Source: Streptosporangiaceae bacterium NEAU-GS5 (GTDB lineage Bacteria > Actinomycetota > Actinomycetes > Streptosporangiales > Streptosporangiaceae). From it: a DNA stretch of 64,000 nucleotides. Of the stretch, positions 1-64,000 are shown piece by piece; positions within the stretch are counted from its first letter, which is position 1, and every line of letters begins with the position of its first letter. The position numbers and the translations under genes are program-made. The stretch is from the NCBI GenBank assembly GCA_017592665.1, contig JAGFNW010000003.1:124001-188000 (forward strand), written 5' to 3'. The notes beneath the pieces are model-generated. The model was not told the origin of the DNA, ran no database searches, and saw only the letters and a program-made list of their open reading frames with translations.

Positions 1-1839
1 GGCGGCTCGTCCATCACCCAGCAGTACGTGAAGCAGGTCCGGCTCAACGCCGCCGAGACCGAGGCCGAGCAGCGGGCGGCCCTCGCGCCCACCACGGCGC
101 GCAAGCTGCAGGAGATCCGCTATGCGATGGCCGTCGAACAGAAGTACTCAAAGGACGAGATCCTCGACCGCTATCTGAACATCGCCTACTTCGGTGCCAG
201 CTCGTACGGAATCGAGGCGGCCGCCAAGCGCTTCTTCGGCAAGCACGCCGCCGAGCTCGACCTCACCGAGGCCGCCACGCTGGCCGGGGCCGTACAGGAT
301 CCCAACATCACCGACCCCAACCTCGGCAAGGCCTTCCGCGACCGGCTGCTGGCGCGGCGCAACCTGGTCCTTGACGTCATGGCGCAGCACAACTTCATCA
401 CCACGAACGAGGCGGCCGAGGCCAAGGGCGACAAACTCGGCTTCAAGGACAAACCCATCCCGGGCGGGTGCGAGGAGAGCAGCTACCCCTACTTCTGCCT
501 CTACGTGCAGAACGAGATCCTCAACAACCCCGAGTTCGGTAAGACGTCGAAGGCCCGCGCCGAATACCTCAACCGCGGCGGCCTCACCATCAGGACCACG
601 CTCGACGCGAAGATGCAGAAGGCCGCCGAGAAGTCCATCAAGAAGTTCGTCTTCTCCAGCGACAAGCCCGTGGCGTCCGAGGCGCTGGTCGAGCCCGGCA
701 CCGGCGCCATCCGGGCGATGGCCGCGAGCCGGAAGTTCGGCAACAACAAGAAGAAGAACGAGATGAGCTTCAACGTGGTCGCCGACGCGGCGCACGGAGG
801 CGGCTCGGGCTTCCAGGCGGGCTCGACGTTCAAGCTGTTCACGCTGATCACGGCGCTGAAGGAAGGCATGAAGTTCGGCGACGGCTTCAACGTGGGCGGC
901 ACCTACATCGCCAAGGCGTACTCCGACTTCAAGAACTGCAAGGGCCAGAACGTCGGCGCCATCGACCCCAAGGACGGGTTGCTGCACAACGCGGAGGGCT
1001 CCGGCGGGTTCAAGACCCTCCAGACCGGCACCTGGGGCTCGGTGAACACGTTCTTCCTCACGCTCGAGCAGCACGTGGGCCTCTGCAACGTGGTCAAGAC
1101 GGCCAAGTCGCTCGGCATCAAGCGCGCCGACGGCCAGCCGCTGCAGGAGTTCGAGCCGTTCACGCTCGGCTTCAACGAGATGGACCCGATCACCGTGGCC
1201 AGCGCGTACGCGACGGTCGGCGCCCGCGGCAAGTACTGCCCGCCGATGGCGATCACCGAGATCACCGACCGGTTCAACCACGTCACGTCGTTCGCGCCGA
1301 AGTGCAAGCAGGTCCTCGAGCCGGAGATCGCCGACGCGGCCAGCAACATCCTTGAAGGCGTCTTCACCAAGGGCACCATGGCCGGGGTCGGCGGCATCGG
1401 CCGCGACGCGGCCGGCAAGACCGGCACCGGCGACGTGTCCCGGACCGTCTGGTTCGCCGGCTACACCCCCGACCTGGCCGGCGCCGTGTCGCTCGGCGAC
1501 CCGCGCGGCCCGGTCAAGTATCCGCTGAGCGGCCAGACCATCGGCGGCCGCTACTACGGCACCGTCTTCGGCGCCAGCATCCCCGGCCCCATCTGGAAGG
1601 CCACCATGATCGCGGCGCTGAAGGACACGCCGCCGTCACAGTTCGTCCGGCCGGACATGGAGCGCTTCGGCGGCTGCTCGCCCGGCATGTGCGCGCCCAA
1701 GCCCAAGCCGAAGCCCTCCGATAACGGCGGAGACGGCGGCGGCGACCACGGTGGAGACCACGGTGGTGGTGGAGACGGCGGCGGCGATGGTGGCGGAGAC
1801 GGCGGCGGCGGCCCGTTCGACCCGATCATCGTCCAATGA
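1..1839 (+). CDS. Class A penicillin-binding protein (GT51 + transpeptidase), 5' truncated by window edge
   Basis: Bifunctional peptidoglycan synthase that polymerises lipid II and cross-links stem peptides at the outer face of the membrane. The frame is open from base 1 and begins inside the GT51 domain at the motif GGSSITQQ, so the start, the membrane anchor and the first catalytic Glu lie upstream. The transpeptidase domain shows S-T-F-K (bases 823-834), S-V-N (1039-1047) and K-T-G (1417-1425), so all three active-site motifs are intact. From about base 1690 there is a Pro/Lys stretch and then a Gly/Asp/His-rich tail of about 35 residues, a disordered C-terminus common in actinobacterial PBPs. 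It ends with TGA and is followed by about 150 bp without a gene. Family assignment is secure. Confidence 0.95.
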   Translation, partial: GGSSITQQYVKQVRLNAAETEAEQRAALAPTTARKLQEIRYAMAVEQKYSKDEILDRYLNIAYFGASSYGIEAAAKRFFGKHAAELDLTEAATLAGAVQDPNITDPNLGKAFRDRLLARRNLVLDVMAQHNFITTNEAAEAKGDKLGFKDKPIPGGCEESSYPYFCLYVQNEILNNPEFGKTSKARAEYLNRGGLTIRTTLDAKMQKAAEKSIKKFVFSSDKPVASEALVEPGTGAIRAMAASRKFGNNKKKNEMSFNVVADAAHGGGSGFQAGSTFKLFTLITALKEGMKFGDGFNVGGTYIAKAYSDFKNCKGQNVGAIDPKDGLLHNAEGSGGFKTLQTGTWGSVNTFFLTLEQHVGLCNVVKTAKSLGIKRADGQPLQEFEPFTLGFNEMDPITVASAYATVGARGKYCPPMAITEITDRFNHVTSFAPKCKQVLEPEIADAASNILEGVFTKGTMAGVGGIGRDAAGKTGTGDVSRTVWFAGYTPDLAGAVSLGDPRGPVKYPLSGQTIGGRYYGTVFGASIPGPIWKATMIAALKDTPPSQFVRPDMERFGGCSPGMCAPKPKPKPSDNGGDGGGDHGGDHGGGGDGGGDGGGDGGGGPFDPIIVQ

Positions 1840-1992
1840 CCGGCGGGGCCGCTGCCTTGCGAAAGGCGGCGGCCCTGACGCTTTCTTCAGCCTTGACCTG
1901 AAGGCCCTGGACGGCGCCCGAGACCGGACGGACCGACCGGTGAGTCACGGACAACAGGCGAGCCACGGACGAGAGCCCCAGAGGGGGTCACC

Positions 1993-2448
1993 TCACTCGG
2001 CCAGGCGCGCCCGCACCAGCTGTGCCACACGCCCACCCTCGGCCCGGCCCGCGACCTTCGGGTTGAGGACCTTCATGACCTGCCCCATGGCCTTCGGCCC
2101 GCTGGCACCGCTCTCCGCGATCGCCTCGTCGACCAGCCGGCCCAGCTCCTCATCGGAAAGCTGAGCGGGCAGATATTCCTCCAGCACCGCCTGCTCGTCG
2201 AGCTCGGCCTGGGCCTGCTGGGCACGCCCGGCGTTCGCGAAAGCCTCAGAAGCCTCCTTACGCTTCTTGGCCTCCTTCGTGAGGACCTTCACGACCTCGT
2301 CGTCGGAGAGCTCGCGAGCCACCTTTCCGGCCACTTCCTCGACGTTGATGGCGGCGAGGGCCATGCGAATGGTCCGCACGCGAACGTCGTCGCGCGCCTT
2401 CATCGACGTGGAAAGGTCGGACTTCAGCTTGTCCTTCAGTGCGGTCAT
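1993..2448 (-). CDS. GatB/YqeY domain protein
   Basis: A protein of about 151 residues matching the YqeY family, a helical domain related to the tRNA-binding tail of the GatB amidotransferase subunit. It begins M-T-A-L-K-D-K-L-K and has the family's conserved block around P-A-Q-L-S-D-E-E-L and G-P-K-A-M-G-Q-V-M-K. Two further in-frame ATGs lie upstream (2457 and 2472); 2448 gives the usual N-terminus, with 2457 a close alternative. It is divergent from the metallophosphoesterase, with about 50 bp between the chosen starts. The molecular role of free-standing YqeY proteins is not settled; a link to tRNA-dependent amidation is only inferred from the domain. Confidence 0.88.
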   Translation of the reverse strand: MTALKDKLKSDLSTSMKARDDVRVRTIRMALAAINVEEVAGKVARELSDDEVVKVLTKEAKKRKEASEAFANAGRAQQAQAELDEQAVLEEYLPAQLSDEELGRLVDEAIAESGASGPKAMGQVMKVLNPKVAGRAEGGRVAQLVRARLAE

Positions 2449-2501
2449 GGGATCCATCTTGCCGTGCCACACAAGCGCATTTGTTCGGGCATGATGATGA
2501 G

Positions 2502-3404
2502 GTGCGGAAAGCTGTCGCGGTACCTGCCGGCGTCGCCGGGCTCGGCCTCGCCGGGCTCGCCTACGCGTCCGTGATCGAGCGGAACTGGTTCCGGCTCAGG
2601 CGGTTCGACGTGCCCGTCCTCAGCCCAGGTCAGCGGCCCGTGCGGATCCTCCAGATCTCCGACCTGCACCTCACTCCGGGGCGGGCGCGGCTGATCAACT
2701 GGGTGCGGTCGCTGGCCGCGCTGGAGCCCGACCTCGTGGTGAACACAGGCGACACGCTCGCCCACCCCGACGCCATACCCGCCTACCTGCGCGCCGTCGA
2801 GCCGCTCCTCGACCGGCCCGGCCTGTTCGTCTACGGCTCGAACGACCTCTACTCGCCCGTCCTGAAGAATCCGCTGCGCTACCTGTGGCGCACGTCGAAG
2901 GGCGACAATCACCGGCGGCACATCCCCGATCTGCCATGGACGGAGCTGGGCGCCGCGATGCGGGACGCCGGCTGGCACGACATGAACAACGCGATCGCCC
3001 GCCTCAAGATCGGCGAGCTGGACGTGCACGTGGGCGGCATCGACGACTCCCACATCGACCACGACCGCTACGACATGATCGCGGGCCCCGCCCCTACCGA
3101 CGCCGACCTCCGGCTGGGCATCATGCACTCCCCGGAGCCCCGGAACATGACCCGTTTCGCCGATGACGGCTACCAGCTCCTGCTGGCCGGCCACACCCAC
3201 GGCGGCCAGGTCTGCATCCCCTTCTACGGCGCCCTCGTCACCAACTGCGGCATCGACCGCGCACGCGTCAAGGGCCTCTCCCGCCACTCCACGGCCTGGC
3301 TCCACGTCTCCGCAGGCCTCGGCACCTCCCCGTACGCCCCGGCCCGCTTCGCCTGCCCGCCCGAGGCCACCCTCCTCACCCTCATCCCCCGCCTCCCCAG
3401 CTGA
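2502..3404 (+). CDS. Metallophosphoesterase, YkuE-like
   Basis: A predicted calcineurin-like metallophosphoesterase of 300 residues. Motifs in order: S-D-L-H-L, N-T-G-D-T, G-S-N-D in place of the usual G-N-H-D, and the C-terminal G-H-T-H-G-G-Q metal ligands. An N-terminal hydrophobic, Gly/Ala-rich segment suggests a membrane anchor or signal, placing the enzyme at the membrane. The GTG at 2502 is chosen because it gives a normal basic-then-hydrophobic N-terminus; the upstream ATG at 2439 would run into the divergent yqeY coding region. The substrate cannot be read from sequence; YkuE relatives act on phospholipid- or polyprenyl-type phosphates. The next feature is tRNA-Pro, about 115 bp downstream. 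Confidence 0.85.
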   Translation: MRKAVAVPAGVAGLGLAGLAYASVIERNWFRLRRFDVPVLSPGQRPVRILQISDLHLTPGRARLINWVRSLAALEPDLVVNTGDTLAHPDAIPAYLRAVEPLLDRPGLFVYGSNDLYSPVLKNPLRYLWRTSKGDNHRRHIPDLPWTELGAAMRDAGWHDMNNAIARLKIGELDVHVGGIDDSHIDHDRYDMIAGPAPTDADLRLGIMHSPEPRNMTRFADDGYQLLLAGHTHGGQVCIPFYGALVTNCGIDRARVKGLSRHSTAWLHVSAGLGTSPYAPARFACPPEATLLTLIPRLPS

Positions 3405-3518
3405 CGGCGGCCATCGACCCGGATCTGACGGGGCCTGGCTCGCCAGGTGACGCAAGCACCCCCAAAGTCCGCTAGACTTTCGTAGGCACCAGCGGGGGAC
3501 ACTCCCGTCACGTGCGAT

Positions 3519-3592
3519 CGGGATGTAGCGCAGTTTGGCAGCGCGCTTCGTTCGGGACGAAGAGGCCGGAGGTTCAAATCCTCTCATCCCGA
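3519..3592 (+). tRNA. tRNA-Pro (anticodon CGG)
   Basis: A complete cloverleaf reads from base 3519. The acceptor stem CGGGATG (3519-3525) pairs with CATCCCG (3585-3591) and the discriminator is A3592. The D-arm carries TAGCGCAGTTTGGCAGCGC, the anticodon arm is CTTCG-TTCGGGA-CGAAG with anticodon CGG at 3553-3555, and the T-arm contains GGTTCAAATCC. CCA is not encoded. A strong hairpin terminator follows 20 bp later. The gene stands at the left edge of a lower-GC segment with TIR genes, and tRNA genes are common integration points for genomic islands. Confidence 0.97.
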
Positions 3593-3611
3593 CTGGATCT
3601 TTCCAGTTCAG

Positions 3612-3644
3612 AAGGGGTTTCGGACTAAGTCCGGAGCCCCTTTT
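3612..3644 (+). terminator. Intrinsic terminator of tRNA-Pro
   Basis: Bases 3612-3625 pair with 3629-3642 in a 14-bp stem, with two G-T pairs, closed by the three-base loop TAA and running into a T tract (3641-3644). It sits 20 bp after the tRNA. The 15 bases TTCAGAAGGGGTTTC at 3607-3621 recur on the opposite strand at 17991-18005, at another hairpin. Confidence 0.85.
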
Positions 3645-3869
3645 CTGGTTTTCGAAGGTTGTGACGGGGAGTCACCCGACGGCGATGCTGATCATCAACT
3701 TGGGCCAGTGGTAGCGCGTCTACTTCGCGCCATGCCGAAGCGGCCATGTCTGACGGACCATGCCTGTCGAGATCAGCGGGCCCAGACAAGCGAATCGACA
3801 GTATCGCTGCGTTGTGAGCCGATATCTTCGTAACAGCGTGATTCATTTTGGCGTCAGTGGAGGGTACCC

Positions 3870-4337
3870 ATGGCGACGAACGATCCAACTCAGCCGGTTG
3901 ATTTCTTCATCACCTACAACAGAAATGACGCCGACTGGGCCACCTGGATCGCCGAGACGCTTGAGGCCGCTGGATACACCACGGCGATTCAGGCGTGGGA
4001 TTTCCGTCCGGGCGACAACTTCATGGCAGCGATGGATCATGCCCTGAAGACCTGCCGACATGCTCTCGGGGTGCTGTCACCGGACTATCTCACCTCGGTC
4101 TTCACCCGAGCGGAGTGGACTGCGGCCTATCGCGAAACGTTGCTAGGCAAAACACGTGGGTTCATACCGGTCAGAGTCGCCGCCTGCGATGTGACTCCGC
4201 TGCTGGGGCCTCTGGTCTACATTGATCTAGTTGATGTGGAGGAAGGCGAGGCCCGCAGTCGGCTCCTGGCCGGCGTCGCCGACTCGACCGGCCGACCCCG
4301 TCGCTCATCCGGGTTCCCGGGAGCCTCACGCCGGTAA
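3870..4337 (+). CDS. Stand-alone TIR domain protein with catalytic Glu
   Basis: A 155-residue protein that is essentially one TIR domain. It opens with D-F-F-I-T-Y-N-R-N-D (about residues 11-20), has W-I-A-E-T-L in helix A, W-D-F-R-P-G-D-N-F in the BB-loop region, and the block F-T-R-A-E-W, whose Glu82 sits where bacterial TIR NADases carry their catalytic Glu. A GGAGGG ribosome site precedes the ATG. It is a clear paralog of the TIR domain of the next gene, aligning end to end, and stops just after a residual G-F-P-G linker motif as though copied from the N-terminus of that gene. The likely role is NAD-cleaving or signalling effector of a defence or cell-death module; this is inferred from family and context. 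Base composition is visibly less GC-rich than flanking genes. Confidence 0.85.
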   Translation: MATNDPTQPVDFFITYNRNDADWATWIAETLEAAGYTTAIQAWDFRPGDNFMAAMDHALKTCRHALGVLSPDYLTSVFTRAEWTAAYRETLLGKTRGFIPVRVAACDVTPLLGPLVYIDLVDVEEGEARSRLLAGVADSTGRPRRSSGFPGASRR

Positions 4338-4382
4338 ATCCCATAGGGGCGGGCCTGCATACGGGAGTAGCCAGGAGATTCT

Positions 4383-7300
4383 GTGTCGGACGCCGAATAC
4401 ACCAAAGACTTCTTCATCAGCCATGCGGACGCTGATGTCCACTGGGCGGAGTGGATAGCTGGGGAACTGGAAAACAACGGCTACACGGTGATCCACAAGG
4501 GGTGGGACATCCTCCCCGGGCACAACCTTCTTGCCAAGATCGACGAAGCGCTGTCTACCTGCCGGCACACTCTCCATGTTCTGTCCGACAAACACAACGC
4601 GGATATTGCGGCTCGCACCGCTGCATTGAATCAGGGCCTGGACGGCAAAGACCGGGCCCTGATTCCCATCCGGGTGAGCGACGGTGACATCCCACCGTTG
4701 CTGGAGACTCTCGTGACGATCGACCTCCGCGGTGCGGAGGAAAGCGAGGCCCGGCGCCGCCTGCTGGCAGGGGTCGCCAAGCAAGTGGAGCGGGTCGCTC
4801 GATCCGGGTTTCCCAACAAATCCGCAAAGAAGACCCGATTCCCTGGCGACGAGCCGGAGGTCTTCCAACTTCGCGGGAAACGTGCTGAGCCGAGTTTCAT
4901 CGGGCGCGACGACATGCTGACCGACCTATATCGCGCCCTACGCGCAGGTCGTCCGACTTCTCCGATCCAGGCGATCGTCGGCTTGGGCGGCCTGGGCAAA
5001 ACCCAACTCGCTGTCGAGTACGCCTTTCGTCACGCGGCCGCCTATGACGTGGTGTGGTGGGTGCGAGCCGAGGATCCTGCCACTTTGCGCGGAGACTACG
5101 CCGAACTCGCCACGGAACTGGACCTCCCGTTCGACAAAGATGACCAAGCGATAGCAGCGCTCCGCCAGACGCTACGTCGGCGCAAGAACTGGTTGTTGAT
5201 CTTCGACAACGCGGAGGACCCCGACGAGCTCTTGCCACTTCTCCCCGACAAGACCTCGGGGCATGTGCTCATCACCTCCAGGCGGCCCGAGTGGCCACAC
5301 GCGGAAATCAAACATCTTGAGGTCCTCCCCAGCGCCGCCGCCACGGAGTACCTGCGCCAATGGGGAGGGGTATCCAGCTCCGACACGGCGCGAGATCTGG
5401 CGGAGGCCCTTGGAGGTCTGCCTTTGGCCCTGACACATGCGGCGAGCACGATCAGGGGAATGTCCGCTAGCGAGTATCTCGACCTGCTTCATCGGCAGTC
5501 ACCAGAACTCTTCGCGCCGGGAGCCTCCGGAAATCACCAAGCGACGATCGCGTCAACATGGCGAGTGTCCTTCGACCATTTGGCTGCTCGATCTCCCAGC
5601 GCGGTCGCCCTCTTCCGCTTGGCGGCGTTTCTCGGGGCCGAGGCGATCCCGATCGACCAGATCCTTCCAGTGCCAGATATGCCTGCCGAATTGGCCCAAA
5701 CGTTGACAGACCCGTTCCGCCGTAGCGATGCCACCCAGGCACTCGGGGAATACTCCCTGGCCAAGACCGGTGACGGCCTCATGTCAATTCATCGTATGGT
5801 TCAAGCCGTCACTCGGGCCGCACTCGGCGCGGAGGAACCTCGATGGGCAGGATTCGCGCTCGCCACGATGAGCATTGCGTTTCCCATCGAGGTAGGCGAT
5901 CCCGCGTTCTGGCCGGCCTGCGAACCTCTGCTCCCGCACGCGCTTTCCAGCGCCCAGCACGCGCGGCGACTCCACGTCGACATCGCGGAAGCAATCGATC
6001 TGCTGGAGCGAATTGCCCGATATCTCCTAGCGCGGGGAAGGCTGGACCAAGCCGCCGCCGTCGTTGAAGACGCGTTGAACTCATCAAAAGAGCTTCCCGC
6101 AGAGGCTGACGAGTATCTTCACTGCCGCAACACCCAAGGGCTGATCCTCCTCAATCAGGGCGATCATCACGGGGCATGCCTAGCACAGGAAGAGGTCTAT
6201 CAGACCAGAATCCGGAAAAGGGGAGATAGCGACCTCGACACGCTGCGCGCAGGTCGAGACCTCGTTGAGGCGCTCTTCCGGCAGGGTCAGTGGATGCAGG
6301 CCACCGAATTGCAGAATCAACTCGTCGACGCGTTCACCGCCGTTCTTGGTACTGAGGACCTCGAAACCGTAAAGGCTGTGGCTTACCAGGCGACGCTGCT
6401 CCGCACCGCCGGACACTATTGGCAGGCGCGCACCCTGGAGGAGCAAGTACTGGAAGCCCGTCGCCGAATCCTCGGCGGCGAACACCCCGACACCCTCACC
6501 GCCATCGGCAACCTCGCAGGCACCCTCCACGCACAGGGCGAATACCACCGCGCACACGCCCTCCAAGAACAGGTACTGGAAGCCCGTCGCCGAATCCTCG
6601 GCAACGAACACCCCGCAACCCTCACCGCCATCAGCATCCTCGCAGGCACCCTCCACGTACAAGGCGAATACCACCGCGCGCGCACCCTCCAAGAACAGGT
6701 GCTGGAAGCCCGTCGCCGAATCCTCGGCAACGAACACCCCGACACCCTCACCGCCATCAGCAACCTCGCAGGCACCCTCCACGCACAAGGCGAATACCAC
6801 CACGCGCGCACCCTCCAAGAACAGGCACTGGAAGCCAAGCGCCGAATCCTCGGCAACGAACACCCCGACACCCTCACCGCCATCGGCAACCTCGCAGGCA
6901 ACCTCTCTGCACAAGGCGAACACCACCACGCGCGCACCCTCCAAGAACAGGCACTGGAAGCCCGTCGCCGACTCCTCGGCAACGAACACCCCGACACCCT
7001 CACCGCCATCGGCAACCTCGCAGGCACCCTCCACGCACAAGGCGAATACCACCGCGCACACGCCCTCCAAGAACAGGTACTGGAAGCCCGTCGCCGACTC
7101 CTCGGCGACGAACATCCCGCAACCCTCACCGCCATCGGCGACCTCGCAGGAACCCTCTCTGCACAAGGCGAACACCACCGCGCACACGCCCTCCGAGAAC
7201 AGGCGCTGGAAGCCCGTCGCCGAATCCTCGGCAACGAACATCCCGACACCCTCACCTCGTTGATCAACTTTGCGATCAGCCTTCACGTGCTTGGTGAAAC

Positions 7301-7589
7301 AGAGAAGGCACACGGCCTAATCGTGGAGGCCCTCGCTGTCAGTAAGCGCATCCATGGTCAGAGAAACCCGCTTACTTCCCATATCGCATGGAAGCTGGTG
7401 TCGATCCTTGATGCGCCCCACGAGCAAATTCGACAGAAATCGATCATCTTCGAGAACTTTTCCTGGCTGTCGAAGGAGCCGTCCAATCGGTTGAGCGGGG
7501 AGCAGAAGACCATCCGCGAACAGCTGAAGCGTTTCTTCGGTAAAGGAAGCAAACTCACCAACCGCCGTAAGCCGAAAGGCAGGAGATAG
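4383..7589 (+). CDS. TIR - NB-ARC - TPR protein (bacterial NLR-like)
   Basis: A 1068-residue STAND-type signalling ATPase. Residues about 1-135 form a TIR domain in which the position matching Glu82 of the upstream TIR protein is Ala80, so this copy is probably catalytically dead. After a linker comes NB-ARC: Walker A G-L-G-G-L-G-K-T (200-207), Walker B L-L-I-F-D (271-275), the sensor L-I-T-S-R-R, a G-L-P-L-A-L motif and a winged-helix S-I-H-R-M-V-Q motif. The C-terminal third is TPR, including seven nearly identical 42-residue units. A GTG start follows an AGGAG site, 45 bp after the TIR gene, so the two are probably co-transcribed. TIR-NB-ARC-TPR proteins occur in actinobacterial defence and in FxSxx-COOH peptide loci; no peptide or radical-SAM gene is visible here. 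An inferred role is ligand sensor that recruits the TIR partner. Confidence 0.88.
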   Translation: MSDAEYTKDFFISHADADVHWAEWIAGELENNGYTVIHKGWDILPGHNLLAKIDEALSTCRHTLHVLSDKHNADIAARTAALNQGLDGKDRALIPIRVSDGDIPPLLETLVTIDLRGAEESEARRRLLAGVAKQVERVARSGFPNKSAKKTRFPGDEPEVFQLRGKRAEPSFIGRDDMLTDLYRALRAGRPTSPIQAIVGLGGLGKTQLAVEYAFRHAAAYDVVWWVRAEDPATLRGDYAELATELDLPFDKDDQAIAALRQTLRRRKNWLLIFDNAEDPDELLPLLPDKTSGHVLITSRRPEWPHAEIKHLEVLPSAAATEYLRQWGGVSSSDTARDLAEALGGLPLALTHAASTIRGMSASEYLDLLHRQSPELFAPGASGNHQATIASTWRVSFDHLAARSPSAVALFRLAAFLGAEAIPIDQILPVPDMPAELAQTLTDPFRRSDATQALGEYSLAKTGDGLMSIHRMVQAVTRAALGAEEPRWAGFALATMSIAFPIEVGDPAFWPACEPLLPHALSSAQHARRLHVDIAEAIDLLERIARYLLARGRLDQAAAVVEDALNSSKELPAEADEYLHCRNTQGLILLNQGDHHGACLAQEEVYQTRIRKRGDSDLDTLRAGRDLVEALFRQGQWMQATELQNQLVDAFTAVLGTEDLETVKAVAYQATLLRTAGHYWQARTLEEQVLEARRRILGGEHPDTLTAIGNLAGTLHAQGEYHRAHALQEQVLEARRRILGNEHPATLTAISILAGTLHVQGEYHRARTLQEQVLEARRRILGNEHPDTLTAISNLAGTLHAQGEYHHARTLQEQALEAKRRILGNEHPDTLTAIGNLAGNLSAQGEHHHARTLQEQALEARRRLLGNEHPDTLTAIGNLAGTLHAQGEYHRAHALQEQVLEARRRLLGDEHPATLTAIGDLAGTLSAQGEHHRAHALREQALEARRRILGNEHPDTLTSLINFAISLHVLGETEKAHGLIVEALAVSKRIHGQRNPLTSHIAWKLVSILDAPHEQIRQKSIIFENFSWLSKEPSNRLSGEQKTIREQLKRFFGKGSKLTNRRKPKGRR
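6435..7316 (+). repeat. Seven tandem 126-bp TPR units
   Basis: The segment is seven head-to-tail 126-bp units, each coding a 42-residue TPR of the kinesin-light-chain type (L-x-E-Q-x-L-E-A-R-R-R-I-L-G, then E-H-P-D-T-L-T-A-I). The phase marker CTGGAAGC falls at 6450, 6576, 6702, 6828, 6954, 7080 and 7206, exactly 126 bp apart. Neighbouring units differ at only a few bases; the seventh diverges in its second half. Near-identity at the DNA level, not only the protein level, points to recent expansion or gene conversion. Long open frames on the opposite strand here are a by-product of the repeat. Confidence 0.95.
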
Positions 7590-7689
7590 CGACATATCCC
7601 TTACTTGCCGGCTCATTCAAGCTGTGCTGCTCGAGTTTCTGCAGCAGAGCCGTGCGGTTCTCTGGAGACCCGCAGAACATTGCCACGGG

Positions 7690-7815
7690 ATTGGAGTCGC
7701 CTCCGGCAGCAGCCGCGGCCGCAGGTGTCGCGTACAGCCTCGCGGCCGATCAGACCAAGCCTTTTGGCGGTCTCGAGTGGCGCACGCCGGCGAACCGCAG
7801 CCGCATGTCGACACA
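7690..7815 (-). pseudogene. Decayed fragment of a ROK-family gene
   Basis: About 100 bp here align on the same strand with 8208-8310 inside the intact ROK gene just downstream. On the minus strand one frame reads C-G-C-G-S-P-A-C, matching the ROK zinc motif C-G-C-G-S-A-G-C, and a second frame then reads G-R-E-A-V-R-D-T, identical to the intact protein. At least one single-base indel (near 7722) separates the frames, so it cannot be expressed as ROK. No start, N-terminal HTH or sugar-kinase core is present. The rest of the 306-bp interval between the NLR gene and ROK shows nothing recognisable. It marks the right edge of the TIR segment. Confidence 0.7.
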
Positions 7816-7895
7816 TACGTTCCGTCGTCGAATAGGCGCGACCCCGCGCCGAGGATGGCACGGAGTCGGGTTTCACGCGGGGGTCGGGGCGATTG

Positions 7896-9131
7896 CTATT
7901 CCTTGGCGTGCTCGGTGAGCTTTTGCAGGGTCTCGATCGGGCTGTTCAGGAGGTCGGTGAAGGCGAGTTCGGCGGCGCCGATGAGGGTGGTGTCGTCGCC
8001 GAGGGCGGAAACGCAGAGCCGTACGCGTTCTCGGGAGACGGGCAGGACATTGCGGGCCACGCGGGCTTGCACCTGCGCCGCGGCGCCCGGGTAGACGTCG
8101 CGGAGCATGCCGCCGAAGATGACCACGGCAGGGTTGAACAGGTTGATGAGGTTGACCACGCCGATTCCCAGCCAGTCGCCGATTTCATCCAGGGCTCGGC
8201 GCGCCTGTTCGTCTCCGGCGGCGGCCGCGGCCACGGTGTCGCGTACGGCTTCGCGGCCGACCGAATCCGGCCGCTGGGCGGCCTCGAGGAGCGCGCGCTC
8301 GCCGACCTCGGCCTCCAGGCATCCGGCCGAGCCGCAGCCGCAGGGCCGTCCGTTGTATGGGTTGACGACCATGTGGCCCAGCTCGCACGCGTATCCGTTG
8401 TCACCGTCGAGCAGCCGGTCGCCCACGATGATCCCGCCGCCTACGCCGACGTCTCCGTGCAGGTAGATGACGTTCCGGAAGCCGACGCCCGCGCCGCGCT
8501 CGTGTTCGGCGCGGGCTCCCAGGTGGGCCTCGTTGCCCACGATGACGGGCAATCCGATGTCGAGCCGGCGGCTCATCTCCTGGCCGAATGCCTGGTCGAC
8601 CCAGCCCAGGTCGGGGCCGAACCGCACCAGCCCGTCGCCGGGCCGGATCATCCCGCAGTACGAAGCGCCCACGCCAACGCAGATCGAATCCTTTGGGGCG
8701 CCGGCGAGCAGGTCGCGGCCGAAGCCGACCAGGGCGTCGACGACGCTTTCCAGGTCGACGCCCGCCCGTTGGCGTGGCGCGGACCGGCGGTCCTGCACTA
8801 CGCCGCCCAGGCCGACTCGGGCCGCGACCAGGCGGTCGACCGCGACGTCGAAGGCCAGGACGTGCACCCGGTCGGATGTCGGACGGATGACCAGTGACGG
8901 CCGGCCCATGCGGCCCGTCCCGGTGGGCAGGTCCTCGTCGACCAGGCCGGCTTTGGTCAGCTCGGCGGTTAACGCCATGACGGTGCTGCGGTTGAGGCGC
9001 ATCTGCTCGCCCGCGGCCGTACGGGAGATCGGGCCGCCCAGATGGATCCGGCGCAGCAGGTCGCTCAGGTTGGCGTGGTGGACCTCACGCTGATGCCGCC
9101 GCCCGGCCGGGATCGTCCGGTCTTTAGCCAT
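7896..9131 (-). CDS. ROK family transcriptional regulator (NagC/XylR type)
   Basis: A 411-residue protein with an N-terminal winged HTH (about residues 15-75, containing I-S-R-T-A-A-G-E-Q and S-T-V-M-A-L-T) followed by a sugar-kinase-like ROK domain with D-V-G-V-G-G-G-I, E-L-G-H-M and the zinc motif C-G-C-G-S-A-G-C. The HTH makes it a repressor-type ROK protein and not a free glucokinase. It probably senses a sugar or sugar phosphate and controls carbohydrate genes; which genes is not evident. It is the last gene of a tight minus-strand run, 3 bp after the membrane protein gene that precedes it. A broken copy of part of this gene lies just downstream. Confidence 0.9.
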   Translation of the reverse strand: MAKDRTIPAGRRHQREVHHANLSDLLRRIHLGGPISRTAAGEQMRLNRSTVMALTAELTKAGLVDEDLPTGTGRMGRPSLVIRPTSDRVHVLAFDVAVDRLVAARVGLGGVVQDRRSAPRQRAGVDLESVVDALVGFGRDLLAGAPKDSICVGVGASYCGMIRPGDGLVRFGPDLGWVDQAFGQEMSRRLDIGLPVIVGNEAHLGARAEHERGAGVGFRNVIYLHGDVGVGGGIIVGDRLLDGDNGYACELGHMVVNPYNGRPCGCGSAGCLEAEVGERALLEAAQRPDSVGREAVRDTVAAAAAGDEQARRALDEIGDWLGIGVVNLINLFNPAVVIFGGMLRDVYPGAAAQVQARVARNVLPVSRERVRLCVSALGDDTTLIGAAELAFTDLLNSPIETLQKLTEHAKE

Positions 9132-9134
9132 ACC

Positions 9135-9704
9135 TCAAAGTAGCCCGACGCCGAGCCCGTGGAGCTGCCAGCGCCAGTCCTTGCACGGCAGCAGAGATCG
9201 GGCCGGTCCGGGGGCCAGGCCGGACAGGAAGGGCTTCGGCACCCATGACGCCGCGAAACGGCCGTCGACGACTCTCGCCCACTCCATCTCGGTGAGGAGG
9301 CCGTCGGCGCTGATCTCGCCTTCGACCGTGCAGCTGACCTGGATCTCGCCGATGTCGGCTGGGGTGATCCCGCCGTGGATCTCGCCCTCCAGGGGATCGG
9401 TCGTCAGTGGTACGGCTCCCGCCTCCGACAACGGGATCGCGGCGGGGTCCACGGCCGTCCCCGCATACCGGAAGGTCGTCACGGGTGGGGTGACCAGCAC
9501 GCGTACGGCCAGCACGCCCGACACGACGACGGCGCCGAGCGCGAAACCGGCCGCCCACTTCTGCCCGGCCCGCCACAGCAGCCACGCCAGGACGACGAAC
9601 ACGAGCGGTCCCAACGCCGCCGCCGGCGTGGTCGTGACGAATCCGGCCAGCGTGAGCAGCAGGCCCCCGGCCGCGATCCCGGGGGCCACCAGAGCTTTCA
9701 ACAC
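9135..9704 (-). CDS. Hypothetical membrane protein of a two-component operon
   Basis: 189 residues with no family I recognise. Two hydrophobic stretches in the first about 75 residues look like a transmembrane hairpin, and the remaining about 110 residues form a soluble, probably extracytoplasmic domain with two Cys. The GTG start follows directly on the TAG of the response regulator gene with no spacing, so translation is likely coupled. Position suggests a sensor accessory or target of the two-component system; that is inference. Confidence 0.7.
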   Translation of the reverse strand: MLKALVAPGIAAGGLLLTLAGFVTTTPAAALGPLVFVVLAWLLWRAGQKWAAGFALGAVVVSGVLAVRVLVTPPVTTFRYAGTAVDPAAIPLSEAGAVPLTTDPLEGEIHGGITPADIGEIQVSCTVEGEISADGLLTEMEWARVVDGRFAASWVPKPFLSGLAPGPARSLLPCKDWRWQLHGLGVGLL

Positions 9705-10361
9705 CTAATCCGTTCCTACGTGCACGATTCCGGACTCGTACGCATATCTGACGAGTTGCGCGCGATGACGTAGGCCTAGTTTGGCGAAAAGCCGGTTGAT
9801 GTGCGTACTGACCGTTGCCTCGCCGATGAAGAGCGTCTTGCCGATCTCGGCGTTGGACAGGCCACGGGCGACGAGCCGGAGCACGTCGAGTTCGCGTGGG
9901 GTCAGCTCGGGCGGGATGGCCGCGGCCTGAGCCCGGGGGGAGGCGTAGCGGGCGATCACGCGCGAGGTGACGGCCGGGTCGAGCATGGCCTCACCACGGG
10001 CGACCGTATGGATCGCGGCGAACAGCTGCTCCGGTGGCGACGTCTTGAGCAGAAACCCGCTGACCCCGGCGGCCAGGGCCGCGTCGAGGTTCTCGTCGGT
10101 GTCGAACGTGGTCAGCATGATCACACCCGGAGTGGGCGCGGCGGAGGCCAGGATCTCCCGCGCGGCGGCGACGCCGTCCAGGTGGGGCATGGCGATGTCG
10201 AGGAGCACGATGTCGGGGCGCTCGCGCCGTACCAGGTCGACGGCCTCGCGCCCGTCGGCCGCCTCGGCGACGACCTCCAGGTCCGGCTGCGTGGCGATCA
10301 TCAGCCGCAGGCCGGTGCGGATCATGGCCTGGTCGTCGGCGATGACAAGGCGTACGGTCAT
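9705..10361 (-). CDS. NarL/LuxR-family response regulator
   Basis: 218 residues. The receiver domain has the acidic pair D9-D10, phosphoacceptor Asp55 in I-V-L-L-D-I-A-M-P, and a later Lys in L-L-K-T-S-P. The C-terminal LuxR-type HTH begins L-T-P-R-E-L-D-V-L and includes G-L-S-N-A-E-I-G and S-T-H-I-N-R. It overlaps the histidine kinase gene upstream by 4 bp (ATGA), the classical coupled pair. It is a DNA-binding output regulator whose targets are unknown; the adjoining membrane protein and ROK genes are in the same transcription run. Confidence 0.95.
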   Translation of the reverse strand: MTVRLVIADDQAMIRTGLRLMIATQPDLEVVAEAADGREAVDLVRRERPDIVLLDIAMPHLDGVAAAREILASAAPTPGVIMLTTFDTDENLDAALAAGVSGFLLKTSPPEQLFAAIHTVARGEAMLDPAVTSRVIARYASPRAQAAAIPPELTPRELDVLRLVARGLSNAEIGKTLFIGEATVSTHINRLFAKLGLRHRAQLVRYAYESGIVHVGTD

Positions 10362-11524
10362 CGGGCGGTCAGGGGTAGGGCGACTCGTACGGCGAAGCCA
10401 CGATCGGGAAGCGGGCCGGCCGTGAGATCTCCGCGGAACAGGGCGACACGTTCCCGCATACCGATCAATCCGTGGCCGCCCGCGGCGGCCGGCGCTTCGC
10501 GAATCCCGCCGCGGGGTCCGGAGTCGGCGACCTCGAGGGCCAGCTCGTTCGGGCGATAGGTGATCGTGACGGTGACCTCGGTCGGGCCCGCGTGCTTGAG
10601 GGCGTTGGTGAGGGCCTCTTGGACGATCCGATATGCCGACAGATCCAGCCCGGCCGGAAGCGGCCCCGGCTCCCCCTCCACCTCCACCTTGACGTCCAGC
10701 CCGGCCGACCGCACCTGCTCGACCAGGTCGTCCAGCCGCGCCAGACCCGGGAGCGGGGTGAGCCCGTCGGCGCCGGGGCCGCGCAGCAGGTCGAGCATGC
10801 GCCGCAGCTCCTCGACCGCGCCTCGGCCCGTCTCCTCGACCACGGCGAGGGTCTCGCGTTCCTTGGTCTGGTCGTCGCGGAGCATCAGCCGTACGCCACC
10901 GGCCTGCATGACCATGACGCTGACGCTGTGCGCGACGATGTCGTGCAGCTCGCGGGCCAGACGGGCGCGCTCCTCGGCGACGGCCTCGCGGGCCAGCAGT
11001 TCGCTCTGCGCGGCGAGCAGCTCGCTGCGCTCCTCAGCGGTGACCGCGTGCAGGCGATAGCGACGTACGCCGACACCGGCGCCTCCGGCGATGGCGGCCA
11101 TCGCGACCGCGATCGCGTATTCGGCGAACTCGCTGCGGAACGAGGCCGCCATCCCGGCCATGAACAGGGCCGTGGCCACTGGGCCTGACAGGCCCTTCCA
11201 GCTGAGCAACGGCACCTGGCTGAGCAGCGTGAACAGGAAGAGCAGCTGCGTGAACCACTGCCAGGCGCCCGCCTCCTGCCCGCCGAGCTGGAATACCGCG
11301 ACGGACACCGCCGTGTAGGCCACCATCACCCCGAACGGAAACCACCGCCGGATGAGCACCAGCAGCGCGGTGGTCACTCCCGCGGCCACCCACAGCGCCA
11401 GGCTGGGCCGCGCGGGCAGGTCGGTCCCTCCGGTGACCTCCTCGGTCACCGCGAAGAGCCCCACGGCGGCGGCCACGAGGTAGTCCACGGCGCCGAGGCG
11501 TGGGAGGGAATCAGGCCATCGCAT
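10358..11524 (-). CDS. Sensor histidine kinase (HisKA_3 type)
   Basis: About 388 residues. The N-terminal half has four to five hydrophobic membrane segments with short loops, so the stimulus is probably sensed in or at the membrane. A coiled linker leads to the HisKA_3 box E-L-H-D-I-V-A-H-S-V, with His194 in this numbering, then a HATPase domain with N-A-L-K-H-A and the G-rich lid G-G-H-G-L-I-G-M-R-E-R. The ATG at 11524 is preferred; an in-frame GTG at 11548 is possible. It is partner of the response regulator with which it overlaps by 4 bp. The architecture resembles DesK/LiaS-like kinases. Confidence 0.93.
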   Translation of the reverse strand: MRWPDSLPRLGAVDYLVAAAVGLFAVTEEVTGGTDLPARPSLALWVAAGVTTALLVLIRRWFPFGVMVAYTAVSVAVFQLGGQEAGAWQWFTQLLFLFTLLSQVPLLSWKGLSGPVATALFMAGMAASFRSEFAEYAIAVAMAAIAGGAGVGVRRYRLHAVTAEERSELLAAQSELLAREAVAEERARLARELHDIVAHSVSVMVMQAGGVRLMLRDDQTKERETLAVVEETGRGAVEELRRMLDLLRGPGADGLTPLPGLARLDDLVEQVRSAGLDVKVEVEGEPGPLPAGLDLSAYRIVQEALTNALKHAGPTEVTVTITYRPNELALEVADSGPRGGIREAPAAAGGHGLIGMRERVALFRGDLTAGPLPDRGFAVRVALPLTAR

Positions 11525-11657
11525 ATGCCGAGCGTAGAGGGGGCGCACCGAATGTCACGTCCATGCCTGGTTTGACCCGGTCGTCCACCTCGGCGTGGAC
11601 GCAGGGTCGTGGAGCGCGCTGACGACGTGGAGCATGCCCGATTTCTACTTTCGTGGC

Positions 11658-12335
11658 ATGACAAACGCAAACAAGTCGCGCCGCATCATGGCCGGCATCA
11701 GCCTCATGCTCGCTCCCGTCGCCCTGCTCCTCGGCATGATCATTGATCCGACGCCGCAGGGCGGGCAGACCGAAGGGCTCGCCTACGCCGCCCACCCGGA
11801 GGCCGTGGGGGTCTCCGCCACGCTGCTCCACTACTGCTGGGTCCTGTTGGTCCCCGGCGTGATCGGCCTGCTCCACCTCGTCCGTGAGAGAGGGCGCGTG
11901 CTGGCGAACATCGCCGGAACGATCGCGGTGATCGGCATGATCAACCTGTCGGCGCTCATGCTGGTCGACTTCTTCGAGTCGGCCGCCTATCGCGCGCTCC
12001 CCGCCGACCAGGCTCAGGCGCTGATCGACGCAGCCGGGACGCCCGCGGTCGTCTTCGGCTGGCAGCTGCCCGGCATGTTCGGGTCCCTCTTTGGGCTGGT
12101 GCTGGTCGGTCTGGCCGTCGCCCGGGCGCGGGTGGCCGGCTGGTGGTTCCCGATCGGGATCGTCCTCGGGCTGGCGCTGTTCGTCTTCGGCGCGCAGAGC
12201 GGCACGCTGCTGCTGGGCCTCGCCGGTCCGGTGATCCTGGTCATCACGTTCGGCGCCATGGGCCTCGCGATGATCCGCATGAACGACGACGAGATCGCCA
12301 CGACTCCCGCCCCGTCCGCGGTCCTCGCCGCCTGA
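11658..12335 (+). CDS. Hypothetical multi-pass membrane protein
   Basis: 225 residues from the ATG at 11658; frame extends upstream to 11595 but lacks a plausible N-terminus there. About six hydrophobic helices are visible, separated by short loops, with no catalytic motif. Overall it resembles DUF4386-like or general small actinobacterial membrane proteins, but I cannot assign a family. It is divergent from the histidine kinase operon, with about 130 bp between, and ends at a shared bidirectional terminator. Confidence 0.75.
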   Translation: MTNANKSRRIMAGISLMLAPVALLLGMIIDPTPQGGQTEGLAYAAHPEAVGVSATLLHYCWVLLVPGVIGLLHLVRERGRVLANIAGTIAVIGMINLSALMLVDFFESAAYRALPADQAQALIDAAGTPAVVFGWQLPGMFGSLFGLVLVGLAVARARVAGWWFPIGIVLGLALFVFGAQSGTLLLGLAGPVILVITFGAMGLAMIRMNDDEIATTPAPSAVLAA

Positions 12336-12350
12336 TGCAGCTCTTTATCC

Positions 12351-12383
12351 GGGTACGGCCCCCAGCGGGCCGTACCCCTTTCT
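12351..12383. terminator. Bidirectional intrinsic terminator
   Basis: GGGTACGGCCC (12351-12361) and GGGCCGTACCC (12367-12377) form a perfect 11-bp stem with a five-base loop, followed by CTTTCT. It lies between two convergent genes and overlaps the stop codon of the LysE-type gene, so it likely serves both. Confidence 0.8.
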
Positions 12384-12981
12384 AATGATCCGCCGCGACC
12401 TTCAGGCCGAAGCCGATCAGCACGATTCCGGTGATGCGCTCCATCCAGCGGCGTACGGCAGGCCTGGCGAAGAACGCCCGGGCCCGGGACAGCATCAGGA
12501 CATAGCCGCCCAGCCAGCCGATAGTGAGCAAGGCGTGCAGCAGGACCAGCAGCGCCATGGCGGCCTGAGGAGGCAGCGCGGGCGGCGCGAGCGTCGGCAG
12601 CAGGCTCGTGTAGAACACGGCGATCTTGGGGTTGAGCAGGTTGGTGAGCAGCCCTGTCCGCCACGGCCCGCCCCGCGGCGCCGGGAAGGACGCGACCTCG
12701 TCGTGGTGGCGCCGGAGCAGCGCCTGTACGCCCAGGAAGATGAGGTAGGCGGCGCCGGCAAGCTTGACCACGGTGTAGGCCACCGCCGACGCGGCCAGGA
12801 CGACGGCGAGCCCGGCCACCGTGAGGGCGCCCCAGACCAGCAGCCCGGCCGTGATGCCGCCGACGGTCCACAGCCCATCGCGCCACCCCGACGTGACGGC
12901 CCGCCTGGTCACCACAGCCGTGTCCGGCCCTGGCGCCATCGTGAGCAGAGCCAGCACGCCAGCCGCCGAAAGGACCTGCAT
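12382..12981 (-). CDS. LysE/RhtB family amino-acid exporter
   Basis: 199 residues with the family pattern of six hydrophobic helices. The N-terminus M-Q-V-L-S-A-A-G is followed by the signature M-A-P-G-P-D-T-A-V-V, and N-L-L-N-P-K-I-A-V-F-Y appears mid-protein, both characteristic of LysE/RhtB exporters. The ATG at 12981 is chosen; a GTG at 12987 adds two residues. It likely exports an amino acid or a homoserine-lactone-like compound. It stands alone, between a terminator and the secreted glycosidase gene. Confidence 0.9.
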   Translation of the reverse strand: MQVLSAAGVLALLTMAPGPDTAVVTRRAVTSGWRDGLWTVGGITAGLLVWGALTVAGLAVVLAASAVAYTVVKLAGAAYLIFLGVQALLRRHHDEVASFPAPRGGPWRTGLLTNLLNPKIAVFYTSLLPTLAPPALPPQAAMALLVLLHALLTIGWLGGYVLMLSRARAFFARPAVRRWMERITGIVLIGFGLKVAADH

Positions 12982-13085
12982 CAGCACGCCCCCAGTCTCC
13001 CCGCCCGCCCACCCCGAGGAAAGCGGGTTGTGGCGGGCTCGGGGTGGAGGACCGGGCCCGCCACAAGTGTGGGGATCGGCGCGGG

Positions 13086-15158
13086 TCAGGTGTGGCAGAC
13101 GGTGCCGTTGAGGGTGAACACGCCGGGCAGGATGTTGGGGCCGTTGTAGCCGGCCACGAACCCGATGTTGGCCGTGCCGCCGTTGGCCGCGAGTTTGGCG
13201 TTGAAGTCGGCGTTGGTGACGCGGACGTTGCGACCGGTCTGCTCCCAGGTGCCGTTCCAGCCGCCGTTCATGGACTGCCAGACGGTCGGCCAGGTGTAGG
13301 TGAGCGTCCAGCCGTCGATGGCGGCGGTGCCGGTGTTGGTGATGTCGATGCTGGCCACGTAGCCGTTGCCCCAGTCGTTCGCGTCGGTGAACGTCACCGT
13401 GCACGAACTGGTGGCGGGGGCGCCGGTGGTGATGGTCAGCGGCGGCGAGGCCCAGGAGACCTTGCCCGCGTTGTCGCGCGCCAGCACGTTCACCGTGTAG
13501 CGGCTGCCCGGGTTGAGGTTGCCGACGGTGAACGAGGCCCCCGGCGTCTCGCCGAGCTGCTCGCTGACCGCGCCGTTCTGCCGGTAGACCTCGTATTTGG
13601 CGATCGGGCTGCTACCAGCGGTCGCCGCCGGCCAGGAGATGGTGGCGTTGCGGTCGGTGACGTTGGAGGCGGTCGGCTGGCCCGGACGGCTTGGCGCGCC
13701 CGCCGTCGAGCCCGAGGCGTGCGCCACGACCACGGTCAGCGAGTACGGCGGGAGCGTCTGGCTGGTAGCGGTTCCGGTGGTCGAGGTGGTCACCGCGGTG
13801 CCGCCGTTCACGTACGAGTAGACGGTCGGGGCGGCCGTGGACACGCTGTAGCCGCTGTAGCCGATGGTGACCGGATAGGAGTTGTCCGGGTCCTTGTTGA
13901 TCAGCAGCACCGCGACGTCGCCGTTCGACCGGCGTACGGCATGGGCGGTGACGAGGGCCTGGTCGGAGGCGGCGCGGATGAACTGGTCGCCGGTGTGGGC
14001 GAAGGCCTTCATCGTGGCCAGGCCGTAGTAGGGCGCGAACGGCGTGTTGAGCGCCGGCTCGCAGGTCACGCCGTCGGAGGCGCAGGTGGCGCTGGACAGC
14101 ATGCCGAAGTCGTTGTAGTCGGTCTGCCCGGCGACGGTGGAGACGTTGCCGATGCCGTTGTGCACGTTCCACCAGTTGATGGTGAAGACGCCGTTGGCCA
14201 GCAGCCCGCTGTAGATGTCGGCCAGGAAGAGGGCGCCCGGCTGGGTGGTCTGGCCGACGCCGACGTTGGTCTCGGTGAGGCTGATGCCGAGGCGGCTCGC
14301 GCTCGCGGGAGCGTATTGGGCGATCTGCCGGCGCAGCAGATAGAGCGCATCGTCAATGGGGGCGGACTTGGTCAGTGAGTCGGCCGCGGAGCTGCCGCCC
14401 GGATACCAGTGCACGTCGACGAAGTCGATCTTCGAACCGGCGATGGACAGGACCATCTTGTTCCAGTTGCCCGCGTCGCCGCCGGCCGTGATGCCGTCCG
14501 GCCAGTTGGCTGGCATGGTGAGCACCGCGCCGACCTTGATGGTCGGGTCGACGGCCTTCATGGCGTCGGAGAAGGCGACCACCCCGTTGGCGTACGCCGT
14601 GGCGCTCTTGTCGGCGTGGTTGTCGGCCTCCCAGTTAGCGCCGTAGAGACCGTTGCCGTAGTTCTCGTTGCCGATGGTCCAGTACTTGACGCCGTACCCC
14701 TTGACCACGTTCGCCGACCTGACCCAGCCGGCCGCCTCCTCCGGGGTGCCGGTGCCGTAGTTGGCGATGATCATCGCCTGCGCGCCCACCCGGTGGACCG
14801 AGTTGATGAACGTGTCGAAGTCGGTGTTCGGGGCGACGTAGCCGCCGGGCGCGGTGTGCGTCTCCCAGTGGTAGATGTCGCCGTACGAGCCGCCTGGGTA
14901 GCGCATGGTGCCCACCCCGGCGGCTTTCAGCAGATCGGATACCTGGTTCGAGCCGAGGTTGGTGTCCCAGACAGCGTCGTTGACGCCCAGCGCGGTGGCG
15001 GGAACCGTGGCCAGACCGGCCTTGGCGTTCACGGTGACGGTCACTGGCGTGACGTCCGCGCCCGCGCTTGGCGGGTCGATCCCGACGAGGGCGAACGCCC
15101 CCAGACACACCGTCACTGCGGCAGCGGAAAGCCGGCGAGTCGGCATTGGAAGTCCCAT
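13086..15158 (-). CDS. Secreted clan GH-A glycosidase with FN3 and CBM2 (arabinofuranosidase-like)
   Basis: About 690 residues. A signal peptide of basic residues, a hydrophobic core and an Ala-rich cleavage region ends near P-P-S-A-G-A. The (beta/alpha)8 catalytic domain has Y-W-T-I-G-N-E-N with the probable acid/base Glu and S-L-T-E-T-N with the probable nucleophile Glu about 130 residues later, the clan GH-A spacing, resembling GH51/GH39 arabinofuranosidases. A beta domain, one FN3 domain and a C-terminal CBM2 follow; the CBM2 has Cys near both ends and several exposed Trp. The product is thus a secreted plant-polysaccharide enzyme that binds cellulose or xylan. Start is ambiguous: TTG 15164, ATG 15158 or ATG 15146, the last preceded by GGGA. 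Exact substrate is inferred. Confidence 0.85.
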   Translation of the reverse strand: MGLPMPTRRLSAAAVTVCLGAFALVGIDPPSAGADVTPVTVTVNAKAGLATVPATALGVNDAVWDTNLGSNQVSDLLKAAGVGTMRYPGGSYGDIYHWETHTAPGGYVAPNTDFDTFINSVHRVGAQAMIIANYGTGTPEEAAGWVRSANVVKGYGVKYWTIGNENYGNGLYGANWEADNHADKSATAYANGVVAFSDAMKAVDPTIKVGAVLTMPANWPDGITAGGDAGNWNKMVLSIAGSKIDFVDVHWYPGGSSAADSLTKSAPIDDALYLLRRQIAQYAPASASRLGISLTETNVGVGQTTQPGALFLADIYSGLLANGVFTINWWNVHNGIGNVSTVAGQTDYNDFGMLSSATCASDGVTCEPALNTPFAPYYGLATMKAFAHTGDQFIRAASDQALVTAHAVRRSNGDVAVLLINKDPDNSYPVTIGYSGYSVSTAAPTVYSYVNGGTAVTTSTTGTATSQTLPPYSLTVVVAHASGSTAGAPSRPGQPTASNVTDRNATISWPAATAGSSPIAKYEVYRQNGAVSEQLGETPGASFTVGNLNPGSRYTVNVLARDNAGKVSWASPPLTITTGAPATSSCTVTFTDANDWGNGYVASIDITNTGTAAIDGWTLTYTWPTVWQSMNGGWNGTWEQTGRNVRVTNADFNAKLAANGGTANIGFVAGYNGPNILPGVFTLNGTVCHT

Positions 15159-15294
15159 CGACAAACATTGATCGAAGTGGCCTCATGAATGCTGAGTTCG
15201 CCTGAAATAGGTGTCAACAGAGGTCATCGACCACATAAGGGACGAGCCGCCCGACCTGCGCCGCCCAGGTCTTCTGTTTTGAAACTTTCGGAGC

Positions 15295-16167
15295 CTAGGC
15301 GTGATCGTCGTACTCGACGAAGGCGCGGCCGGGAGCCGAAAGGTTGCTCCGATGCCAGGCGAGGACGGTCTCCCGGGTCAGGGCCGGCTCCTTCAGCGGC
15401 AAGACGACCAGCGGCCGGCGGGCCCGCTCGGCGACGGAACGCGGCAGCAGTGCCACCCAGTCGCCCTGCCCCACCAGGTCCGCCACCAGCATCACGTCGT
15501 CGGTCTCGGCGGCGATCCGTGGCCGCACCCCGGCCCGGGCGCACGCTTCTTCGAGCGCGGCGCGCAACCCGCCGTCCGTCGTCATGGTCACCACGGGGTA
15601 CGCCTCGAGGACGTCCAGCGTGGCTTCCGCCTCCGTCGCCAGGGGATGCCCGGGAGGCGCGGCTATGACAAGCGCTTCGACATGAAGCTCCCGCGTTTCA
15701 AGCACGGCCGGCAGCCGCTGCCCGGCGAGCGCCAGCACCGCCACGTCCACGACGCCGCCGGCAACGGCCTCGGTGAGCTCCTCGGGGTGGCCGATCCGAA
15801 GAGTGATCCGTACATGGGGATATCGGCGCTGGAAACCGGCCAGCCGCCGCGCGAGCACCGGCGGAGGCGCCTGCACGGCCGCCACATCGAGGCGTCCGGT
15901 CAGCACCCCGGTCAGCGACCGCACGACGGCTCGCCCCTGCTCGGCCGCGCCCAGCACGGCGCGGGCGTAGGGCAGGAACGCCTCGCCCGCGGCCGTGAGC
16001 CTGACCCGCCGATCCGACCGGTCGAACAGCTTCTCGCCGAGCTCCCGCTCCAACTGGGCGATCTGCTGGCTGATGGCCGGCTGCGCCACCCGCACCCGGG
16101 CCGCCGCCCGCGTGAAGCCGCCCTCCTCCGCCACCGCGACCATGTACTGCAGTTGCCGCAACTCCAC
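15295..16167 (-). CDS. LysR family transcriptional regulator
   Basis: 290 residues. N-terminal winged HTH M-E-L-R-Q-L-Q-Y-M-V-A-V-A-E-E-G-G-F-T-R-A with V-A-Q-P-A-I-S-Q-Q-I is textbook LysR, followed by the periplasmic-binding-like effector domain. The ATG is the first codon of the conserved N-terminus. It lies 9 bp after a small membrane protein gene on the same strand and points away from arginine deiminase. Control of that divergent arginine deiminase or of the membrane protein is plausible but unproven. Confidence 0.93.
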   Translation of the reverse strand: MELRQLQYMVAVAEEGGFTRAAARVRVAQPAISQQIAQLERELGEKLFDRSDRRVRLTAAGEAFLPYARAVLGAAEQGRAVVRSLTGVLTGRLDVAAVQAPPPVLARRLAGFQRRYPHVRITLRIGHPEELTEAVAGGVVDVAVLALAGQRLPAVLETRELHVEALVIAAPPGHPLATEAEATLDVLEAYPVVTMTTDGGLRAALEEACARAGVRPRIAAETDDVMLVADLVGQGDWVALLPRSVAERARRPLVVLPLKEPALTRETVLAWHRSNLSAPGRAFVEYDDHA

Positions 16168-16176
16168 GTGACGACC

Positions 16177-16407
16177 TCAGGCCCGGGGCGCGAACAGCCG
16201 GGCGACCAGCCTGCCGATGAACGGCATCATCGCGTTCACCATGATGATCGCGAGAATACCGCTGACCACCAGCAGACGCATCGGCAGCGGTATGGCGGCG
16301 AGCCAGTCGCCGCCGGTGAGGAAGACGAGCCCGACGATCGTGTACGCCCCGGCCCACGCGGCGAGCGTGGTGATCAGCCGCCGCCGCATTCCAGCATTCA
16401 TGCTCAT
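16177..16407 (-). CDS. Small two-helix membrane protein
   Basis: 76 residues: a basic N-terminus, then two hydrophobic segments (about residues 12-35 and 42-66) and a basic tail R-L-V-A-R-L-F-A-P-R-A. It is not a family I recognise. It is co-directional with and 9 bp upstream of the LysR gene, so the two share a transcript. Its promoter faces that of arginine deiminase across about 107 bp. Confidence 0.65.
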   Translation of the reverse strand: MSMNAGMRRRLITTLAAWAGAYTIVGLVFLTGGDWLAAIPLPMRLLVVSGILAIIMVNAMMPFIGRLVARLFAPRA

Positions 16408-16514
16408 GCTCGGAACGTACGCGGCCTGCGGCTATAAGTCCAAGACACGATAGAACCGAGCGACGATAGCGGATACTTATCGTTTTGCCGTCAGTATTCG
16501 GGCACGCTGCTCCT

Positions 16515-17789
16515 ATGGCCACGAAATACGGAGTGCACTCCGAGGTCGGGACGCTGCGTCAGGTGATCGTGCACCGGCCGGACCTGAGCCTGAAGCGGCT
16601 CACCCCATCCAACAAGGACGAACTGCTCTACGACGACGTGCTCTGGGTCAGCCGGGCGCAACTGGAGCACGACGCGTTCGTGGCCATGCTGCGCAGCCGC
16701 GGCATCGAGGTGTTCTACCACCAGGAACTGCTCGCCGAGGCCCTCGACACCAGCCAGGACGCCAAGCGTCACGCGGTGGAGCGGATGGTCACCCACCTGT
16801 CGGTCGGCCCGATCCTGGTCGACGACATCCGCGCCGAACTCGCCTCGTGGCCCGGCGCCAAGCTGGCCGAGCACTTCATCGGCGGGCTCACCAAGGAGGA
16901 GTTCCTGACCGCGGTCCAGGCCAGAAGGGAAGGCTTCGACGAACGCTCGCTGTCCGCGGCCCTCGCCGCGCCGGGGGTCTTCCTGCTGCCGCCGCTGCCG
17001 AACTCGCTCTACCAGCGCGACCCTTCCGCCTGGCTGTACGGCGGGGTGTCGCTGAACCCGCTCTTCTACCACGCCCGCCGGCAGGAGACGATCAACCAGA
17101 GCATCGTCTACCACCATCACCCGATGTTCGCCCGTGAGGGCTTCGAATACTGGTATCCCCCGATGGGCGACGACGGCGGCTTCGACGAGGAGGACTTCGG
17201 CCGGGCCTCGATCGAGGGCGGCGACATGATGCCCATCGGCCACGGCACGGTCGCCATCGGGGTCAGCGAACGCACGACGACCCGGATGATCGAGCACATC
17301 GCGCTCGCCCTGTTCGCCAAGCAGGCGGCGACCCGGGTGCTGGCCGTCAGCATCCCGCCGCACCGGTCCTACATGCACCTGGACACCGTGTTCACGCTGC
17401 TGGACGTCGACAAGGCCACCGGCTATCCGCCGGTCGTGGAACACGCCACCGTCTATTCGCTCCGGCCCGGCGACAAGGACGGCACCCTCGACGTGCACCG
17501 CGAGCCGAGCCTCGCCTCCGCCTTCGAGGACGCGCTCGGCATCGGCAAGCTCGACATCATCCCGACAGGAGGCGACGACTACCAGCGGGCCCGCGAGCAG
17601 TGGGACAGCGGCAGCAACTTCGTCGCCCTCGAGCCAGGCGTCGTGGTCGGTTACCACAAGAACGAGTTCACCAACCGCAAGCTCCGCGAGCACGGCGTTG
17701 ACGTCGTCGAGATCGAAGGCTTCGAACTCGGCAAAGGTCGCGGCGGCGGCCGCTGCATGACCTGCCCCATCCTCCGCGACCCCGTCTGA
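16515..17789 (+). CDS. arcA: Arginine deiminase
   Basis: Hydrolyses L-arginine to citrulline and ammonia, first step of the ADI pathway. 424 residues, the usual length. All guanidine-modifying active-site elements are visible: N-S-L-Y-Q-R-D, E-G-G-D-M-M, H-L-D-T-V-F-T and the catalytic Cys in G-G-R-C-M-T-C-P near the C-terminus. The ATG at 16515 begins M-A-T-K-Y-G-V-H-S-E-V-G, the normal N-terminus. No carbamate kinase or ornithine carbamoyltransferase is adjacent, so it may serve nitrogen supply or acid resistance and not a complete ADI operon. A LysR gene lies across the divergent promoter. Confidence 0.95.
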   Translation: MATKYGVHSEVGTLRQVIVHRPDLSLKRLTPSNKDELLYDDVLWVSRAQLEHDAFVAMLRSRGIEVFYHQELLAEALDTSQDAKRHAVERMVTHLSVGPILVDDIRAELASWPGAKLAEHFIGGLTKEEFLTAVQARREGFDERSLSAALAAPGVFLLPPLPNSLYQRDPSAWLYGGVSLNPLFYHARRQETINQSIVYHHHPMFAREGFEYWYPPMGDDGGFDEEDFGRASIEGGDMMPIGHGTVAIGVSERTTTRMIEHIALALFAKQAATRVLAVSIPPHRSYMHLDTVFTLLDVDKATGYPPVVEHATVYSLRPGDKDGTLDVHREPSLASAFEDALGIGKLDIIPTGGDDYQRAREQWDSGSNFVALEPGVVVGYHKNEFTNRKLREHGVDVVEIEGFELGKGRGGGRCMTCPILRDPV

Positions 17790-18124
17790 CCCCCGGCCGG
17801 AAAGGCGCGCGCCGATCCGTGGGAAGTGGCGAAAGGCCGGTCGCAGCGGGTCGGTGGCGCCACCAAACCGGCAATTAGGCCAGCACCACAAGCGATAGGC
17901 GCGCAAAGGCACGGAGAAGTCCGCCCGAGATGGCTCCCCGTTCGGCTCCTCACGACCTTGGAGAACAGAAAGGGGCCCCGGGCAGAATCTGAAACCCCTT
18001 CTGAAGTGGCGTGCCCTGCGTAGCACGTACCCCGCGCCCCTGCTGCGACGAGTACGTGATCCGAGTGGCCAGGCTAAGGTCGCTACCGGGGAGCCGAAGT
18101 CATGAGAGCTCTCTTATCGTGCGT
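17790..18124. other. Gene-free stretch after arcA
   Basis: No convincing coding frame is visible on either strand in these 335 bp. It contains the hairpin at 17966-18003, and composition becomes more AT-rich towards 18100. It may be the remains of decayed sequence. Confidence 0.5.
17966..18003. terminator. Terminator-like hairpin, resembles the tRNA-Pro terminator
   Basis: CAGAA-A-GGGG (17966-17975) pairs with CCCCTTCTG (17995-18003) with one bulged A. On the minus strand the sequence 18005-17991 is TTCAGAAGGGGTTTC, identical over 15 bases to 3607-3621 downstream of tRNA-Pro, and both are followed by a similar hairpin ending in CCCCTTT. No tRNA gene is seen beside this copy. Orientation and function are uncertain. 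Confidence 0.5.
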
Positions 18125-18289
18125 CTAATCGTGACGATGCCCGTACCGAGTCATGTCAAGCGTCCGCCTTATTTCGACCGCGCGGAAAGAAGGGTCGACT
18201 TGCTGTTCTGCCTCCAGGATGTATACGCGGTCTTCAAGCATGCGCACATATGCAATGCGCCACGCATTAGTAATGCCGCCCGTCTGCAT
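18125..18289 (-). CDS. Possible 54-residue hypothetical protein
   Basis: An ATG frame (start 18289, stop TAG 18125-18127) codes 54 residues, mixed charged and hydrophobic, including W-R-I-A-Y-V-R-M-L-E-D-R-V-Y-I-L-E-A-E and ending G-H-R-H-D. I do not recognise it. The amphipathic helix-like composition looks protein-like, and third-position GC is well below that of neighbouring genes, which would fit acquired DNA or a non-coding frame. The upstream CAGG is a weak ribosome site. It faces the same way as the VOC gene upstream. Real status is open. Confidence 0.35.
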   Translation of the reverse strand: MQTGGITNAWRIAYVRMLEDRVYILEAEQQVDPSFRAVEIRRTLDMTRYGHRHD

Positions 18290-18311
18290 TAACCTGTCAA
18301 CGGCGGTGATG

Positions 18312-18677
18312 TCAGGAAGACGTCAGGCAGAAGGGGTGGCCGGCCGGATCCAGGAGTACCCGCCAGCGTCCGTCGCCGGGCTGATGGTCCGGTTTGGTCG
18401 CGCCGAGTTCCAGCGCCAGCTCTTCCATCGCATCGAGGTCGTCAGCGCGGAAATCCAGGTGGAACTGTTGTGGCACGTCCTGACCCGGCCACTGCGGAGC
18501 CCGGTATCGGTCAACCCTCTGGAATCCCAGATCACAGCCGGAGTCGTCCGTCAGAGCGACGAACTCGTCCGTACTGAAGAGTTCGCGCATCCCGGTCAGT
18601 GCACCGTAGAAGCCCGCCAGCGCCTGCGGGTCGGCACAGTCCAGAATCACCCCTCGCAGTACAGCGCCTGGCACCAT
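18312..18677 (-). CDS. VOC (glyoxalase/bleomycin-resistance) family protein
   Basis: 121 residues, the length of a single VOC protein. It has the paired beta-alpha-beta-beta-beta pattern: R-G-V-I-L-D-C-A-D-P-Q-A-L-A-G-F-Y at the N-terminus, F-H-L-D-F-R-A-D-D-L in the second module, and D-P-A-G-H-P-F-C-L at the end. It is of the glyoxalase-like subtype often called lyase; substrate unknown. It is a monocistronic gene in a sparse region. Confidence 0.85.
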   Translation of the reverse strand: MVPGAVLRGVILDCADPQALAGFYGALTGMRELFSTDEFVALTDDSGCDLGFQRVDRYRAPQWPGQDVPQQFHLDFRADDLDAMEELALELGATKPDHQPGDGRWRVLLDPAGHPFCLTSS

Positions 18678-18951
18678 CCGCTCCTTCGCGTCCGCGCGCC
18701 TGTCTCCGTGAGCCGCCGCTGCGCGCGATCACTGGCCACAGCCACACCGTACTCGCCACATCCACCGCTGAAGTAGCGGTTTACCGCTGCCTCAGCGCAA
18801 CGGGTGGCTGTGACCGGCGCCTTCGATACACGCCCTAGCAGAATCCAGGAGCGGGTGCCCCATTCGGCTGCGGCGCGGGGGCGCTCTTCAATGGCTCGAC
18901 CGATCAGGAAATTGGTTCGTCTCCTGTGACGGCAGATGACAAGATCCCTCC

Positions 18952-19329
18952 ATGACCTGGCGTCATACCCACGTCACCGAATTCCTCTACGCCAACCAGG
19001 GCGACGCGGAACGCTTCCTCGCTGTGCTACGCCGGCACTTCCGGTGGGTGCACCCCTGCCCTAGTGAGGACGACATCCTATGGATCACCTTCATGGAGAG
19101 GGATACCGACGGCTTCGACCTCGAAAGGAAGATGCCGGCGATCCTGGCCACGCTCGAGGGAATCCTGCCGCATGACATCGAGATCGTTTCAGCGTGGGAA
19201 GGCGAGATAGCGGCCATGCCGCGCAGGCGAATATGGAGTGTGCGCGGTCGCAACCCCGACGAGGCGGACCTGCAAGCCCGCGACGGGTCCTTAGCAGACG
19301 ACAACCTTCATGGCTCCTCCGACCACTGA
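18952..19329 (+). CDS. Hypothetical protein
   Basis: 125 residues, no recognised family. A folded N-terminal part (F-L-Y-A-N-Q-G-D-A-E-R-F-L-A-V-L-R-R and I-L-W-I-T-F-M-E-R) is followed by a polar C-terminal tail of about 30 residues. No signal peptide or membrane segment. It is isolated: about 270 bp before it and 220 bp after it hold no convincing gene. Codon use is less GC-biased than in the core genes nearby. Confidence 0.5.
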   Translation: MTWRHTHVTEFLYANQGDAERFLAVLRRHFRWVHPCPSEDDILWITFMERDTDGFDLERKMPAILATLEGILPHDIEIVSAWEGEIAAMPRRRIWSVRGRNPDEADLQARDGSLADDNLHGSSDH

Positions 19330-19553
19330 AAGTCTCCCCCCATAGAGCACAGCGGTCTCCGCCACGCCATAAATGGAGTCGGCGACCGGCTCGGAACGGG
19401 TGTCGTCAAACTCGTCACCTGCCCAGTCTTCATTTCAGAGCTCAGCGCCGAATTCTCGGCGACGAGCACCTCGACATCTTTATCCACCAGCCTCAACACC
19501 AACGATCTACCCGGCGCCGCTTGATAACCATAAAAGCAGCGGAACGGCACGGC

Positions 19554-20489
19554 TCACGGTATGTGCTGGGCCAGGTCACTCGCCGAACGCGGCCTTCCCG
19601 TCGCGACAAGCTGCCGAACCAGCGCATCCGAGGAGTCGTCGGCGTCCATGGTGGCCGTGATGAGGATCGTGTCGTCGTGCGCGATGTAGGTGACCTCGCC
19701 GTCCGTCTGGCGCCGCCACGTCCGCGCGTCAAGGGCCTGGCAGGGCTGCGCGGCGGAGGAGGCGGAGGCGGCGTCGCCGCAATCCGCGGGCAGTGTGAAG
19801 CGGGCGGGCATGGTCGTCACGGAGACCTCGATCTCTCCCGGCCTCCGCCTTTCGTACGGCGTTGCCGGATCGGGGCTGCCGTCCGGCAGAAGCCGGTAGG
19901 TCATTCCAGACATCCCATACGTGGATACCCGCCCCAGTCGATAGCCGGGCACATCGGCCACGACCAGCGGAACGTGCACGCGTTCGAGCTCGTCCCTGTG
20001 GTCCAGCTCGGTCTGCTGCGGCGTGGTCACGACGGCCACCGGATAGACGGCGAGCATCGTGGCCGCGACCACGGCCCGTGGCAGGAGATCGGTCGTCCGC
20101 ATCGTGAGCAGCGCGCCGACGGCGAACCCGGCGCCGGTGAGCAGCGGGGCGAGCCGGAAAGCGGGGGCGAAGATCAGCTGCATGGTCACCCAGCCGATGG
20201 CAAGGGTCAACCCGGATCCGGTGAGAGCCACCGCCCAGGCCGGGCGGACCCGCATGAGCACCAGGGCAACCCAGGCGAGCGCTTCGGTGACCGCGAGGGC
20301 GACAGCGCCGAAGGGAATCACGCATTCCAGGCCACCGCTGGGGCAGATGAGAGCGCCGAATCCGGACACACCCTCGATGCTCGCCACACCTACTAAGACC
20401 AGAGGCGATAGTGCGCCCACGAGGCCGGCGGCGGCGACTTTGATCCATTCCACGCGCCCAAGCTCGAGCCGGCTGACAATCAGATCCAT
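19554..20489 (-). CDS. Hypothetical membrane protein with extracytoplasmic C-terminal domain
   Basis: About 311 residues from the ATG at 20489. Four to five hydrophobic helices occupy residues about 15-170, followed by a soluble domain of about 140 residues. One Cys pair in the loop of the first helices and another in the soluble domain suggest disulphides outside the cell. The opening M-D-L-I-V-S-R-L-E-L-G-R-V-E-W-I-K looks like a short cytoplasmic helix. An in-frame TTG start at 20540 overlaps a palindrome, so 20489 is preferred. No function can be named. Confidence 0.65.
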   Translation of the reverse strand: MDLIVSRLELGRVEWIKVAAAGLVGALSPLVLVGVASIEGVSGFGALICPSGGLECVIPFGAVALAVTEALAWVALVLMRVRPAWAVALTGSGLTLAIGWVTMQLIFAPAFRLAPLLTGAGFAVGALLTMRTTDLLPRAVVAATMLAVYPVAVVTTPQQTELDHRDELERVHVPLVVADVPGYRLGRVSTYGMSGMTYRLLPDGSPDPATPYERRRPGEIEVSVTTMPARFTLPADCGDAASASSAAQPCQALDARTWRRQTDGEVTYIAHDDTILITATMDADDSSDALVRQLVATGRPRSASDLAQHIP

Positions 20490-20523
20490 GGCCTCAGCGT
20501 CCGTGATTTTCCGCCCGCTGGAC

Positions 20524-20539
20524 TGAGTACACCTACTCA
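20524..20539. promoter_or_regulatory. Palindrome upstream of membrane protein gene
   Basis: TGAGTA-CACC-TACTCA is a perfect 6-bp inverted repeat with a 4-bp spacer, about 35 bp upstream of the preferred start of the membrane protein gene on the minus strand. It looks like a repressor operator; the regulator is unknown. Confidence 0.4.
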
Positions 20540-20794
20540 ATCACCTCCACCACCGTCACCAACCCACGACTAGGCAGTGTCTGACCAATGCCTCGTCCGT
20601 CGCGAGCGACGATCCAGGTGCGTGCATCGCAAAGACGGAGGAGGGAGCCGGCCCGGCGGCCCGGTGACCTGCTCGGTGCCCGGGGTCCCGCGGAAGCGTC
20701 AGCTTGCGGGCGGTTCGTGGGAAGGGCGACAACGCGGCGAGATGCCCCTCTGGGCGACGCGACGGGGCAAAGATCGGCGGGCGAAGCACTAAGC

Positions 20795-21125
20795 AGGGGC
20801 GGGGCACCAGGCAGGGGCGGGGCGGTGAGCAGAGGCGGGGCGCCAGGCACCGGCTTGTGGCGCAGAGCAGGGCGCGGCACCAGGCAGGGCGCGGCACCAG
20901 GCAGGGCGCGGCACCAGGCAGGGCGCGGCACCAGGCAGGGCGCTGTGGCGGTGAGCACGGGCCACCAGGTAGGGGCGAGACACCAGGCAGGGGCGGTGAG
21001 CACGGGCGGAGCACCGGGCGCTGTGGTGAGCAGGAGCGGGGCACCAGGCAAGGGCTGTGGCGGTGAGCACGGGCGGAGCACCGGACGCTGTGGCGGTGAG
21101 CAGGGGCGGGGCGTTAGGCAGGGGC
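20795..21125. repeat. GC-rich minisatellite after the methyltransferase gene
   Basis: Four perfect tandem 17-bp copies of GCGCGGCACCAGGCAGG occupy 20872-20939, embedded in about 330 bp of degenerate related units. A second motif, GTGAGCACGGGCGGAGCACC, occurs at about 20997 and 21064. The last unit merges into the 3' end of the methyltransferase gene, suggesting the array grew from that end. All three minus-strand frames are largely open and give Pro/Ala/Cys/Arg-rich nonsense. No separate gene is supported in 20541-21113, and the part before 20795 shows nothing recognisable. Confidence 0.85.
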
Positions 21126-21863
21126 GGTGGCGGTGAGCATGGTGGTGCGGGCGTGGGGGCCGCCGTACCAGAAGCGCCAGCCGAGGTCGCGGGTGTGGAC
21201 GTCGGCCGCGCCCCACTCGCGCAGGACCTCGCCATAGGCCTTGGCGTAGCGGAAGTCGGCGACCCGGAGGCGGCCGCCGGGTTTGAGGACGCGTAACGCT
21301 TCGGCGATCGCGCGGGCGCGGCCCTCGGCGTCGGGGATGTTGTGCACGGCGAGGCTCGAGACGACCAGGTCGAACGTGCCGGACTCGAAGGGCAGCTCGC
21401 GCATGTCTCCGGTGACCAGCTCGACGCGGTCGGCGACGCCCTCGGCGCAGGCGTTGGCCAGCGTCGCGTCCTCGGTGTTGCCCAGCTGATCGCGACCGCT
21501 CCACAGGTCGATGCCCGTGACCTTGCCGTTGGGCACGCGCCTGGCCGCCTTGAGCAGCACGAGGCCGCGGCCGCATCCGAGGTCGAGCACGCGCTCGTCG
21601 CCCGCCAGGCGAAGCGCGTCGAGCTCCTCATCCCATACGCGGAACTTCCCGCGGAACGTCGTGTGCGCGAAGACGGCCGCGCTCACCGCCAAGCCGAGCC
21701 CACCGACCAGCAGGACGATCGCGGGGATCGCCCACCCGATGATGAAGAGCGCGACGGCGACGGTCAGCTCGACCAGGCCGCCCACGGTCATCCCGAACAG
21801 CACCCCAGGGGCATCCACCCCGTAAGTCGCCCGCTCATCCACCACCCCTCGATCCTGCCTCAT
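21114..21863 (-). CDS. SAM-dependent methyltransferase with N-terminal membrane helices
   Basis: 249 residues. Two hydrophobic helices (about residues 22-70) anchor a class I methyltransferase domain: motif I V-L-D-L-G-C-G-R-G, the acidic G-I-D-L-W, G-D-M-R-E-L-P-F, and F-D-L-V-V-S-S-L-A-V-H-N-I-P. The late L-R-V-L-K-P-G-G-R-L is typical of UbiE-like enzymes. Substrate unknown. The C-terminus A-T-A-P-A and its TAA lie inside the edge of a minisatellite, so tail length may vary between strains. Confidence 0.88.
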   Translation of the reverse strand: MRQDRGVVDERATYGVDAPGVLFGMTVGGLVELTVAVALFIIGWAIPAIVLLVGGLGLAVSAAVFAHTTFRGKFRVWDEELDALRLAGDERVLDLGCGRGLVLLKAARRVPNGKVTGIDLWSGRDQLGNTEDATLANACAEGVADRVELVTGDMRELPFESGTFDLVVSSLAVHNIPDAEGRARAIAEALRVLKPGGRLRVADFRYAKAYGEVLREWGAADVHTRDLGWRFWYGGPHARTTMLTATAPA

Positions 21864-21920
21864 CCCACCGACAATTCCCAGAACTCATACAGGGCTGTTC
21901 AATTTCCAACGTTCATGCAA

Positions 21921-21944
21921 AACTCGTACACACCTGTACGAGTT
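21921..21944. promoter_or_regulatory. Perfect 24-bp operator palindrome before MFS gene
   Basis: AACTCGTACA-CACC-TGTACGAGTT is a perfect 10-bp inverted repeat with a 4-bp spacer, 10 bp before the ATG of the MFS gene and immediately ahead of its AGGAG ribosome site. It is the classical arrangement for TetR-family repression of a drug pump; the TetR encoded just downstream of the pump is the obvious candidate. Confidence 0.75.
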
Positions 21945-21954
21945 AGGAGCGAAC

Positions 21955-23313
21955 ATGCGATGGACACCCCTGGCGCTGCTGGCCGCGGCCCAGTTCATGC
22001 TGATCCTGGACGTGACGGTGATCAACGTGGCGCTGCCCAGCATCGGCCACGACCTCCACCTCGACCGCGAGACCCTGACCTGGGCCGTCACGGCGTACAC
22101 CCTCTGCTTCGGCGGTCTGATGCTGCTCGGCGGACGGCTGGGCGACGCGATCGGCGGCCGCCGCACGCTTTTGGCAGGGCTGGCCCTGTTCACCGCCGCG
22201 TCGCTGGTCACCGGCCTGGCCGGGAACGCCGCGGTCCTGATCGGCGGCCGGGTGGCGCAAGGCGTCGGAGCCGCTCTGCTGTCCCCCACCGCGCTGGCCA
22301 CGGTCACGCGCACCTTCCACGGCGCCGAACGCAACCGTGCGCTCGGCGTGTGGGCCGCATTGGGCGGCGCGGGGTTCGCCGTCGGCGCCGTGCTCGGCGG
22401 CGCGCTGACCTCGGGACCCGGCTGGCGCTGGGTGTTCTTCATCAACGTTCCGGTCGGCCTCGCGCTGCTCGCGCTGCTGCCGCGCGTGGTGGCCACCGCC
22501 CCGGGCACAGGGCGGCGGGTCGATCTCCCGGGTGCCGTCCTGGCCACCGGTGGTACGGCGGCGCTCATCTTCGGCCTGGTCAAGGCCGGCGACGCGGGCT
22601 GGGGATCGCCGTGGACGCTGGTCGGGTTGCTGGTCGCGGCCGTCGCGTACAGCGCCTTCGCCTGGGTCGAGCGGACGATCGGCGAGCCGTTGATGGACCC
22701 GCGAGTCCTCGCCCGACGGCCGGTCGCGACCGGCGCGTTCCTCATGCTGGCCAGCACGGCCCTCATGTTGGGCCTGGTCTTCCTCGGCTCGTTCTACCTG
22801 CAGCAGGTCGGCGGCCTGTCGGCGATCGCGGTCGGCGCACTGTTCCTGCCGGTCGCGGCCGCGACGGCGGTAGGCGGGCACCTGGCCGGGCGCGCGATCG
22901 GGCGGCGCGGCGCACGGCCGGTCGCGGTGGCCGGGCTGACCGCCGCCGCACTGGGCGCCTTCATTCTCACGCAGGTCGACGGCACGGTCTGGATCGTCAT
23001 CGGGCTGGCAATCGCCGTGGCGGGGATCGTGCCGGCGTTCGTCGCGGCCACCACGAGCGCGCTCGGATTCATCGCCCCCAGCGAGGCCGGCCTCGCCGCC
23101 GGAATCGTGAACACCTTCCACGAGGTGGGCGGCGCCGTCGGGATCGCCCTGGCGTCCACTCTCGCCGCCTCGGGCCTGGTGTCCGGCACGGCGAGCGGCT
23201 TCTCCGGCGCGTACGCGATCCTCGCGATCGTCGCCCTGGCCGCGGCGGGGGCGGCGGCCGTGCTCGTGCCCAAGGGGGTGGCGCACCTGCCCGAAGGCGT
23301 GGCCGTCCACTAA
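21955..23313 (+). CDS. MFS drug transporter, DHA2 (EmrB/QacA) type
   Basis: 452 residues with about 14 hydrophobic helices. Signature motifs: L-D-V-T-V-I-N-V-A-L-P in helix 1, the G-G-R-L-G-D-A-I-G-G-R-R loop (motif A), and the antiporter motif C region G-G-A-G-F-A-V-G-A-V-L-G-G. It is a proton-driven exporter of drugs or metabolites. AGGAG precedes the ATG, and a perfect palindrome sits just upstream. The TetR gene begins 35 bp after its stop, so the pair forms an autoregulated efflux cassette. Confidence 0.94.
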   Translation: MRWTPLALLAAAQFMLILDVTVINVALPSIGHDLHLDRETLTWAVTAYTLCFGGLMLLGGRLGDAIGGRRTLLAGLALFTAASLVTGLAGNAAVLIGGRVAQGVGAALLSPTALATVTRTFHGAERNRALGVWAALGGAGFAVGAVLGGALTSGPGWRWVFFINVPVGLALLALLPRVVATAPGTGRRVDLPGAVLATGGTAALIFGLVKAGDAGWGSPWTLVGLLVAAVAYSAFAWVERTIGEPLMDPRVLARRPVATGAFLMLASTALMLGLVFLGSFYLQQVGGLSAIAVGALFLPVAAATAVGGHLAGRAIGRRGARPVAVAGLTAAALGAFILTQVDGTVWIVIGLAIAVAGIVPAFVAATTSALGFIAPSEAGLAAGIVNTFHEVGGAVGIALASTLAASGLVSGTASGFSGAYAILAIVALAAAGAAAVLVPKGVAHLPEGVAVH

Positions 23314-23348
23314 CCGTTCAGTACGTGTCCGCAAATAGGCTTGCCTCC

Positions 23349-23909
23349 ATGGCATTGAGGGCGGACGCGGCGCGCAACGTCGAGGCGATCCTCGAGGCCG
23401 CCGCGGCCTGCCTGGGCCGCAACCCGGACGCCAGCATGACCGAGATCGCCAAGCGGGCCGGGCTCGGCCGGGTCACCCTCTATGGGCACTTCCCCTCGCG
23501 GGAGGCCCTGCTGCACGAGCTGATGCGCGACTCGCTCGCCCGGATCTCGCGCCTGCTCGCCACGGCCGACCTCGACTCGGGCCCGGCCGACGCGGCCCTG
23601 CTCGGCCTGCTCCGCTCGTCCTGGCAGGTGCTCGATCACCACGTCGGCACGCTCTCGGCCGTACGGCGCCAGCTTCCCGACAGCGACGTGCTGGCCCACC
23701 ACGAGCAGATCCTCGGGGCGATCGACCGGCTGATCGCGCGCGGCCGGCGCGACGGCGTCTTCCGCGCCGATCTGCCGGTCGAGTGGCTGGTGACGGTCGT
23801 CTACCGGCTCATCCAGGCGGCGGCCGAGCAGGTGGAGGAAGGCGTGTTCACCGAGGAGCAGGCGGTCGGCGCGCTGACCGCCACTGTCGCCGCCGCACTC
23901 CGGGCGTAA
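23349..23909 (+). CDS. TetR/AcrR family regulator of the MFS pump
   Basis: 186 residues. N-terminal HTH includes A-S-M-T-E-I-A-K-R-A-G-L-G-R-V-T-L-Y-G-H-F; the remaining helical domain is the ligand-binding part. The ATG at 23349 gives a normal N-terminus, M-A-L-R-A-D-A-A-R-N. It lies 35 bp downstream of the MFS gene, same strand. It likely binds the palindrome at 21921-21944 and is relieved by pump substrates (inference from layout). Confidence 0.92.
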   Translation: MALRADAARNVEAILEAAAACLGRNPDASMTEIAKRAGLGRVTLYGHFPSREALLHELMRDSLARISRLLATADLDSGPADAALLGLLRSSWQVLDHHVGTLSAVRRQLPDSDVLAHHEQILGAIDRLIARGRRDGVFRADLPVEWLVTVVYRLIQAAAEQVEEGVFTEEQAVGALTATVAAALRA

Positions 23910-23937
23910 GCCTCAGCACCGACAGCGGGCCCCGGGC

Positions 23938-24489
23938 TCAGCCTTCGAGGACGGCGGCGACCTTCCGGATCGACCCGGCCAGGTCGTGGCCCGTGGGGGC
24001 GCGGCCGGGGTCGGTCAGCCACTGGACCAGCATTCCGGCCAGCAGCGTCTGATAGAACGCGCCCAGCTCAGCGGACCCGGGCGTGCCGAACAGCTCGGCC
24101 AGGCCGAGCCTGGCCCGGTCATATCCGGCCAGGAGGTGGTCGCGCACCCCGGGAAACTGGTCGAGCTGGGTGACCACCTCGAACTGGACGGCCCAGAGGG
24201 CCCGGCGCGTGGTGAAGGACTCGGTCACCCGGCTCCAGACGGCCTCGAACCGCTCGGCCGGATCGGCGTCCCGCACGGCCGCCAAGGCCCGCTCGACCTC
24301 CTCGCCCCACTCCTCCATCGCCTTGAAGATGGCCTCATTGAGCAGCGCCTTCGTCGATCCGAAGTGGTAGCCGATGGCGGCGAGGCTGACCCCGGCCGCG
24401 GACGCGATGTCGCGTGCCGTCGTGCGCGCGTAGCCCTTCTCGTACAGGCAGCGCGTGGCGCCCGCGATCAGGTCCTCACGGTTTCCCAT
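23938..24489 (-). CDS. TetR/AcrR family regulator of the FAD monooxygenase
   Basis: 183 residues from the ATG at 24489, with HTH T-T-A-R-D-I-A-S-A-A-G-V-S-L-A-A-I-G-Y-H-F. An earlier in-frame ATG (24525) would run through the operator palindromes, so 24489 is preferred. It is divergent from the monooxygenase gene, and two GTCTAAGAC palindromes lie between, so it probably represses both itself and the monooxygenase. Confidence 0.92.
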   Translation of the reverse strand: MGNREDLIAGATRCLYEKGYARTTARDIASAAGVSLAAIGYHFGSTKALLNEAIFKAMEEWGEEVERALAAVRDADPAERFEAVWSRVTESFTTRRALWAVQFEVVTQLDQFPGVRDHLLAGYDRARLGLAELFGTPGSAELGAFYQTLLAGMLVQWLTDPGRAPTGHDLAGSIRKVAAVLEG

Positions 24490-24499
24490 GCGCCCATCA

Positions 24500-24536
24500 T
24501 TGTCTAAGACAGGCGTCTTGCACAATCGTCTAAGAC
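24500..24536. promoter_or_regulatory. Paired TetR operators between regulator and monooxygenase
   Basis: TGTCTAAGACA at 24501-24511 is a perfect odd-centre palindrome, and GTCTAAGAC recurs at 24528-24536 on the same axis 27 bp away. TTGCAC followed about 18 bp later by TACTTT could be -35/-10 elements for the monooxygenase, which would start transcription almost at its ATG. Both operators would then overlap that promoter. Confidence 0.65.
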
Positions 24537-24554
24537 AAGTGTACTTTCCGAGTC

Positions 24555-25781
24555 ATGGAGATCCTGATTTCCGGCGCGAGCGTCGCCGGCCCCGCCCTGG
24601 CCTACTGGCTCACCCGGCACGGCCACCGTGTCACCGTCGTCGAGCGCGCCGGCGCCCTGCGCGAAGGCGGCTACAAGGTCGACATCCGCGGCGCGGCGGT
24701 CGACGTGATCCAGAAGATGGGCCTGCTCGACCAGGTCCGCGCCGCGAGCACCGACATGCGCATGGCCCGCTTCGTGAACGGCGACGGCAAGCAGGTGGCC
24801 ACCATGGACGCCGAGCTGTTCGGCGGCAGGTCCTCCGGCGACATCGAGATCATGCGCGGCGACCTCGCCCGGCTACTGCACGAGATCACCGAAGACGACG
24901 TGGAGTACGTCTTCGGCGACTCGATCACATCGCTCACCGAAGACGCCGACAAAGTGCGGGTGACCTTCGAGCAGGCGCCGGCGCGCGCGTTCGACCTGGT
25001 CGTCGGGGCCGACGGGCTGCACTCCAACGTCCGGGCGCTGGCCTTCGGCCCCGAGGAGCGGTACGTCCACCACCTCGGCCACTACATCTCGATCTTCTCG
25101 GTGCCCAACCATCGCGGCCTCGACCGCGAGGAGATGATGCACGCGGCTCCCGGCCGGACCGCGGGGATGTACGCGACTCGTCAGATGACCGAGGCCAAGG
25201 CGCTGTTCATGTTCTCCTCGCCCGAGCTCGCCTACGACCGGCGCGACGTCGAGCGGCAGCGTGACCTGCTCGCCGAGGCATACCGGGACCAGCGCTGGGA
25301 CGTGCCGCGCCTGCTCGCCGAGATGGGCGACGCCCCCGACTTCTACTTCGACGCGATCAGCCAGGTCCGCATGGACCGCTGGACCACCGGCCGGATCGCT
25401 CTCGTCGGCGACGCCGCCTGCTGCCCGTCGCCCGCGTCAGGCCAGGGCACCAGCGTGAGCCTCGTCGGCGCCTATGTCCTCGCCGGTGAAATACCCGGCG
25501 TCCTCGCCGGTGAAAGATCCGGTGTCCTTGCCGATGAGACACCCGGCCAGGGGCCGTTCTTCGGCGCGTACGAGGAGATCATGCGGCCGTTCGCGGAGGC
25601 CAACCAGAAGCTGGCGGCCGGCAACCTCAAGGGCATGGTCCTCAGGTCGCGGGGCCAGATCCGCTTCCAGATGTTCATGCTGCGGCTCCTGCCGCGCCTT
25701 CCCGGCAAGGACGCGATGATCCGGCGCGTCTCCGAGGGCATCCACCGGGCCGCCACCGCGATCGGGCTCAAAGACTATTGA
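24555..25781 (+). CDS. FAD-dependent monooxygenase (PHBH fold)
   Basis: 408 residues. FAD-binding G-A-S-V-A-G-P-A-L-A at residues 7-16, then E-R-A-G at the ribose-binding end, the D-G motif V-V-G-A-D-G-L-H-S-N, and the second FAD motif G-D-A-A-C-C-P-S-P-A-S-G-Q-G. It resembles aromatic hydroxylases and TetX-like enzymes; substrate unknown, maybe an antibiotic or aromatic compound. After the second FAD motif there are three consecutive 8-residue units V-L-A-G-E-I-P-G / V-L-A-G-E-R-S-G / V-L-A-D-E-T-P-G from 24-bp tandem repeats (25476-25547). It is divergent from a TetR gene and overlaps the convergent gene at its 3' end by 14 bp. Confidence 0.92.
   Translation: MEILISGASVAGPALAYWLTRHGHRVTVVERAGALREGGYKVDIRGAAVDVIQKMGLLDQVRAASTDMRMARFVNGDGKQVATMDAELFGGRSSGDIEIMRGDLARLLHEITEDDVEYVFGDSITSLTEDADKVRVTFEQAPARAFDLVVGADGLHSNVRALAFGPEERYVHHLGHYISIFSVPNHRGLDREEMMHAAPGRTAGMYATRQMTEAKALFMFSSPELAYDRRDVERQRDLLAEAYRDQRWDVPRLLAEMGDAPDFYFDAISQVRMDRWTTGRIALVGDAACCPSPASGQGTSVSLVGAYVLAGEIPGVLAGERSGVLADETPGQGPFFGAYEEIMRPFAEANQKLAAGNLKGMVLRSRGQIRFQMFMLRLLPRLPGKDAMIRRVSEGIHRAATAIGLKDY
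25476..25547 (+). repeat. Three in-frame 24-bp tandem units in the monooxygenase gene
   Basis: Units start at 25476, 25500 and 25524, each beginning GTCCT and coding eight residues (V-L-A-x-E-x-x-G). They insert an about 16-residue Gly/Glu loop between the second FAD motif and the following helix. The reading frame is kept. Confidence 0.85.
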
Positions 25782-26385
25782 TCTCCCGGGTGCCCAGCAC
25801 GTGCTGCGGGAAGCCGTCTCGGGCGACCGCGAGCATGGCGCGGCCGATCTGCTCGGTGGTGGTCGACGGCACGATGCGCCTGACCAGCGGGAAGATCGGA
25901 TTTCCGATCCGGTAGAGCACCCGATAGAGCCGGGTCCGCGAGGTGATCCCGTGCAGCGGCTGGATGTAGCCCGGCCGGAACATGTACGCCCTGAGCGGCA
26001 GCGCGAGCAGCGCGTCTTCAGTCCGGCCCTTCACCCGCGCCCACATGGCCCGGCCGTTGGTGTCGGTGCCCGCGCCCGAGACGTAGATGAACGTCAGATC
26101 CTTGAGCTGGGCGGCGACCTGCAGGGTCAGATCGTAGGTGATCCTCTTGTAGTCGGCCTCGCTCATCCGGAACGACGAGACGCCGAGGCAGAAGAAGCAG
26201 GCGTCATAGTCGCCCGGCGGCACCTCGCCCACGTCGAGCTGGACGGACTCGCGGAGCTTCGGATGCGTCTCCCCCGTGCTGTTGCGCCCGACGACGGTGA
26301 CGCCCTCCACGCCGGGGTCGAGCAGGCATTCGCGCAGCACTCCCTGGCCGACCATGCCGGTGGCACCGTAGAGCAGCACGTTCAT
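25768..26385 (-). CDS. NAD(P)-binding atypical SDR / epimerase-like protein
   Basis: 205 residues beginning M-N-V-L-L-Y-G-A-T-G-M-V-G-Q-G, an atypical-SDR Rossmann signature, then V-G-R-N at the end of strand 2 and F-I-Y-V-S-G-A-G. The classical Y-x-x-x-K motif is not obvious, as in NmrA-like or HTATIP2-like proteins. It probably binds NAD(P)H; reaction unknown. It overlaps the upstream TetR gene by 4 bp, so the two are co-translated, and overlaps the convergent monooxygenase by 14 bp. Confidence 0.85.
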   Translation of the reverse strand: MNVLLYGATGMVGQGVLRECLLDPGVEGVTVVGRNSTGETHPKLRESVQLDVGEVPPGDYDACFFCLGVSSFRMSEADYKRITYDLTLQVAAQLKDLTFIYVSGAGTDTNGRAMWARVKGRTEDALLALPLRAYMFRPGYIQPLHGITSRTRLYRVLYRIGNPIFPLVRRIVPSTTTEQIGRAMLAVARDGFPQHVLGTREINSL

Positions 26386-26951
26386 GAGATCATCTCCAGC
26401 GCTCGGTCGAAGTCGGAGGCAAGGTCGGTGCGGCCGTCCCAGCGGGTGAGGGCCGCCTCAAGAGCGGCGAACGGCACGGCGACCGTCACCTCGTCGCGCA
26501 GTGAGGACCCCTCCCGCCCATCCCGCCTGGCGAGCACGGCGGCCATGCTCCGCCGCCACTCGTAGGTCCGGCTGAGGTAGCGGGCGCGAAGGTCGGGCGT
26601 CTCCAGGATGAGCCGGGTGATGGCGAGCGTCTTGTCGGGCTCGCCGGCGTGGAGCCGCGCGAGCGCCCGCAACACCTCGCGGACGGCTTCGGCGGCCGGC
26701 TCGCCGGGCGGGCGGGCGGTCAGCTCGGCGACCACGAACTGCTCGACGTCGCCGAGCACCTCGATGATCACGTCTTCCTTGGACTTGAAGTAGCGGAAGA
26801 ACGTGCGCCGCGAGACGCCGGCGGCGTCGACGATCTGCTCGACCGTCGTCTCCTTGTAGCCCTGGGCGGCGATCAGGCGCAGCGCGAGGTGGCACAGCTC
26901 GTCACGGACGAGCCGGCGCTTGCGCTCGGCGAAGCTGCCAGGTCTCAGCAC
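26382..26951 (-). CDS. TetR/AcrR family regulator
   Basis: 189 residues with HTH T-V-E-Q-I-V-D-A-A-G-V-S-R-R-T-F-F-R-Y-F and K-S-K-E-D-V. First gene of an operon with the NAD(P)-binding protein (4-bp overlap) and divergent from a short-chain dehydrogenase. A 15-bp near-palindrome in the shared promoter is its likely operator. Confidence 0.93.
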   Translation of the reverse strand: MLRPGSFAERKRRLVRDELCHLALRLIAAQGYKETTVEQIVDAAGVSRRTFFRYFKSKEDVIIEVLGDVEQFVVAELTARPPGEPAAEAVREVLRALARLHAGEPDKTLAITRLILETPDLRARYLSRTYEWRRSMAAVLARRDGREGSSLRDEVTVAVPFAALEAALTRWDGRTDLASDFDRALEMIS

Positions 26952-26974
26952 ACGATAAGCCTAACAGGCACCTT

Positions 26975-26989
26975 TGACACTTAGTGCCA
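26975..26989. promoter_or_regulatory. TetR-type operator between regulator and SDR genes
   Basis: TGACACT-T-AGTGCCA, arms matching at 6 of 7 positions, lies between the divergent TetR and SDR genes. It has the form seen for many actinobacterial TetR operators. A further GGCAC/GTGCC pair (26967-26971, 26984-26988) overlaps it. Confidence 0.55.
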
Positions 26990-27030
26990 TAAACGGCATG
27001 CTGATTCCGCATCGACACAGAGGAGCGGAC

Positions 27031-27903
27031 ATGTGGAGCGCTGACGACATCCCGTCGCTGACCGGCAAGACCGCCATCGTCACCGGAGCCAACAGCGGCC
27101 TCGGCTTCTGGAGCGCCACCGAGCTGGCCCGGCATGGCGCCCGCGTCATCCTCGCCGTACGCGACGAGGCCAAGGGCGCCGCCGCGGCCGCGAAGATGGA
27201 CGGCGACACCGAGGTGCGCCACCTCGACCTGGCCGATCTCGACAGCGTCGCCGCCTTCGCCGACGGCGTGACCGCACCGATCGACATCCTGATGAACAAC
27301 GCGGGCGTGATGATGCCGCCGCGCACCCTCACCAAGCAGGGCTTCGAGGTGCAGTTCGGGGGCAACCACCTGGCCCACTTCGCGCTCACGGCCCGCCTGC
27401 TCGGCAAGCTGGCGCCGGACGCCCGCGTGGTCACGGTCAGCTCGGATCTGCATCGACGCGGGTCCATCCACTGGGACGACCTCGACGGCGCGGACGCTTA
27501 CTCACCGACCGGGTTCTACTCGCAGTCGAAATACGCCAACGTGCTCTTCGGGCTCGAGCTCGACCGGCGCCTGCGCGCGGCCGGATCGTCGGTGGGCAGC
27601 CTGCTGGCCCATCCTGGATACGCGGCGACCAACCTGCAGAACAGCGCGTCGAACGTGTTGATGCGGGCCGGCATGTGGATCGGCAACCGGGTGCTCGCGC
27701 AGAGCGCCAGGCAGGGGGCGCTGCCGCAGCTCTACGCGGCCGTCTCGCCCGACGCGCGGAGCGGGGAGTTCTACGGCCCGCGTTACGGCATGCGCGGCTA
27801 TCCGGTCGTCGTGCAGCCGGTCGCCTCGGCCAAGGATCCCGAGCAGGCCCGCCGTCTCTGGGAGCTGTCGGAGAAGCTGACCGGCGTCACTTCCAGCGTG
27901 TGA
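27031..27903 (+). CDS. Short-chain dehydrogenase/reductase
   Basis: 290 residues. Cofactor motif [14 protein letters not shown] after strand 3, N-N-A-G-V-M, the catalytic Ser in V-V-T-V-S-S-D, and Y-S-Q-S-K as the Y-x-x-x-K motif. It resembles retinol-dehydrogenase-like SDRs. ATG 27031 follows an AGAGGAG ribosome site; earlier ATGs lie in the operator region. Likely repressed by the divergent TetR. Substrate unknown. Confidence 0.93.
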
Positions 27904-28069
27904 TCAATCGCTCGGGCATCTCACGCGGCTCGGCCGGGCGATCCATCGTCAGGTCTTCGTTGCTCGGCACGAGCAGCCGCCACAGCGGCTCCAGCGCGGC
28001 GCGCTGGACCCGCTCCCGCGTCGAGACGTCCTTCACGCGCTTGAGGAAGCTTTCCAAAGGATCGGTCAT
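27887..28069 (-). CDS. Small hypothetical protein (60 residues)
   Basis: An ATG frame of 60 residues: [15 protein letters not shown] then a helical, charged middle and a Pro/Arg tail. The composition is protein-like and the gene fits between the convergent SDR (17-bp overlap) and the divergent aldo/keto reductase. A GAGG lies very close to the ATG. Not recognised; it could be a small conserved protein, but I cannot exclude a chance frame. Confidence 0.5.
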
Positions 28070-28129
28070 GCCTCTACGGTACGCCCGCGGAGTTGAGGTG
28101 GAGTGCGCTCCAGGGGGCAGGGTGGGGGC

Positions 28130-28993
28130 ATGCAAACGCGGACCATTGGAAAGAAGAACGTCAGCGCGATCGGGCTCGGCGCGATGCCCATGTCGGTGGC
28201 CGGTCACATGCCGGACGAAGACCAGTCGATCCAGACCGTCCTCGCGGCGCTCGACGCCGGGGTGACGCTGATCGACACCGCCGACGCCTATACGCCGGAC
28301 CACCGCGACGTGGGCCACAACGAGCGGATCGTCGCCAAGGCCCTCGCGATGTGGGATGGCGACAGCGACACGATCCTGGTGGCGACGAAAGGCGGCCACA
28401 CGCGGGGGCCGGGTGGCGGGTGGGACGTGGACGGCCGCCCGGAATATCTGAAGGCGGCATGTGACAAGTCGCTGCTGGCTCTTGGTGTGGACAGCATCGG
28501 CCTTTATCAGCATCACCGGCCCGACCCGAAGGTCCCGTACGCCGAGACCATGGGGGCGCTTCGCGAGCTCGCCGACGCCGGGAAGATCCAGATGGCCGGC
28601 ATCTCCAACGCCGACCCAGACCAGATCCGGCTGGCGTACGAGATCGTCGGCCCGCACCTGGTGAGCGTCCAGAACCAGTATTCGCCGATCTTCCGCTCCA
28701 GCGAGCCGGAGATCGACGTGTGCGAGGAGCTGGGCCTGGCGTTCCTGCCGTGGTCGCCGCTCGGCGGCATCGGCCGGGCCGACACGCTCGGCAGCCAGGG
28801 TGTGGTGGCGCCGTTCGCCGAGGTCGCCGGCCGCTACGGGGTCTCGCCGCAGCAGGTCTGCCTGGCCTGGGAGCTGGCCAGAAGCCAGGTCGTGATCCCG
28901 ATCCCGGGGTCGAGCCGTCCGGAGAGCATCCGCGACTCGGTCGCCTCCGCCGATTTGGAGCTCAGCGCGGAGGACCTTCAGCTGCTTCCCTGA
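28130..28993 (+). CDS. Aldo/keto reductase
   Basis: 287 residues with a (beta/alpha)8 AKR pattern: G-L-G-A-M-P-M near the N-terminus, D-T-A-D-A-Y with the catalytic Asp and Tyr, K in L-V-A-T-K-G-G, and Q-H-H-R where the active-site His sits. The NADPH-binding C-terminal motif I-P-I-P-G-S-S-R-P-E is present. ATG 28130 starts M-Q-T-R-T-I-G, standard for the family. Convergent overlap of 32 bp with the next gene. Confidence 0.93.
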   Translation: MQTRTIGKKNVSAIGLGAMPMSVAGHMPDEDQSIQTVLAALDAGVTLIDTADAYTPDHRDVGHNERIVAKALAMWDGDSDTILVATKGGHTRGPGGGWDVDGRPEYLKAACDKSLLALGVDSIGLYQHHRPDPKVPYAETMGALRELADAGKIQMAGISNADPDQIRLAYEIVGPHLVSVQNQYSPIFRSSEPEIDVCEELGLAFLPWSPLGGIGRADTLGSQGVVAPFAEVAGRYGVSPQQVCLAWELARSQVVIPIPGSSRPESIRDSVASADLELSAEDLQLLP

Positions 28994-29336
28994 AGTGCCA
29001 GTAGTCGCGCGTCTCGGCGGCCAGGCCGTCAGGGGTGAAGCGGACGAACACGCAGCCGGCGAGCGAGCCGCCCTCGGCTTCCACCCGGAACTCGATCGCG
29101 GCCCGCTCGCCGTCGACCAGCGGCTCATCGAAGCCGACGGACACCACCCGCTCGTCCTCGAACGACCAGCGGATGTAGTCGAGGATCGCGGCCCTGCCCC
29201 GATGCGGCTCCCGGAAGGGCATCGACGTGTGCACGCACTCCTCGGCGTAGAGGCTCGCCAGCAGCGCCACGTCGTGGGCGCGCCAGCCGTCCTCCCATGT
29301 GCGGGCGAACCGGACCGCGAAGTCGCGATAACTCAT
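28962..29336 (-). CDS. SnoaL-like (NTF2-fold) protein
   Basis: 124 residues with the NTF2/SnoaL pattern: F-A-R-T-W-E-D-G-W-R-A-H-D at the first helix, L-Y-A-E-E-C-V-H-T-S-M-P-F-R, then the curved sheet ending D-Y-W-H-F. Such proteins act as small isomerases or hydrolases or simply bind ligands. Start overlaps the end of the Nudix gene by 4 bp (ATGA), so the two are translated together. Confidence 0.85.
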   Translation of the reverse strand: MSYRDFAVRFARTWEDGWRAHDVALLASLYAEECVHTSMPFREPHRGRAAILDYIRWSFEDERVVSVGFDEPLVDGERAAIEFRVEAEGGSLAGCVFVRFTPDGLAAETRDYWHFREAAEGPPR

Positions 29337-29797
29337 AGCAGGGACAGATAAGCGGTAGTGCCCGACTTGCGGGCGTCCTGGGCCGCCTGGAGGCGGGTGA
29401 CGAGAAATGACGGCATCAGCGTGACGGCCTCGTCGGCCGTGAAGAAGCCGTAGCCGTCGAGCTCCTCCGCCTGAAGGAGGATGCCGCTCCCGTCGGCGAC
29501 CGTGCCGCAGTCGAACATGAAGTGGATCAATGGATACGGCCGGTCGTCGAACGGCGGAACCCAGTGCACCACGAGCAGACGACCGACCGGCAGCGCCAGC
29601 CCGAGCTCCTCGCGGATCTCGCGCGCGCAGCCCTCCTCGGGTCGCTCGCCCTCGTCGATGTGCCCGCCCGGCCACCCCCAGTGGTCCCGATAATTGGGCT
29701 TGACCAGCAGGACCTTGCCGTCCGGATCGGTGATGAACCCGGCGGCGGCGGGGATCACGCGGTGCAGGCCGGCATAGAAGTCGTTGGCTGGGATCAC
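29333..29797 (-). CDS. Nudix hydrolase
   Basis: 154 residues. The Nudix box is complete: G-G-H-I-D-E-G-E-R-P-E-E-G-C-A-R-E-I-R, then E-E-L-G-L, with the metal-binding R-E-x-x-E-E core. It hydrolyses a nucleoside diphosphate linked to some group X; the substrate cannot be read. GTG start. First gene of a two-gene operon with the SnoaL-like protein. Confidence 0.92.
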   Translation of the reverse strand: MIPANDFYAGLHRVIPAAAGFITDPDGKVLLVKPNYRDHWGWPGGHIDEGERPEEGCAREIREELGLALPVGRLLVVHWVPPFDDRPYPLIHFMFDCGTVADGSGILLQAEELDGYGFFTADEAVTLMPSFLVTRLQAAQDARKSGTTAYLSLL

Positions 29798-29843
29798 GTC
29801 AATGAGGCTACCCGGAGTACTCCCGTACGGGTTGTCCCCTAGA

Positions 29844-29889
29844 CCTGAAGGACGACGCCACGGTCACGTCTTCAGGCGGATGTGGCGTC
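29844..29889 (+). promoter_or_regulatory. Interleaved inverted repeats upstream of mmpL (possible pseudoknot)
   Basis: CCTGAAG (29844-29850) is complementary to CTTCAGG (29870-29876), and GACGCCAC (29854-29861) to GTGGCGTC (29882-29889). The order a-b-a'-b' is that of an H-type pseudoknot, with connecting loops of 3, 8 and 5 bases, ending 26 bp before the mmpL start. As DNA these could equally be two overlapping operators. Confidence 0.5.
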
Positions 29890-29915
29890 CATGATCATTT
29901 TCTACCGTCAGATAC

Positions 29916-32123
29916 GTGAAGAACTTAGCGGCCCGGGCGGGGGGCTGGAGTGCCCGCCACCGATGGTGGGCCTTGGCCATCTGGATCGCGTTCGTCGCCG
30001 GCTCGGTGTTCATCGGGCGCGCCGTCGACACCGTCGACATGAAGTCGTACGAGGACGAGAACGGCGACTCACGGCAGGCCGAGCAGATCATCTACGACGC
30101 CCACTTCCCCGAGGTGGCGAGCGAGATGGTGCTCGTCCAGAGCGGCACGCGCACGGTCGACGACCCCGCGTTCCGCCAGACCGTGACCGATCTCACCACG
30201 GCCCTGCAGGGCACCGGCCAGGTCGAGCACCTGCGCACGCCCTACGACAAGAAGCCGTCCCCGATCACCCCCGACAAACGGACCACGCTTGTCACCTTCG
30301 ACATGAAGGGCAAGGCCGACACCGCCGCTGATCGCGTTCAGCCGGTGCTCGACGCCGTGGCGCGCGTCCAGAAGGCCCACTCCGACATACGGGTCGAGGA
30401 GGCGGGCTCGGCGAGCGGCGACAAGCTGATCGGCGAGGCCATCGACCAGGACTTCGTGCGCGCCGAGCAGCTGTCGCTCCCGCTCACGCTTGGCATCCTG
30501 CTCGCCGCGTTCGGCGCGCTGCTGGCCGCCCTGATCCCGGTGGCGCTGGCCATGACGGCGATCTTCTCGGCCACCGGGCTGCTCGCCCTGACCAGCCACC
30601 TCCTCCACGTGGACAGCGCGACCAGCAACGTCATGCTGCTGATCGGCCTCGCGGTGGGCGTCGACTACTCGTTGTTCTACATCATGCGCGAGCGTGAAGA
30701 GCGGGCGAAGGGCCGCTCCAAGCAGCGTTCCATCGAGATCGCCGCCGCCACCTCGGGCCGGGCCATCCTGATCTCGGGCGTCACCGTGATCGTCGCCATG
30801 GCCGGGATGTTCTTCACCGGCAACGGCGTGTTCATGGGCTTCGCGGAAGGCACCATCCTGGTCGTCCTCACCGCGATGATCGGGTCGCTCACCGTGCTGC
30901 CCGCGCTGCTCTCGCTCCTCGGCGACAAGATCAACGCCCGGGTGATCCACGGGACGGTCCGCGTGATCACGCGTGGCCGGGTGACCTGGCCGCGGATCCT
31001 GGGCGTGCGCGGCGGCGAGGGCCGCATCTGGGGCGCCGTGCTCAAGCCGGTCCTGCGCTATCCGGTCGTGGCGGTCGTGGTCGCCACCGGCCTGCTGCTG
31101 GCGCTGGCCTTCCCGGCGCTGTCCCTCAAGACCGGCGACCCGGGCATCGACGACCTACAGGGCAACTACGCCATCGCCGACACCTTCCGGCGGATCGACA
31201 CGGCCTTCCCCGGCGGCACCGGCCCGGCCGTGGTCGTGATCAAGGCTCCGGACGTCACCAAGGTCGACCTCGAGCCGCTCAAGAAGGCCGCCTTCGCCAC
31301 CGGCGAGATGAACGAACCCTTCAACGTCACCATAAATCCGGATAAGACGGTGGCGACGATCGACATCGGGATCAAGGGCTCGGGCATCGACGAGACCTCC
31401 AAGCACGCCATCCACACGCTGCGCGAGCAGGTGATCCCGCAGACGCTGCCCGGCGCCCACGTGACCGGCCAGACCGCCGGCTCCATGGACTTCAACGAGC
31501 AGCTCAACAAGTCGCTCCCGCTGGTCTTCGGATTCGTGCTCCTGCTGGCGTTCCTGCTGCTGCTCGCCTCGTTCAGGTCGCTCGTGGTCGCGATCAAGGC
31601 GATCGTCCTCAACCTGCTGTCGGTCGCGGCCGCCTACGGCGTGCTCGTGCTGATCTTCCAGAAGGGATACGGCGAGAGCCTGCTCGGCTTCACCTCGACC
31701 GGCACGATCATCGAGTGGCTGCCGCTGTTCCTGTTCGTGATCCTGTTCGGCCTGTCGATGGACTACCACGTGTTCATCCTCAGCCGGATCCGCGAGGCCT
31801 ACGACAAGGGCATGTCCACCGAAGACGCCGTCTCGCACGGCATCCGCAGCACGGCCGCGGTGGTGACGAGCGCAGCCCTGATCATGGTGGCGGTGTTCGC
31901 CACCTTCGCCACCCTGTCGCTTCTGAGCTTCATGCAGATGGGCCTCGGGCTGGCCGCGGCCATTCTCATCGACGCCACCATCGTGCGCGCCGTACTGCTG
32001 CCCGCCACAATGAAACTTCTGGGAGACTGGAACTGGTATCTGCCCCGCTGGCTGGGGTGGCTGCCGCAGCTCAACCACGGGTCCGACGAGCCGGAGCCGG
32101 AACGCGTTCCAGCTCTCGTCTGA
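29916..32123 (+). CDS. MMPL family (RND-type) transporter
   Basis: 735 residues, twelve predicted helices arranged as two repeats of one helix, a large extracytoplasmic domain and five helices. The first repeat has G-V-D-Y-S-L-F and the second G-L-S-M-D-Y-H-V-F, the proton-relay Asp-Tyr pairs of MmpL proteins. It exports lipids, glycolipids or hydrophobic metabolites using the proton gradient. GTG start. It ends at a very strong terminator and is not visibly in an operon. Regulation may involve the paired repeats just upstream. Confidence 0.93.
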   Translation: MKNLAARAGGWSARHRWWALAIWIAFVAGSVFIGRAVDTVDMKSYEDENGDSRQAEQIIYDAHFPEVASEMVLVQSGTRTVDDPAFRQTVTDLTTALQGTGQVEHLRTPYDKKPSPITPDKRTTLVTFDMKGKADTAADRVQPVLDAVARVQKAHSDIRVEEAGSASGDKLIGEAIDQDFVRAEQLSLPLTLGILLAAFGALLAALIPVALAMTAIFSATGLLALTSHLLHVDSATSNVMLLIGLAVGVDYSLFYIMREREERAKGRSKQRSIEIAAATSGRAILISGVTVIVAMAGMFFTGNGVFMGFAEGTILVVLTAMIGSLTVLPALLSLLGDKINARVIHGTVRVITRGRVTWPRILGVRGGEGRIWGAVLKPVLRYPVVAVVVATGLLLALAFPALSLKTGDPGIDDLQGNYAIADTFRRIDTAFPGGTGPAVVVIKAPDVTKVDLEPLKKAAFATGEMNEPFNVTINPDKTVATIDIGIKGSGIDETSKHAIHTLREQVIPQTLPGAHVTGQTAGSMDFNEQLNKSLPLVFGFVLLLAFLLLLASFRSLVVAIKAIVLNLLSVAAAYGVLVLIFQKGYGESLLGFTSTGTIIEWLPLFLFVILFGLSMDYHVFILSRIREAYDKGMSTEDAVSHGIRSTAAVVTSAALIMVAVFATFATLSLLSFMQMGLGLAAAILIDATIVRAVLLPATMKLLGDWNWYLPRWLGWLPQLNHGSDEPEPERVPALV

Positions 32124-32135
32124 CCCCCATGATCG

Positions 32136-32185
32136 TCCTGTACGGCTCCCGCACCGCGGTCGCGGGAGCCGTACAGGATCTTTTT
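32136..32185. terminator. Strong terminator between convergent genes
   Basis: TCCTGTACGGCTCCCGC (32136-32152) pairs perfectly with GCGGGAGCCGTACAGGA (32162-32178), a 17-bp stem with a 9-base loop, followed by TCTTTTT. It terminates mmpL and, read the other way, sits 13 bp after the stop of the convergent secreted-protein gene. Confidence 0.92.
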
Positions 32186-32198
32186 GATTACAAGCGCT

Positions 32199-33059
32199 TC
32201 AGAAGCTCCACAACCAGCCGACGTTGCGGACCGACTTCGGCTCGGCGAAAGATTGCACGAGCTTGCCGCCCTTGTAGATCCTGATGACGTTGTGGCCCGA
32301 GCCCTTGATCCGGACGGCGAGCCGCCCGTCCTTCAGGAACATGGCGCCGATCGCATGCGCCGGGAGCTTGGCCTGCTTGCCAGTGGTGGTGTTCACCAGC
32401 GAAGGCGGATACCCGTACGGCCATGCCCCGTCGCCGCCTTCGGCGTTGGCGCCCAGGCGGCGTACGACGACCTGCCCTCCCGTGGGCGACAGGCTCTGCA
32501 CGTGGCTGACCCCTTTGATCCCCGGCACCTTGCGCGTGGTGTGCCGCACCACGTCGAGCAGGTACACCCCGTCCGCGCCGCCCGCGTATCCGGCCAGATA
32601 GCGGCCGTTGGCCGACCAGGCGAGGTGGCACACGCCGTAGGACTTGCCGGCCTTCTTCAATCCCGTGCCGGTCGCGCCGACGATCGCGATCGGCGCCTTC
32701 CCCTCGGTGCCGGTCATCGGGAACGCGATGCGGGAGGAGTCGGCCGACCACACGGGGGTCGCGCACGGCGCGCCGCCGATCGCGCCCTTGGCCACGACCT
32801 TGTCGCTGGCGCCCTGCTTGACGTGGACCTTGCCGTCGATGTCGATCCAGGCCACTTTCGTGCCGTCCGGAGACGCCGCGAACTGGGCCAGCCCGCCCAC
32901 CGAGGTCTTCACGAACGCGCCGTTCCGGTAGGTGTAGACGTCGACGCCGGAACTCGCGCCGTATTTGAAGAAGACACCACCGCTGACCTGGGTCGCGGCT
33001 GAGGCGGGTGGGGCCCAGAACACGACGACGGCGGCGGCTGCGATTGCCAGAATTCTCAC
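32199..33059 (-). CDS. Secreted beta-propeller-like hypothetical protein
   Basis: 286 residues. A signal peptide (M-R-I-L-A-I-A-A-A-A-V-V-V-F-W then A-S-A-A) starts at GTG 33059. The mature part has repeating S-P-D-G-T-K-V-A-W, S-A-D-S-S-R-I-A-F, S-A-N-G-R-Y-L-A-G and S-P-T-G-G-Q-V-V-V blocks, the TolB/WD40-like blade pattern, about five to six blades. No enzymatic motif is seen, so a binding or scaffold role outside the cell is likely. Divergent from an MFS gene across an 80-bp region rich in GTCTAT motifs. Confidence 0.75.
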   Translation of the reverse strand: MRILAIAAAAVVVFWAPPASAATQVSGGVFFKYGASSGVDVYTYRNGAFVKTSVGGLAQFAASPDGTKVAWIDIDGKVHVKQGASDKVVAKGAIGGAPCATPVWSADSSRIAFPMTGTEGKAPIAIVGATGTGLKKAGKSYGVCHLAWSANGRYLAGYAGGADGVYLLDVVRHTTRKVPGIKGVSHVQSLSPTGGQVVVRRLGANAEGGDGAWPYGYPPSLVNTTTGKQAKLPAHAIGAMFLKDGRLAVRIKGSGHNVIRIYKGGKLVQSFAEPKSVRNVGWLWSF

Positions 33060-33068
33060 GGGTCAACT

Positions 33069-33140
33069 TCTATCGCGTCTATCGCGACCAGACCCCCCAA
33101 AGGTAAAGATCCAGACATAGACCTATAAAGTGCGGTCTAT
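33069..33140. promoter_or_regulatory. Cluster of GTCTAT motifs in divergent promoter
   Basis: TCTATCGCG is directly repeated at 33069-33077 and 33078-33086, and ATAGACC (33117-33123) with GGTCTAT (33134-33140) forms a perfect 7-bp inverted repeat that overlaps the MFS start codon. TATAAA lies between the arms. Four GTCTAT-type hexamers in 72 bp suggest a shared regulator. Confidence 0.5.
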
Positions 33141-34356
33141 GGGGGAGACTGGATTGCGCGGTCGCCCCCTGCTCTACTGGTCCGCCGGCGTGATCGCGTA
33201 CATGATCGCGGTCTTCCATCGGCAGTCGCTCGGCGTCACCGGATTGGCCGCGGCCGAACGCTTCGGGCTCGGCGCGGCCGGCCTGTCGATGCTCGCCATG
33301 CTGCAGCTGATCACCTACGCCGGGATGCAGGTGCCCGTCGGGATCATGGTCGACCGGCTGGGCTCACGGCGGATGCTCGTGATCGGGGCCACGCTCATGG
33401 GCGTGGGCCAGGTCGTCTTCGCCGTCGCCCCCGGGGTGGCCGCGGCGATCGCCGCGCGTGCGCTGGTCGGCTGCGGCGACGCGATGTCCTTCATCAGCGT
33501 GATCCGTATCGTGCACCTGTGGTTCCCGGCGCAAAGGAACGCCCTGTTCGTGCAGATCACCGGCCTGCTCGGGGCGCTGGGCGGGGTCGCGTCGGCGGTC
33601 CCGCTGATCGGCGCGCTGCGCGCGTTCGGGTGGACGCCGACCTTCCTCGCCGTGGGGTCGCTGGCCGTGATCTCGGTGATCACGGTCGGTCTCGTCCTCC
33701 GTGACCGGCCCAGCGGGACGCAGACTTCCCGCGGGCTCCGCGCGGCGTGGGCGGAGCCGGGCACGCGGCTCGGCATGTGGGCGCACGCCGCCACCCAGTC
33801 CTCCGCGGCCGCCTTCATCCTGCTGTGGGGATATCCGTTCCTGGTCGAGGGTCAGGGCCGGTCGCCAGAGACGGCAGGTGTGCTGCTCACGGTCCTGGCC
33901 GTGCTCGGGATGGCGTGCGGGCCGCTCGTCGGCTATCTCGCCGGGCGCTTCCCATCCCGGCGGTCGTGGATGGTGTTCGTCATCGTCGGCTCGACGGCGA
34001 CCGCGTGGACGGCCGTCCTGCTGTGGCCGGGAAAGGCGCCGCTCTGGCTGTTGGTGGTGCTCGTCGTGGCATTGGCCGCCAACGGCCCGGGTTCGGTGCT
34101 CGGCTTCGACTTCGCGCGCACCTTCAATCCGGCGGAGCGGATCGGCGTGGCCTCGGGAATCGTCAACGGCGGCGGATTCACGGCCACGGTGTACGTGATC
34201 GCGTCGATCGGGATCTTCGTCGACCTGTCGGGTGAGTATCGGTGGGCGTTCGCCGTTCAATATCCGGTGTGGCTGCTCGGCGTGATCCAGGTCCTGCGTT
34301 ATCGCATGCGCGTACGCCGCCGCTTGGCACTCCTGGCCGCGCCCATAGGATTTTGA
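33139..34356 (+). CDS. MFS transporter
   Basis: 405 residues, twelve hydrophobic helices. The loop D-R-L-G-S-R-R-M is MFS motif A and H-L-W-F-P-A-Q-R-N is typical of the NarK/ACS-like branch (nitrate or anion:cation symporters), so uptake is likelier than drug export. ATG 33139 chosen over the GTG at 33130. Only 2 bp separate its stop from the MOSC gene, so they are co-transcribed; this hints at a molybdenum or sulphur link but does not prove it. Confidence 0.87.
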   Translation: MGETGLRGRPLLYWSAGVIAYMIAVFHRQSLGVTGLAAAERFGLGAAGLSMLAMLQLITYAGMQVPVGIMVDRLGSRRMLVIGATLMGVGQVVFAVAPGVAAAIAARALVGCGDAMSFISVIRIVHLWFPAQRNALFVQITGLLGALGGVASAVPLIGALRAFGWTPTFLAVGSLAVISVITVGLVLRDRPSGTQTSRGLRAAWAEPGTRLGMWAHAATQSSAAAFILLWGYPFLVEGQGRSPETAGVLLTVLAVLGMACGPLVGYLAGRFPSRRSWMVFVIVGSTATAWTAVLLWPGKAPLWLLVVLVVALAANGPGSVLGFDFARTFNPAERIGVASGIVNGGGFTATVYVIASIGIFVDLSGEYRWAFAVQYPVWLLGVIQVLRYRMRVRRRLALLAAPIGF

Positions 34357-34358
34357 GC

Positions 34359-35114
34359 ATGGCTCGATATCAGGGCACGGTCGCGGCGATCTATCGATGG
34401 CCGGTGAAGTCCCTGCGCGGCGAGCGGCTGTCCGCCGGGCTCTTCGACCATCGCGGGCTGGCCGGCGACCGCGCGTACGCGCTCATCGACGAGCGGCCCG
34501 ACCGCGGCCGCAATCGGCTCACCGTGCGGCAGGTGCCGGGGATGCTCGCCTGGGAGGCCGCCTATCCGGCCACCTGCGACGGCTCGCCCGAGCCGCCCGG
34601 CACGCCGATCCTCTATGAGCCCTCGGGCGCCGCCTGGGCGTGGGACGACCCCGGCCTGCCCGAGGCGCTCTCGGAGTCGTACGGGATCCCCCTGTCGCTC
34701 CGCAGGCGGGACGGCCAGCAGGACCGTGGGCCGACCATCCTGGTGACGTTCGAGGCGTCGCGGCACGCTCTGTCGAAGGAGCTGGAGGCCGACGTCGAGC
34801 TGACCCGGTTCCGGCCCAACGTGCACCTCGAGATGGACGCCCCCGCGTTCGCCGAGGAGTCGTTCGGCCCGGGCACCGTGCTGACCCTCGGCGACGCCGA
34901 GTTGTCGGTGACGGGCGAGCACACGGGTCCCTGCATCCGATGCGCCGTGCCGAGCTGGGATCCGCACGGCCGGGAGCGCTGGCCGCAGCTGCAGAAGCAC
35001 CTGATCGCAGCGCACGACAACAAGTTCGGCGTCATCATGCGCGTCACACGCCAGGGGGCCGTCGCCGTGGGCGCCGAGGCCGCCGTCAGCGCGGTCGTCA
35101 GCGCAGCGGGATGA
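34359..35114 (+). CDS. MOSC domain protein
   Basis: 251 residues with an N-terminal MOSC beta-barrel (Y-R-W-P-V-K-S-L-R-G-E) and the MOSC domain proper with T-R-F-R-P-N-V-H, then T-G-P-C-I-R-C, the Cys-containing motif used for sulphur or molybdenum-cofactor chemistry. Related to mARC and YcbX enzymes that reduce N-hydroxylated compounds. The ATG is 3 bp after the MFS stop. The end overlaps the convergent MBL gene by 17 bp. Confidence 0.9.
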   Translation: MARYQGTVAAIYRWPVKSLRGERLSAGLFDHRGLAGDRAYALIDERPDRGRNRLTVRQVPGMLAWEAAYPATCDGSPEPPGTPILYEPSGAAWAWDDPGLPEALSESYGIPLSLRRRDGQQDRGPTILVTFEASRHALSKELEADVELTRFRPNVHLEMDAPAFAEESFGPGTVLTLGDAELSVTGEHTGPCIRCAVPSWDPHGRERWPQLQKHLIAAHDNKFGVIMRVTRQGAVAVGAEAAVSAVVSAAG

Positions 35115-35832
35115 ACGGGTCCGGCAGATGGGCCGGAGCCAGGGTCTGCGCGCGTGTGAGCACGGCGGCACGGGTCTGCGCGGCCTGGACCGGGTCGTGG
35201 TCGTAGAGGTAGCCGATCATCGGGTCGACCAGCTGGGCCGGGTGATGGAGCACATCGCCGCTGATCACCAGCGAGCCGATCTCGACCGTCTGATGGCCGG
35301 GCGTGTGGCCGGGAGTGTGCACGACCGAGACGCCGGGCGCGAGCTGGGTGGAGCCGGTGACGATCTGCAGCCAGTCTTTGATCGGGTCGAGGAAGGCGCG
35401 GATGGCGTTGCTCGCGCCGTCGACCTCGGCCCGCTGCACGATGTGGGCCGCGTTGGGGAACGTCGGCACGCCATCGGCCACCGCGCCGCTCACGTGGTCG
35501 GAGTGCAGGTGCGTGATGACGACCGTGTCGACGTCGGTGGGGGCCACGCCGACCGACTCGAGCTCGGCGAGCAGGCGGCCGGGCGCGGGCGCCCAGCTCG
35601 CGGCCGGGGAGCCCGGGCCGCCCAGGCCCACGTCGACGAGGATCGTGCGGCCTGCGGCCCGGATCAGGTGGCAGTGGAAGTGGAGGACCCACTCGTCGTC
35701 GTCGCCGAATGGCCCGCCGGGAAACATCTCCGGCATCGGCTTGCGAATGGCATCCCCCATCGGGCCGACCGCGTCGCACAACGCGGTGACCTCCACGCCT
35801 CCTAAGCTGAAGACGCTAGGACTGTGCGCCAT
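35098..35832 (-). CDS. MBL-fold metallo-hydrolase
   Basis: 244 residues. The zinc motif T-H-L-H-S-D-H is followed by later ligands in H-T-P-G-H-T-P-G-H and S-G-D-V-L-H-H-P. It resembles lactonase or glyoxalase-II-like hydrolases (quorum-quenching AHL lactonases share the fold), but substrate is unknown. The ATG at 35832 lies inside the end of the upstream zinc-ribbon gene, giving 17 bp of overlap and likely translational coupling. Confidence 0.9.
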   Translation of the reverse strand: MAHSPSVFSLGGVEVTALCDAVGPMGDAIRKPMPEMFPGGPFGDDDEWVLHFHCHLIRAAGRTILVDVGLGGPGSPAASWAPAPGRLLAELESVGVAPTDVDTVVITHLHSDHVSGAVADGVPTFPNAAHIVQRAEVDGASNAIRAFLDPIKDWLQIVTGSTQLAPGVSVVHTPGHTPGHQTVEIGSLVISGDVLHHPAQLVDPMIGYLYDHDPVQAAQTRAAVLTRAQTLAPAHLPDPFIPLR

Positions 35833-35971
35833 TTCCTGCCAAGACTGGTGCGTAGTCGAAGTCGAGGTCGGCCGCGTAGACGGACCGCTGGCAGCAAGAG
35901 CAGCGGTAGAGTACGGGCCCTTCGTCGAGCTCGGTGTGGCACTGAGGGCAGCGGCGGCGGGTGCGGGTCAT
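35816..35971 (-). CDS. 51-residue zinc-ribbon protein
   Basis: A small gene with ATG at 35971 and TAG at 35816-35818, preceded by a near-ideal AAGGAGG ribosome site. It codes M-T-R-T-R-R-R-C-P-Q-C-H, then about 12 residues, then Y-R-C-S-C-C-Q-R-S and an acidic tail. The C-x2-C and C-x-C-C pairs make a single zinc ribbon, with a basic N-terminus that could contact nucleic acid. It overlaps the MBL gene by 17 bp. Function is not known; a metal- or nucleic-acid-binding partner is possible. Confidence 0.8.
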   Translation of the reverse strand: MTRTRRRCPQCHTELDEGPVLYRCSCCQRSVYAADLDFDYAPVLAGNGAQS

Positions 35972-36103
35972 CGGGATCTCCTCCTTGCTTACATCGTCAT
36001 GGGACCACGACCCGCTTGTTGAAAACTTGACAAGCTCTTAAAGAACGTGTGCTCAAAGCGTTGTGTTCTGGGACGTGTTCCAAGAGTTCTGGAAGGTGGT
36101 GCG

Positions 36104-36922
36104 GTGCTCGGCGACGTGGTCGATCTGTTGCGGTGCCCGGTGTGCGGCTCGGGTCTCGCGCTGGCCGGCCAGGCTCGAATTGTGGCCTGCGCCGCGCGGC
36201 ACAGCTTCGATGTCGCCCGACAAGGATATGTGAGCCTGCTCACACAAGCCTCGCCCGGCACCGCCGACACGCCCGAGATGGTCGCGGCCCGATCGGCCTT
36301 CCTCGCCACCGGGGCATACCAGCCGCTGGCCTCCCACCTGGCCCGATCCTGTACGGCTGCCGCCGCCATCCTCGACGCCGGCGCGGGCACCGGCCACTAC
36401 CTCGCGCACGCGCTCCCCGGCGACGCCCGTGGGATCGCGCTCGACGTTTCCAAGCACGCGCTCAAGGTGGCCGCGAAGGCCCACCCGAGGATCGGCGCCG
36501 TCGTGGCCGACGTCTGGCGGCCGCTCCCGGTGCGCGACGAATCGGTCGACGTGGTGCTCAACGTGTTCGCCCCGCGGAACGCGGCCGAGTTCGCCCGGGT
36601 GCTGCGGCCCGGCGGGCGGCTGATCGTGGTCACCCCGGGTCCTGGGCATCTGCGCGAGCTGATCGAGCCGCTGGGCATGCTCACCGTCGACGAGGACAAG
36701 GAGCGGAGGGTCAACGAGTCGCTCGGGGGCGCGTTCGCGAGAGCCGTACGGGACGAGGTGACCCTGGAGCTGGACCTGGATCATGAGCAGGCCGCGGCCG
36801 TCGCGGGCATGGGGCCGAGCGCATGGCACACCGATCCCAGGAGCCTCATTGGCACGATGCCGGAGCGACTGCGGGTGACGGCGTCATTTCAGGTGTCGGA
36901 GTGGCTTCCGCGCAAACCCTGA
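36104..36922 (+). CDS. RlmA-type 23S rRNA guanine-N1 methyltransferase
   Basis: 272 residues. N-terminal zinc finger L-R-C-P-V-C-G-S-G-L followed by a third Cys and His (V-A-C-A-A-R-H-S-F-D), then the class I methyltransferase core D-A-G-A-G-T-G-H-Y and L-N-V-F-A-P-R-N. This is the RlmA(I/II) layout; RlmA(II) members include macrolide-resistance TlrB, so a self-protection role is possible but not shown. GTG 36104 has AAGGTGG upstream. The next gene starts 65 bp later on the same strand. Confidence 0.88.
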   Translation: MLGDVVDLLRCPVCGSGLALAGQARIVACAARHSFDVARQGYVSLLTQASPGTADTPEMVAARSAFLATGAYQPLASHLARSCTAAAAILDAGAGTGHYLAHALPGDARGIALDVSKHALKVAAKAHPRIGAVVADVWRPLPVRDESVDVVLNVFAPRNAAEFARVLRPGGRLIVVTPGPGHLRELIEPLGMLTVDEDKERRVNESLGGAFARAVRDEVTLELDLDHEQAAAVAGMGPSAWHTDPRSLIGTMPERLRVTASFQVSEWLPRKP

Positions 36923-36987
36923 AACGTCTGCCTAAGACCGACTATTCGCGACATACTATGCGCGTCCCACACATCGGGAGGGCCGGT

Positions 36988-38850
36988 ATGAAGGAACGCT
37001 GGCAGGCCAGGTTCCGGGCACCCCGCATGACTCTGCCCGTCTGGGCCCGCCAGGCGCCACACCACGCCATGTATCAATGCAACGTGTCGGGGACCTGGGA
37101 GTTCTACGCGTGGGATCGGCTCAGCGGCCTCAACCGGCAGGTCACTGATCGGCCGCAGGGCACCGCGCACGCCGCCATCGACCCGACCGGCCAGTGGATC
37201 TGGTGGTTCGCCGACGACGACAACGGGATGGGCGTGTGGATGCGCCAGCCCTTCCTGGGCGGCCCCGACGTTCCGGTCGTGATGGAGCCGACCTATCCGT
37301 GCGGGCTCGCCGTCTCCGCCACCGGACTCGCCGTGATGGGCATGTGCTGCCGCAACGGCTTCCAGATCGCGCTCGTCCGCGACAACGCCGAGCCCGAGAC
37401 GATCTATCAGCACACCGAGTACGCCGAGGCGGCCGACATCACGGCCGACGGCTCCCTGATCGCCATCAACCACAGCGAGCACGGCGACGCCCGCCACCCC
37501 GCCCTCCGGGTCCTGCGGGCCGACGGCACGGTCGTCGGCGACCTGGCCGACGGCCCGGGCCGCGGCGTGTCCGGGTTGAAGTTCGCCCCGCTGGACCGGC
37601 GGCTCCTGGTGCTGCACGAGCGGCGCGGCCGGTGCGAGCCCCTCGTGTGGGATCCGGTCACCGGCGAGCAGCGGGAGATCTGGCTGCGCGTCCCCGGCGA
37701 GATCACCGCCGACTGGTACGAGGACGGCCGCGCCCTGCTGATCACCCACAACAACCGGGGGCGGACCGAGCTGTTCCGCTACGACCTCGGCGGCGGCGGC
37801 CTGGCCCCCATCGAGACGCCGCACGGCGTCATCGAGTCGGCGGCCCCGCGGCCGGACGGCACGGTCGAGTTCTCCTGGTCAAGTGCCGCCCACCCGCCCG
37901 TGATCCGGTCGAGCACCGGCCAGGTCGTCATGACGCCCGGCCCGGCCGCGCCTCCGTCGGTGCCGGTCGAGGACATCGACGTCGACGGCCCGGGCGGGCG
38001 CATCCACGCGCTCATCTCGCGTCCCTCCGGCCGGACTCCGCCGTATCCGGCCGTGTTCCTGCTGCACGACGGGCCGAGCGAACAGGACGACGACTCGTTC
38101 CAGCCGCACGTGGCCGCGTGGGTGGACAGCGGCTACGCGGTGATCCGGGTCAACTACCGCGGCTCGGCCGGATACGGCTCCGACTGGCGCAACGCGCTCG
38201 CCGGGGACGTGGGCCACATCGAGCTCGCGGACGTGGCGGCCGTGCGGGACTGGACCGTCGAACGCGGCATCGCCGACCCGACCCAGCTGGTCCTCGCCGG
38301 CGCCGCATGGGGTGGCTTCCTCACGCTGCTCGGCCTCGGCACCCAGCCCAAGTCGTGGGCGGCCGGCATCGCCGCGGCCCCGGTCATCGACCACGCCGGC
38401 GCGTACGAGCGAGAGTCGGAGCGACTGCGGGCCCACCATCGGGCACTGCTCGGCGGCTCGCCGGGCGAGGTCCCCGAGCGCTACCGAGGCAGCTCGGCCA
38501 TCACGTACGCGGCGCTGGTCGAGGCCCCGCTGCTGGTCCTGGCCGGGGAGGACGACCCGCGCTGCCCCATGGGCCAGGTCGAGACGTACGTCGGAGTGCT
38601 CGGCGACCACTCGCACGAGATCTACCGCTATCCCGCCCAGACCGGACCGCTGGTCGTGGAGGAGCGGATCCGGCAGATGTCGGCCCAGCTCGACTTCGCC
38701 GACCGGCATCTGGCGAGGTCGCTCGCCGTGGCGACGGAACTCGCGCCGGAGGTCGCCGTGCGGCCGAAACGGGTGCGCGACGGCACGGCCGCCGAACGCG
38801 CGCGCAAGATCACTCTGGCGTCGGAACGGGCGCCCGAAGCACGAGAATAG
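36988..38850 (+). CDS. S9 (prolyl oligopeptidase-like) protein lacking catalytic Ser and His
   Basis: 620 residues: a seven-bladed propeller-like N-terminal domain of about 320 residues and a C-terminal alpha/beta-hydrolase domain with N-Y-R-G-S-A-G-Y-G-S-D-W, characteristic of S9 family. The nucleophile elbow, normally G-x-S-x-G-G, reads G438-A-A440-W-G-G, with Ala (GCA) in place of Ser. The catalytic Asp region A-G-E-D-D-P-R is kept, but the segment that should hold the His (usually D-A-G-H-G) reads P-A-Q-T-G-P-L. Two of three triad residues are therefore gone, so this looks like a pseudoenzyme, perhaps a binding protein. ATG 36988 with GGGAGGG upstream. Convergent with SpoIIE, 41-bp overlap. 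Confidence 0.85.
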   Translation: MKERWQARFRAPRMTLPVWARQAPHHAMYQCNVSGTWEFYAWDRLSGLNRQVTDRPQGTAHAAIDPTGQWIWWFADDDNGMGVWMRQPFLGGPDVPVVMEPTYPCGLAVSATGLAVMGMCCRNGFQIALVRDNAEPETIYQHTEYAEAADITADGSLIAINHSEHGDARHPALRVLRADGTVVGDLADGPGRGVSGLKFAPLDRRLLVLHERRGRCEPLVWDPVTGEQREIWLRVPGEITADWYEDGRALLITHNNRGRTELFRYDLGGGGLAPIETPHGVIESAAPRPDGTVEFSWSSAAHPPVIRSSTGQVVMTPGPAAPPSVPVEDIDVDGPGGRIHALISRPSGRTPPYPAVFLLHDGPSEQDDDSFQPHVAAWVDSGYAVIRVNYRGSAGYGSDWRNALAGDVGHIELADVAAVRDWTVERGIADPTQLVLAGAAWGGFLTLLGLGTQPKSWAAGIAAAPVIDHAGAYERESERLRAHHRALLGGSPGEVPERYRGSSAITYAALVEAPLLVLAGEDDPRCPMGQVETYVGVLGDHSHEIYRYPAQTGPLVVEERIRQMSAQLDFADRHLARSLAVATELAPEVAVRPKRVRDGTAAERARKITLASERAPEARE

Positions 38851-40354
38851 CCAGGTCGTCGGCGCTGGGCTCGGCCGCGAAATCCTGCACCCCGCGCTTG
38901 ACACGCTCGGCGACCGCGCGCGCCGACAGGTCGACGCACTCGGCCAGCAGCTTGGCCAGCCCGCTCTCGTCGTCGAGCAGCCGCGTGCCCGACCGCCGCT
39001 CGGTGACGCCGTCGGTCACGCCGAGCAGCACGTCGCCCGGCCCCAGGAAGACGTGCTCGGCCTCGAACGTGGCCTCGGGGAACACCCCGAGCAGCGACTG
39101 CGGCGAGGCCACCGTGTCGACCACCCCGCTCGGCCGCAGCCGCAGCGGCTCGGGATGGCCGGCCGACACGAGCCGGACGTCGAGGCCTCCCCTGACCCGG
39201 GTGATCTCTCCGTGCAGGAGGGTGAGGAACCTGGCCCGCTCGCCTTCCTCCAGGATCGCCTGATTGAGCCGGGACACGACCGCGGCCACGCCGTAACCCT
39301 CGCGGGCCAGCAGGCGGAGCGCGTGCCGTGCCAGGCCGGTGACGGCGGCGGCCTCGGGGCCGGTGCCGCACACGTCGCCGATGGCGAACCGGTAGACGCC
39401 GTCGGCGACCGGGAACAGGTCGTAGAAGTCGCCGCCGACCTCGTTGGTCTCTCCGGCCGGCTCATAGATCACGTGGTAGTCGAGGCCGGGAGTGATCGGG
39501 TCGTCCGGCGGGAGCAGGCTGCGCTGCAGGGCCCGGTTGGCGGCCTCCTGCTGGGCGTACAAGCGGGCGTTGTCGAGGGCGAGCGCCGCGCGGCGGCTGA
39601 GATCCTCGGCCAGCTGCAGCGCTTCGTCGGGGAACCGGTCGTGGCGACCGAGGCACATGACGCCGAGCCGCCGCCCACGCGCGGTCAGCGGGAACACCAA
39701 GGCCTGCCAGTCGCCGGCGGCGAGGACGGCCGGGTCGTCGCCGCCCGGGATCGTCACGTCGGCAAGCTGGTCACGCAGCGTGTCGATCTGGGTCTCGTCG
39801 GCGTGCCACAGATAGTCGGGGCGGAGCGGGCCCATGTCGCCGTGCTCGGCCGTGTAGACGGCGCACCAGGCGGCCAGGCGGGGCACCACGATCTGGGCGA
39901 TGATCGCGGGGACCATGCCCGGATTGAGTGTGCCGGCCAGCAGGTCGCTGGCGTCGGCGAGGAAGCCCAGCCAGCTCGGGGAGCCGGCCCGGCCCCCGGT
40001 CCACTCGTCGGCCGTGTCGCTGACGCCACCCGGTAGATCGATGCGCGCCCATAGAGTGCGGGTGGACCCGGTAAAGGTAACCCCCCATGAAGACGCATTT
40101 ACGGGCTTGACCGGGGAATGGCCTTTCTCGCGGACCTCGATCTGAACGGAGTCGCCGTGATGCGCCCACAGCACTTCGAACGCACCGTCGCCCGTGTCGG
40201 CCACGAGCTCGGCGGCCAGCCGTTCGGCCTCGGCCGCGACGGACATGGCGGCCCACGCGGTCAGCACCTCCCGGGTGAACCGCGTCGCCGCTGGAACGGC
40301 CGTGCTGCCCGGCGCGAAGGACGCGGCAAGCACGGCACGTGGGATAGAAACCAC
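38810..40354 (-). CDS. SpoIIE phosphatase with GAF and degenerate RsbW-like domain
   Basis: 514 residues. Residues about 1-110 resemble the anti-sigma kinase (HATPase_c_2) fold, F-T-R-E-V-L-T-A-W then L-A-A-E-L-V-A-D-T, but the Mg-binding Asn of the N-box is missing (A-D in place of T-N), so ATPase activity is doubtful. A GAF domain follows (about 140-290), then a PP2C/SpoIIE domain with V-G-G-D-F-Y-D-L-F, G-D-V-C-G-T-G-P-E-A and S-A-G-H-P. It would dephosphorylate an anti-sigma antagonist in stress-sigma partner switching. GTG 40354 is preferred (GGAG upstream). Divergent from the poly-HAMP kinase across 105 bp. Confidence 0.9.
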   Translation of the reverse strand: MVSIPRAVLAASFAPGSTAVPAATRFTREVLTAWAAMSVAAEAERLAAELVADTGDGAFEVLWAHHGDSVQIEVREKGHSPVKPVNASSWGVTFTGSTRTLWARIDLPGGVSDTADEWTGGRAGSPSWLGFLADASDLLAGTLNPGMVPAIIAQIVVPRLAAWCAVYTAEHGDMGPLRPDYLWHADETQIDTLRDQLADVTIPGGDDPAVLAAGDWQALVFPLTARGRRLGVMCLGRHDRFPDEALQLAEDLSRRAALALDNARLYAQQEAANRALQRSLLPPDDPITPGLDYHVIYEPAGETNEVGGDFYDLFPVADGVYRFAIGDVCGTGPEAAAVTGLARHALRLLAREGYGVAAVVSRLNQAILEEGERARFLTLLHGEITRVRGGLDVRLVSAGHPEPLRLRPSGVVDTVASPQSLLGVFPEATFEAEHVFLGPGDVLLGVTDGVTERRSGTRLLDDESGLAKLLAECVDLSARAVAERVKRGVQDFAAEPSADDLAILVLRAPVPTPE

Positions 40355-40459
40355 TGTCTCCGTGCTTACCACACTTGTCCTTGACTTGTGGTCAATCAAG
40401 CAGGCACACGCAGCGACCCGGCGTGACAGACTGACACCAGTCGCGGTGAAGGAGGGCCC

Positions 40460-43400
40460 ATGTCGTCCAAAGCGGCACCCGCAGCCGAGAGATGTTACGA
40501 AGAGTCCGAGCTCGTCGTCCTTCGTGACACCTTGCGCGCGTGGCGCGACGGCGAGTTCCGGCGGCGTATCCCGCACGCGCCTGACGGCATCGCGGCCGAG
40601 ATCCGGCTTCTGCTCAACGAATTGGCCGATCGGCGCGAGCATCTGGCCAATGAGCTGGCCCGGGTGCGGCGTGAGGTGGTCCAGGAAGGGCGGTTCGGCG
40701 AGCGCCTGACCCCCGGGCCTGGCGTCGGGCAGTGGGCCGAGAGCGTCGAGTCGGTCAACGACCTGATCGAAGCGCTGGTCAGCCCGGTCAGCGGGGCCGC
40801 CGACGTGATCGACGCGGTGGCCAAGGGCGATCTTTCGCAGCGCATCGACATCGAGCGTGGCGCGCGGGGCGAGGTGCGCCGGCTCGGCAAGGCGATCAAC
40901 GGCATGGTCGACCAGTTGTCCCAGTTCACCTCGGAGGTGACCCGGGTGACCCGGGAGGCGGGCACCGAGGGCAAGCTGGGCGGCCGCGCCAACATCCACG
41001 GGATGTCGGGCTCCTGGCGTGACCTCACCGAGGCCGTCAACACGATGTCGAGCCGCGTCTCGGCGCAGGTGCGCGACATCGCCGTGGTGACCACCGCGGT
41101 CGCGAAGGGCGACCTGTCGCGGAAGGTCACCGTCGACGCGGTCGGCGAGATGTTCGAGCTGAAGAACACTGTCAACACCATGGTCGACCAGCTTTCGGCG
41201 TTCGCGGGCGAGGTGACCCGGGTGGCCCGCGAGGTCGGCACCGAGGGCCAGCTCGGCGGCCAGGCCCAGGTCCGGGGCATCTCCGGGGTCTGGGAAGACC
41301 TCACCGACAACGTCAACTTCATGGCCAACAACCTGACCTCACAGGTCCGCAGCATCGCGACCGTGGCCACCGCGGTCGCACAGGGCAACCTGACCAAAAA
41401 GATCACCGTCGACGCCCAGGGCGAGATCCTGCAGCTCAAGGACACCATGAACACCATGGTCGACCAGCTGTCGAGCTTCGCCGACGAGGTCACCCGCGTC
41501 GCCCGCGAGGTCGGCACCGAAGGCCAGCTGGGCGGCCGCGCCGAGGTGCGGGGCGTGTCCGGGGTCTGGAAAGACCTCACCGACAACGTCAACTCGATGG
41601 CCAACAACCTGACCTACCAGGTCCGCAACATCGCCCAGGTGACCACCGCGGTCGCCAACGGCGACCTGACCCGCAAGATCGACGTGGACGCCCAGGGCGA
41701 GATCCTGGAGCTCAAGTCGACCATGAACACGATGGTCGACCAGCTGTCCGCGTTCGCCTCCGAGGTCACCCGCGTCGCCCGCGAGGTCGGCACCGAAGGC
41801 CGCCTCGGCGGCCAGGCCCAGGTCCGCGGCGTCTCCGGCGTCTGGAAAGACCTCACCGACAACGTCAACTTCATGGCCAACAACCTGACCTCGCAGGTGC
41901 GCCAGATCGCCGCGGTCTCCACCGCGGTCGCACAGGGCAACCTCTCCAAGAAGATCACCGTCGATGCCCAGGGCGAGATCCTGCAGCTCAAGGACACCAT
42001 GAACACGATGGTCGACCAGCTGTCGTCCTTCGGCTCCGAGGTCACCCGCGTGGCCCGCGAGGTCGGCACCGAGGGCCGCCTCGGCGGCCAGGCCCGCGTG
42101 CCCGGCGTCTCCGGCGTCTGGAAAGACCTCACCGACAACGTCAACTCGATGGCGACCAACCTGACCTACCAGGTCCGCAACATCGGCGAGGTGACCACCG
42201 CGGTCGCCAACGGCGACCTGACCCGCAAGATCGACGTGGACGCCCAGGGCGAGATCCTGGTCCTGAAGACCACCATCAACACGATGGTCGACCAGCTGTC
42301 GTCGTTCGCCTCCGAGGTCACCCGCGTCGCCCGCGAGGTCGGCTCGGAAGGCCAGCTCGGCGGCCAGGCCCGCGTCGAAGGCGTCGAAGGCACCTGGAAG
42401 CGGCTCACCGAGAGCGTCAACGAGCTCGCCGGAAACCTGACCACCCAGGTCCGCGCGATCGCCGAGGTGACGAGCGCGGTCGCCCGAGGCGACCTGACCC
42501 GGTCGATCACCGTCGAGGCCCCGGGCGAGCTGGCCCAGCTCAAGGACAACATCAACACGATGGTGTCCACGCTCCGCGCCACCACCAAGACCAACCAGGA
42601 GCAAGACTGGCTCAAGTCCAACCTGGCCCGCATCTCCCGGCTCATGCAGGGCCACCGCGACCTGATGGAGGTCGCGCGGCTCATCATGAGCGAGCTGACC
42701 CCGCTGGTGTCGGCCAGCTACGGCGCCTGCTATCTGGTCGACGACGGCGGGCTGACGCTCATCGCCGGCTACGGCATCCAGCCGGGCACCGGCCCGCGTC
42801 AGGGGTTCTCGCTCGGCGAGGGCATCGTCGGCCAGGCCGCGCTCGAGGCCAAGCAGATCCTCCTCGATCAGGTGCCCGCCGAGGGGATCATCGTCGAGAC
42901 CGGGCTCAGCCGCGCCACCCCCGCGCAGATCGTCGTGCTGCCGATCCTCTTTGAGAACCAGGTCCTCGGCGTGCTGGAGCTGGCCTCGTTCGCCAACTTC
43001 AGCGAGGTGCACAAGGCGTTCCTGACCCAGCTGGTGGAGACCATCGGGGTCACCATCAACACGATCATCGCCAACTCCCGGACCGAGGATCTGCTGAAGG
43101 AGTCCCAGCGGCTGGCCATCGAGCTGCAGGAGCGCTCCGACGAGCTGCAACGCCAGCAGGAGGAGCTGCGCCGATCCAACGCCGAGCTGGAGGACAAGGC
43201 GGCCCTGCTGGCCAAGCAGAACCGGGCCATCGAGATCCAGAACTTCCAGATCGAGCAGGCCCGCCGGACCCTGGAGGAGCGCGCCGAGCAGCTGGCGGTC
43301 TCCAGCCGCTACAAGTCCGAGTTCGTCGCCAACATGTCGCACGAGCTGCGCACCCCGCTCAACAGCGTGCTCGTGCTGGCCAAGCTGCTGTCGGAGAACT

Positions 43401-44620
43401 CCGAGGGAAACCTGACCCTGCAGCAGGTCGAGTTCGCCCGGACCATCCACGACGCCGGGTCGGCCCTGCTCCAGCTGATCAACGACATCCTCGACCTGTC
43501 GAAGGTCGAGGCCGGCCGGATGGACATCCACCCGCAGCAGCTGTCGCTGCCGAAGCTGGTCGACTATATGGAGGCCACGTTCGCCCCGGTGGCGCAGGAC
43601 AAGGGGCTGTCGTTCACGGTCGAGGTCGACCCGGCCGTGCCGAGCGAGCTGCGCACCGACGAGCAGCGGCTGCAGCAGGTGCTGCGCAATCTGCTGTCCA
43701 ACGCCGTCAAGTTCACGCCGAAGGGCGACGTGCGGCTGAGGGTCAGCCACGCGCCGGCCGACGTTCCGTACGTCGACGAGACCTTGCGGCTGTCGGACAA
43801 CATCCTCGCGTTCGCGGTCATCGACACCGGCATCGGCATCGCGCCCGACAAGCTGGAGGTCATCTTCGAGGCCTTCCGGCAGGCCGACGGGACCACGAGC
43901 CGCAAATACGGCGGCACCGGGCTCGGGCTGTCGATCTGCCGCGAGATCGCCCGGCTGCTCGGCGGCGAGATCCACGTGGACAGCGAGCCTGGGGCGGGCA
44001 GCACGTTCACGCTCTACCTGCCCGTGGCGTACACAGGGCCGCTGGCCGCCCGCGACGGCGGGGCGCTGGCGGGCGGCGCGGGCATGGGGCGGCTGTCCCA
44101 GCTGACCGACCTCGTGACGGCCGAGGCGCTGCCGGAGATCGCGGCTCCGACCGACCTGCCCATGCCCCATCTCAACATGAGCGAGCAGAACGGCCACGAC
44201 TGGCAGGGCGAAGACCCGCTCAACAACGCCAAGATCCTTATAGTGGACGACGACATCCGCAACGTGTTCGCGTTGACCAGCGTGCTTGAACGGCATGGCG
44301 CCGTGGTCGTCTACGCCGAAAACGGGCGCGAAGGGATCGAGCAGCTGGAAAGGAACGAGGACGTGGCCCTCGTCCTGATGGACATCATGATGCCGGAGAT
44401 GGACGGCTGGGCGACCACGTCGGCCATCCGCCGGATGCCGCAGTTCGCCGAGCTGCCGATCATCGCGCTGACGGCGAAGGTGATGCGCGGCGACCGGGAG
44501 AAGAGCATCGCCTCCGGCGCGTCCGACTACGTGCCGAAGCCGGTCGACGTCGACCGGCTCCTCGAGCGGCTGCGCGGCTGGCTGATCCGCAGCCGCGTTC
44601 CTGGGGGCGAGGATGCCTGA
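40460..44620 (+). CDS. Cytosolic poly-HAMP hybrid histidine kinase
   Basis: 1386 residues with no membrane helix. After an about 130-residue helical N-terminus come six 92-residue units plus a partial seventh, each with HAMP-like helices (G-E-I-L[14 protein letters not shown]). A GAF domain (about 730-870), a coiled coil, HisKA with H961 in M-S-H-E-L-R-T-P-L, HATPase with N-A-V-K-F-T and G-G-T-G-L-G-L-S, and a C-terminal receiver with Asp1308 in L-M-D-I-M-M-P follow. Layout matches group III kinases such as fungal osmosensing Nik1. GGAGGG upstream of ATG. The response regulator gene overlaps its end by 8 bp. The stimulus is probably osmotic, redox or cytoplasmic; inference. Confidence 0.95.
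40868..42523 (+). repeat. Six tandem 276-bp HAMP-pair units
   Basis: Units begin at 40868, 41144, 41420, 41696, 41972 and 42248, exactly 276 bp apart, each coding 92 residues of two HAMP-like helices pairs. Units 2-5 are closest to each other at the DNA level, and units alternate in type (3 and 5 share one variant, 2 and 4 another). The first and last are most diverged, so expansion probably happened in the centre. Confidence 0.95.
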
Positions 44621-45245
44621 TCGGGCCAAGGTCCTGCTGGTCGACGACCGCGAAGAGAATCTGATCGCGCTCGAGGCCATCCTCAGCTCCCTCGACGTCG
44701 CGCCCGTGCGGGCACGGTCGGGCGAGGAGGCGCTGAAGGCGCTGCTGGGCACCGACTTCGCGCTGATCCTGCTGGACGTGCGCATGCCCGGCATGGACGG
44801 CTTCGAGACGGCCGCGCACATCAAGCGCCGCGAGCGGACCCGCAACATCCCGATCATCTTCCTCACCGTCGTCGACAGCGCCCCCGACTACGCGTTCCGT
44901 GGGTACGCCGCGGGCGCCGTCGACTACCTGACCAAGCCGTTCGACCCGTGGGTGCTGCGGGCGAAGGTGGCCGTCTTCGTCGAGCTGTACAACATGAATC
45001 GGCGGGTCGCCGACCAGGCGTCGCTGCTTCGCGAACGGATGGCGGCCGAACTGCCCGGCGGGGTCACGGCCGACCACAGCACCGTGCTGCCCGAGCTGTC
45101 GCGGCGGCTCACGGCGGTCGAAGACGAGCTGGCCCGGGTCAGAGAGCTGGCCGCCAAGACGGGCGACTCAGTGCTTCCCGACCCCCTCACCGACCTCGCC
45201 GAGCGGGTCGGCCACCTCCGCGCCGGCTTCGACGCCCTCAGCTGA
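44613..45245 (+). CDS. Response regulator without DNA-binding domain
   Basis: 210 residues. Receiver domain with D-D near the N-terminus, phosphoacceptor in L-I-L-L-D-V-R-M-P, and L-T-K-P-F, followed by about 80 residues of helical, coiled-coil-like sequence and no HTH. It overlaps the hybrid kinase by 8 bp, so it is a phosphorelay partner or adaptor, passing signals by protein contacts, possibly to the SpoIIE/anti-sigma system opposite. That route is inference. Confidence 0.92.
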   Translation: MPDRAKVLLVDDREENLIALEAILSSLDVAPVRARSGEEALKALLGTDFALILLDVRMPGMDGFETAAHIKRRERTRNIPIIFLTVVDSAPDYAFRGYAAGAVDYLTKPFDPWVLRAKVAVFVELYNMNRRVADQASLLRERMAAELPGGVTADHSTVLPELSRRLTAVEDELARVRELAAKTGDSVLPDPLTDLAERVGHLRAGFDALS

Positions 45246-45362
45246 GGGGCTTCTTCACGGCCCGCGTCGGGCATCGGCGTAGACAGGCTCGGGTTTGGGT
45301 TTGGCAATGAACTGACTTGCGGAATGATGTGACCGGCAACCGATGGTAATCGGAGGGTCACA

Positions 45363-48300
45363 TTGAGTGTCGATGCCAGTCAAACCGACGCAGAGCTGCT
45401 CGACGCCATTCGCGAGGGCCGGGCGGCAGCCTACGGCTCCCTCTATGAGCGGCACGCCGGCGCGGCGCGGGCGCTGGCCCGGCAGCTTGTCCGGGGCGAG
45501 GCCGAGGTCGAGGATGTGGTCGCCGAGACCTTCACGAAGATCCTCGACCTGATCCATCGCGGCGGCGGACCGCAGGCCGCGTTCCGGCCCTATCTGCTGA
45601 CCGCCCTGCGGCGCACGGTCTACGACCGGACGGCGGCGGCCGAGCGGCGCAACGTCGTGACAGGCGATATCGACCTGTTCGACCCGGGGCAGCCGTTCGT
45701 CGACCCGGCGCTCGCCGGGTTGGAGCGGTCGCTGATCGCGCGGGCGTTCCTGTCGCTGCCCGAGCGGTGGCAGCTCGTCCTGTGGCACACCGAGGTCGAG
45801 AGCGCTCGCCCGGCCGAGGTGGCGCCGCTGCTCGGTCTGTCCGCGAACAGCGTCGCCGCTCTCGCCTACCGGGCCCGGGAGGGCCTGCGCCAGGCCTACC
45901 TGCAGATGCATCTGGCCGCCACGCCACGCCAGTCCTGCCGTCCCGTGCTCGCCAAGATGGGCGCGCACGTACGGGGCGGCCTGTCCAAGCGCGAGAGCCG
46001 CATCGTGGACGACCACACGGCCGCCTGCGCCGACTGCCGCGGCGTCCTGCACGAGCTGACCGAGGTCAACCAAGGCCTGCGCGTCATCGTGGGCCCTCTC
46101 ATCGCCGGCCCGGCCCTCAACGGCTACCTCACCGCCATCAACGCCAAGACCGGCACCGGCCTCCTCGCCCTCCTCCGCCCCCGACCTCCCCGCCCCCCAT
46201 CCAGCACCCCCCACCCGCGCCTACTCCACCCCGCCACCCCCAACCCGAGCACCCCCCACCCCGCCACCACCCATGACGGCACACCCCACCCCGGCCGGCC
46301 CGACCCCACCACCCACCCCGACACAACCGACCCCACCGCCACCCACGCCGGCACGCCCGACCCCGGCACCACCCATCCCGACACACCCGACCCCGGCACC
46401 ACCCATCCCGACCCGACCGACGCCGCCACACCCGACCCCACGACCGCCCACTTCGGCGCCCTTCGGCGGCGGGCGCCTCGATCGGGCCGCAATACCCTGG
46501 CGACCGCCATCGCCGCCACGGTCGCTGTGGTCGTCGCCATCGCGGCCGCGGCCGTGGCGTTCCTGATGGCGCCCGACAGCGCACGGCGCCGTCCGCCTCT
46601 GGCCAACCGTGCCTCCGCACACCCGCAGACGCCGCCGGCATCAGCGACGCCATCTCCAGACGCACCGACTCAGCAGGAGCCGCCCGGGGCCCGGCCTGCG
46701 GTGCCACCAACCCCCACGGTCCTGGCAAAACCCTCCGCGCCGCCGACGCCCTCTGTCCTGTCGAAGCCCACGGTCCTGGCAAAACCCCCGCACCGGCCGC
46801 AGCGCCCGCAGCCTCGGCATGCCGTTGCCACGGCGCGCCTCGCCGCGTCCATCGGCCCGGTCGGCTCGCTGGTACGCGCCCAGACCGGAATCGTCAGCAT
46901 CCGGCTGCGCAACACGGGAGGTCGCGCAAGCGGCCAGATGAGCGCCGCCATCGAGCTGCCACGGGGCGTGACTCTGCAAGGCGGAGGCGCCCGCCGTGGC
47001 GCGGCCGTCGGCGCCATCTCCCCCGTCGGCACGGTCGACGGCTGGTCCTGCCGCCCGGACGAGCAGGCAGGCGGCGCGCGTACGGAGACGACACGGGCTG
47101 TGCGCGTGCAGCCGGAAGGGGGGCGGCTGCGGGCAGAGACCGGACGTGGGCGGGCGGAAGCCGAGCCGGTGCGGGGGGAAGCGGGGCCGGTGCGGGCAGG
47201 GATCCGACAGGGGCGGGCGGGGATCCAACAGATGCGGGGGGAAGTGGGGCGGGGGTGGGCTGGGAGCGGGTGGGCGGAGGACGGGCGAATTGGCCGCACT
47301 GGGGTGCGGTGTGTGCGGGCGGGGCTTGGGGGTGGGGCGGCCACGGCGATATTCCTGCGGGTGCAGGTGGCGTCGGATGCTCCGCTCGAGGCCGGCCCCA
47401 TCGTTCGGGTGCGTGCGGGTGGTGTGTCGACTGTGGCGCGCTCGGCGGCAGGCGTACGGGCCAGTGGGGCGGCGGCGCGGTTCGCGGCCGACGGGCGGGT
47501 CGTGACGCGTGCGATCGGCAACACGCTGTTGACCTGCCCATCGAAGGCCAGCAGGTGTGCCGCGGCGGCGAAGCGTAAGCCGGGCCGCCTCGACAATGAC
47601 CTGTGGTCCATGGTCCCGCTCGACCTCGATCATGACGCGACGACGACCAACTCCAGTTCCGGCTCGCTAACGCTGCCGCCCAAGAGCCGCCTTGTGTGGG
47701 CGGGGCTGTATTGGTCCGCTGTCGGCGACACGAACGGCCGGATCAAGCTCCGCAGCCCTGGCGCGAGCGGCTACACGAGGGTCCGGGCCAACGAGGTGGC
47801 CCGCAGGGATCTCCCCGCCGGGCCTGGCTATCAGGCGTTCGCCGATGTCACCCGGCTCGTCAAGGGCAGTCCGACCGGCCGCTGGTGGGTGGCCGGCGCC
47901 TCGCTCCGGCCGGGTGTCTCGCGCCATGCCGGCTGGAGTCTTGTCGTCGTGGCCACCGACGACAGCCAGCCCTATACGCAGGCCGCCGTCCTCGACACCG
48001 CCACTGTCCTGAAGGCCGGCAAGGCACAAGGCGGCGGAAAGAAGGCTCAGGGTGGCAGGTTGGACGTGCCGCTGGGCGGGCTGGCGCCTGCGGCCGCGCC
48101 GGGGCGGATGGACCTTGTCACGTGGGATGGCGACGCCGATCTCAAAGGCGATTCCGTACGGGTTGGAAAGGGGAAAGCGCTTCGACCAGAGGGCGGGGAT
48201 AGGGATCGTCGCAACGTATTCGACAGTTCGGGCGGGGCGGGGGGAATCAACACGTTTGGGGTGGACGTGGATACATTCCACCCCCTCCTCCGGCGGGGCG

Positions 48301-48404
48301 CGAGTGATCCCAGGGACGGAGATCGCCTGGTGCTACGGGTGATGACCAGGGAAGATGCGCTGTTTCTTGGGGTCGTGGCGATCAGTGTGCCGGGGCGGTC
48401 ATAG
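45363..48404 (+). CDS. ECF sigma factor fused to zinc finger, membrane helix and extracytoplasmic domain
   Basis: 1013 residues. Residues about 1-180 are an ECF sigma factor: region 2 with Y-G-S-L-Y-E-R-H and V-E-D-V-V-A-E-T-F, region 4 with L-P-E-R-W-Q-L-V-L-W-H and L-G-L-S-A-N-S-V-A-A-L. A zf-HC2-like anti-sigma finger follows (H-T-A-A-C-A-D-C), then a Pro/Thr/His-rich linker of about 100 residues, one membrane helix (about residues 380-405), and an outer portion of about 600 residues, including a Pro-rich spacer, a DUF11-like beta domain and a C-terminal beta-rich domain. The sigma part would be tethered to the membrane. TTG start with GGAGGG upstream. Actinobacterial ECF groups with C-terminal extensions are known; I have not matched this to one. 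Confidence 0.85.
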   Translation: MSVDASQTDAELLDAIREGRAAAYGSLYERHAGAARALARQLVRGEAEVEDVVAETFTKILDLIHRGGGPQAAFRPYLLTALRRTVYDRTAAAERRNVVTGDIDLFDPGQPFVDPALAGLERSLIARAFLSLPERWQLVLWHTEVESARPAEVAPLLGLSANSVAALAYRAREGLRQAYLQMHLAATPRQSCRPVLAKMGAHVRGGLSKRESRIVDDHTAACADCRGVLHELTEVNQGLRVIVGPLIAGPALNGYLTAINAKTGTGLLALLRPRPPRPPSSTPHPRLLHPATPNPSTPHPATTHDGTPHPGRPDPTTHPDTTDPTATHAGTPDPGTTHPDTPDPGTTHPDPTDAATPDPTTAHFGALRRRAPRSGRNTLATAIAATVAVVVAIAAAAVAFLMAPDSARRRPPLANRASAHPQTPPASATPSPDAPTQQEPPGARPAVPPTPTVLAKPSAPPTPSVLSKPTVLAKPPHRPQRPQPRHAVATARLAASIGPVGSLVRAQTGIVSIRLRNTGGRASGQMSAAIELPRGVTLQGGGARRGAAVGAISPVGTVDGWSCRPDEQAGGARTETTRAVRVQPEGGRLRAETGRGRAEAEPVRGEAGPVRAGIRQGRAGIQQMRGEVGRGWAGSGWAEDGRIGRTGVRCVRAGLGGGAATAIFLRVQVASDAPLEAGPIVRVRAGGVSTVARSAAGVRASGAAARFAADGRVVTRAIGNTLLTCPSKASRCAAAAKRKPGRLDNDLWSMVPLDLDHDATTTNSSSGSLTLPPKSRLVWAGLYWSAVGDTNGRIKLRSPGASGYTRVRANEVARRDLPAGPGYQAFADVTRLVKGSPTGRWWVAGASLRPGVSRHAGWSLVVVATDDSQPYTQAAVLDTATVLKAGKAQGGGKKAQGGRLDVPLGGLAPAAAPGRMDLVTWDGDADLKGDSVRVGKGKALRPEGGDRDRRNVFDSSGGAGGINTFGVDVDTFHPLLRRGASDPRDGDRLVLRVMTREDALFLGVVAISVPGRS
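47090..47330 (+). repeat. G-rich degenerate repeats within the ECF fusion gene
   Basis: About 240 bp of imperfect GCGGGCAGGGATCCG-like units code Arg/Gly/Ala/Glu-rich residues (R-A-G-I-R-Q-G-R-A-G-I-Q-Q-M-R) that break into the beta domain between W-S-C-R-P and A-T-A-I-F-L-R-V-Q-V. The frame is kept. It looks like a minisatellite expansion inside a domain. Confidence 0.65.
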
Positions 48405-48556
48405 CGAACGCTCATACCCGGACGAGGGGAAGGCAGAACCCGGACAAACTGGTACGGTCTTCGTGGACGCTGGGGCAAGGGGTCCTGAAATCACTCTCAC
48501 GTGATCTTCCATTTCATTACCCTGAGATAGCCACGTTTGAGGAAGGGCGGTGTCGC

Positions 48557-50320
48557 GTGGATCGCTGCGCGCTTTTCGTTGACGCTGGCTATCTGCTGGC
48601 GGACGGCGCGATGGCCGTGCACGGGACCCGTCACAGCGAAGCCGTCACCTGGGATTACTCGGGTGTCATCGAGCTTCTCACGAATCTGTCGCGTGAACGC
48701 ACCGGTCTGCCCGTCCTGCGCTGCTACTGGTATGAGGCGACGGTCGAGGGCCGTCTGTCCCCCGAGCACGAAGTGCTGGCCGACATCCCCGGGCTCAAGT
48801 TGCGCCTGGCCCGCATCCGCCCCGGCCGCCGCGAGGGCGTCGACGCGCAGGTCCACCGCGATCTGATGACCCTGGCCCGCAACAGCGCGATCTGCGACGC
48901 GGTCGTGGTCAGCGGCGACGAAGATCTGACCCAGGTGGTGAGCGACGCGCAGGATCTCGGCATCCGCGTCACCGTCATTCACGTCAACGCCGACGGCGGC
49001 TGGGCCGTGTCCCGTACGCTCCGGCAGGAATGCGACGACCTGATCGAGATCGGCGGCGGCCATCTGCGGCCCTACGTCGCGCTTGCCGGCAATCCTGCCG
49101 CCGCGGTCGAGACGGCCGGCTCCAACGGCCACGCGAGCAGCCATTCCAGCAGCCCCAGCAGCCATTCCAGCGGGCATTCGGCCGGGCAGCCGCGGTATCT
49201 GGGCGACACCAATCCTGGCGGCCTGACGGCCATCCCCTCTTCTTCCAATGGCCAGTCGTCCAACGGCGTCCGCGGGAGCGGCGGCCCGTCATACGGAGAT
49301 CAGCCGGGCTACCGCAGCCTTCCAAACGGCTATCCCGAGCTTCCGAGCGGCTATTCCGAGCAGCCCGCTCCGCCTGCCCAGCCGAGTCCGCCGCCGCAGG
49401 CCGCTCAATCCGGCCACGCCAATCAGTCGGGCCACCCCGGTCAGTCAGGCCACCCCGGCCATGCCAGTCAGTCGGGTCACGCCAACCAGTCGGGCCAATC
49501 CGGGCAGTCCAGTTACCCCGGTCAGTCCAGTTACCCGGGTCAATCCGGCCACCCCGGTCAGTCCGGACCGCAGAGTCAGCCGGCGCAGCCCCCGTCCGGG
49601 CGGCGGGCGGCCCCGTCGTCGCCGCCGTCGCCGCCCTCATTGCCTTCGCTACCCGCCGGCCCCTCGGCCCCGCCCCCGCAACAGAGCTCCTCCGGGACCC
49701 ATGCCCGCCAGCAGCCGCCGCCGAATCTGCCGGCCACGTATTCGGGCTACACCCGCGACGGCTATTCGCAGTACTCCGCTGACGGCTACGGCTCCGACTC
49801 CTACTCGCGTGACGGCTACACACCGGGGTCAGGGCAGCCGGGTGCGGCCGCCTCCGCGCCTCAGCCCGTGGCCCCGTCCCCGAGCCAGGGCCCATCGCCT
49901 CAGCCGCCGCAGAGCCCGCCACTGAGCCCGCCGCAGAACCCACCGTCGGGGCCGATGGCCTCGCCCGTGCCGCCCGTGCCCACGCCGTACAGCACGGGCT
50001 CGTTTCCGGCGGCGCACGTCGGGCCCTACACGGGGCCTCAGCCGGCGCCGGTCGCCAATCACAGCGCGGCCACGACCACCCTTGCCGAGGCCGTGAAGGC
50101 GGCCCACAAGGAAGGGCACGACTTCGGCGACTCGGTGGCGCGGGACGCGCCTGCCCTGTGGCTGGAGGCCGTCCTGGCGCGTAAGCCGCGCATGCCGTCC
50201 GACCTCGAGGCGCGCCTGCTACAGGGCTCCTCGCTGCCGATCGACTTCCTGCTCCACGACGAGGTCAGGCACGCCCTGCGCCGTGGTTTCTGGGACGCGT
50301 TGGAGCGCGCCCGGCACTGA
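48557..50320 (+). CDS. NYN/PIN-type ribonuclease domain with long disordered linker
   Basis: 587 residues. An NYN domain (about 1-165) has the acidic residues of the PIN-like active site: F-V-D-A-G-Y at the start, D-A-Q-V-H-R-D-L, and V-S-G-D-E-D-L. Then comes about 330 residues of Ser/Pro/Gly/Gln-rich low complexity with repeated Q-S-G-H-P-G and Q-S-S-Y-P-G, and later P-P-Q-N-P-P. A conserved-looking 80-residue C-terminal helical domain ends W-D-A-L-E-R-A-R-H. It is probably an RNA-cleaving or RNA-binding protein; the linker composition could support condensation. GTG start. The end overlaps the minus-strand sigma-like gene by 56 bp. Confidence 0.85.
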   Translation: MDRCALFVDAGYLLADGAMAVHGTRHSEAVTWDYSGVIELLTNLSRERTGLPVLRCYWYEATVEGRLSPEHEVLADIPGLKLRLARIRPGRREGVDAQVHRDLMTLARNSAICDAVVVSGDEDLTQVVSDAQDLGIRVTVIHVNADGGWAVSRTLRQECDDLIEIGGGHLRPYVALAGNPAAAVETAGSNGHASSHSSSPSSHSSGHSAGQPRYLGDTNPGGLTAIPSSSNGQSSNGVRGSGGPSYGDQPGYRSLPNGYPELPSGYSEQPAPPAQPSPPPQAAQSGHANQSGHPGQSGHPGHASQSGHANQSGQSGQSSYPGQSSYPGQSGHPGQSGPQSQPAQPPSGRRAAPSSPPSPPSLPSLPAGPSAPPPQQSSSGTHARQQPPPNLPATYSGYTRDGYSQYSADGYGSDSYSRDGYTPGSGQPGAAASAPQPVAPSPSQGPSPQPPQSPPLSPPQNPPSGPMASPVPPVPTPYSTGSFPAAHVGPYTGPQPAPVANHSAATTTLAEAVKAAHKEGHDFGDSVARDAPALWLEAVLARKPRMPSDLEARLLQGSSLPIDFLLHDEVRHALRRGFWDALERARH

Positions 50321-50561
50321 GCGCCACCAGATAGTCCTCCAGGCTGTCTTCGACCGGGTCGTAGCCCATGGGGCGCTCCCAATAGCCGGCGAACACGTCG
50401 CGGGTGACGTCTTCGGCCTTCACCTGGTCGCCGGTGGCATGCAGCGCCTGCGCGTAGACGGCCGGGCAGTGCCGTTCGAAGACCTCTTCGAGCGCGGCGA
50501 GGTCCCCGGCGACCACTCGCGCGTGCAGCTCAGCGTCGCGGGGCATCGAGTCGCGGGTCAT
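50265..50561 (-). CDS. Sigma-70 region 2-only protein (truncated ECF-like)
   Basis: 98 residues matching only region 2 of an ECF sigma factor: L-H-A-R-V-V-A-G-D-L-A-A-L-E-E-V-F-E-R-H, then A-E-D-V-T-R-D-V-F-A-G-Y-W-E-R-P. Region 4 (promoter -35 binding) is absent; the protein ends in an Arg-rich tail. Its ATG (50561) overlaps the stop of the mycothiol-type gene (TGATG), so they are coupled. It may be a decayed sigma factor or a regulator that occupies RNA polymerase; there is no evidence to decide. Another ATG at 50570 is possible. Confidence 0.7.
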   Translation of the reverse strand: MTRDSMPRDAELHARVVAGDLAALEEVFERHCPAVYAQALHATGDQVKAEDVTRDVFAGYWERPMGYDPVEDSLEDYLVALSAGRAPTRPRNHGAGRA

Positions 50562-51337
50562 CAGTCGCATCCCAGGGTCGCGGCCACCTGAAGGATCGCG
50601 CGGGCGGCCTGGTCGTCGCCTTCCACACTGTGGAGCAGTTCCGGCACCCGCCCGGCGACGTAGCGGCAGAAGTCGACGGCGTCCGCGGTGATCACCACTT
50701 CCGGCTCACCCGGCTGTACGGCGAGTTCGCCGACGCCGCTCAGCACGAGCCGCGCCGGCCGCATACCCGGCAACGCGACCGGGAGCAGCGCCGCGATGAA
50801 TCCGGCGATCATTCGCAGATGCTCCGGCGGGGGCGGTTGGGGCGGCCGGCCGAGCGCGGCGAGCACGTCGTCGGTGTGCGTCCACGTCTCGAACAGCCGC
50901 TGGATCATGGCCTCGCGCAGGGGACGCTCCACGGGCTTGCGTCCAACGAGCGGGACCTGACGGCCGAGCAGGGCGCGGTCTGCTCCCGACAGGCCGTGCA
51001 GCAGAGAGCTGGCCCCCGCGCGCCAGCCGTCGCCGATGACGGTGACTCCGGCGGCCGTGGCCACGGTCTGGTCGCTCGCGGTCAGGTGGGTGATCACGCC
51101 CCGGATCGTGCCGTGCCGTGCGGCCCGGGCCTCCCAGTCGGAGCCGCGCAGACCGTGCAGGATGCCGTCGAGCAGGGCCACCTGCGTCGCGTACGGCACG
51201 GAGAGCGCGATGACCTCGGGGGCGGCGGGCGCGCGCCGCGCGATCGCCGTGGCAAGCGTTGACGCCCGCAACGCCGCAGGTGGCGGGGCGGGCGAGCCGA
51301 CTGGTCCGCTTATCTCCCCGTTGACCGGTTGGTCCAT
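50561..51337 (-). CDS. Mycothiol-dependent maleylpyruvate isomerase family (DinB-like) protein
   Basis: About 258 residues. N-terminal helical-bundle domain with I-R-G-V-I-T-H-L-T-A-S-D, where a His contributes to metal binding, and E-T-W-T-H-T-D-D-V near the middle, matching the MDMPI/DinB superfamily of thiol S-transferases. The C-terminal domain is the SCP2-like MDMPI part. ATG 51337 has GGTGA ahead of it; 51352 is the alternative. It overlaps the sigma-like gene downstream, an arrangement seen when such proteins act as redox-sensing anti-sigma partners; that is inference. Confidence 0.82.
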   Translation of the reverse strand: MDQPVNGEISGPVGSPAPPPAALRASTLATAIARRAPAAPEVIALSVPYATQVALLDGILHGLRGSDWEARAARHGTIRGVITHLTASDQTVATAAGVTVIGDGWRAGASSLLHGLSGADRALLGRQVPLVGRKPVERPLREAMIQRLFETWTHTDDVLAALGRPPQPPPPEHLRMIAGFIAALLPVALPGMRPARLVLSGVGELAVQPGEPEVVITADAVDFCRYVAGRVPELLHSVEGDDQAARAILQVAATLGCD

Positions 51338-51371
51338 GGTGTCACCGTACATTTCTCATACCCTGAGGACC

Positions 51372-51911
51372 ATGAGCGATCGCGAGAAGCTGCTTGACGA
51401 GATCAACAAGAAGGCCGTGGTGCGCGGCCGGGTCGTGCTGTCCTCGGGCCGCGAGGCCGACTGGTATGTGGATCTTCGCAGGATCACGCTCGACGCGATC
51501 GCCGCGCCGCTCGTCGGCCGGGTCATGCTCGACCTGACGAACGACCTCGAGTTCGACGCGGTGGGCGGGCTGACGCTCGGCGCCGACCCGGTGGCGACCG
51601 CCATGCTGCACGGGGCGGCGGCGCACGGCCGGGCGCTGGACGCCTTCGTGGTGCGCAAGGAGGCCAAGAAGCACGGCATGCAGCGCCGCGTCGAAGGCCC
51701 GGACGTGACGGGCCGCCGCGTGCTGGTCGTGGAGGACACCTCGACCACCGGCGGCTCTCCACTGACGGCGGTCGAGGCGCTGCGCGAGGCGGGCGCCCAC
51801 GTGGTCGCGGTGGCGACGATCGTCGATCGGGACACCGGCGCGGCGCAGGTGATCGAGTCGGCCGGGGTCCCCTATCGGGCCGCGTACGCCTTCACTGAAC
51901 TGGTGATCTGA
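51372..51911 (+). CDS. pyrE: Orotate phosphoribosyltransferase
   Basis: 179 residues. Joins orotate and PRPP to make OMP in pyrimidine synthesis. It shows the PRTase signature V-L-V-V-E-D-T-S-T-T-G-G-S and the catalytic loop V-V-R-K-E-A-K-K-H-G. Start M-S-D-R-E-K-L-L-D at ATG 51372. It is divergent from the mycothiol-type gene and overlaps the convergent DUF4115 gene by 20 bp. No other pyr gene is nearby. Confidence 0.95.
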   Translation: MSDREKLLDEINKKAVVRGRVVLSSGREADWYVDLRRITLDAIAAPLVGRVMLDLTNDLEFDAVGGLTLGADPVATAMLHGAAAHGRALDAFVVRKEAKKHGMQRRVEGPDVTGRRVLVVEDTSTTGGSPLTAVEALREAGAHVVAVATIVDRDTGAAQVIESAGVPYRAAYAFTELVI

Positions 51912-52317
51912 CGGCCTTGAAGGCGTCGCGCTGGCCCGCTTCCTTGCGCGGGCGCTCCTGCCCGTTGACGAAGACCTGTACGGCTGCCGCGTCGTCGAGG
52001 ACCACGTCGAGCTCCGGGTCGAAGAACGTGGCCTGCTCGCCCCGCGCCATATCGCGGTCGGCGAGGATGTCGCCCCCGGGGACCCGTACGAACGTGGGGC
52101 AGTTGAGCGCGACGCAGTCGATCCGCAGGGTCGGCGTGCGCGTGCCGGCCTGCAGCGGAGACGCGATGGGGTCGGCCGACGACACGGCTTCGGTGGTGTC
52201 GAGGCTGGACAGCAGCGCCCGCGCGCCGACGACGAGCAGCACCGCCACGCCCAGCGCTCCCAGGCCGACCAACGCGTGCCGTGCGATACCCAACGGATCA
52301 GACCGGTGGCGTCCCAC
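51892..52317 (-). CDS. Membrane-anchored DUF4115 (RodZ C-terminal-like) protein
   Basis: 141 residues: one N-terminal membrane helix (about 14-37), then an extracytoplasmic domain of about 95 residues with two Cys and the pattern D-V-V-L-D-D-A-A-A-V-Q-V-F-V-N-G, typical of the DUF4115 domain of RodZ. The cytoplasmic HTH of RodZ is missing, so it is not RodZ itself. Perhaps a cell-envelope protein. It overlaps pyrE at the 3' end. Confidence 0.72.
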   Translation of the reverse strand: MGRHRSDPLGIARHALVGLGALGVAVLLVVGARALLSSLDTTEAVSSADPIASPLQAGTRTPTLRIDCVALNCPTFVRVPGGDILADRDMARGEQATFFDPELDVVLDDAAAVQVFVNGQERPRKEAGQRDAFKAVRSPVQ

Positions 52318-52383
52318 ACATCGGAGACTAGCGGTTGTGAGCGGAATCTCACTACCGATGAGTAATATCAGCAGGAATCGCGC

Positions 52384-53076
52384 TCACCGGCCGGCGTGAT
52401 GTTTGCCTTTCGGCTCGAGCCCGGCGGCGGCCCTGGCCCGGCGCCGCGAATTCACGATCTCGACGAAGACCGGAATCAACGAGATCAACACGATGACGAA
52501 AACGCCGGGAAGGATGTATTTGTCGATCTGCTTGGGGTCGACCTTGCCGCCGAGGTAGTGGCCGAGCAGCAGCATGCTCTCCACCCAGACGACGCCGCCC
52601 ACCGCGTTCCACACGAGGAACTTGCGGGGCGGCATCTCCAGGATGCCGGCGATCGGGTTCATGAACGTGCGCACGATCGGCACGAACCTGGCCAGGACGA
52701 CGGCCTTGACCGGCCCGAACTTGTCGAAGAAGAGCTCCGCCCGATCGACGTGCTCCCGCTTGAACAGCCGGGAGTCCGGCTTGTCGAACATTTTGCGGCC
52801 GAACCGCGCGCCGAGGAAATGCCCGAGCTGGGCGCCGGCTATCGCGCACAGCGGCGTGGCGATCAGCAGCACCGGCAGCGACAGCGGGGCGATGCCGAGC
52901 CCCTGCGCGGCCGCCGCCGAGCTGAAGATCCCGGCCGCGACCAGCAACGAGTCACCGGGCAGGAAGAACCCGATGAGCAGGCCCGTTTCCGCGAAGATGA
53001 TCGCGAGCACACCCACCGTGGCGAAGGCGCCGAGGATGGTCAGCCACCAAGACGGGTCAAGGAGATTCGACAACAC
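52384..53076 (-). CDS. DedA family membrane protein
   Basis: 230 residues with four to five helices. It has the DedA signature: E-T-G-L-L-I-G-F-F-L-P-G-D-S-L-L near the N-terminus and R-F-V-P-I-V-R-T-F in the centre. DedA proteins flip phospholipids or undecaprenyl phosphate and support envelope homeostasis. Basic C-terminal tail K-G-K-H-H-A-G-R. It is divergent from the aldolase gene across about 200 bp. Confidence 0.95.
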   Translation of the reverse strand: MLSNLLDPSWWLTILGAFATVGVLAIIFAETGLLIGFFLPGDSLLVAAGIFSSAAAAQGLGIAPLSLPVLLIATPLCAIAGAQLGHFLGARFGRKMFDKPDSRLFKREHVDRAELFFDKFGPVKAVVLARFVPIVRTFMNPIAGILEMPPRKFLVWNAVGGVVWVESMLLLGHYLGGKVDPKQIDKYILPGVFVIVLISLIPVFVEIVNSRRRARAAAGLEPKGKHHAGR

Positions 53077-53177
53077 GCTGTGAGCCTACCTGGCACCGAT
53101 TGGCACGGTCCTGCCCCTGAAACGCCAGGATCACGCTACGAGGCGGTAGGACCCCGGACATTCGCCACGCGGCCCTT

Positions 53178-53220
53178 TTTGCAATGCTTCCCGCGAGAGC
53201 TTTGCAATGCTTCCCACGAG
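53178..53220 (+). promoter_or_regulatory. Direct repeats upstream of fructose-bisphosphate aldolase
   Basis: Two 20-bp copies of TTTGCAATGCTTCCC(G/A)CGAG at 53178-53197 and 53201-53220 differ at one base and are spaced 3 bp apart, so the centres are 23 bp apart. They lie 57-99 bp before the aldolase start and may be binding sites for a regulator of central carbon metabolism. Confidence 0.6.
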
Positions 53221-53276
53221 GGCGGGAACGTCGGGATACTTGTCCACCGCCCGGTATCAGATTTAGAGGAGATCAC

Positions 53277-54290
53277 ATGCCCATCGCCACCCCTGAGGTC
53301 TACGCCGAGATGCTCGACCGCGCCAAAGCGGGCGGCTTCGCCTATCCGGCCATCAACGTCACCTCGTCGCAGACGTTGCACGCCGCGCTGCGGGGGTTCG
53401 CCGAGGCCGAGAGCGACGGCATCGTGCAGGTGTCCACCGGGGGCGCCGAATTCCTGTCGGGCGCCACGATCAAGGACATGGTGACCGGTGCGATCGCGCT
53501 CGCCGAGTACGCGCGCGTGGTGGCCGCCAAGTATCCGATCACGGTGGCGCTGCACACGGACCACTGCCCGAAGGACAAGCTGGACGGGTTCATGCGCCCG
53601 TTGATCGAGGCGTCGCTGGCCAAGGGCGGTGACCCGATCTTCCAGTCGCACATGTGGGACGGGTCGGCCGTGCCCCTGGACGAGAACCTGCAGATCGCGG
53701 CCGAGCTCCTGGAGAAGTGCCACGCCGCCAACATCGTCATGGAGGCGGAGATCGGCGTCGTCGGCGGCGAGGAGGACGGCGTCGCCCACGAGATCAACGA
53801 GAAGCTCTACACCACGCCCGACGACGCGCTGGCGACCGCCGAGGCCCTCGGCCTGGGCGAGCGCGGCCGCTACATGCTGGCCGCCACCTTCGGCAACGTC
53901 CACGGCGTCTACAAGCCGGGCGCGGTCAAGCTCCGCCCGTCGGTCCTGAAGGACATCCAGGACGCCGTCGGCGCCAAGTACGGCTCGCAGAAGCCGTTCG
54001 ACCTGGTCTTCCACGGCGGGTCGGGATCCACGCTCGAGGAGATCCGCGAGGCCATCTCCTACGGCGTGGTGAAGATGAACATCGACACTGACACGCAGTA
54101 CGCGTTCACCCGCCCGATCGCGGACCACATGTTCCGGAACTACGACGGCGTGCTGAAGGTCGACGGGGAGGTCGGCAACAAGAAGACCTACGACCCCCGC
54201 GCCTACGGCAAGTCCGCCGAGGCCGGAATGGCCGCGCGCGTGGTGGTGGCATGCCAGGACCTGCTCTCGGCCGGCACAAAGCTGAGCTGA
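53277..54290 (+). CDS. fba: Fructose-bisphosphate aldolase, class II
   Basis: 337 residues. Zinc-dependent aldolase of glycolysis and gluconeogenesis. Catalytic and zinc residues visible: H-T-D-H-C, E-A-E-I-G-V-V-G-G-E-E-D-G, F-G-N-V-H-G, F-H-G-G-S-G and N-I-D-T-D-T. The length and E-I-G-V-V-G motif match the FbaA type. GAGGAG precedes the ATG. DUF3151 gene follows after about 50 bp. Direct repeats upstream. Confidence 0.97.
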   Translation: MPIATPEVYAEMLDRAKAGGFAYPAINVTSSQTLHAALRGFAEAESDGIVQVSTGGAEFLSGATIKDMVTGAIALAEYARVVAAKYPITVALHTDHCPKDKLDGFMRPLIEASLAKGGDPIFQSHMWDGSAVPLDENLQIAAELLEKCHAANIVMEAEIGVVGGEEDGVAHEINEKLYTTPDDALATAEALGLGERGRYMLAATFGNVHGVYKPGAVKLRPSVLKDIQDAVGAKYGSQKPFDLVFHGGSGSTLEEIREAISYGVVKMNIDTDTQYAFTRPIADHMFRNYDGVLKVDGEVGNKKTYDPRAYGKSAEAGMAARVVVACQDLLSAGTKLS

Positions 54291-54341
54291 TCTCAGTGGG
54301 TGGGCCGGGCGAGTGTCGTTCTTGTCGGGTATGACTATCTC

Positions 54342-54776
54342 ATGCAAACCCACGAGAACCTCCTGTCCGGCCCGCCGCCGACTCTCCTGCCGGACAATTC
54401 CGAGGCTCGCGCGATGCTGGAATCCGGGGCGAAGGCGGCGGACGTGGCGGCCCGGTTCCCCGCATACTCGCTGGCCTGGGCCAGCCTGGCGGAGGACTAC
54501 TTCTCCGCGGGACACGCCGTGACGTCGTACGCGTTCGCCCGCACGGGCTACCACCGCGGGCTCGACCAGTTGCGTCGCGCCGGATGGAAAGGCCACGGGC
54601 CGATCCCGTGGGAGCACGAGCCCAACCGCGGATTCCTGCGCTGCCTGGCCGCCCTGTCCCGGGCCGCCAACGCGATCGGCGAGAAGGACGAGGCCGAGCG
54701 CTGCACGCAGTTCCTGCGCGACAGCGATCCCCAGGCGTACAACACGCTGATGGCCTCCGGAGGAACTTCCGGTTAA
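54342..54776 (+). CDS. DUF3151 family protein
   Basis: 144 residues matching the actinobacterial DUF3151 family: [11 protein letters not shown], then helical repeats [11 protein letters not shown] and [20 protein letters not shown]. Such genes usually sit beside fba and purA in actinobacteria, as here. Function unknown. ATG 54342 preferred over GTG 54300. Confidence 0.9.
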
Positions 54777-54828
54777 CGCCCGGAGATCCCATTTCCCGGC
54801 CCGGTCGGGTAGTCTCACTTTGCAAGAG

Positions 54829-54861
54829 CCCCTGTCGCTATTGCGCCAGGGGTTTCGTTTT
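54829..54861 (+). promoter_or_regulatory. Terminator-like hairpin in the purA leader
   Basis: CCCCTG-T-CGC (54829-54838) pairs with GCG-C-CAGGGG (54843-54852), with one mismatch, followed by TTTCGTTTT (54853-54861). It lies 52 bp after the DUF3151 stop and 19 bp before the purA ATG. It can end the upstream transcript, or act as an attenuator if purA starts upstream of it; a TAGTCT -10-like element lies near 54810. Confidence 0.6.
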
Positions 54862-54879
54862 CGCGTGGGAGCTAAGACC

Positions 54880-56163
54880 ATGCCGGCTGTCGTTCTCGTG
54901 GGCGCCCAGTGGGGCGATGAGGGCAAGGGTAAGGCCACCGATCTGCTCGGCGGCGATGTCCACTACGTCGTCCGTTATCAGGGCGGCAACAACGCGGGCC
55001 ACACCGTGGTGATCGGGGACCAGAAGTACGCGCTGCATCTGCTGCCGACGGGCATCCTGTCGCCGGACGTGATCCCGGTGATCGGGAATGGCGTGGTGAT
55101 CGACCCCGGCGTGCTGCTGGGCGAGATCGACGGGCTGGCCCAGCGCGGCATCTCCGCCGATCGGCTGCTGATCTCGGCGAACGCGCATTTGATCATGCCG
55201 CAGCACCGGGCGCTCGACAAGGTGACCGAGCGTTTCCTCGGCAAGGCGCGGATCGGGACCACGGGCCGCGGCATCGGGCCCGCGTACAGCGACAAGATCA
55301 ACCGGGTCGGCGTGCGGGTGCAGGATCTGCTCGACCCCGGCATCCTCGCCAAGAAGATCGAGGGCGCGCTGGCCGAGAAGAACCAGATCCTCACCAAGCT
55401 CTACAACCGGCGGGGCCTGGAAACGCAGAAGATCCTGGACGAATACCTCGGATACGCCGAGCGGCTCAAGCCACACATCACCGACACGTCTCTGGTGCTG
55501 TCCAAGGCGCTCGACGAGGGCAAGGTCGTGCTGCTCGAGGGCGGCCAGGGCACTCTGCTCGACATCGACCACGGCACCTACCCGTTCGTCACGTCGTCCA
55601 GCCCGACTTCCGGTGGGGCCTGCGCCGGCTCCGGCATCCCGCCGACGCGGCTGACCCGCGTCATCGGCATCCTCAAGGCGTACACCACTCGGGTCGGCTC
55701 GGGGCCGTTCCCCACCGAACTCACCGACGCCATGGGCGAGTGGCTGCGCCAGACCGGCCACGAGTACGGCACGACCACCGGGCGCGACCGCCGCTGCGGC
55801 TGGTTCGACGCGGTGATCGCCCGCTACGCGACCCGGATCAACGGCCTCACCGACTTCTTCCTCACCAAGCTCGACGTGCTGTCGGGCCTGGAGCGGATCC
55901 CCGTCTGCGTCGCCTACGAGGTGGACGGCGTGCGGCACGACGAGATCCCCATGACGCAGACCGAATTCCACCACGCGAAGCCGGTCTACGAGGAGTTCCC
56001 CGGCTGGCAGGAAGACATCTCCAGCGCCAAGACCTTCGAGGATCTGCCGCCCAACGCGCAGGCCTACGTCCGGGCTCTGGAGGAGATGTCCGGCACGCCC
56101 ATTTCGGCGATCGGCGTCGGGCCTGGGCGTGACCAGACGCTCCAGCTCAGGTCGCTCGTTTAG
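54880..56163 (+). CDS. purA: Adenylosuccinate synthetase
   Basis: 427 residues. Couples IMP and aspartate with GTP hydrolysis, the first step from IMP to AMP. N-terminus [18 protein letters not shown] is the P-loop; G-R-G-I-G-P-A-Y and [11 protein letters not shown] are further conserved motifs. ATG 54880 with GGGAG upstream. Confidence 0.97.
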
Positions 56164-56207
56164 CGCGCCTCCCGTGTATCAGCAGATCAAAAGGGTAGGG
56201 TCGCGGC

Positions 56208-57143
56208 GTGCGGGTTGAGCTTCACGGCCACAGAGGGGCGCGCGGATTGCGCCCCGAGAACACGTTGCCCGGTCTGGCGTATGCGCTGGAGCTGGGCGTG
56301 GACGCGCTGGAGTTCGACGTCGCGCTGACCGCCGACCGCCAGCTCGTGCTCACTCACGACCTGACGGTGTCCGCGCTGACCAGCGCGGACACCGCGACGG
56401 CCGGCGAGACGGACGACATGTTCCCCTACGTCGGCAAGCCGATCCTGGCCCTCACCCTGGCGCAGCTGCGCACGCTCGAGGTGGGCGTGCGGCGCCCGCG
56501 CGGGGCCGACGACCCGTTCGCCCTGACGCAGGTGCCGGTGCCCGACACGCGGATGCCGACGCTGGGCGCGGTGCTCGGCCTGGTCGACGCCTTCGGTGCG
56601 GATCGGGTGCGGCTCAACGTCGAGCTCAAGTCCGATCCGGCCCGGCCCGGCCTGACGCCGGATCCGCGCGAGTTCACCGAGCTCGTCGTGGCCGAGCTCG
56701 ATCGGCACGACCGGCTGGATCGATGCTCGCTGCTCAGCTTCGACTGGCGGGTCCTCGAGGCGGCGAGGAAGCTGGTCCCCTCCCGCTACGCCCTGGTCGA
56801 GGCCGACACGATGGCGCCCGAGTGGATGAACGGCCTGGTTCTGGCCGACTTCGACGGCGATCTCGCGGCCGCGGCCGACGCGGTGGGCGCCACCACGCTC
56901 TCCCCCGACCGCAGCCTGGTCCTGTCGGCCGACCGCAGCCTGGTCAACGAGGTGCTGATCACCAGCGCGGCGCTCCGCGGCATGCAGGTCGTCGTGTGGA
57001 CGGTCAACGACCCGGCCGAGGCGTCCATGCTGATCGACCTCGGTGTGAGCGGGATCGTCACGGACTATCCCGATCGGATGCGCGAACTCTGGGCCGAGCG
57101 CGGCATGCCACTGCCCGCCCCGGTCATCCCCTTGCGCGTCTGA
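56208..57143 (+). CDS. Glycerophosphodiester phosphodiesterase
   Basis: 311 residues. H-G-H-R-G-A-R-G-L-R-P-E-N-T at the start, E-F-D-V-A-L-T-A-D and the catalytic H-D pair in L-T-H-D-L are the GDPD motifs. It cleaves glycerophosphodiesters to glycerol-3-phosphate and an alcohol. No signal peptide. GTG start. It follows purA by 44 bp. Confidence 0.93.
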   Translation: MRVELHGHRGARGLRPENTLPGLAYALELGVDALEFDVALTADRQLVLTHDLTVSALTSADTATAGETDDMFPYVGKPILALTLAQLRTLEVGVRRPRGADDPFALTQVPVPDTRMPTLGAVLGLVDAFGADRVRLNVELKSDPARPGLTPDPREFTELVVAELDRHDRLDRCSLLSFDWRVLEAARKLVPSRYALVEADTMAPEWMNGLVLADFDGDLAAAADAVGATTLSPDRSLVLSADRSLVNEVLITSAALRGMQVVVWTVNDPAEASMLIDLGVSGIVTDYPDRMRELWAERGMPLPAPVIPLRV

Positions 57144-57149
57144 GCTCTC

Positions 57150-57206
57150 GTTTGAAGCGCTCATTTTGAAGCCCTCGCGCCTGAAGCCGTCGCTCTGAAG
57201 CCCTCG
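57150..57206 (+). repeat. Short TGAAGCCCTCG-type tandem motif
   Basis: Four imperfect copies of (T/C)TGAAGC(C/G)(C/G)TC start at 57152, 57166, 57181 and 57195, spaced about 14 bp, in the 150-bp gap between the GDPD and DUF2079 genes. Decayed tandem repeat; no function is evident. Confidence 0.6.
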
Positions 57207-57299
57207 ACTGAAACTTCGCCTGACGCTCTGCCGCCCCGCGAAGTGTCAGCCGGGTGGTGTCAGCCGCGAAGTGTCGGCCGCGCCCAGTAGCATCGCGGC

Positions 57300-58754
57300 G
57301 TGAGTGTCGAGGCGGCCCCCAAGGCTCCGGCGGCCCCTGCCCGCGCCACGGCGTTCCGGATACGGCATCGCCACTGGGTCGGGCTGATATGCGCGGCGGC
57401 CTTCTGGATCTATTCACTGCTCGGCATCATTCAGCTGCGCATGTTCCGCGCCACCACCTTCGATCTGGTCATCATCGACCAGGCCGTGCGCGGCTACTCG
57501 CGCTTCGGGCTCCCGGCGGTCCCCTCGGTCGGAGTCAACCACGGCCGCGGGCTCGACTACCTGCAGCTGGCCGACCACTTCTCACCCATCTACGCGCTGC
57601 TCACCCCGCTCTACTGGGTCGCCGACCGGCCCCAGACGCTCATCTACGCGCAGGCGGCGCTGTTCGCCGCGGCCATCCCGTCGCTGTGGCTGTTCACCCG
57701 TCGCGCGCTCGGCATCGCGCCCGCCTATCTGGTCTCGGTCGCATATGCGATCTCCTGGCCCATCGTGCAGGCGGCCAGGTTCGACGTGCACGAAGTGATG
57801 TTCGTGCCGGTGCTGACCGCGGTGCTGGTCGAGCGCGTCCAGGCCGGGCGAATGCGGGCGGCCTGGGTGGCGCTGATCGGGTTACTGCTGGTCAAAGAAG
57901 ACATGGGGCTGTTCGTCATCGGCTTCGGCGCCTACTTGGCGATCACCGGGCGGCGGACCCACGGCCTGGCCGCCATCGCCGTCGGCGCCCTGTGGACGGG
58001 CCTCGTGCGCAGCCTGTTCATCCCGTTGCTGGGCGGCGACTCCAGCGACTTCTGGGCGTACGGGCAGATCGGCAAGACCATCCCCGACGTGCTACTGACG
58101 ATCTTCACCTCGCCCGTCCACACGCTCGCGCTCCTCGTCGACGAGACGAAGCTCAACACGATGATCCTGCTGGCCTGGGTCGTGCTTTTCACGTGCCTGC
58201 TGTCGCCGCTGACGCTCGCCGCGGTGCCGCTGGTGCTCGAGCGGATGCTGTCGGACCGGCCGTTCTGGTGGGCCGCCGACTATCAGTACAACGCGTTCGT
58301 CGTGGTCATCCTGTTCTGCGCGGGCGTCGACGGGGCCGCCCGGCTGCGCCGGCGCTTCGCCAACGTCGACGTCAGCATGCTGTGGAGCGTGGGCGTGCTG
58401 GTGGCCGCCCTCACGCTGATCCCCCGATTCCCGCTCTATCAGCTCATACGGCCCGATTTCTACACGATGACGCCTCGAGTGGAGGCGGCTTATGAAGCGG
58501 TTTCGACGGTCCCCGACGGCGTGACGGTCGACGCCGCCGACACGGCGGGGCCGGCGCTCACCTCACGCACGACCGTGCTCCTGTGGGACGGCAATCAGCA
58601 CAACGCGCCCTGGGTCGTCGCCGACATCACCGACCCCCAGTGGCCCATCTCCAACCCAGACCGCCAGCGCCAGATCGCCCAAGACCTCGTCGACCAGCAG
58701 GGCTACGAAATGGTCTACCAAAAGGAGGGCTGGGTCGTCCTGCACCGCCCCTAG
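57300..58754 (+). CDS. DUF2079 family multi-pass membrane protein
   Basis: 484 residues, about nine to ten hydrophobic helices. It has the DUF2079 pattern F-D-L-V-I-I-D-Q-A-V-R-G-Y-S-R and H-F-S-P-I-Y-A-L-L-T-P-L-Y-W, and V-K-E-D-M-G-L. These resemble glycosyltransferase-C-type membrane proteins acting on lipid-linked sugars. C-terminal globular domain of about 110 residues. GTG start. Confidence 0.88.
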   Translation: MSVEAAPKAPAAPARATAFRIRHRHWVGLICAAAFWIYSLLGIIQLRMFRATTFDLVIIDQAVRGYSRFGLPAVPSVGVNHGRGLDYLQLADHFSPIYALLTPLYWVADRPQTLIYAQAALFAAAIPSLWLFTRRALGIAPAYLVSVAYAISWPIVQAARFDVHEVMFVPVLTAVLVERVQAGRMRAAWVALIGLLLVKEDMGLFVIGFGAYLAITGRRTHGLAAIAVGALWTGLVRSLFIPLLGGDSSDFWAYGQIGKTIPDVLLTIFTSPVHTLALLVDETKLNTMILLAWVVLFTCLLSPLTLAAVPLVLERMLSDRPFWWAADYQYNAFVVVILFCAGVDGAARLRRRFANVDVSMLWSVGVLVAALTLIPRFPLYQLIRPDFYTMTPRVEAAYEAVSTVPDGVTVDAADTAGPALTSRTTVLLWDGNQHNAPWVVADITDPQWPISNPDRQRQIAQDLVDQQGYEMVYQKEGWVVLHRP

Positions 58755-58782
58755 CGCCGCGGATGCGGGCGCAATCGGCGCT

Positions 58783-59190
58783 CTACGAGATGTCGGCCGG
58801 CATCTCAACCTCGATATACGTGAAATATTCTTCGTGCGACATGGTCAGCCGGCGCAGCACCCCTGGCTCGGATTGAACCACCAGCACATCGTCCTGGGAC
58901 GGATACCACAGGTCGTCATAATTCCGCACCAGTGATCGATAGAAGCCGCGCGCCGCGCATCGGTCGGCGGGCCAGCAAATGACCACCGCTTTGTCATCGG
59001 CAAACGGCAAGCCTGCCAGCCGTTGCTCGATTTCGTCGTCAGCCAGCGGAGACACGTCGATCGACCGGTGGTGCCGCTCGGCAAGGCCCGCCGGAATCGG
59101 CTCGGCCACACCTCGACCCGTGGCGGCGTATGGGATCAGCTCCAACTCGGAGCCCAGGTTAAACAGCGTAGCGTCGAGATTCGGTGGCAC
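58783..59190 (-). CDS. Hypothetical protein
   Basis: 135 residues, not recognised. It looks soluble and folded: H-R-S-I-D-V-S-P-L-A-D-D-E-I-E-Q-R, then V-V-I-C-W-P-A-D-R-C, and a C-terminal beta-rich end. GTG start. Convergent with DUF2079. Moderate third-position GC. Confidence 0.6.
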   Translation of the reverse strand: MPPNLDATLFNLGSELELIPYAATGRGVAEPIPAGLAERHHRSIDVSPLADDEIEQRLAGLPFADDKAVVICWPADRCAARGFYRSLVRNYDDLWYPSQDDVLVVQSEPGVLRRLTMSHEEYFTYIEVEMPADIS

Positions 59191-59366
59191 GTTCAGCTAC
59201 TCCCAGTCGGCCTAACCGAGACGGCGAACCCCACGAGATAACCATGAGATTCGAGACCAGGCTCTTATTCGTCGAAATCGATCTCGATCCGGAAGGCTCA
59301 ATCACTCCTACCTCCCCTGGGCCGCCGCACGGTCAGCGCTGGGCCGAGCGTGCGGACGGAGCGGAG

Positions 59367-60476
59367 TCAGAGCCAGCCGTTGCGGCGGAAGGCGCGGTGG
59401 AGAATGGTGCAGGCGACGACCATGACGCCGACCACGATCGGATAGCCGTAGATGGCCTTCAGCTCGGGCATGTGGTCGAAGTTCATCCCGTAGATGCCGG
59501 CGATCATCGTGGGCACCGAGATGATGGCCACCCACGAGGAGATCTTGCGCATGTCCTCGTTGGCCAGCGCGTTGGAGCGGGCCAGAGCCGCCTGCAGGAT
59601 CGAGTCGGAGAGCTCGTTGGACGACTGGACCTGCTCGCACACCCGGGACAGGTGGTCGACGACGTCGCGGAAGTATTCGCGCATCTCCGAGGGGATCATG
59701 CGGCGCTGCGGCAGCGCGGCGAACGGCGCCTGCAGCGGCGCGACGGCCCGCTTGAGCTCCAGCATCTCGCGCTTGAGCTGGTAGATCCGGTTGATGTCGC
59801 GCGAGCTGACGTCGGCGAAGACGGCCGCCTCGACCTCTTCGATCTCCAGCTGCATCAGGTCGGCGACGTACAGGTATTTGTCGACGACGTAGTCGGCGAT
59901 CGCGTGCAGCACGCCGGTCGGCCCGCGACTGAGCAGCTTCGCCTTGTCCTCGAGCCTCTCGCGGACGTCGGCGAGCGGGCAGTGCGAGCCGTGCCGTACG
60001 GTCACCACGAAGTCGGGGCCGACGAACAGCATGATCTCGCCGGTGCCGATGATCTCTTCGGACGGATCCTCCTGGTCGAGGAAGGCGACCGTCTTCAGCA
60101 CGACGAACAGGGAGTCGCCGTAGCGCTCGACCTTCGGCCGCTGATGCGCCTTGATGGCGTCCTCGACGGCGAGCGGGTGCAGGCCGAAGACCTCGGCGAG
60201 CCACTCGACCTCGGGCGCCTCTGGCTCGTAGAGGCCGACCCAGACGTAGGCGTCACGATTGACGCTGTCCTCGTTGTGGGATCGGACCAGCTTGATGGCC
60301 TCGGCGATGCCGTCCGCCGAGATCTTCTTGCCGGCCACGTACGCCCCGAACTCGACCAGCGACGAGCTCGACGGGATGCACGGCACGAGCGGACGCTCGG
60401 GTGCGGTGGTGCTCACGTGCGCGTCGACGGCGCGGGTCTGCCGGCCGATGCGAGGGAAGATCGTTGAGGAGCGCAT
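59367..60476 (-). CDS. corA: CorA magnesium/cobalt transporter
   Basis: 369 residues. Large cytoplasmic N-terminal domain and two C-terminal helices with the signature Y-G-M-N in I-A-G-I-Y-G-M-N-F, which defines the selectivity filter. Imports Mg2+, Co2+ or Ni2+ as a homopentamer. ATG 60476. Upstream is a 355-bp gap shared with purD. Confidence 0.95.
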   Translation of the reverse strand: MRSSTIFPRIGRQTRAVDAHVSTTAPERPLVPCIPSSSSLVEFGAYVAGKKISADGIAEAIKLVRSHNEDSVNRDAYVWVGLYEPEAPEVEWLAEVFGLHPLAVEDAIKAHQRPKVERYGDSLFVVLKTVAFLDQEDPSEEIIGTGEIMLFVGPDFVVTVRHGSHCPLADVRERLEDKAKLLSRGPTGVLHAIADYVVDKYLYVADLMQLEIEEVEAAVFADVSSRDINRIYQLKREMLELKRAVAPLQAPFAALPQRRMIPSEMREYFRDVVDHLSRVCEQVQSSNELSDSILQAALARSNALANEDMRKISSWVAIISVPTMIAGIYGMNFDHMPELKAIYGYPIVVGVMVVACTILHRAFRRNGWL

Positions 60477-60831
60477 GGCTCACCCTTCCCGCCCGTCATG
60501 GCACGGTCCACGCGCGACGAGAATGTCACCCCTTTAGTGGGCGTGGAAGTGCCGACAGGCGCCTGATTGGACTGGTCGGGAGTCGGGAGTGCGCACAACG
60601 TACGTGCGCGAGCACGTACTGACGGGATCACCAGGATTCACCCGGACCACCTCCAATCACGCTTTAGAGCCAGGACACACCGCAAAGCGGGCCAAACTTA
60701 CCACATACGTTAAGGCCCCTCTCAGGATACTCACAGGACGACCAGCCGATCATGCGAGAGTTGCCAAAATCCCTGCCGCAAGACTGGCCACACCCGCTCA
60801 TCCTCGTGGCGCCAACCACGACAATAGACGG
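60477..60831. other. Long divergent region between corA and purD
   Basis: These 355 bp carry no supported gene. A perfect inverted repeat GTACGTGC-GCGA-GCACGTAC lies at 60600-60619, and the stretch from about 60650 to 60780 is more AT-rich than its surroundings. It should contain both promoters; no riboswitch fold is recognisable. Confidence 0.6.
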
Positions 60832-62067
60832 GTGAGAGTCCTTGTTATCGGGTCGGGTGGGCGCGAGCACGCCCTGTGCCGGGCGCTGTCGCTGGATCCC
60901 GCGGTTTCCGGGCTGCACTGCGCCCCCGGCAACCCCGGGATAGCCGAGCTGGCCGCCGTCCACGACGTGAATCCCCTGTCCGGCGCTGAGGTGGTCGACC
61001 TGGCGGTCCAGCTCGGCGTCGAGCTGGTCGTGGTGGGCCCGGAGGCGCCGCTGGTAGCCGGGGTGGCCGACTGCGTGCGCGCGGCCGACATCCCCTGCTT
61101 CGGGCCGTCGAGCGGCGCGGCGCGGATCGAGGGGTCGAAGGCGTTCGCGAAGGAGGTCATGGTCGCGGCCGGAGTGCCGACGGCCCGGGCCTTCACTTGC
61201 GACTCGCCCAACGAGGTCCTCGCGGCGCTGTCCGAGTTCGGCGCGCCCTACGTGGTGAAGGACGACGGGCTGGCCGCCGGCAAGGGCGTGGTGGTGACGT
61301 CCTCGCGCGAGGAGGCCATGAGCCACGCGGCCGGATGCGTGCGCGTGGTCGTCGAGGAGTATCTGGACGGTCCCGAGGTGTCGGTGTTCGCCGTGTGCGA
61401 CGGCGAGACGGCCATGGCGCTGCAGGCGGCCCAGGACTTCAAGCGCGCCTATGACGACGACGGCGGCCCTAACACGGGCGGCATGGGCGCATATACGCCG
61501 CTTCCATGGGCCCCTGACGGGCTCGTGGAGCGCGTCATGACAGAGATCGTCCGGCCGACCGTGGCCGAGCTGGCCAAGCGCGGCACACCGTATGTGGGCG
61601 TCCTTTACGCGGGTCTGGCGCTGACGCCCCGAGGGCCGGGGGTGATCGAGTTCAACGCGCGGCTCGGCGATCCGGAGGCGCAGGTCATCCTCGACCGGCT
61701 GGAGACGCCGCTCGCCGGACTGCTGATGGCGGCCGCGACCGGGCGGCTGGCCGAGCAGGAGCCGCCGCGGTTCCGCGACGGGGCCGCCGTCGCGGTCGTC
61801 GTGGCGTCCGAGGGCTATCCCGCCGCCCCCGTGTCGGGCGACCCGATCGTCATCGGCGACCTCCCCGACGGGTCGTATGTCCTGCACGCCGGGACGGCCG
61901 TGAAGGACGGGCGCCTGGTCACCAACGGCGGGCGCGTGCTCAACGTCGTCGGCACGGGCAAGGATGTGGCCGAGGCCAGGCGCGTGGCCTACGAGGCCGT
62001 CGGGCAGATCACCCTGCGCGGCGCCCACCACCGCTCCGACATCGCCTTGCGGGCCGCCCAGGCGTAA
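60832..62067 (+). CDS. purD: Phosphoribosylamine-glycine ligase
   Basis: 411 residues. Joins phosphoribosylamine and glycine with ATP in purine synthesis. It starts V-R-V-L-V-I-G-S-G-G-R-E-H-A at GTG 60832, and the ATP-grasp core shows V-V-K-D-D-G-L-A-A-G-K-G-V and G-G-M-G-A-Y-T-P-L-P, with E-F-N-A-R-L-G-D-P-E late. purC follows after about 100 bp. Confidence 0.96.
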   Translation: MRVLVIGSGGREHALCRALSLDPAVSGLHCAPGNPGIAELAAVHDVNPLSGAEVVDLAVQLGVELVVVGPEAPLVAGVADCVRAADIPCFGPSSGAARIEGSKAFAKEVMVAAGVPTARAFTCDSPNEVLAALSEFGAPYVVKDDGLAAGKGVVVTSSREEAMSHAAGCVRVVVEEYLDGPEVSVFAVCDGETAMALQAAQDFKRAYDDDGGPNTGGMGAYTPLPWAPDGLVERVMTEIVRPTVAELAKRGTPYVGVLYAGLALTPRGPGVIEFNARLGDPEAQVILDRLETPLAGLLMAAATGRLAEQEPPRFRDGAAVAVVVASEGYPAAPVSGDPIVIGDLPDGSYVLHAGTAVKDGRLVTNGGRVLNVVGTGKDVAEARRVAYEAVGQITLRGAHHRSDIALRAAQA

Positions 62068-62074
62068 TCCCAAG

Positions 62075-62143
62075 GTGCCGGAGTTCGTGGCCGAGCACAT
62101 CGATGATCGGCTACGCGCCCTTCCCATCGTCAAGGACGCCTGA
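62075..62143 (+). CDS. Possible 22-residue ORF between purD and purC
   Basis: GTG 62075 to TGA 62143 codes M-P-E-F-V-A-E-H-I-D-D-R-L-R-A-L-P-I-V-K-D-A, beginning 8 bp after the purD stop and ending 22 bp before purC. The sequence is protein-like and resembles a C-terminal fragment. It could be a leader peptide, a remnant, or chance. Confidence 0.25.
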   Translation: MPEFVAEHIDDRLRALPIVKDA

Positions 62144-62164
62144 GCTCACTGGCAGACTGGACCG

Positions 62165-62992
62165 GTGAAGCACGTTCACTCTGGCAAGATCCGCGACTTG
62201 TACGAAACCGATGACGGGCTGCTGCTCATGGTGGCCTCGGATCGGATTTCGGCGTTCGACTTCGTGCTCGAACCGGCCATTCCGGATAAGGGGAAGATCC
62301 TCACGCAGCTGTCGCTGTGGTGGTTCGAGCAGCTTGCCGACGTCGTGCCCAATCATGTGGTGAGCGCGCCCGCCGACGGGCGGAGCCTGCTGTGCCGGCC
62401 GCTGCGGATGGTCCCGGTGGAATGCGTGGCCCGCGGCTATCTCGCGGGTTCCGGTCTGCTCGATTATGCGGCCACGCGCACGGTTTCCGGCATACGCCTG
62501 CCGGAGGGCCTGTCCGACGGCTCGCGCCTGCCTGAGGCGATCTTCACACCGTCGACCAAGGCGCCGGTCGGCGAGCACGATGAGCCCATCACGTACGCGC
62601 AGGTGGCCGGGCTGACCGGCGACGACGTCGCGGCCGAGCTCAGGCGGATCACGCTGGCGGTCTATCAGAGGGGCGCCGAGATCGCCCTGGACCGTGGCAT
62701 CATCCTGGCCGACACCAAGATCGAGCTGGGCTGGGATTCGGACGGCGTGCTGACCCTGGGCGACGAAGTTTTGACTCCGGATTCGTCCCGATTCTGGCCT
62801 CTCGACCAATGGGAGCCTGGTCATCCACAACCGTCCTATGACAAGCAGTATGTGCGAGATTGGCTGGTTTCGGGGTGGGACCGAAACTCGGGGGAAGCGC
62901 CGCCACCGTTGCCGGATGACGTCGTGGAACGAACGAGGCAGCGTTACGTCGAGGCATACGAACGCCTCACTGGACGCGTTTTCCACAGATAG
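62165..62992 (+). CDS. purC: SAICAR synthase
   Basis: 275 residues. Adds aspartate to CAIR with ATP. Characteristic N-terminus G-K-I-R-D-L-Y and A-S-D-R-I-S-A-F-D, then V-E-C-V-A-R-G-Y-L-A-G-S-G and G-I-I-L-A-D-T-K-I-E. GTG start. Second purine gene of a two-gene run, but the usual purB is not between them. Confidence 0.96.
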   Translation: MKHVHSGKIRDLYETDDGLLLMVASDRISAFDFVLEPAIPDKGKILTQLSLWWFEQLADVVPNHVVSAPADGRSLLCRPLRMVPVECVARGYLAGSGLLDYAATRTVSGIRLPEGLSDGSRLPEAIFTPSTKAPVGEHDEPITYAQVAGLTGDDVAAELRRITLAVYQRGAEIALDRGIILADTKIELGWDSDGVLTLGDEVLTPDSSRFWPLDQWEPGHPQPSYDKQYVRDWLVSGWDRNSGEAPPPLPDDVVERTRQRYVEAYERLTGRVFHR

Positions 62993-63094
62993 GCGGCCCT
63001 AACCCACTACTGTGGGCCGGACACGCCTCTGTCTATTGTTCCTACCTTTAGATTCGATGGTTCCGACTTCCCCCGATATCCGAGGAGCCTGTTC

Positions 63095-64000
63095 ATGGTT
63101 CGTTACCGCGTTCGCGGTGGCAACGTTCTAGGCGGCACGGTCTTCGTCCAGGGCGCGAAGAACGCCGTGCTGCCCATGATCGGAGCGGCTCTGCTCGTCG
63201 CCGAGGGCCGTACGGTCCTGAGAAACGTGCCCGTCATCGAAGACGTCCGCCGCGCGGTCGAACTGGCCCAGGCGGTCGGCGCCGAGGTGCAGTTCCACGA
63301 GGCCGAACGCACGCTCGTCATCGACGCGTCCCGGCTGACCAGCCCGGTGCTGCCGGCGCACATCGCGAACCGGTTCCGCGGCTCGGTGCTGTTCGTCCCG
63401 GCGCTGCTGCACCGTCTGGGCGAAGCGATCATCGAAGGCATCGGCGGCTGCAACCTCGGCGACCGGAATCTCGACTTCCACTACAACGGCTACAAACGGC
63501 TTGGCGCTCTGGTCGACAAAGAGGAGAGCGTCATCCACATCAAGGCGTCCGGCCTGATCGGTGCGCCGCTCTACCTCGACACGCCGTCGCACACCGGCAC
63601 CGAGAATCTGGTCATGGCGGCGACGCTGGCCGGCGGCACGACGGTGATCGAGAACGCGGCGCTGGAGCCCGAGGTGCTCGACGTCATCCACATGCTGTCC
63701 CGGATGGGGGCCAGGATACGGGGCACCGGCACCGGCTTCCTCACGGTCGAGGGCGTCGACGAGCTCACCGCGGTCGAGCACACGGTCATGGCGGATCGAT
63801 TGGACGCCGGCGTGTTCATGATGGCCGCCGCCCTCACCGAGGGCGAGGTGGATCTGGTCGGGGCCTCACTGGACCATCTCGGCGTGGTCCGCTGGAAGCT
63901 GGAGCAAATGGGCGTCGAGTTCGCCATCGACGGCGCGGTGCTGCACGTGCGGCGCCGGCACAAGCTCCGCCCGATCAACGTGATCACCGACACCTACCCG
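63095..64000 (+). CDS. murA: UDP-N-acetylglucosamine 1-carboxyvinyltransferase, 3' truncated
   Basis: Transfers enolpyruvate from PEP to UDP-GlcNAc, the first committed step of peptidoglycan synthesis. 302 residues are in the window and the frame is open to the edge. It starts M-V-R-Y-R-V-R-G-G at ATG 63095 with GAGGAG upstream. Q-G-A-K-N-A-V-L-P is the family's first motif, and G-G-C-N-L-G carries the Cys (the residue targeted by fosfomycin). The neighbourhood R-N-L-D-F-H-Y-N-G-Y-K is unusual in MurA, so it may be a divergent paralog. Confidence 0.9.
   Translation, partial: MVRYRVRGGNVLGGTVFVQGAKNAVLPMIGAALLVAEGRTVLRNVPVIEDVRRAVELAQAVGAEVQFHEAERTLVIDASRLTSPVLPAHIANRFRGSVLFVPALLHRLGEAIIEGIGGCNLGDRNLDFHYNGYKRLGALVDKEESVIHIKASGLIGAPLYLDTPSHTGTENLVMAATLAGGTTVIENAALEPEVLDVIHMLSRMGARIRGTGTGFLTVEGVDELTAVEHTVMADRLDAGVFMMAAALTEGEVDLVGASLDHLGVVRWKLEQMGVEFAIDGAVLHVRRRHKLRPINVITDTYP

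Follow-up and report, generated by a model that had tools for sequence, protein, structure and literature searches.

Inactive proteins with the fold of peptidase family S9 have been described before, close parallels here being DPP6 (DPPX) and DPP10 (DPPY), in which the catalytic Ser is replaced, peptidase activity is missing and the protein is retained for binding (PMC4873792, PMC4350108). The DPP10 of the fly is bifunctional in that it binds Kv4 and also cleaves peptides (PMC4873792), from which it follows that a binding role can coexist with catalysis before catalysis is lost. In bacteria, pseudo-orthocaspases display a peptidase fold with conserved loss of the catalytic residues (PMC6426788). 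In the present study a gene of the S9 type was analyzed within a stretch of 64,000 nucleotides of Streptosporangiaceae bacterium NEAU-GS5, hereafter called the window, and compared with these systems. Unlike the window protein, DPP6 and DPP10 belong to the DPP4 branch and are Kv4-binding membrane proteins of animals, and no channel partner is to be expected here; pseudo-orthocaspases are cysteine peptidases forming distinct subfamilies, whereas the losses reported below recur inside one ortholog group.

Among solved structures the closest relatives of the window protein are acylaminoacyl peptidases, and its best match in sequence as well as in structure is the enzyme from Aeropyrum pernix (apAPH, S9; PDB 1ve6, 2hu8), with which it shares the combination of propeller and alpha/beta hydrolase (TM 0.79–0.85). 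However, apAPH is active and carries Ser-Asp-His, while the window protein, at about 21% identity, presents Ala440, Asp523 and Thr552. Active actinomycete orthologs situated at the ask-asd locus are about 48–60% identical to the window protein over their full length, but differ from it in possessing an intact Ser-Asp-His triad (S-D-H) and other neighbouring genes. No paper dealing with S9 proteins of actinomycetes that have lost catalysis was found in a literature search, and in a survey of prokaryotic prolyl oligopeptidases (POP) the words ‘inactive’, ‘lack’ and ‘pseudo’ are absent (PMC4522959). An S9 pseudoenzyme is hence a known kind of protein; what is new is its roughly tenfold parallel origin by loss in one bacterial ortholog group.

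Pseudoenzymes have usually been studied as single old duplications. The group presented here is mostly single-copy; about ten independent losses have taken place among soil actinomycetes that are closely related and in many cases cultured, and active sister species can serve as controls. Such a series lets one test whether a non-catalytic function preceded the loss, and what an S9 propeller-hydrolase that does not cut is doing.

The gene and its predicted protein

The features of the locus are compiled in Table 1. The start of the S9 gene is favoured by the family alignment, in which the beginning ...EERWQARF is conserved; longer in-frame starts are available, up to 36823. The reading frame is intact, with a GC3 of 0.93, and matches Pfam Peptidase_S9 (PF00326), the alpha/beta hydrolase domain of the prolyl-oligopeptidase type, with an E-value of 4.5e-32.

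Table 1. Features of the S9 locus in the window, with positions counted from its first nucleotide.
Feature	Position	Strand	Basis and remarks
RlmA/TlrB-type 23S rRNA guanine methyltransferase	36047..36922	+	Domain match; conserved upstream neighbour
Predicted S9 (acylaminoacyl-peptidase-type) pseudoenzyme, 620 aa	36988..38850	+	ORF, Pfam match, AlphaFold2/Foldseek
Beta-propeller domain, residues 2 to about 330	36991..37977	+	AlphaFold2 model; retains 97% of sites invariant in active orthologs
Gly361Asp in HGGP oxyanion motif (HDGP)	38068..38070	+	Ortholog alignment
Ala440 (codon GCA) at catalytic Ser position	38305..38307	+	Ortholog alignment; Ser of S9 motif GxSxGG absent
Asn522Asp, followed by conserved triad Asp523	38551..38556	+	Ortholog alignment; catalytic Asp of S9 present
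Thr552 (codon ACC) at catalytic His position	38641..38643	+	Ortholog alignment; catalytic His of S9 absent
C-terminal extension, 43 residues	38719..38847	+	Mostly disordered in model; other orthologs measured are without it
GAF-SpoIIE (PP2C-type) phosphatase	38810..40999	-	Coordinates are those of the longest ORF, which probably contains the true start; conserved neighbour
HAMP(x7)-GAF-HisKA-ATPase-receiver hybrid histidine kinase (HK)	40460..44620	+	Domain matches; conserved neighbour

An AlphaFold2 model, computed with an alignment of 42 orthologs, displays the full S9 fold at a mean pLDDT of 86, and in Foldseek it matches S9 enzymes with a TM of about 0.8, an N-terminal beta-propeller being fused to the hydrolase. 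An initial annotation, made from the nucleotide sequence, had held that fold, propeller and Asp region were intact, and this is borne out by the model, by the retention of the propeller (Table 1) and by the presence of Asp523. Values of pLDDT below 50 are confined to residues 552–555, the old His loop, and to the C-terminal tail 585–620. Low confidence in the His loop was considered as a sign of loss and set aside as weak, since an active ortholog scores low there as well (block mean 67 vs 65). The C-terminal extension, which probably arose by loss of the stop codon or by a late frameshift, overlaps the 3' end of the SpoIIE gene in antisense orientation. By eye, no hydrophobic N-terminal segment was seen in the window protein.

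Changes in the catalytic site

Compared to active orthologs, HGGP has become HDGP, GxSWGG reads GAAWGG, ENDPRCP reads EDDPRCP and DAGHGSL reads PAQTGPL. The replacement of the catalytic Ser by Ala440 and the loss of the His motif had already been recognized in the initial annotation and are confirmed, Thr552 being the residue aligned to the His; Gly361Asp and Asn522Asp are two active-site changes beyond those noted there. Active orthologs share 150 invariant sites, and at only seven of these does the window protein differ, two of the three triad residues among them (hypergeometric P 0.0055), which argues that the loss was focused on the catalytic site; four of the seven lie at or beside it. 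Invariant sites outside the motifs are kept at 122 of 125 positions. Judged by its sequence, the gene is that of a pseudoenzyme, orthologous to enzymes with intact active sites yet devoid of essential catalytic residues.

Triad loss among orthologs

Of 297 genomes sampled from this GTDB family, 208 yielded orthologs, and 145 sequences were read from these. The S-D-H triad is complete in 86 of them (‘active’) and incomplete in the other 59 (‘dead’). The initial annotation had proposed an alignment of orthologs, with intact triads elsewhere and an isolated mutant in the window as the outcome that would speak against it. Orthologs with intact triads do exist, but the window copy is not isolated, and with 59 dead sequences an isolated mutant or a sequencing error was rejected as an explanation.

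In genus g4, which is probably Nonomuraea, the triad is dead in all 36 species and likewise in five of five species read later, and in Microbispora (g65) in 14 of 15. Scattered losses accompany these two genera. Ser and His positions are occupied by Ala and Pro in g10, by Ala and Asn in g13 and by Ala and Thr in the window, and the Ser position alone was recorded as Ala in one species of g5, Phe or Trp in g57, Leu in one Microtetraspora and Thr in Rhizohabitans (g62). Altogether the substitutes of the Ser vary by lineage among A, G, L, F, W, E and T.

On a tree of 90 rows, calculated with the motif regions left out, the label switches between active and dead at least ten times; g10 and g13 sit in an unresolved fork, so that a cautious count of changes is nine. 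The window sequence branches beside a mostly active clade, with one loss in its lineage. Outside the family, S-D-H is present in each ortholog that was read from this class, about 20 of which belong to a single genus, presumably Streptomyces; the triad is likewise complete in the family’s own members at the ask-asd locus, and the direction of change is therefore loss. Neither in the window genome nor in five other genomes checked was an active second ortholog found; compensation by such a copy in dead genomes was rejected, the second matches being paralogs of 32–33% identity or contig fragments.

Genomic environment and apparent relocation

In the outer genera of the family, as in the remainder of the class, the active ortholog is found facing asd and ask, with recR and dnaX often close by. 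Core Streptosporangiaceae keep the order methyltransferase, S9, SpoIIE (minus strand) and HK, for active and dead S9 genes alike. In the window genome asd-ask lies on another contig (L282:6935-11340) and has kept its TetR neighbour, which is 65–68% identical to the TetR separating S9 from asd in relatives, while S9 is absent. This points to a relocation of the gene, which on comparison of these loci appears to have moved from the ancestral ask-asd locus to the methyltransferase/SpoIIE/HK locus. Every loss found falls in the clade at the new locus; relocation was apparently a single event without replicates, so the cause of the losses cannot be inferred from the locus.

The gap between S9 and the methyltransferase gene mostly measures 65–260 bp, and co-transcription of the two is possible. 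The methyltransferase resembles macrolide self-resistance enzymes (ChrB, MyrA), with a score under the curated cut-offs. The GAF-SpoIIE phosphatase and the seven-HAMP hybrid kinase (38810–44620) form a divergent pair, which recalls OsaC and OsaA of Streptomyces by domain make-up only.

Retention of the gene order across the core Streptosporangiaceae, and the restriction of all losses found to the clade with SpoIIE/HK neighbours, might suggest a regulatory role of the S9 protein in this locus, as a peptide-binding input to stress signalling, the more so as OsaA and OsaC are stress regulators in Streptomyces (PMC10117811) and the pair resembles them, as judged by domain make-up only. However, active copies have the same arrangement, the SpoIIE gene is convergent with S9 (overlapping its 3' end by 41 bp) and not co-transcribed with it, and a relocation that apparently took place once leaves a correlation without replicates. 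Such a role is consequently regarded as unlikely, and the peptide-binding sensor tied to the signalling genes, as envisaged in the initial annotation, could not be established.

Selection on copies without a full triad

Codon models returned an omega of 0.057 for dead copies of g4 (36 species) and of 0.077 for those of Microbispora (13 dead), compared to 0.063, 0.048 and 0.047 in three active genera. Dead orthologs have long open frames, and outside the catalytic motifs dead lineages retain 94–99% of the sites invariant in active orthologs; constraint on the hydrolase domain of g4 equals that seen in active genera. When amino-acid diversity in the catalytic windows is divided by that of the remaining hydrolase domain, the ratio is 1.18 for g4 and 2.70 for Microbispora, whereas eight active genera range from 0 to 0.74. 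A conserved body together with diversity raised in the catalytic windows of dead clades indicates that constraint was lifted from the catalytic site alone.

For the window lineage, which is a single species with saturated pairwise dS, pairwise codon omega is uninformative. Its S9 rate relative to flanking genes (ratio 1.38) points to mild acceleration inside the spread of active copies. From these sequence comparisons it is concluded that the protein has been kept by selection after triad loss in g4 and Microbispora, and, on the indirect grounds of its intact frame, its GC3 and its retained non-motif sites, probably in the window species. The claim of a working non-catalytic protein in the initial annotation is thereby well supported, considering the recurrence in about ten lineages, purifying selection in two dead genera and relaxation of the catalytic windows only.

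D468C has become fixed in g4, where all 41 species (L151-L186, L266-L270) carry it, while Asp468 is present in all active copies. By alignment to A. pernix APH, position 468 is taken to adjoin the S1-pocket region in the hydrolase domain. A fixed Cys at this place, and the conservative nature of the Thr in g62, would fit proteins that are still enzymes by way of other residues, the site having been rewired (Cys468 in g4, Thr440 in Rhizohabitans), or that perform a different reaction. Against this stand the variety of substitutes from one lineage to another (A, G, L, F, W, E, T), the changed His and oxyanion positions, and the window protein, which lacks Cys468 and has no nucleophile at 440 either; continued catalysis appears slightly less probable still than an input to SpoIIE/HK signalling.

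Least probable is ongoing pseudogenisation, in which selection would have ceased and the triad merely been first to go: recurrent losses, the joint disappearance of several active-site residues, the slight acceleration of the window copy and its C-terminal run-on would agree with it, but omega of about 0.06–0.08 across whole genera, long open frames, the invariant sites kept outside the motifs and a hydrolase domain constrained in g4 as in active genera largely refute it for g4 and Microbispora. Plain decay was accordingly rejected for the dead genera on omega and invariant-site retention.

Proposed function and origin

The gene is best explained as a maintained pseudoenzyme of the S9 (acylaminoacyl-peptidase) fold that arose repeatedly and most likely acts by binding or as a scaffold, without catalysis, a reading to which we assign a probability of about 0.72. 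Its ancestor would have been an active serine peptidase, whose gene adjoins ask-asd in most other actinomycetes sampled. At the new locus in the core Streptosporangiaceae catalysis would have become dispensable while the folded body was still required, and the triad would then have disappeared on about ten independent occasions, one of them in the window lineage. The protein may work by binding, with propeller and interdomain architecture as a scaffold for a ligand or partner, and a peptide or protein might be captured or chaperoned without being cleaved. A binding role beside catalysis was probably present in the ancestor already. Counted against this explanation of a maintained binding protein were the restriction of the window lineage to a single species, the rate of the window copy compared to its flanking genes and the new disordered C-terminal tail.

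A common retained function is unlikely to make use of the old catalytic pocket, since the residue at the Ser position now ranges from Gly to Trp, some lineages having Phe, Trp, Leu or Glu there; the propeller or an oligomer interface would be a likelier binding site.

More tentatively, and with odds somewhat below even, it could be assumed that an unrecognised non-catalytic function was the primary one in the active ancestor of this widespread actinomycete S9 protein already, and that relocation was followed by about ten parallel losses of peptidase activity, with the pocket remodelled in at least one genus (Cys468, g4). If true, the family would offer a natural replicated series of conversions from bifunctional protein to pseudoenzyme. 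Annotations as ‘S9 peptidase’ in genomes of g4 and Microbispora are probably wrong with regard to activity.
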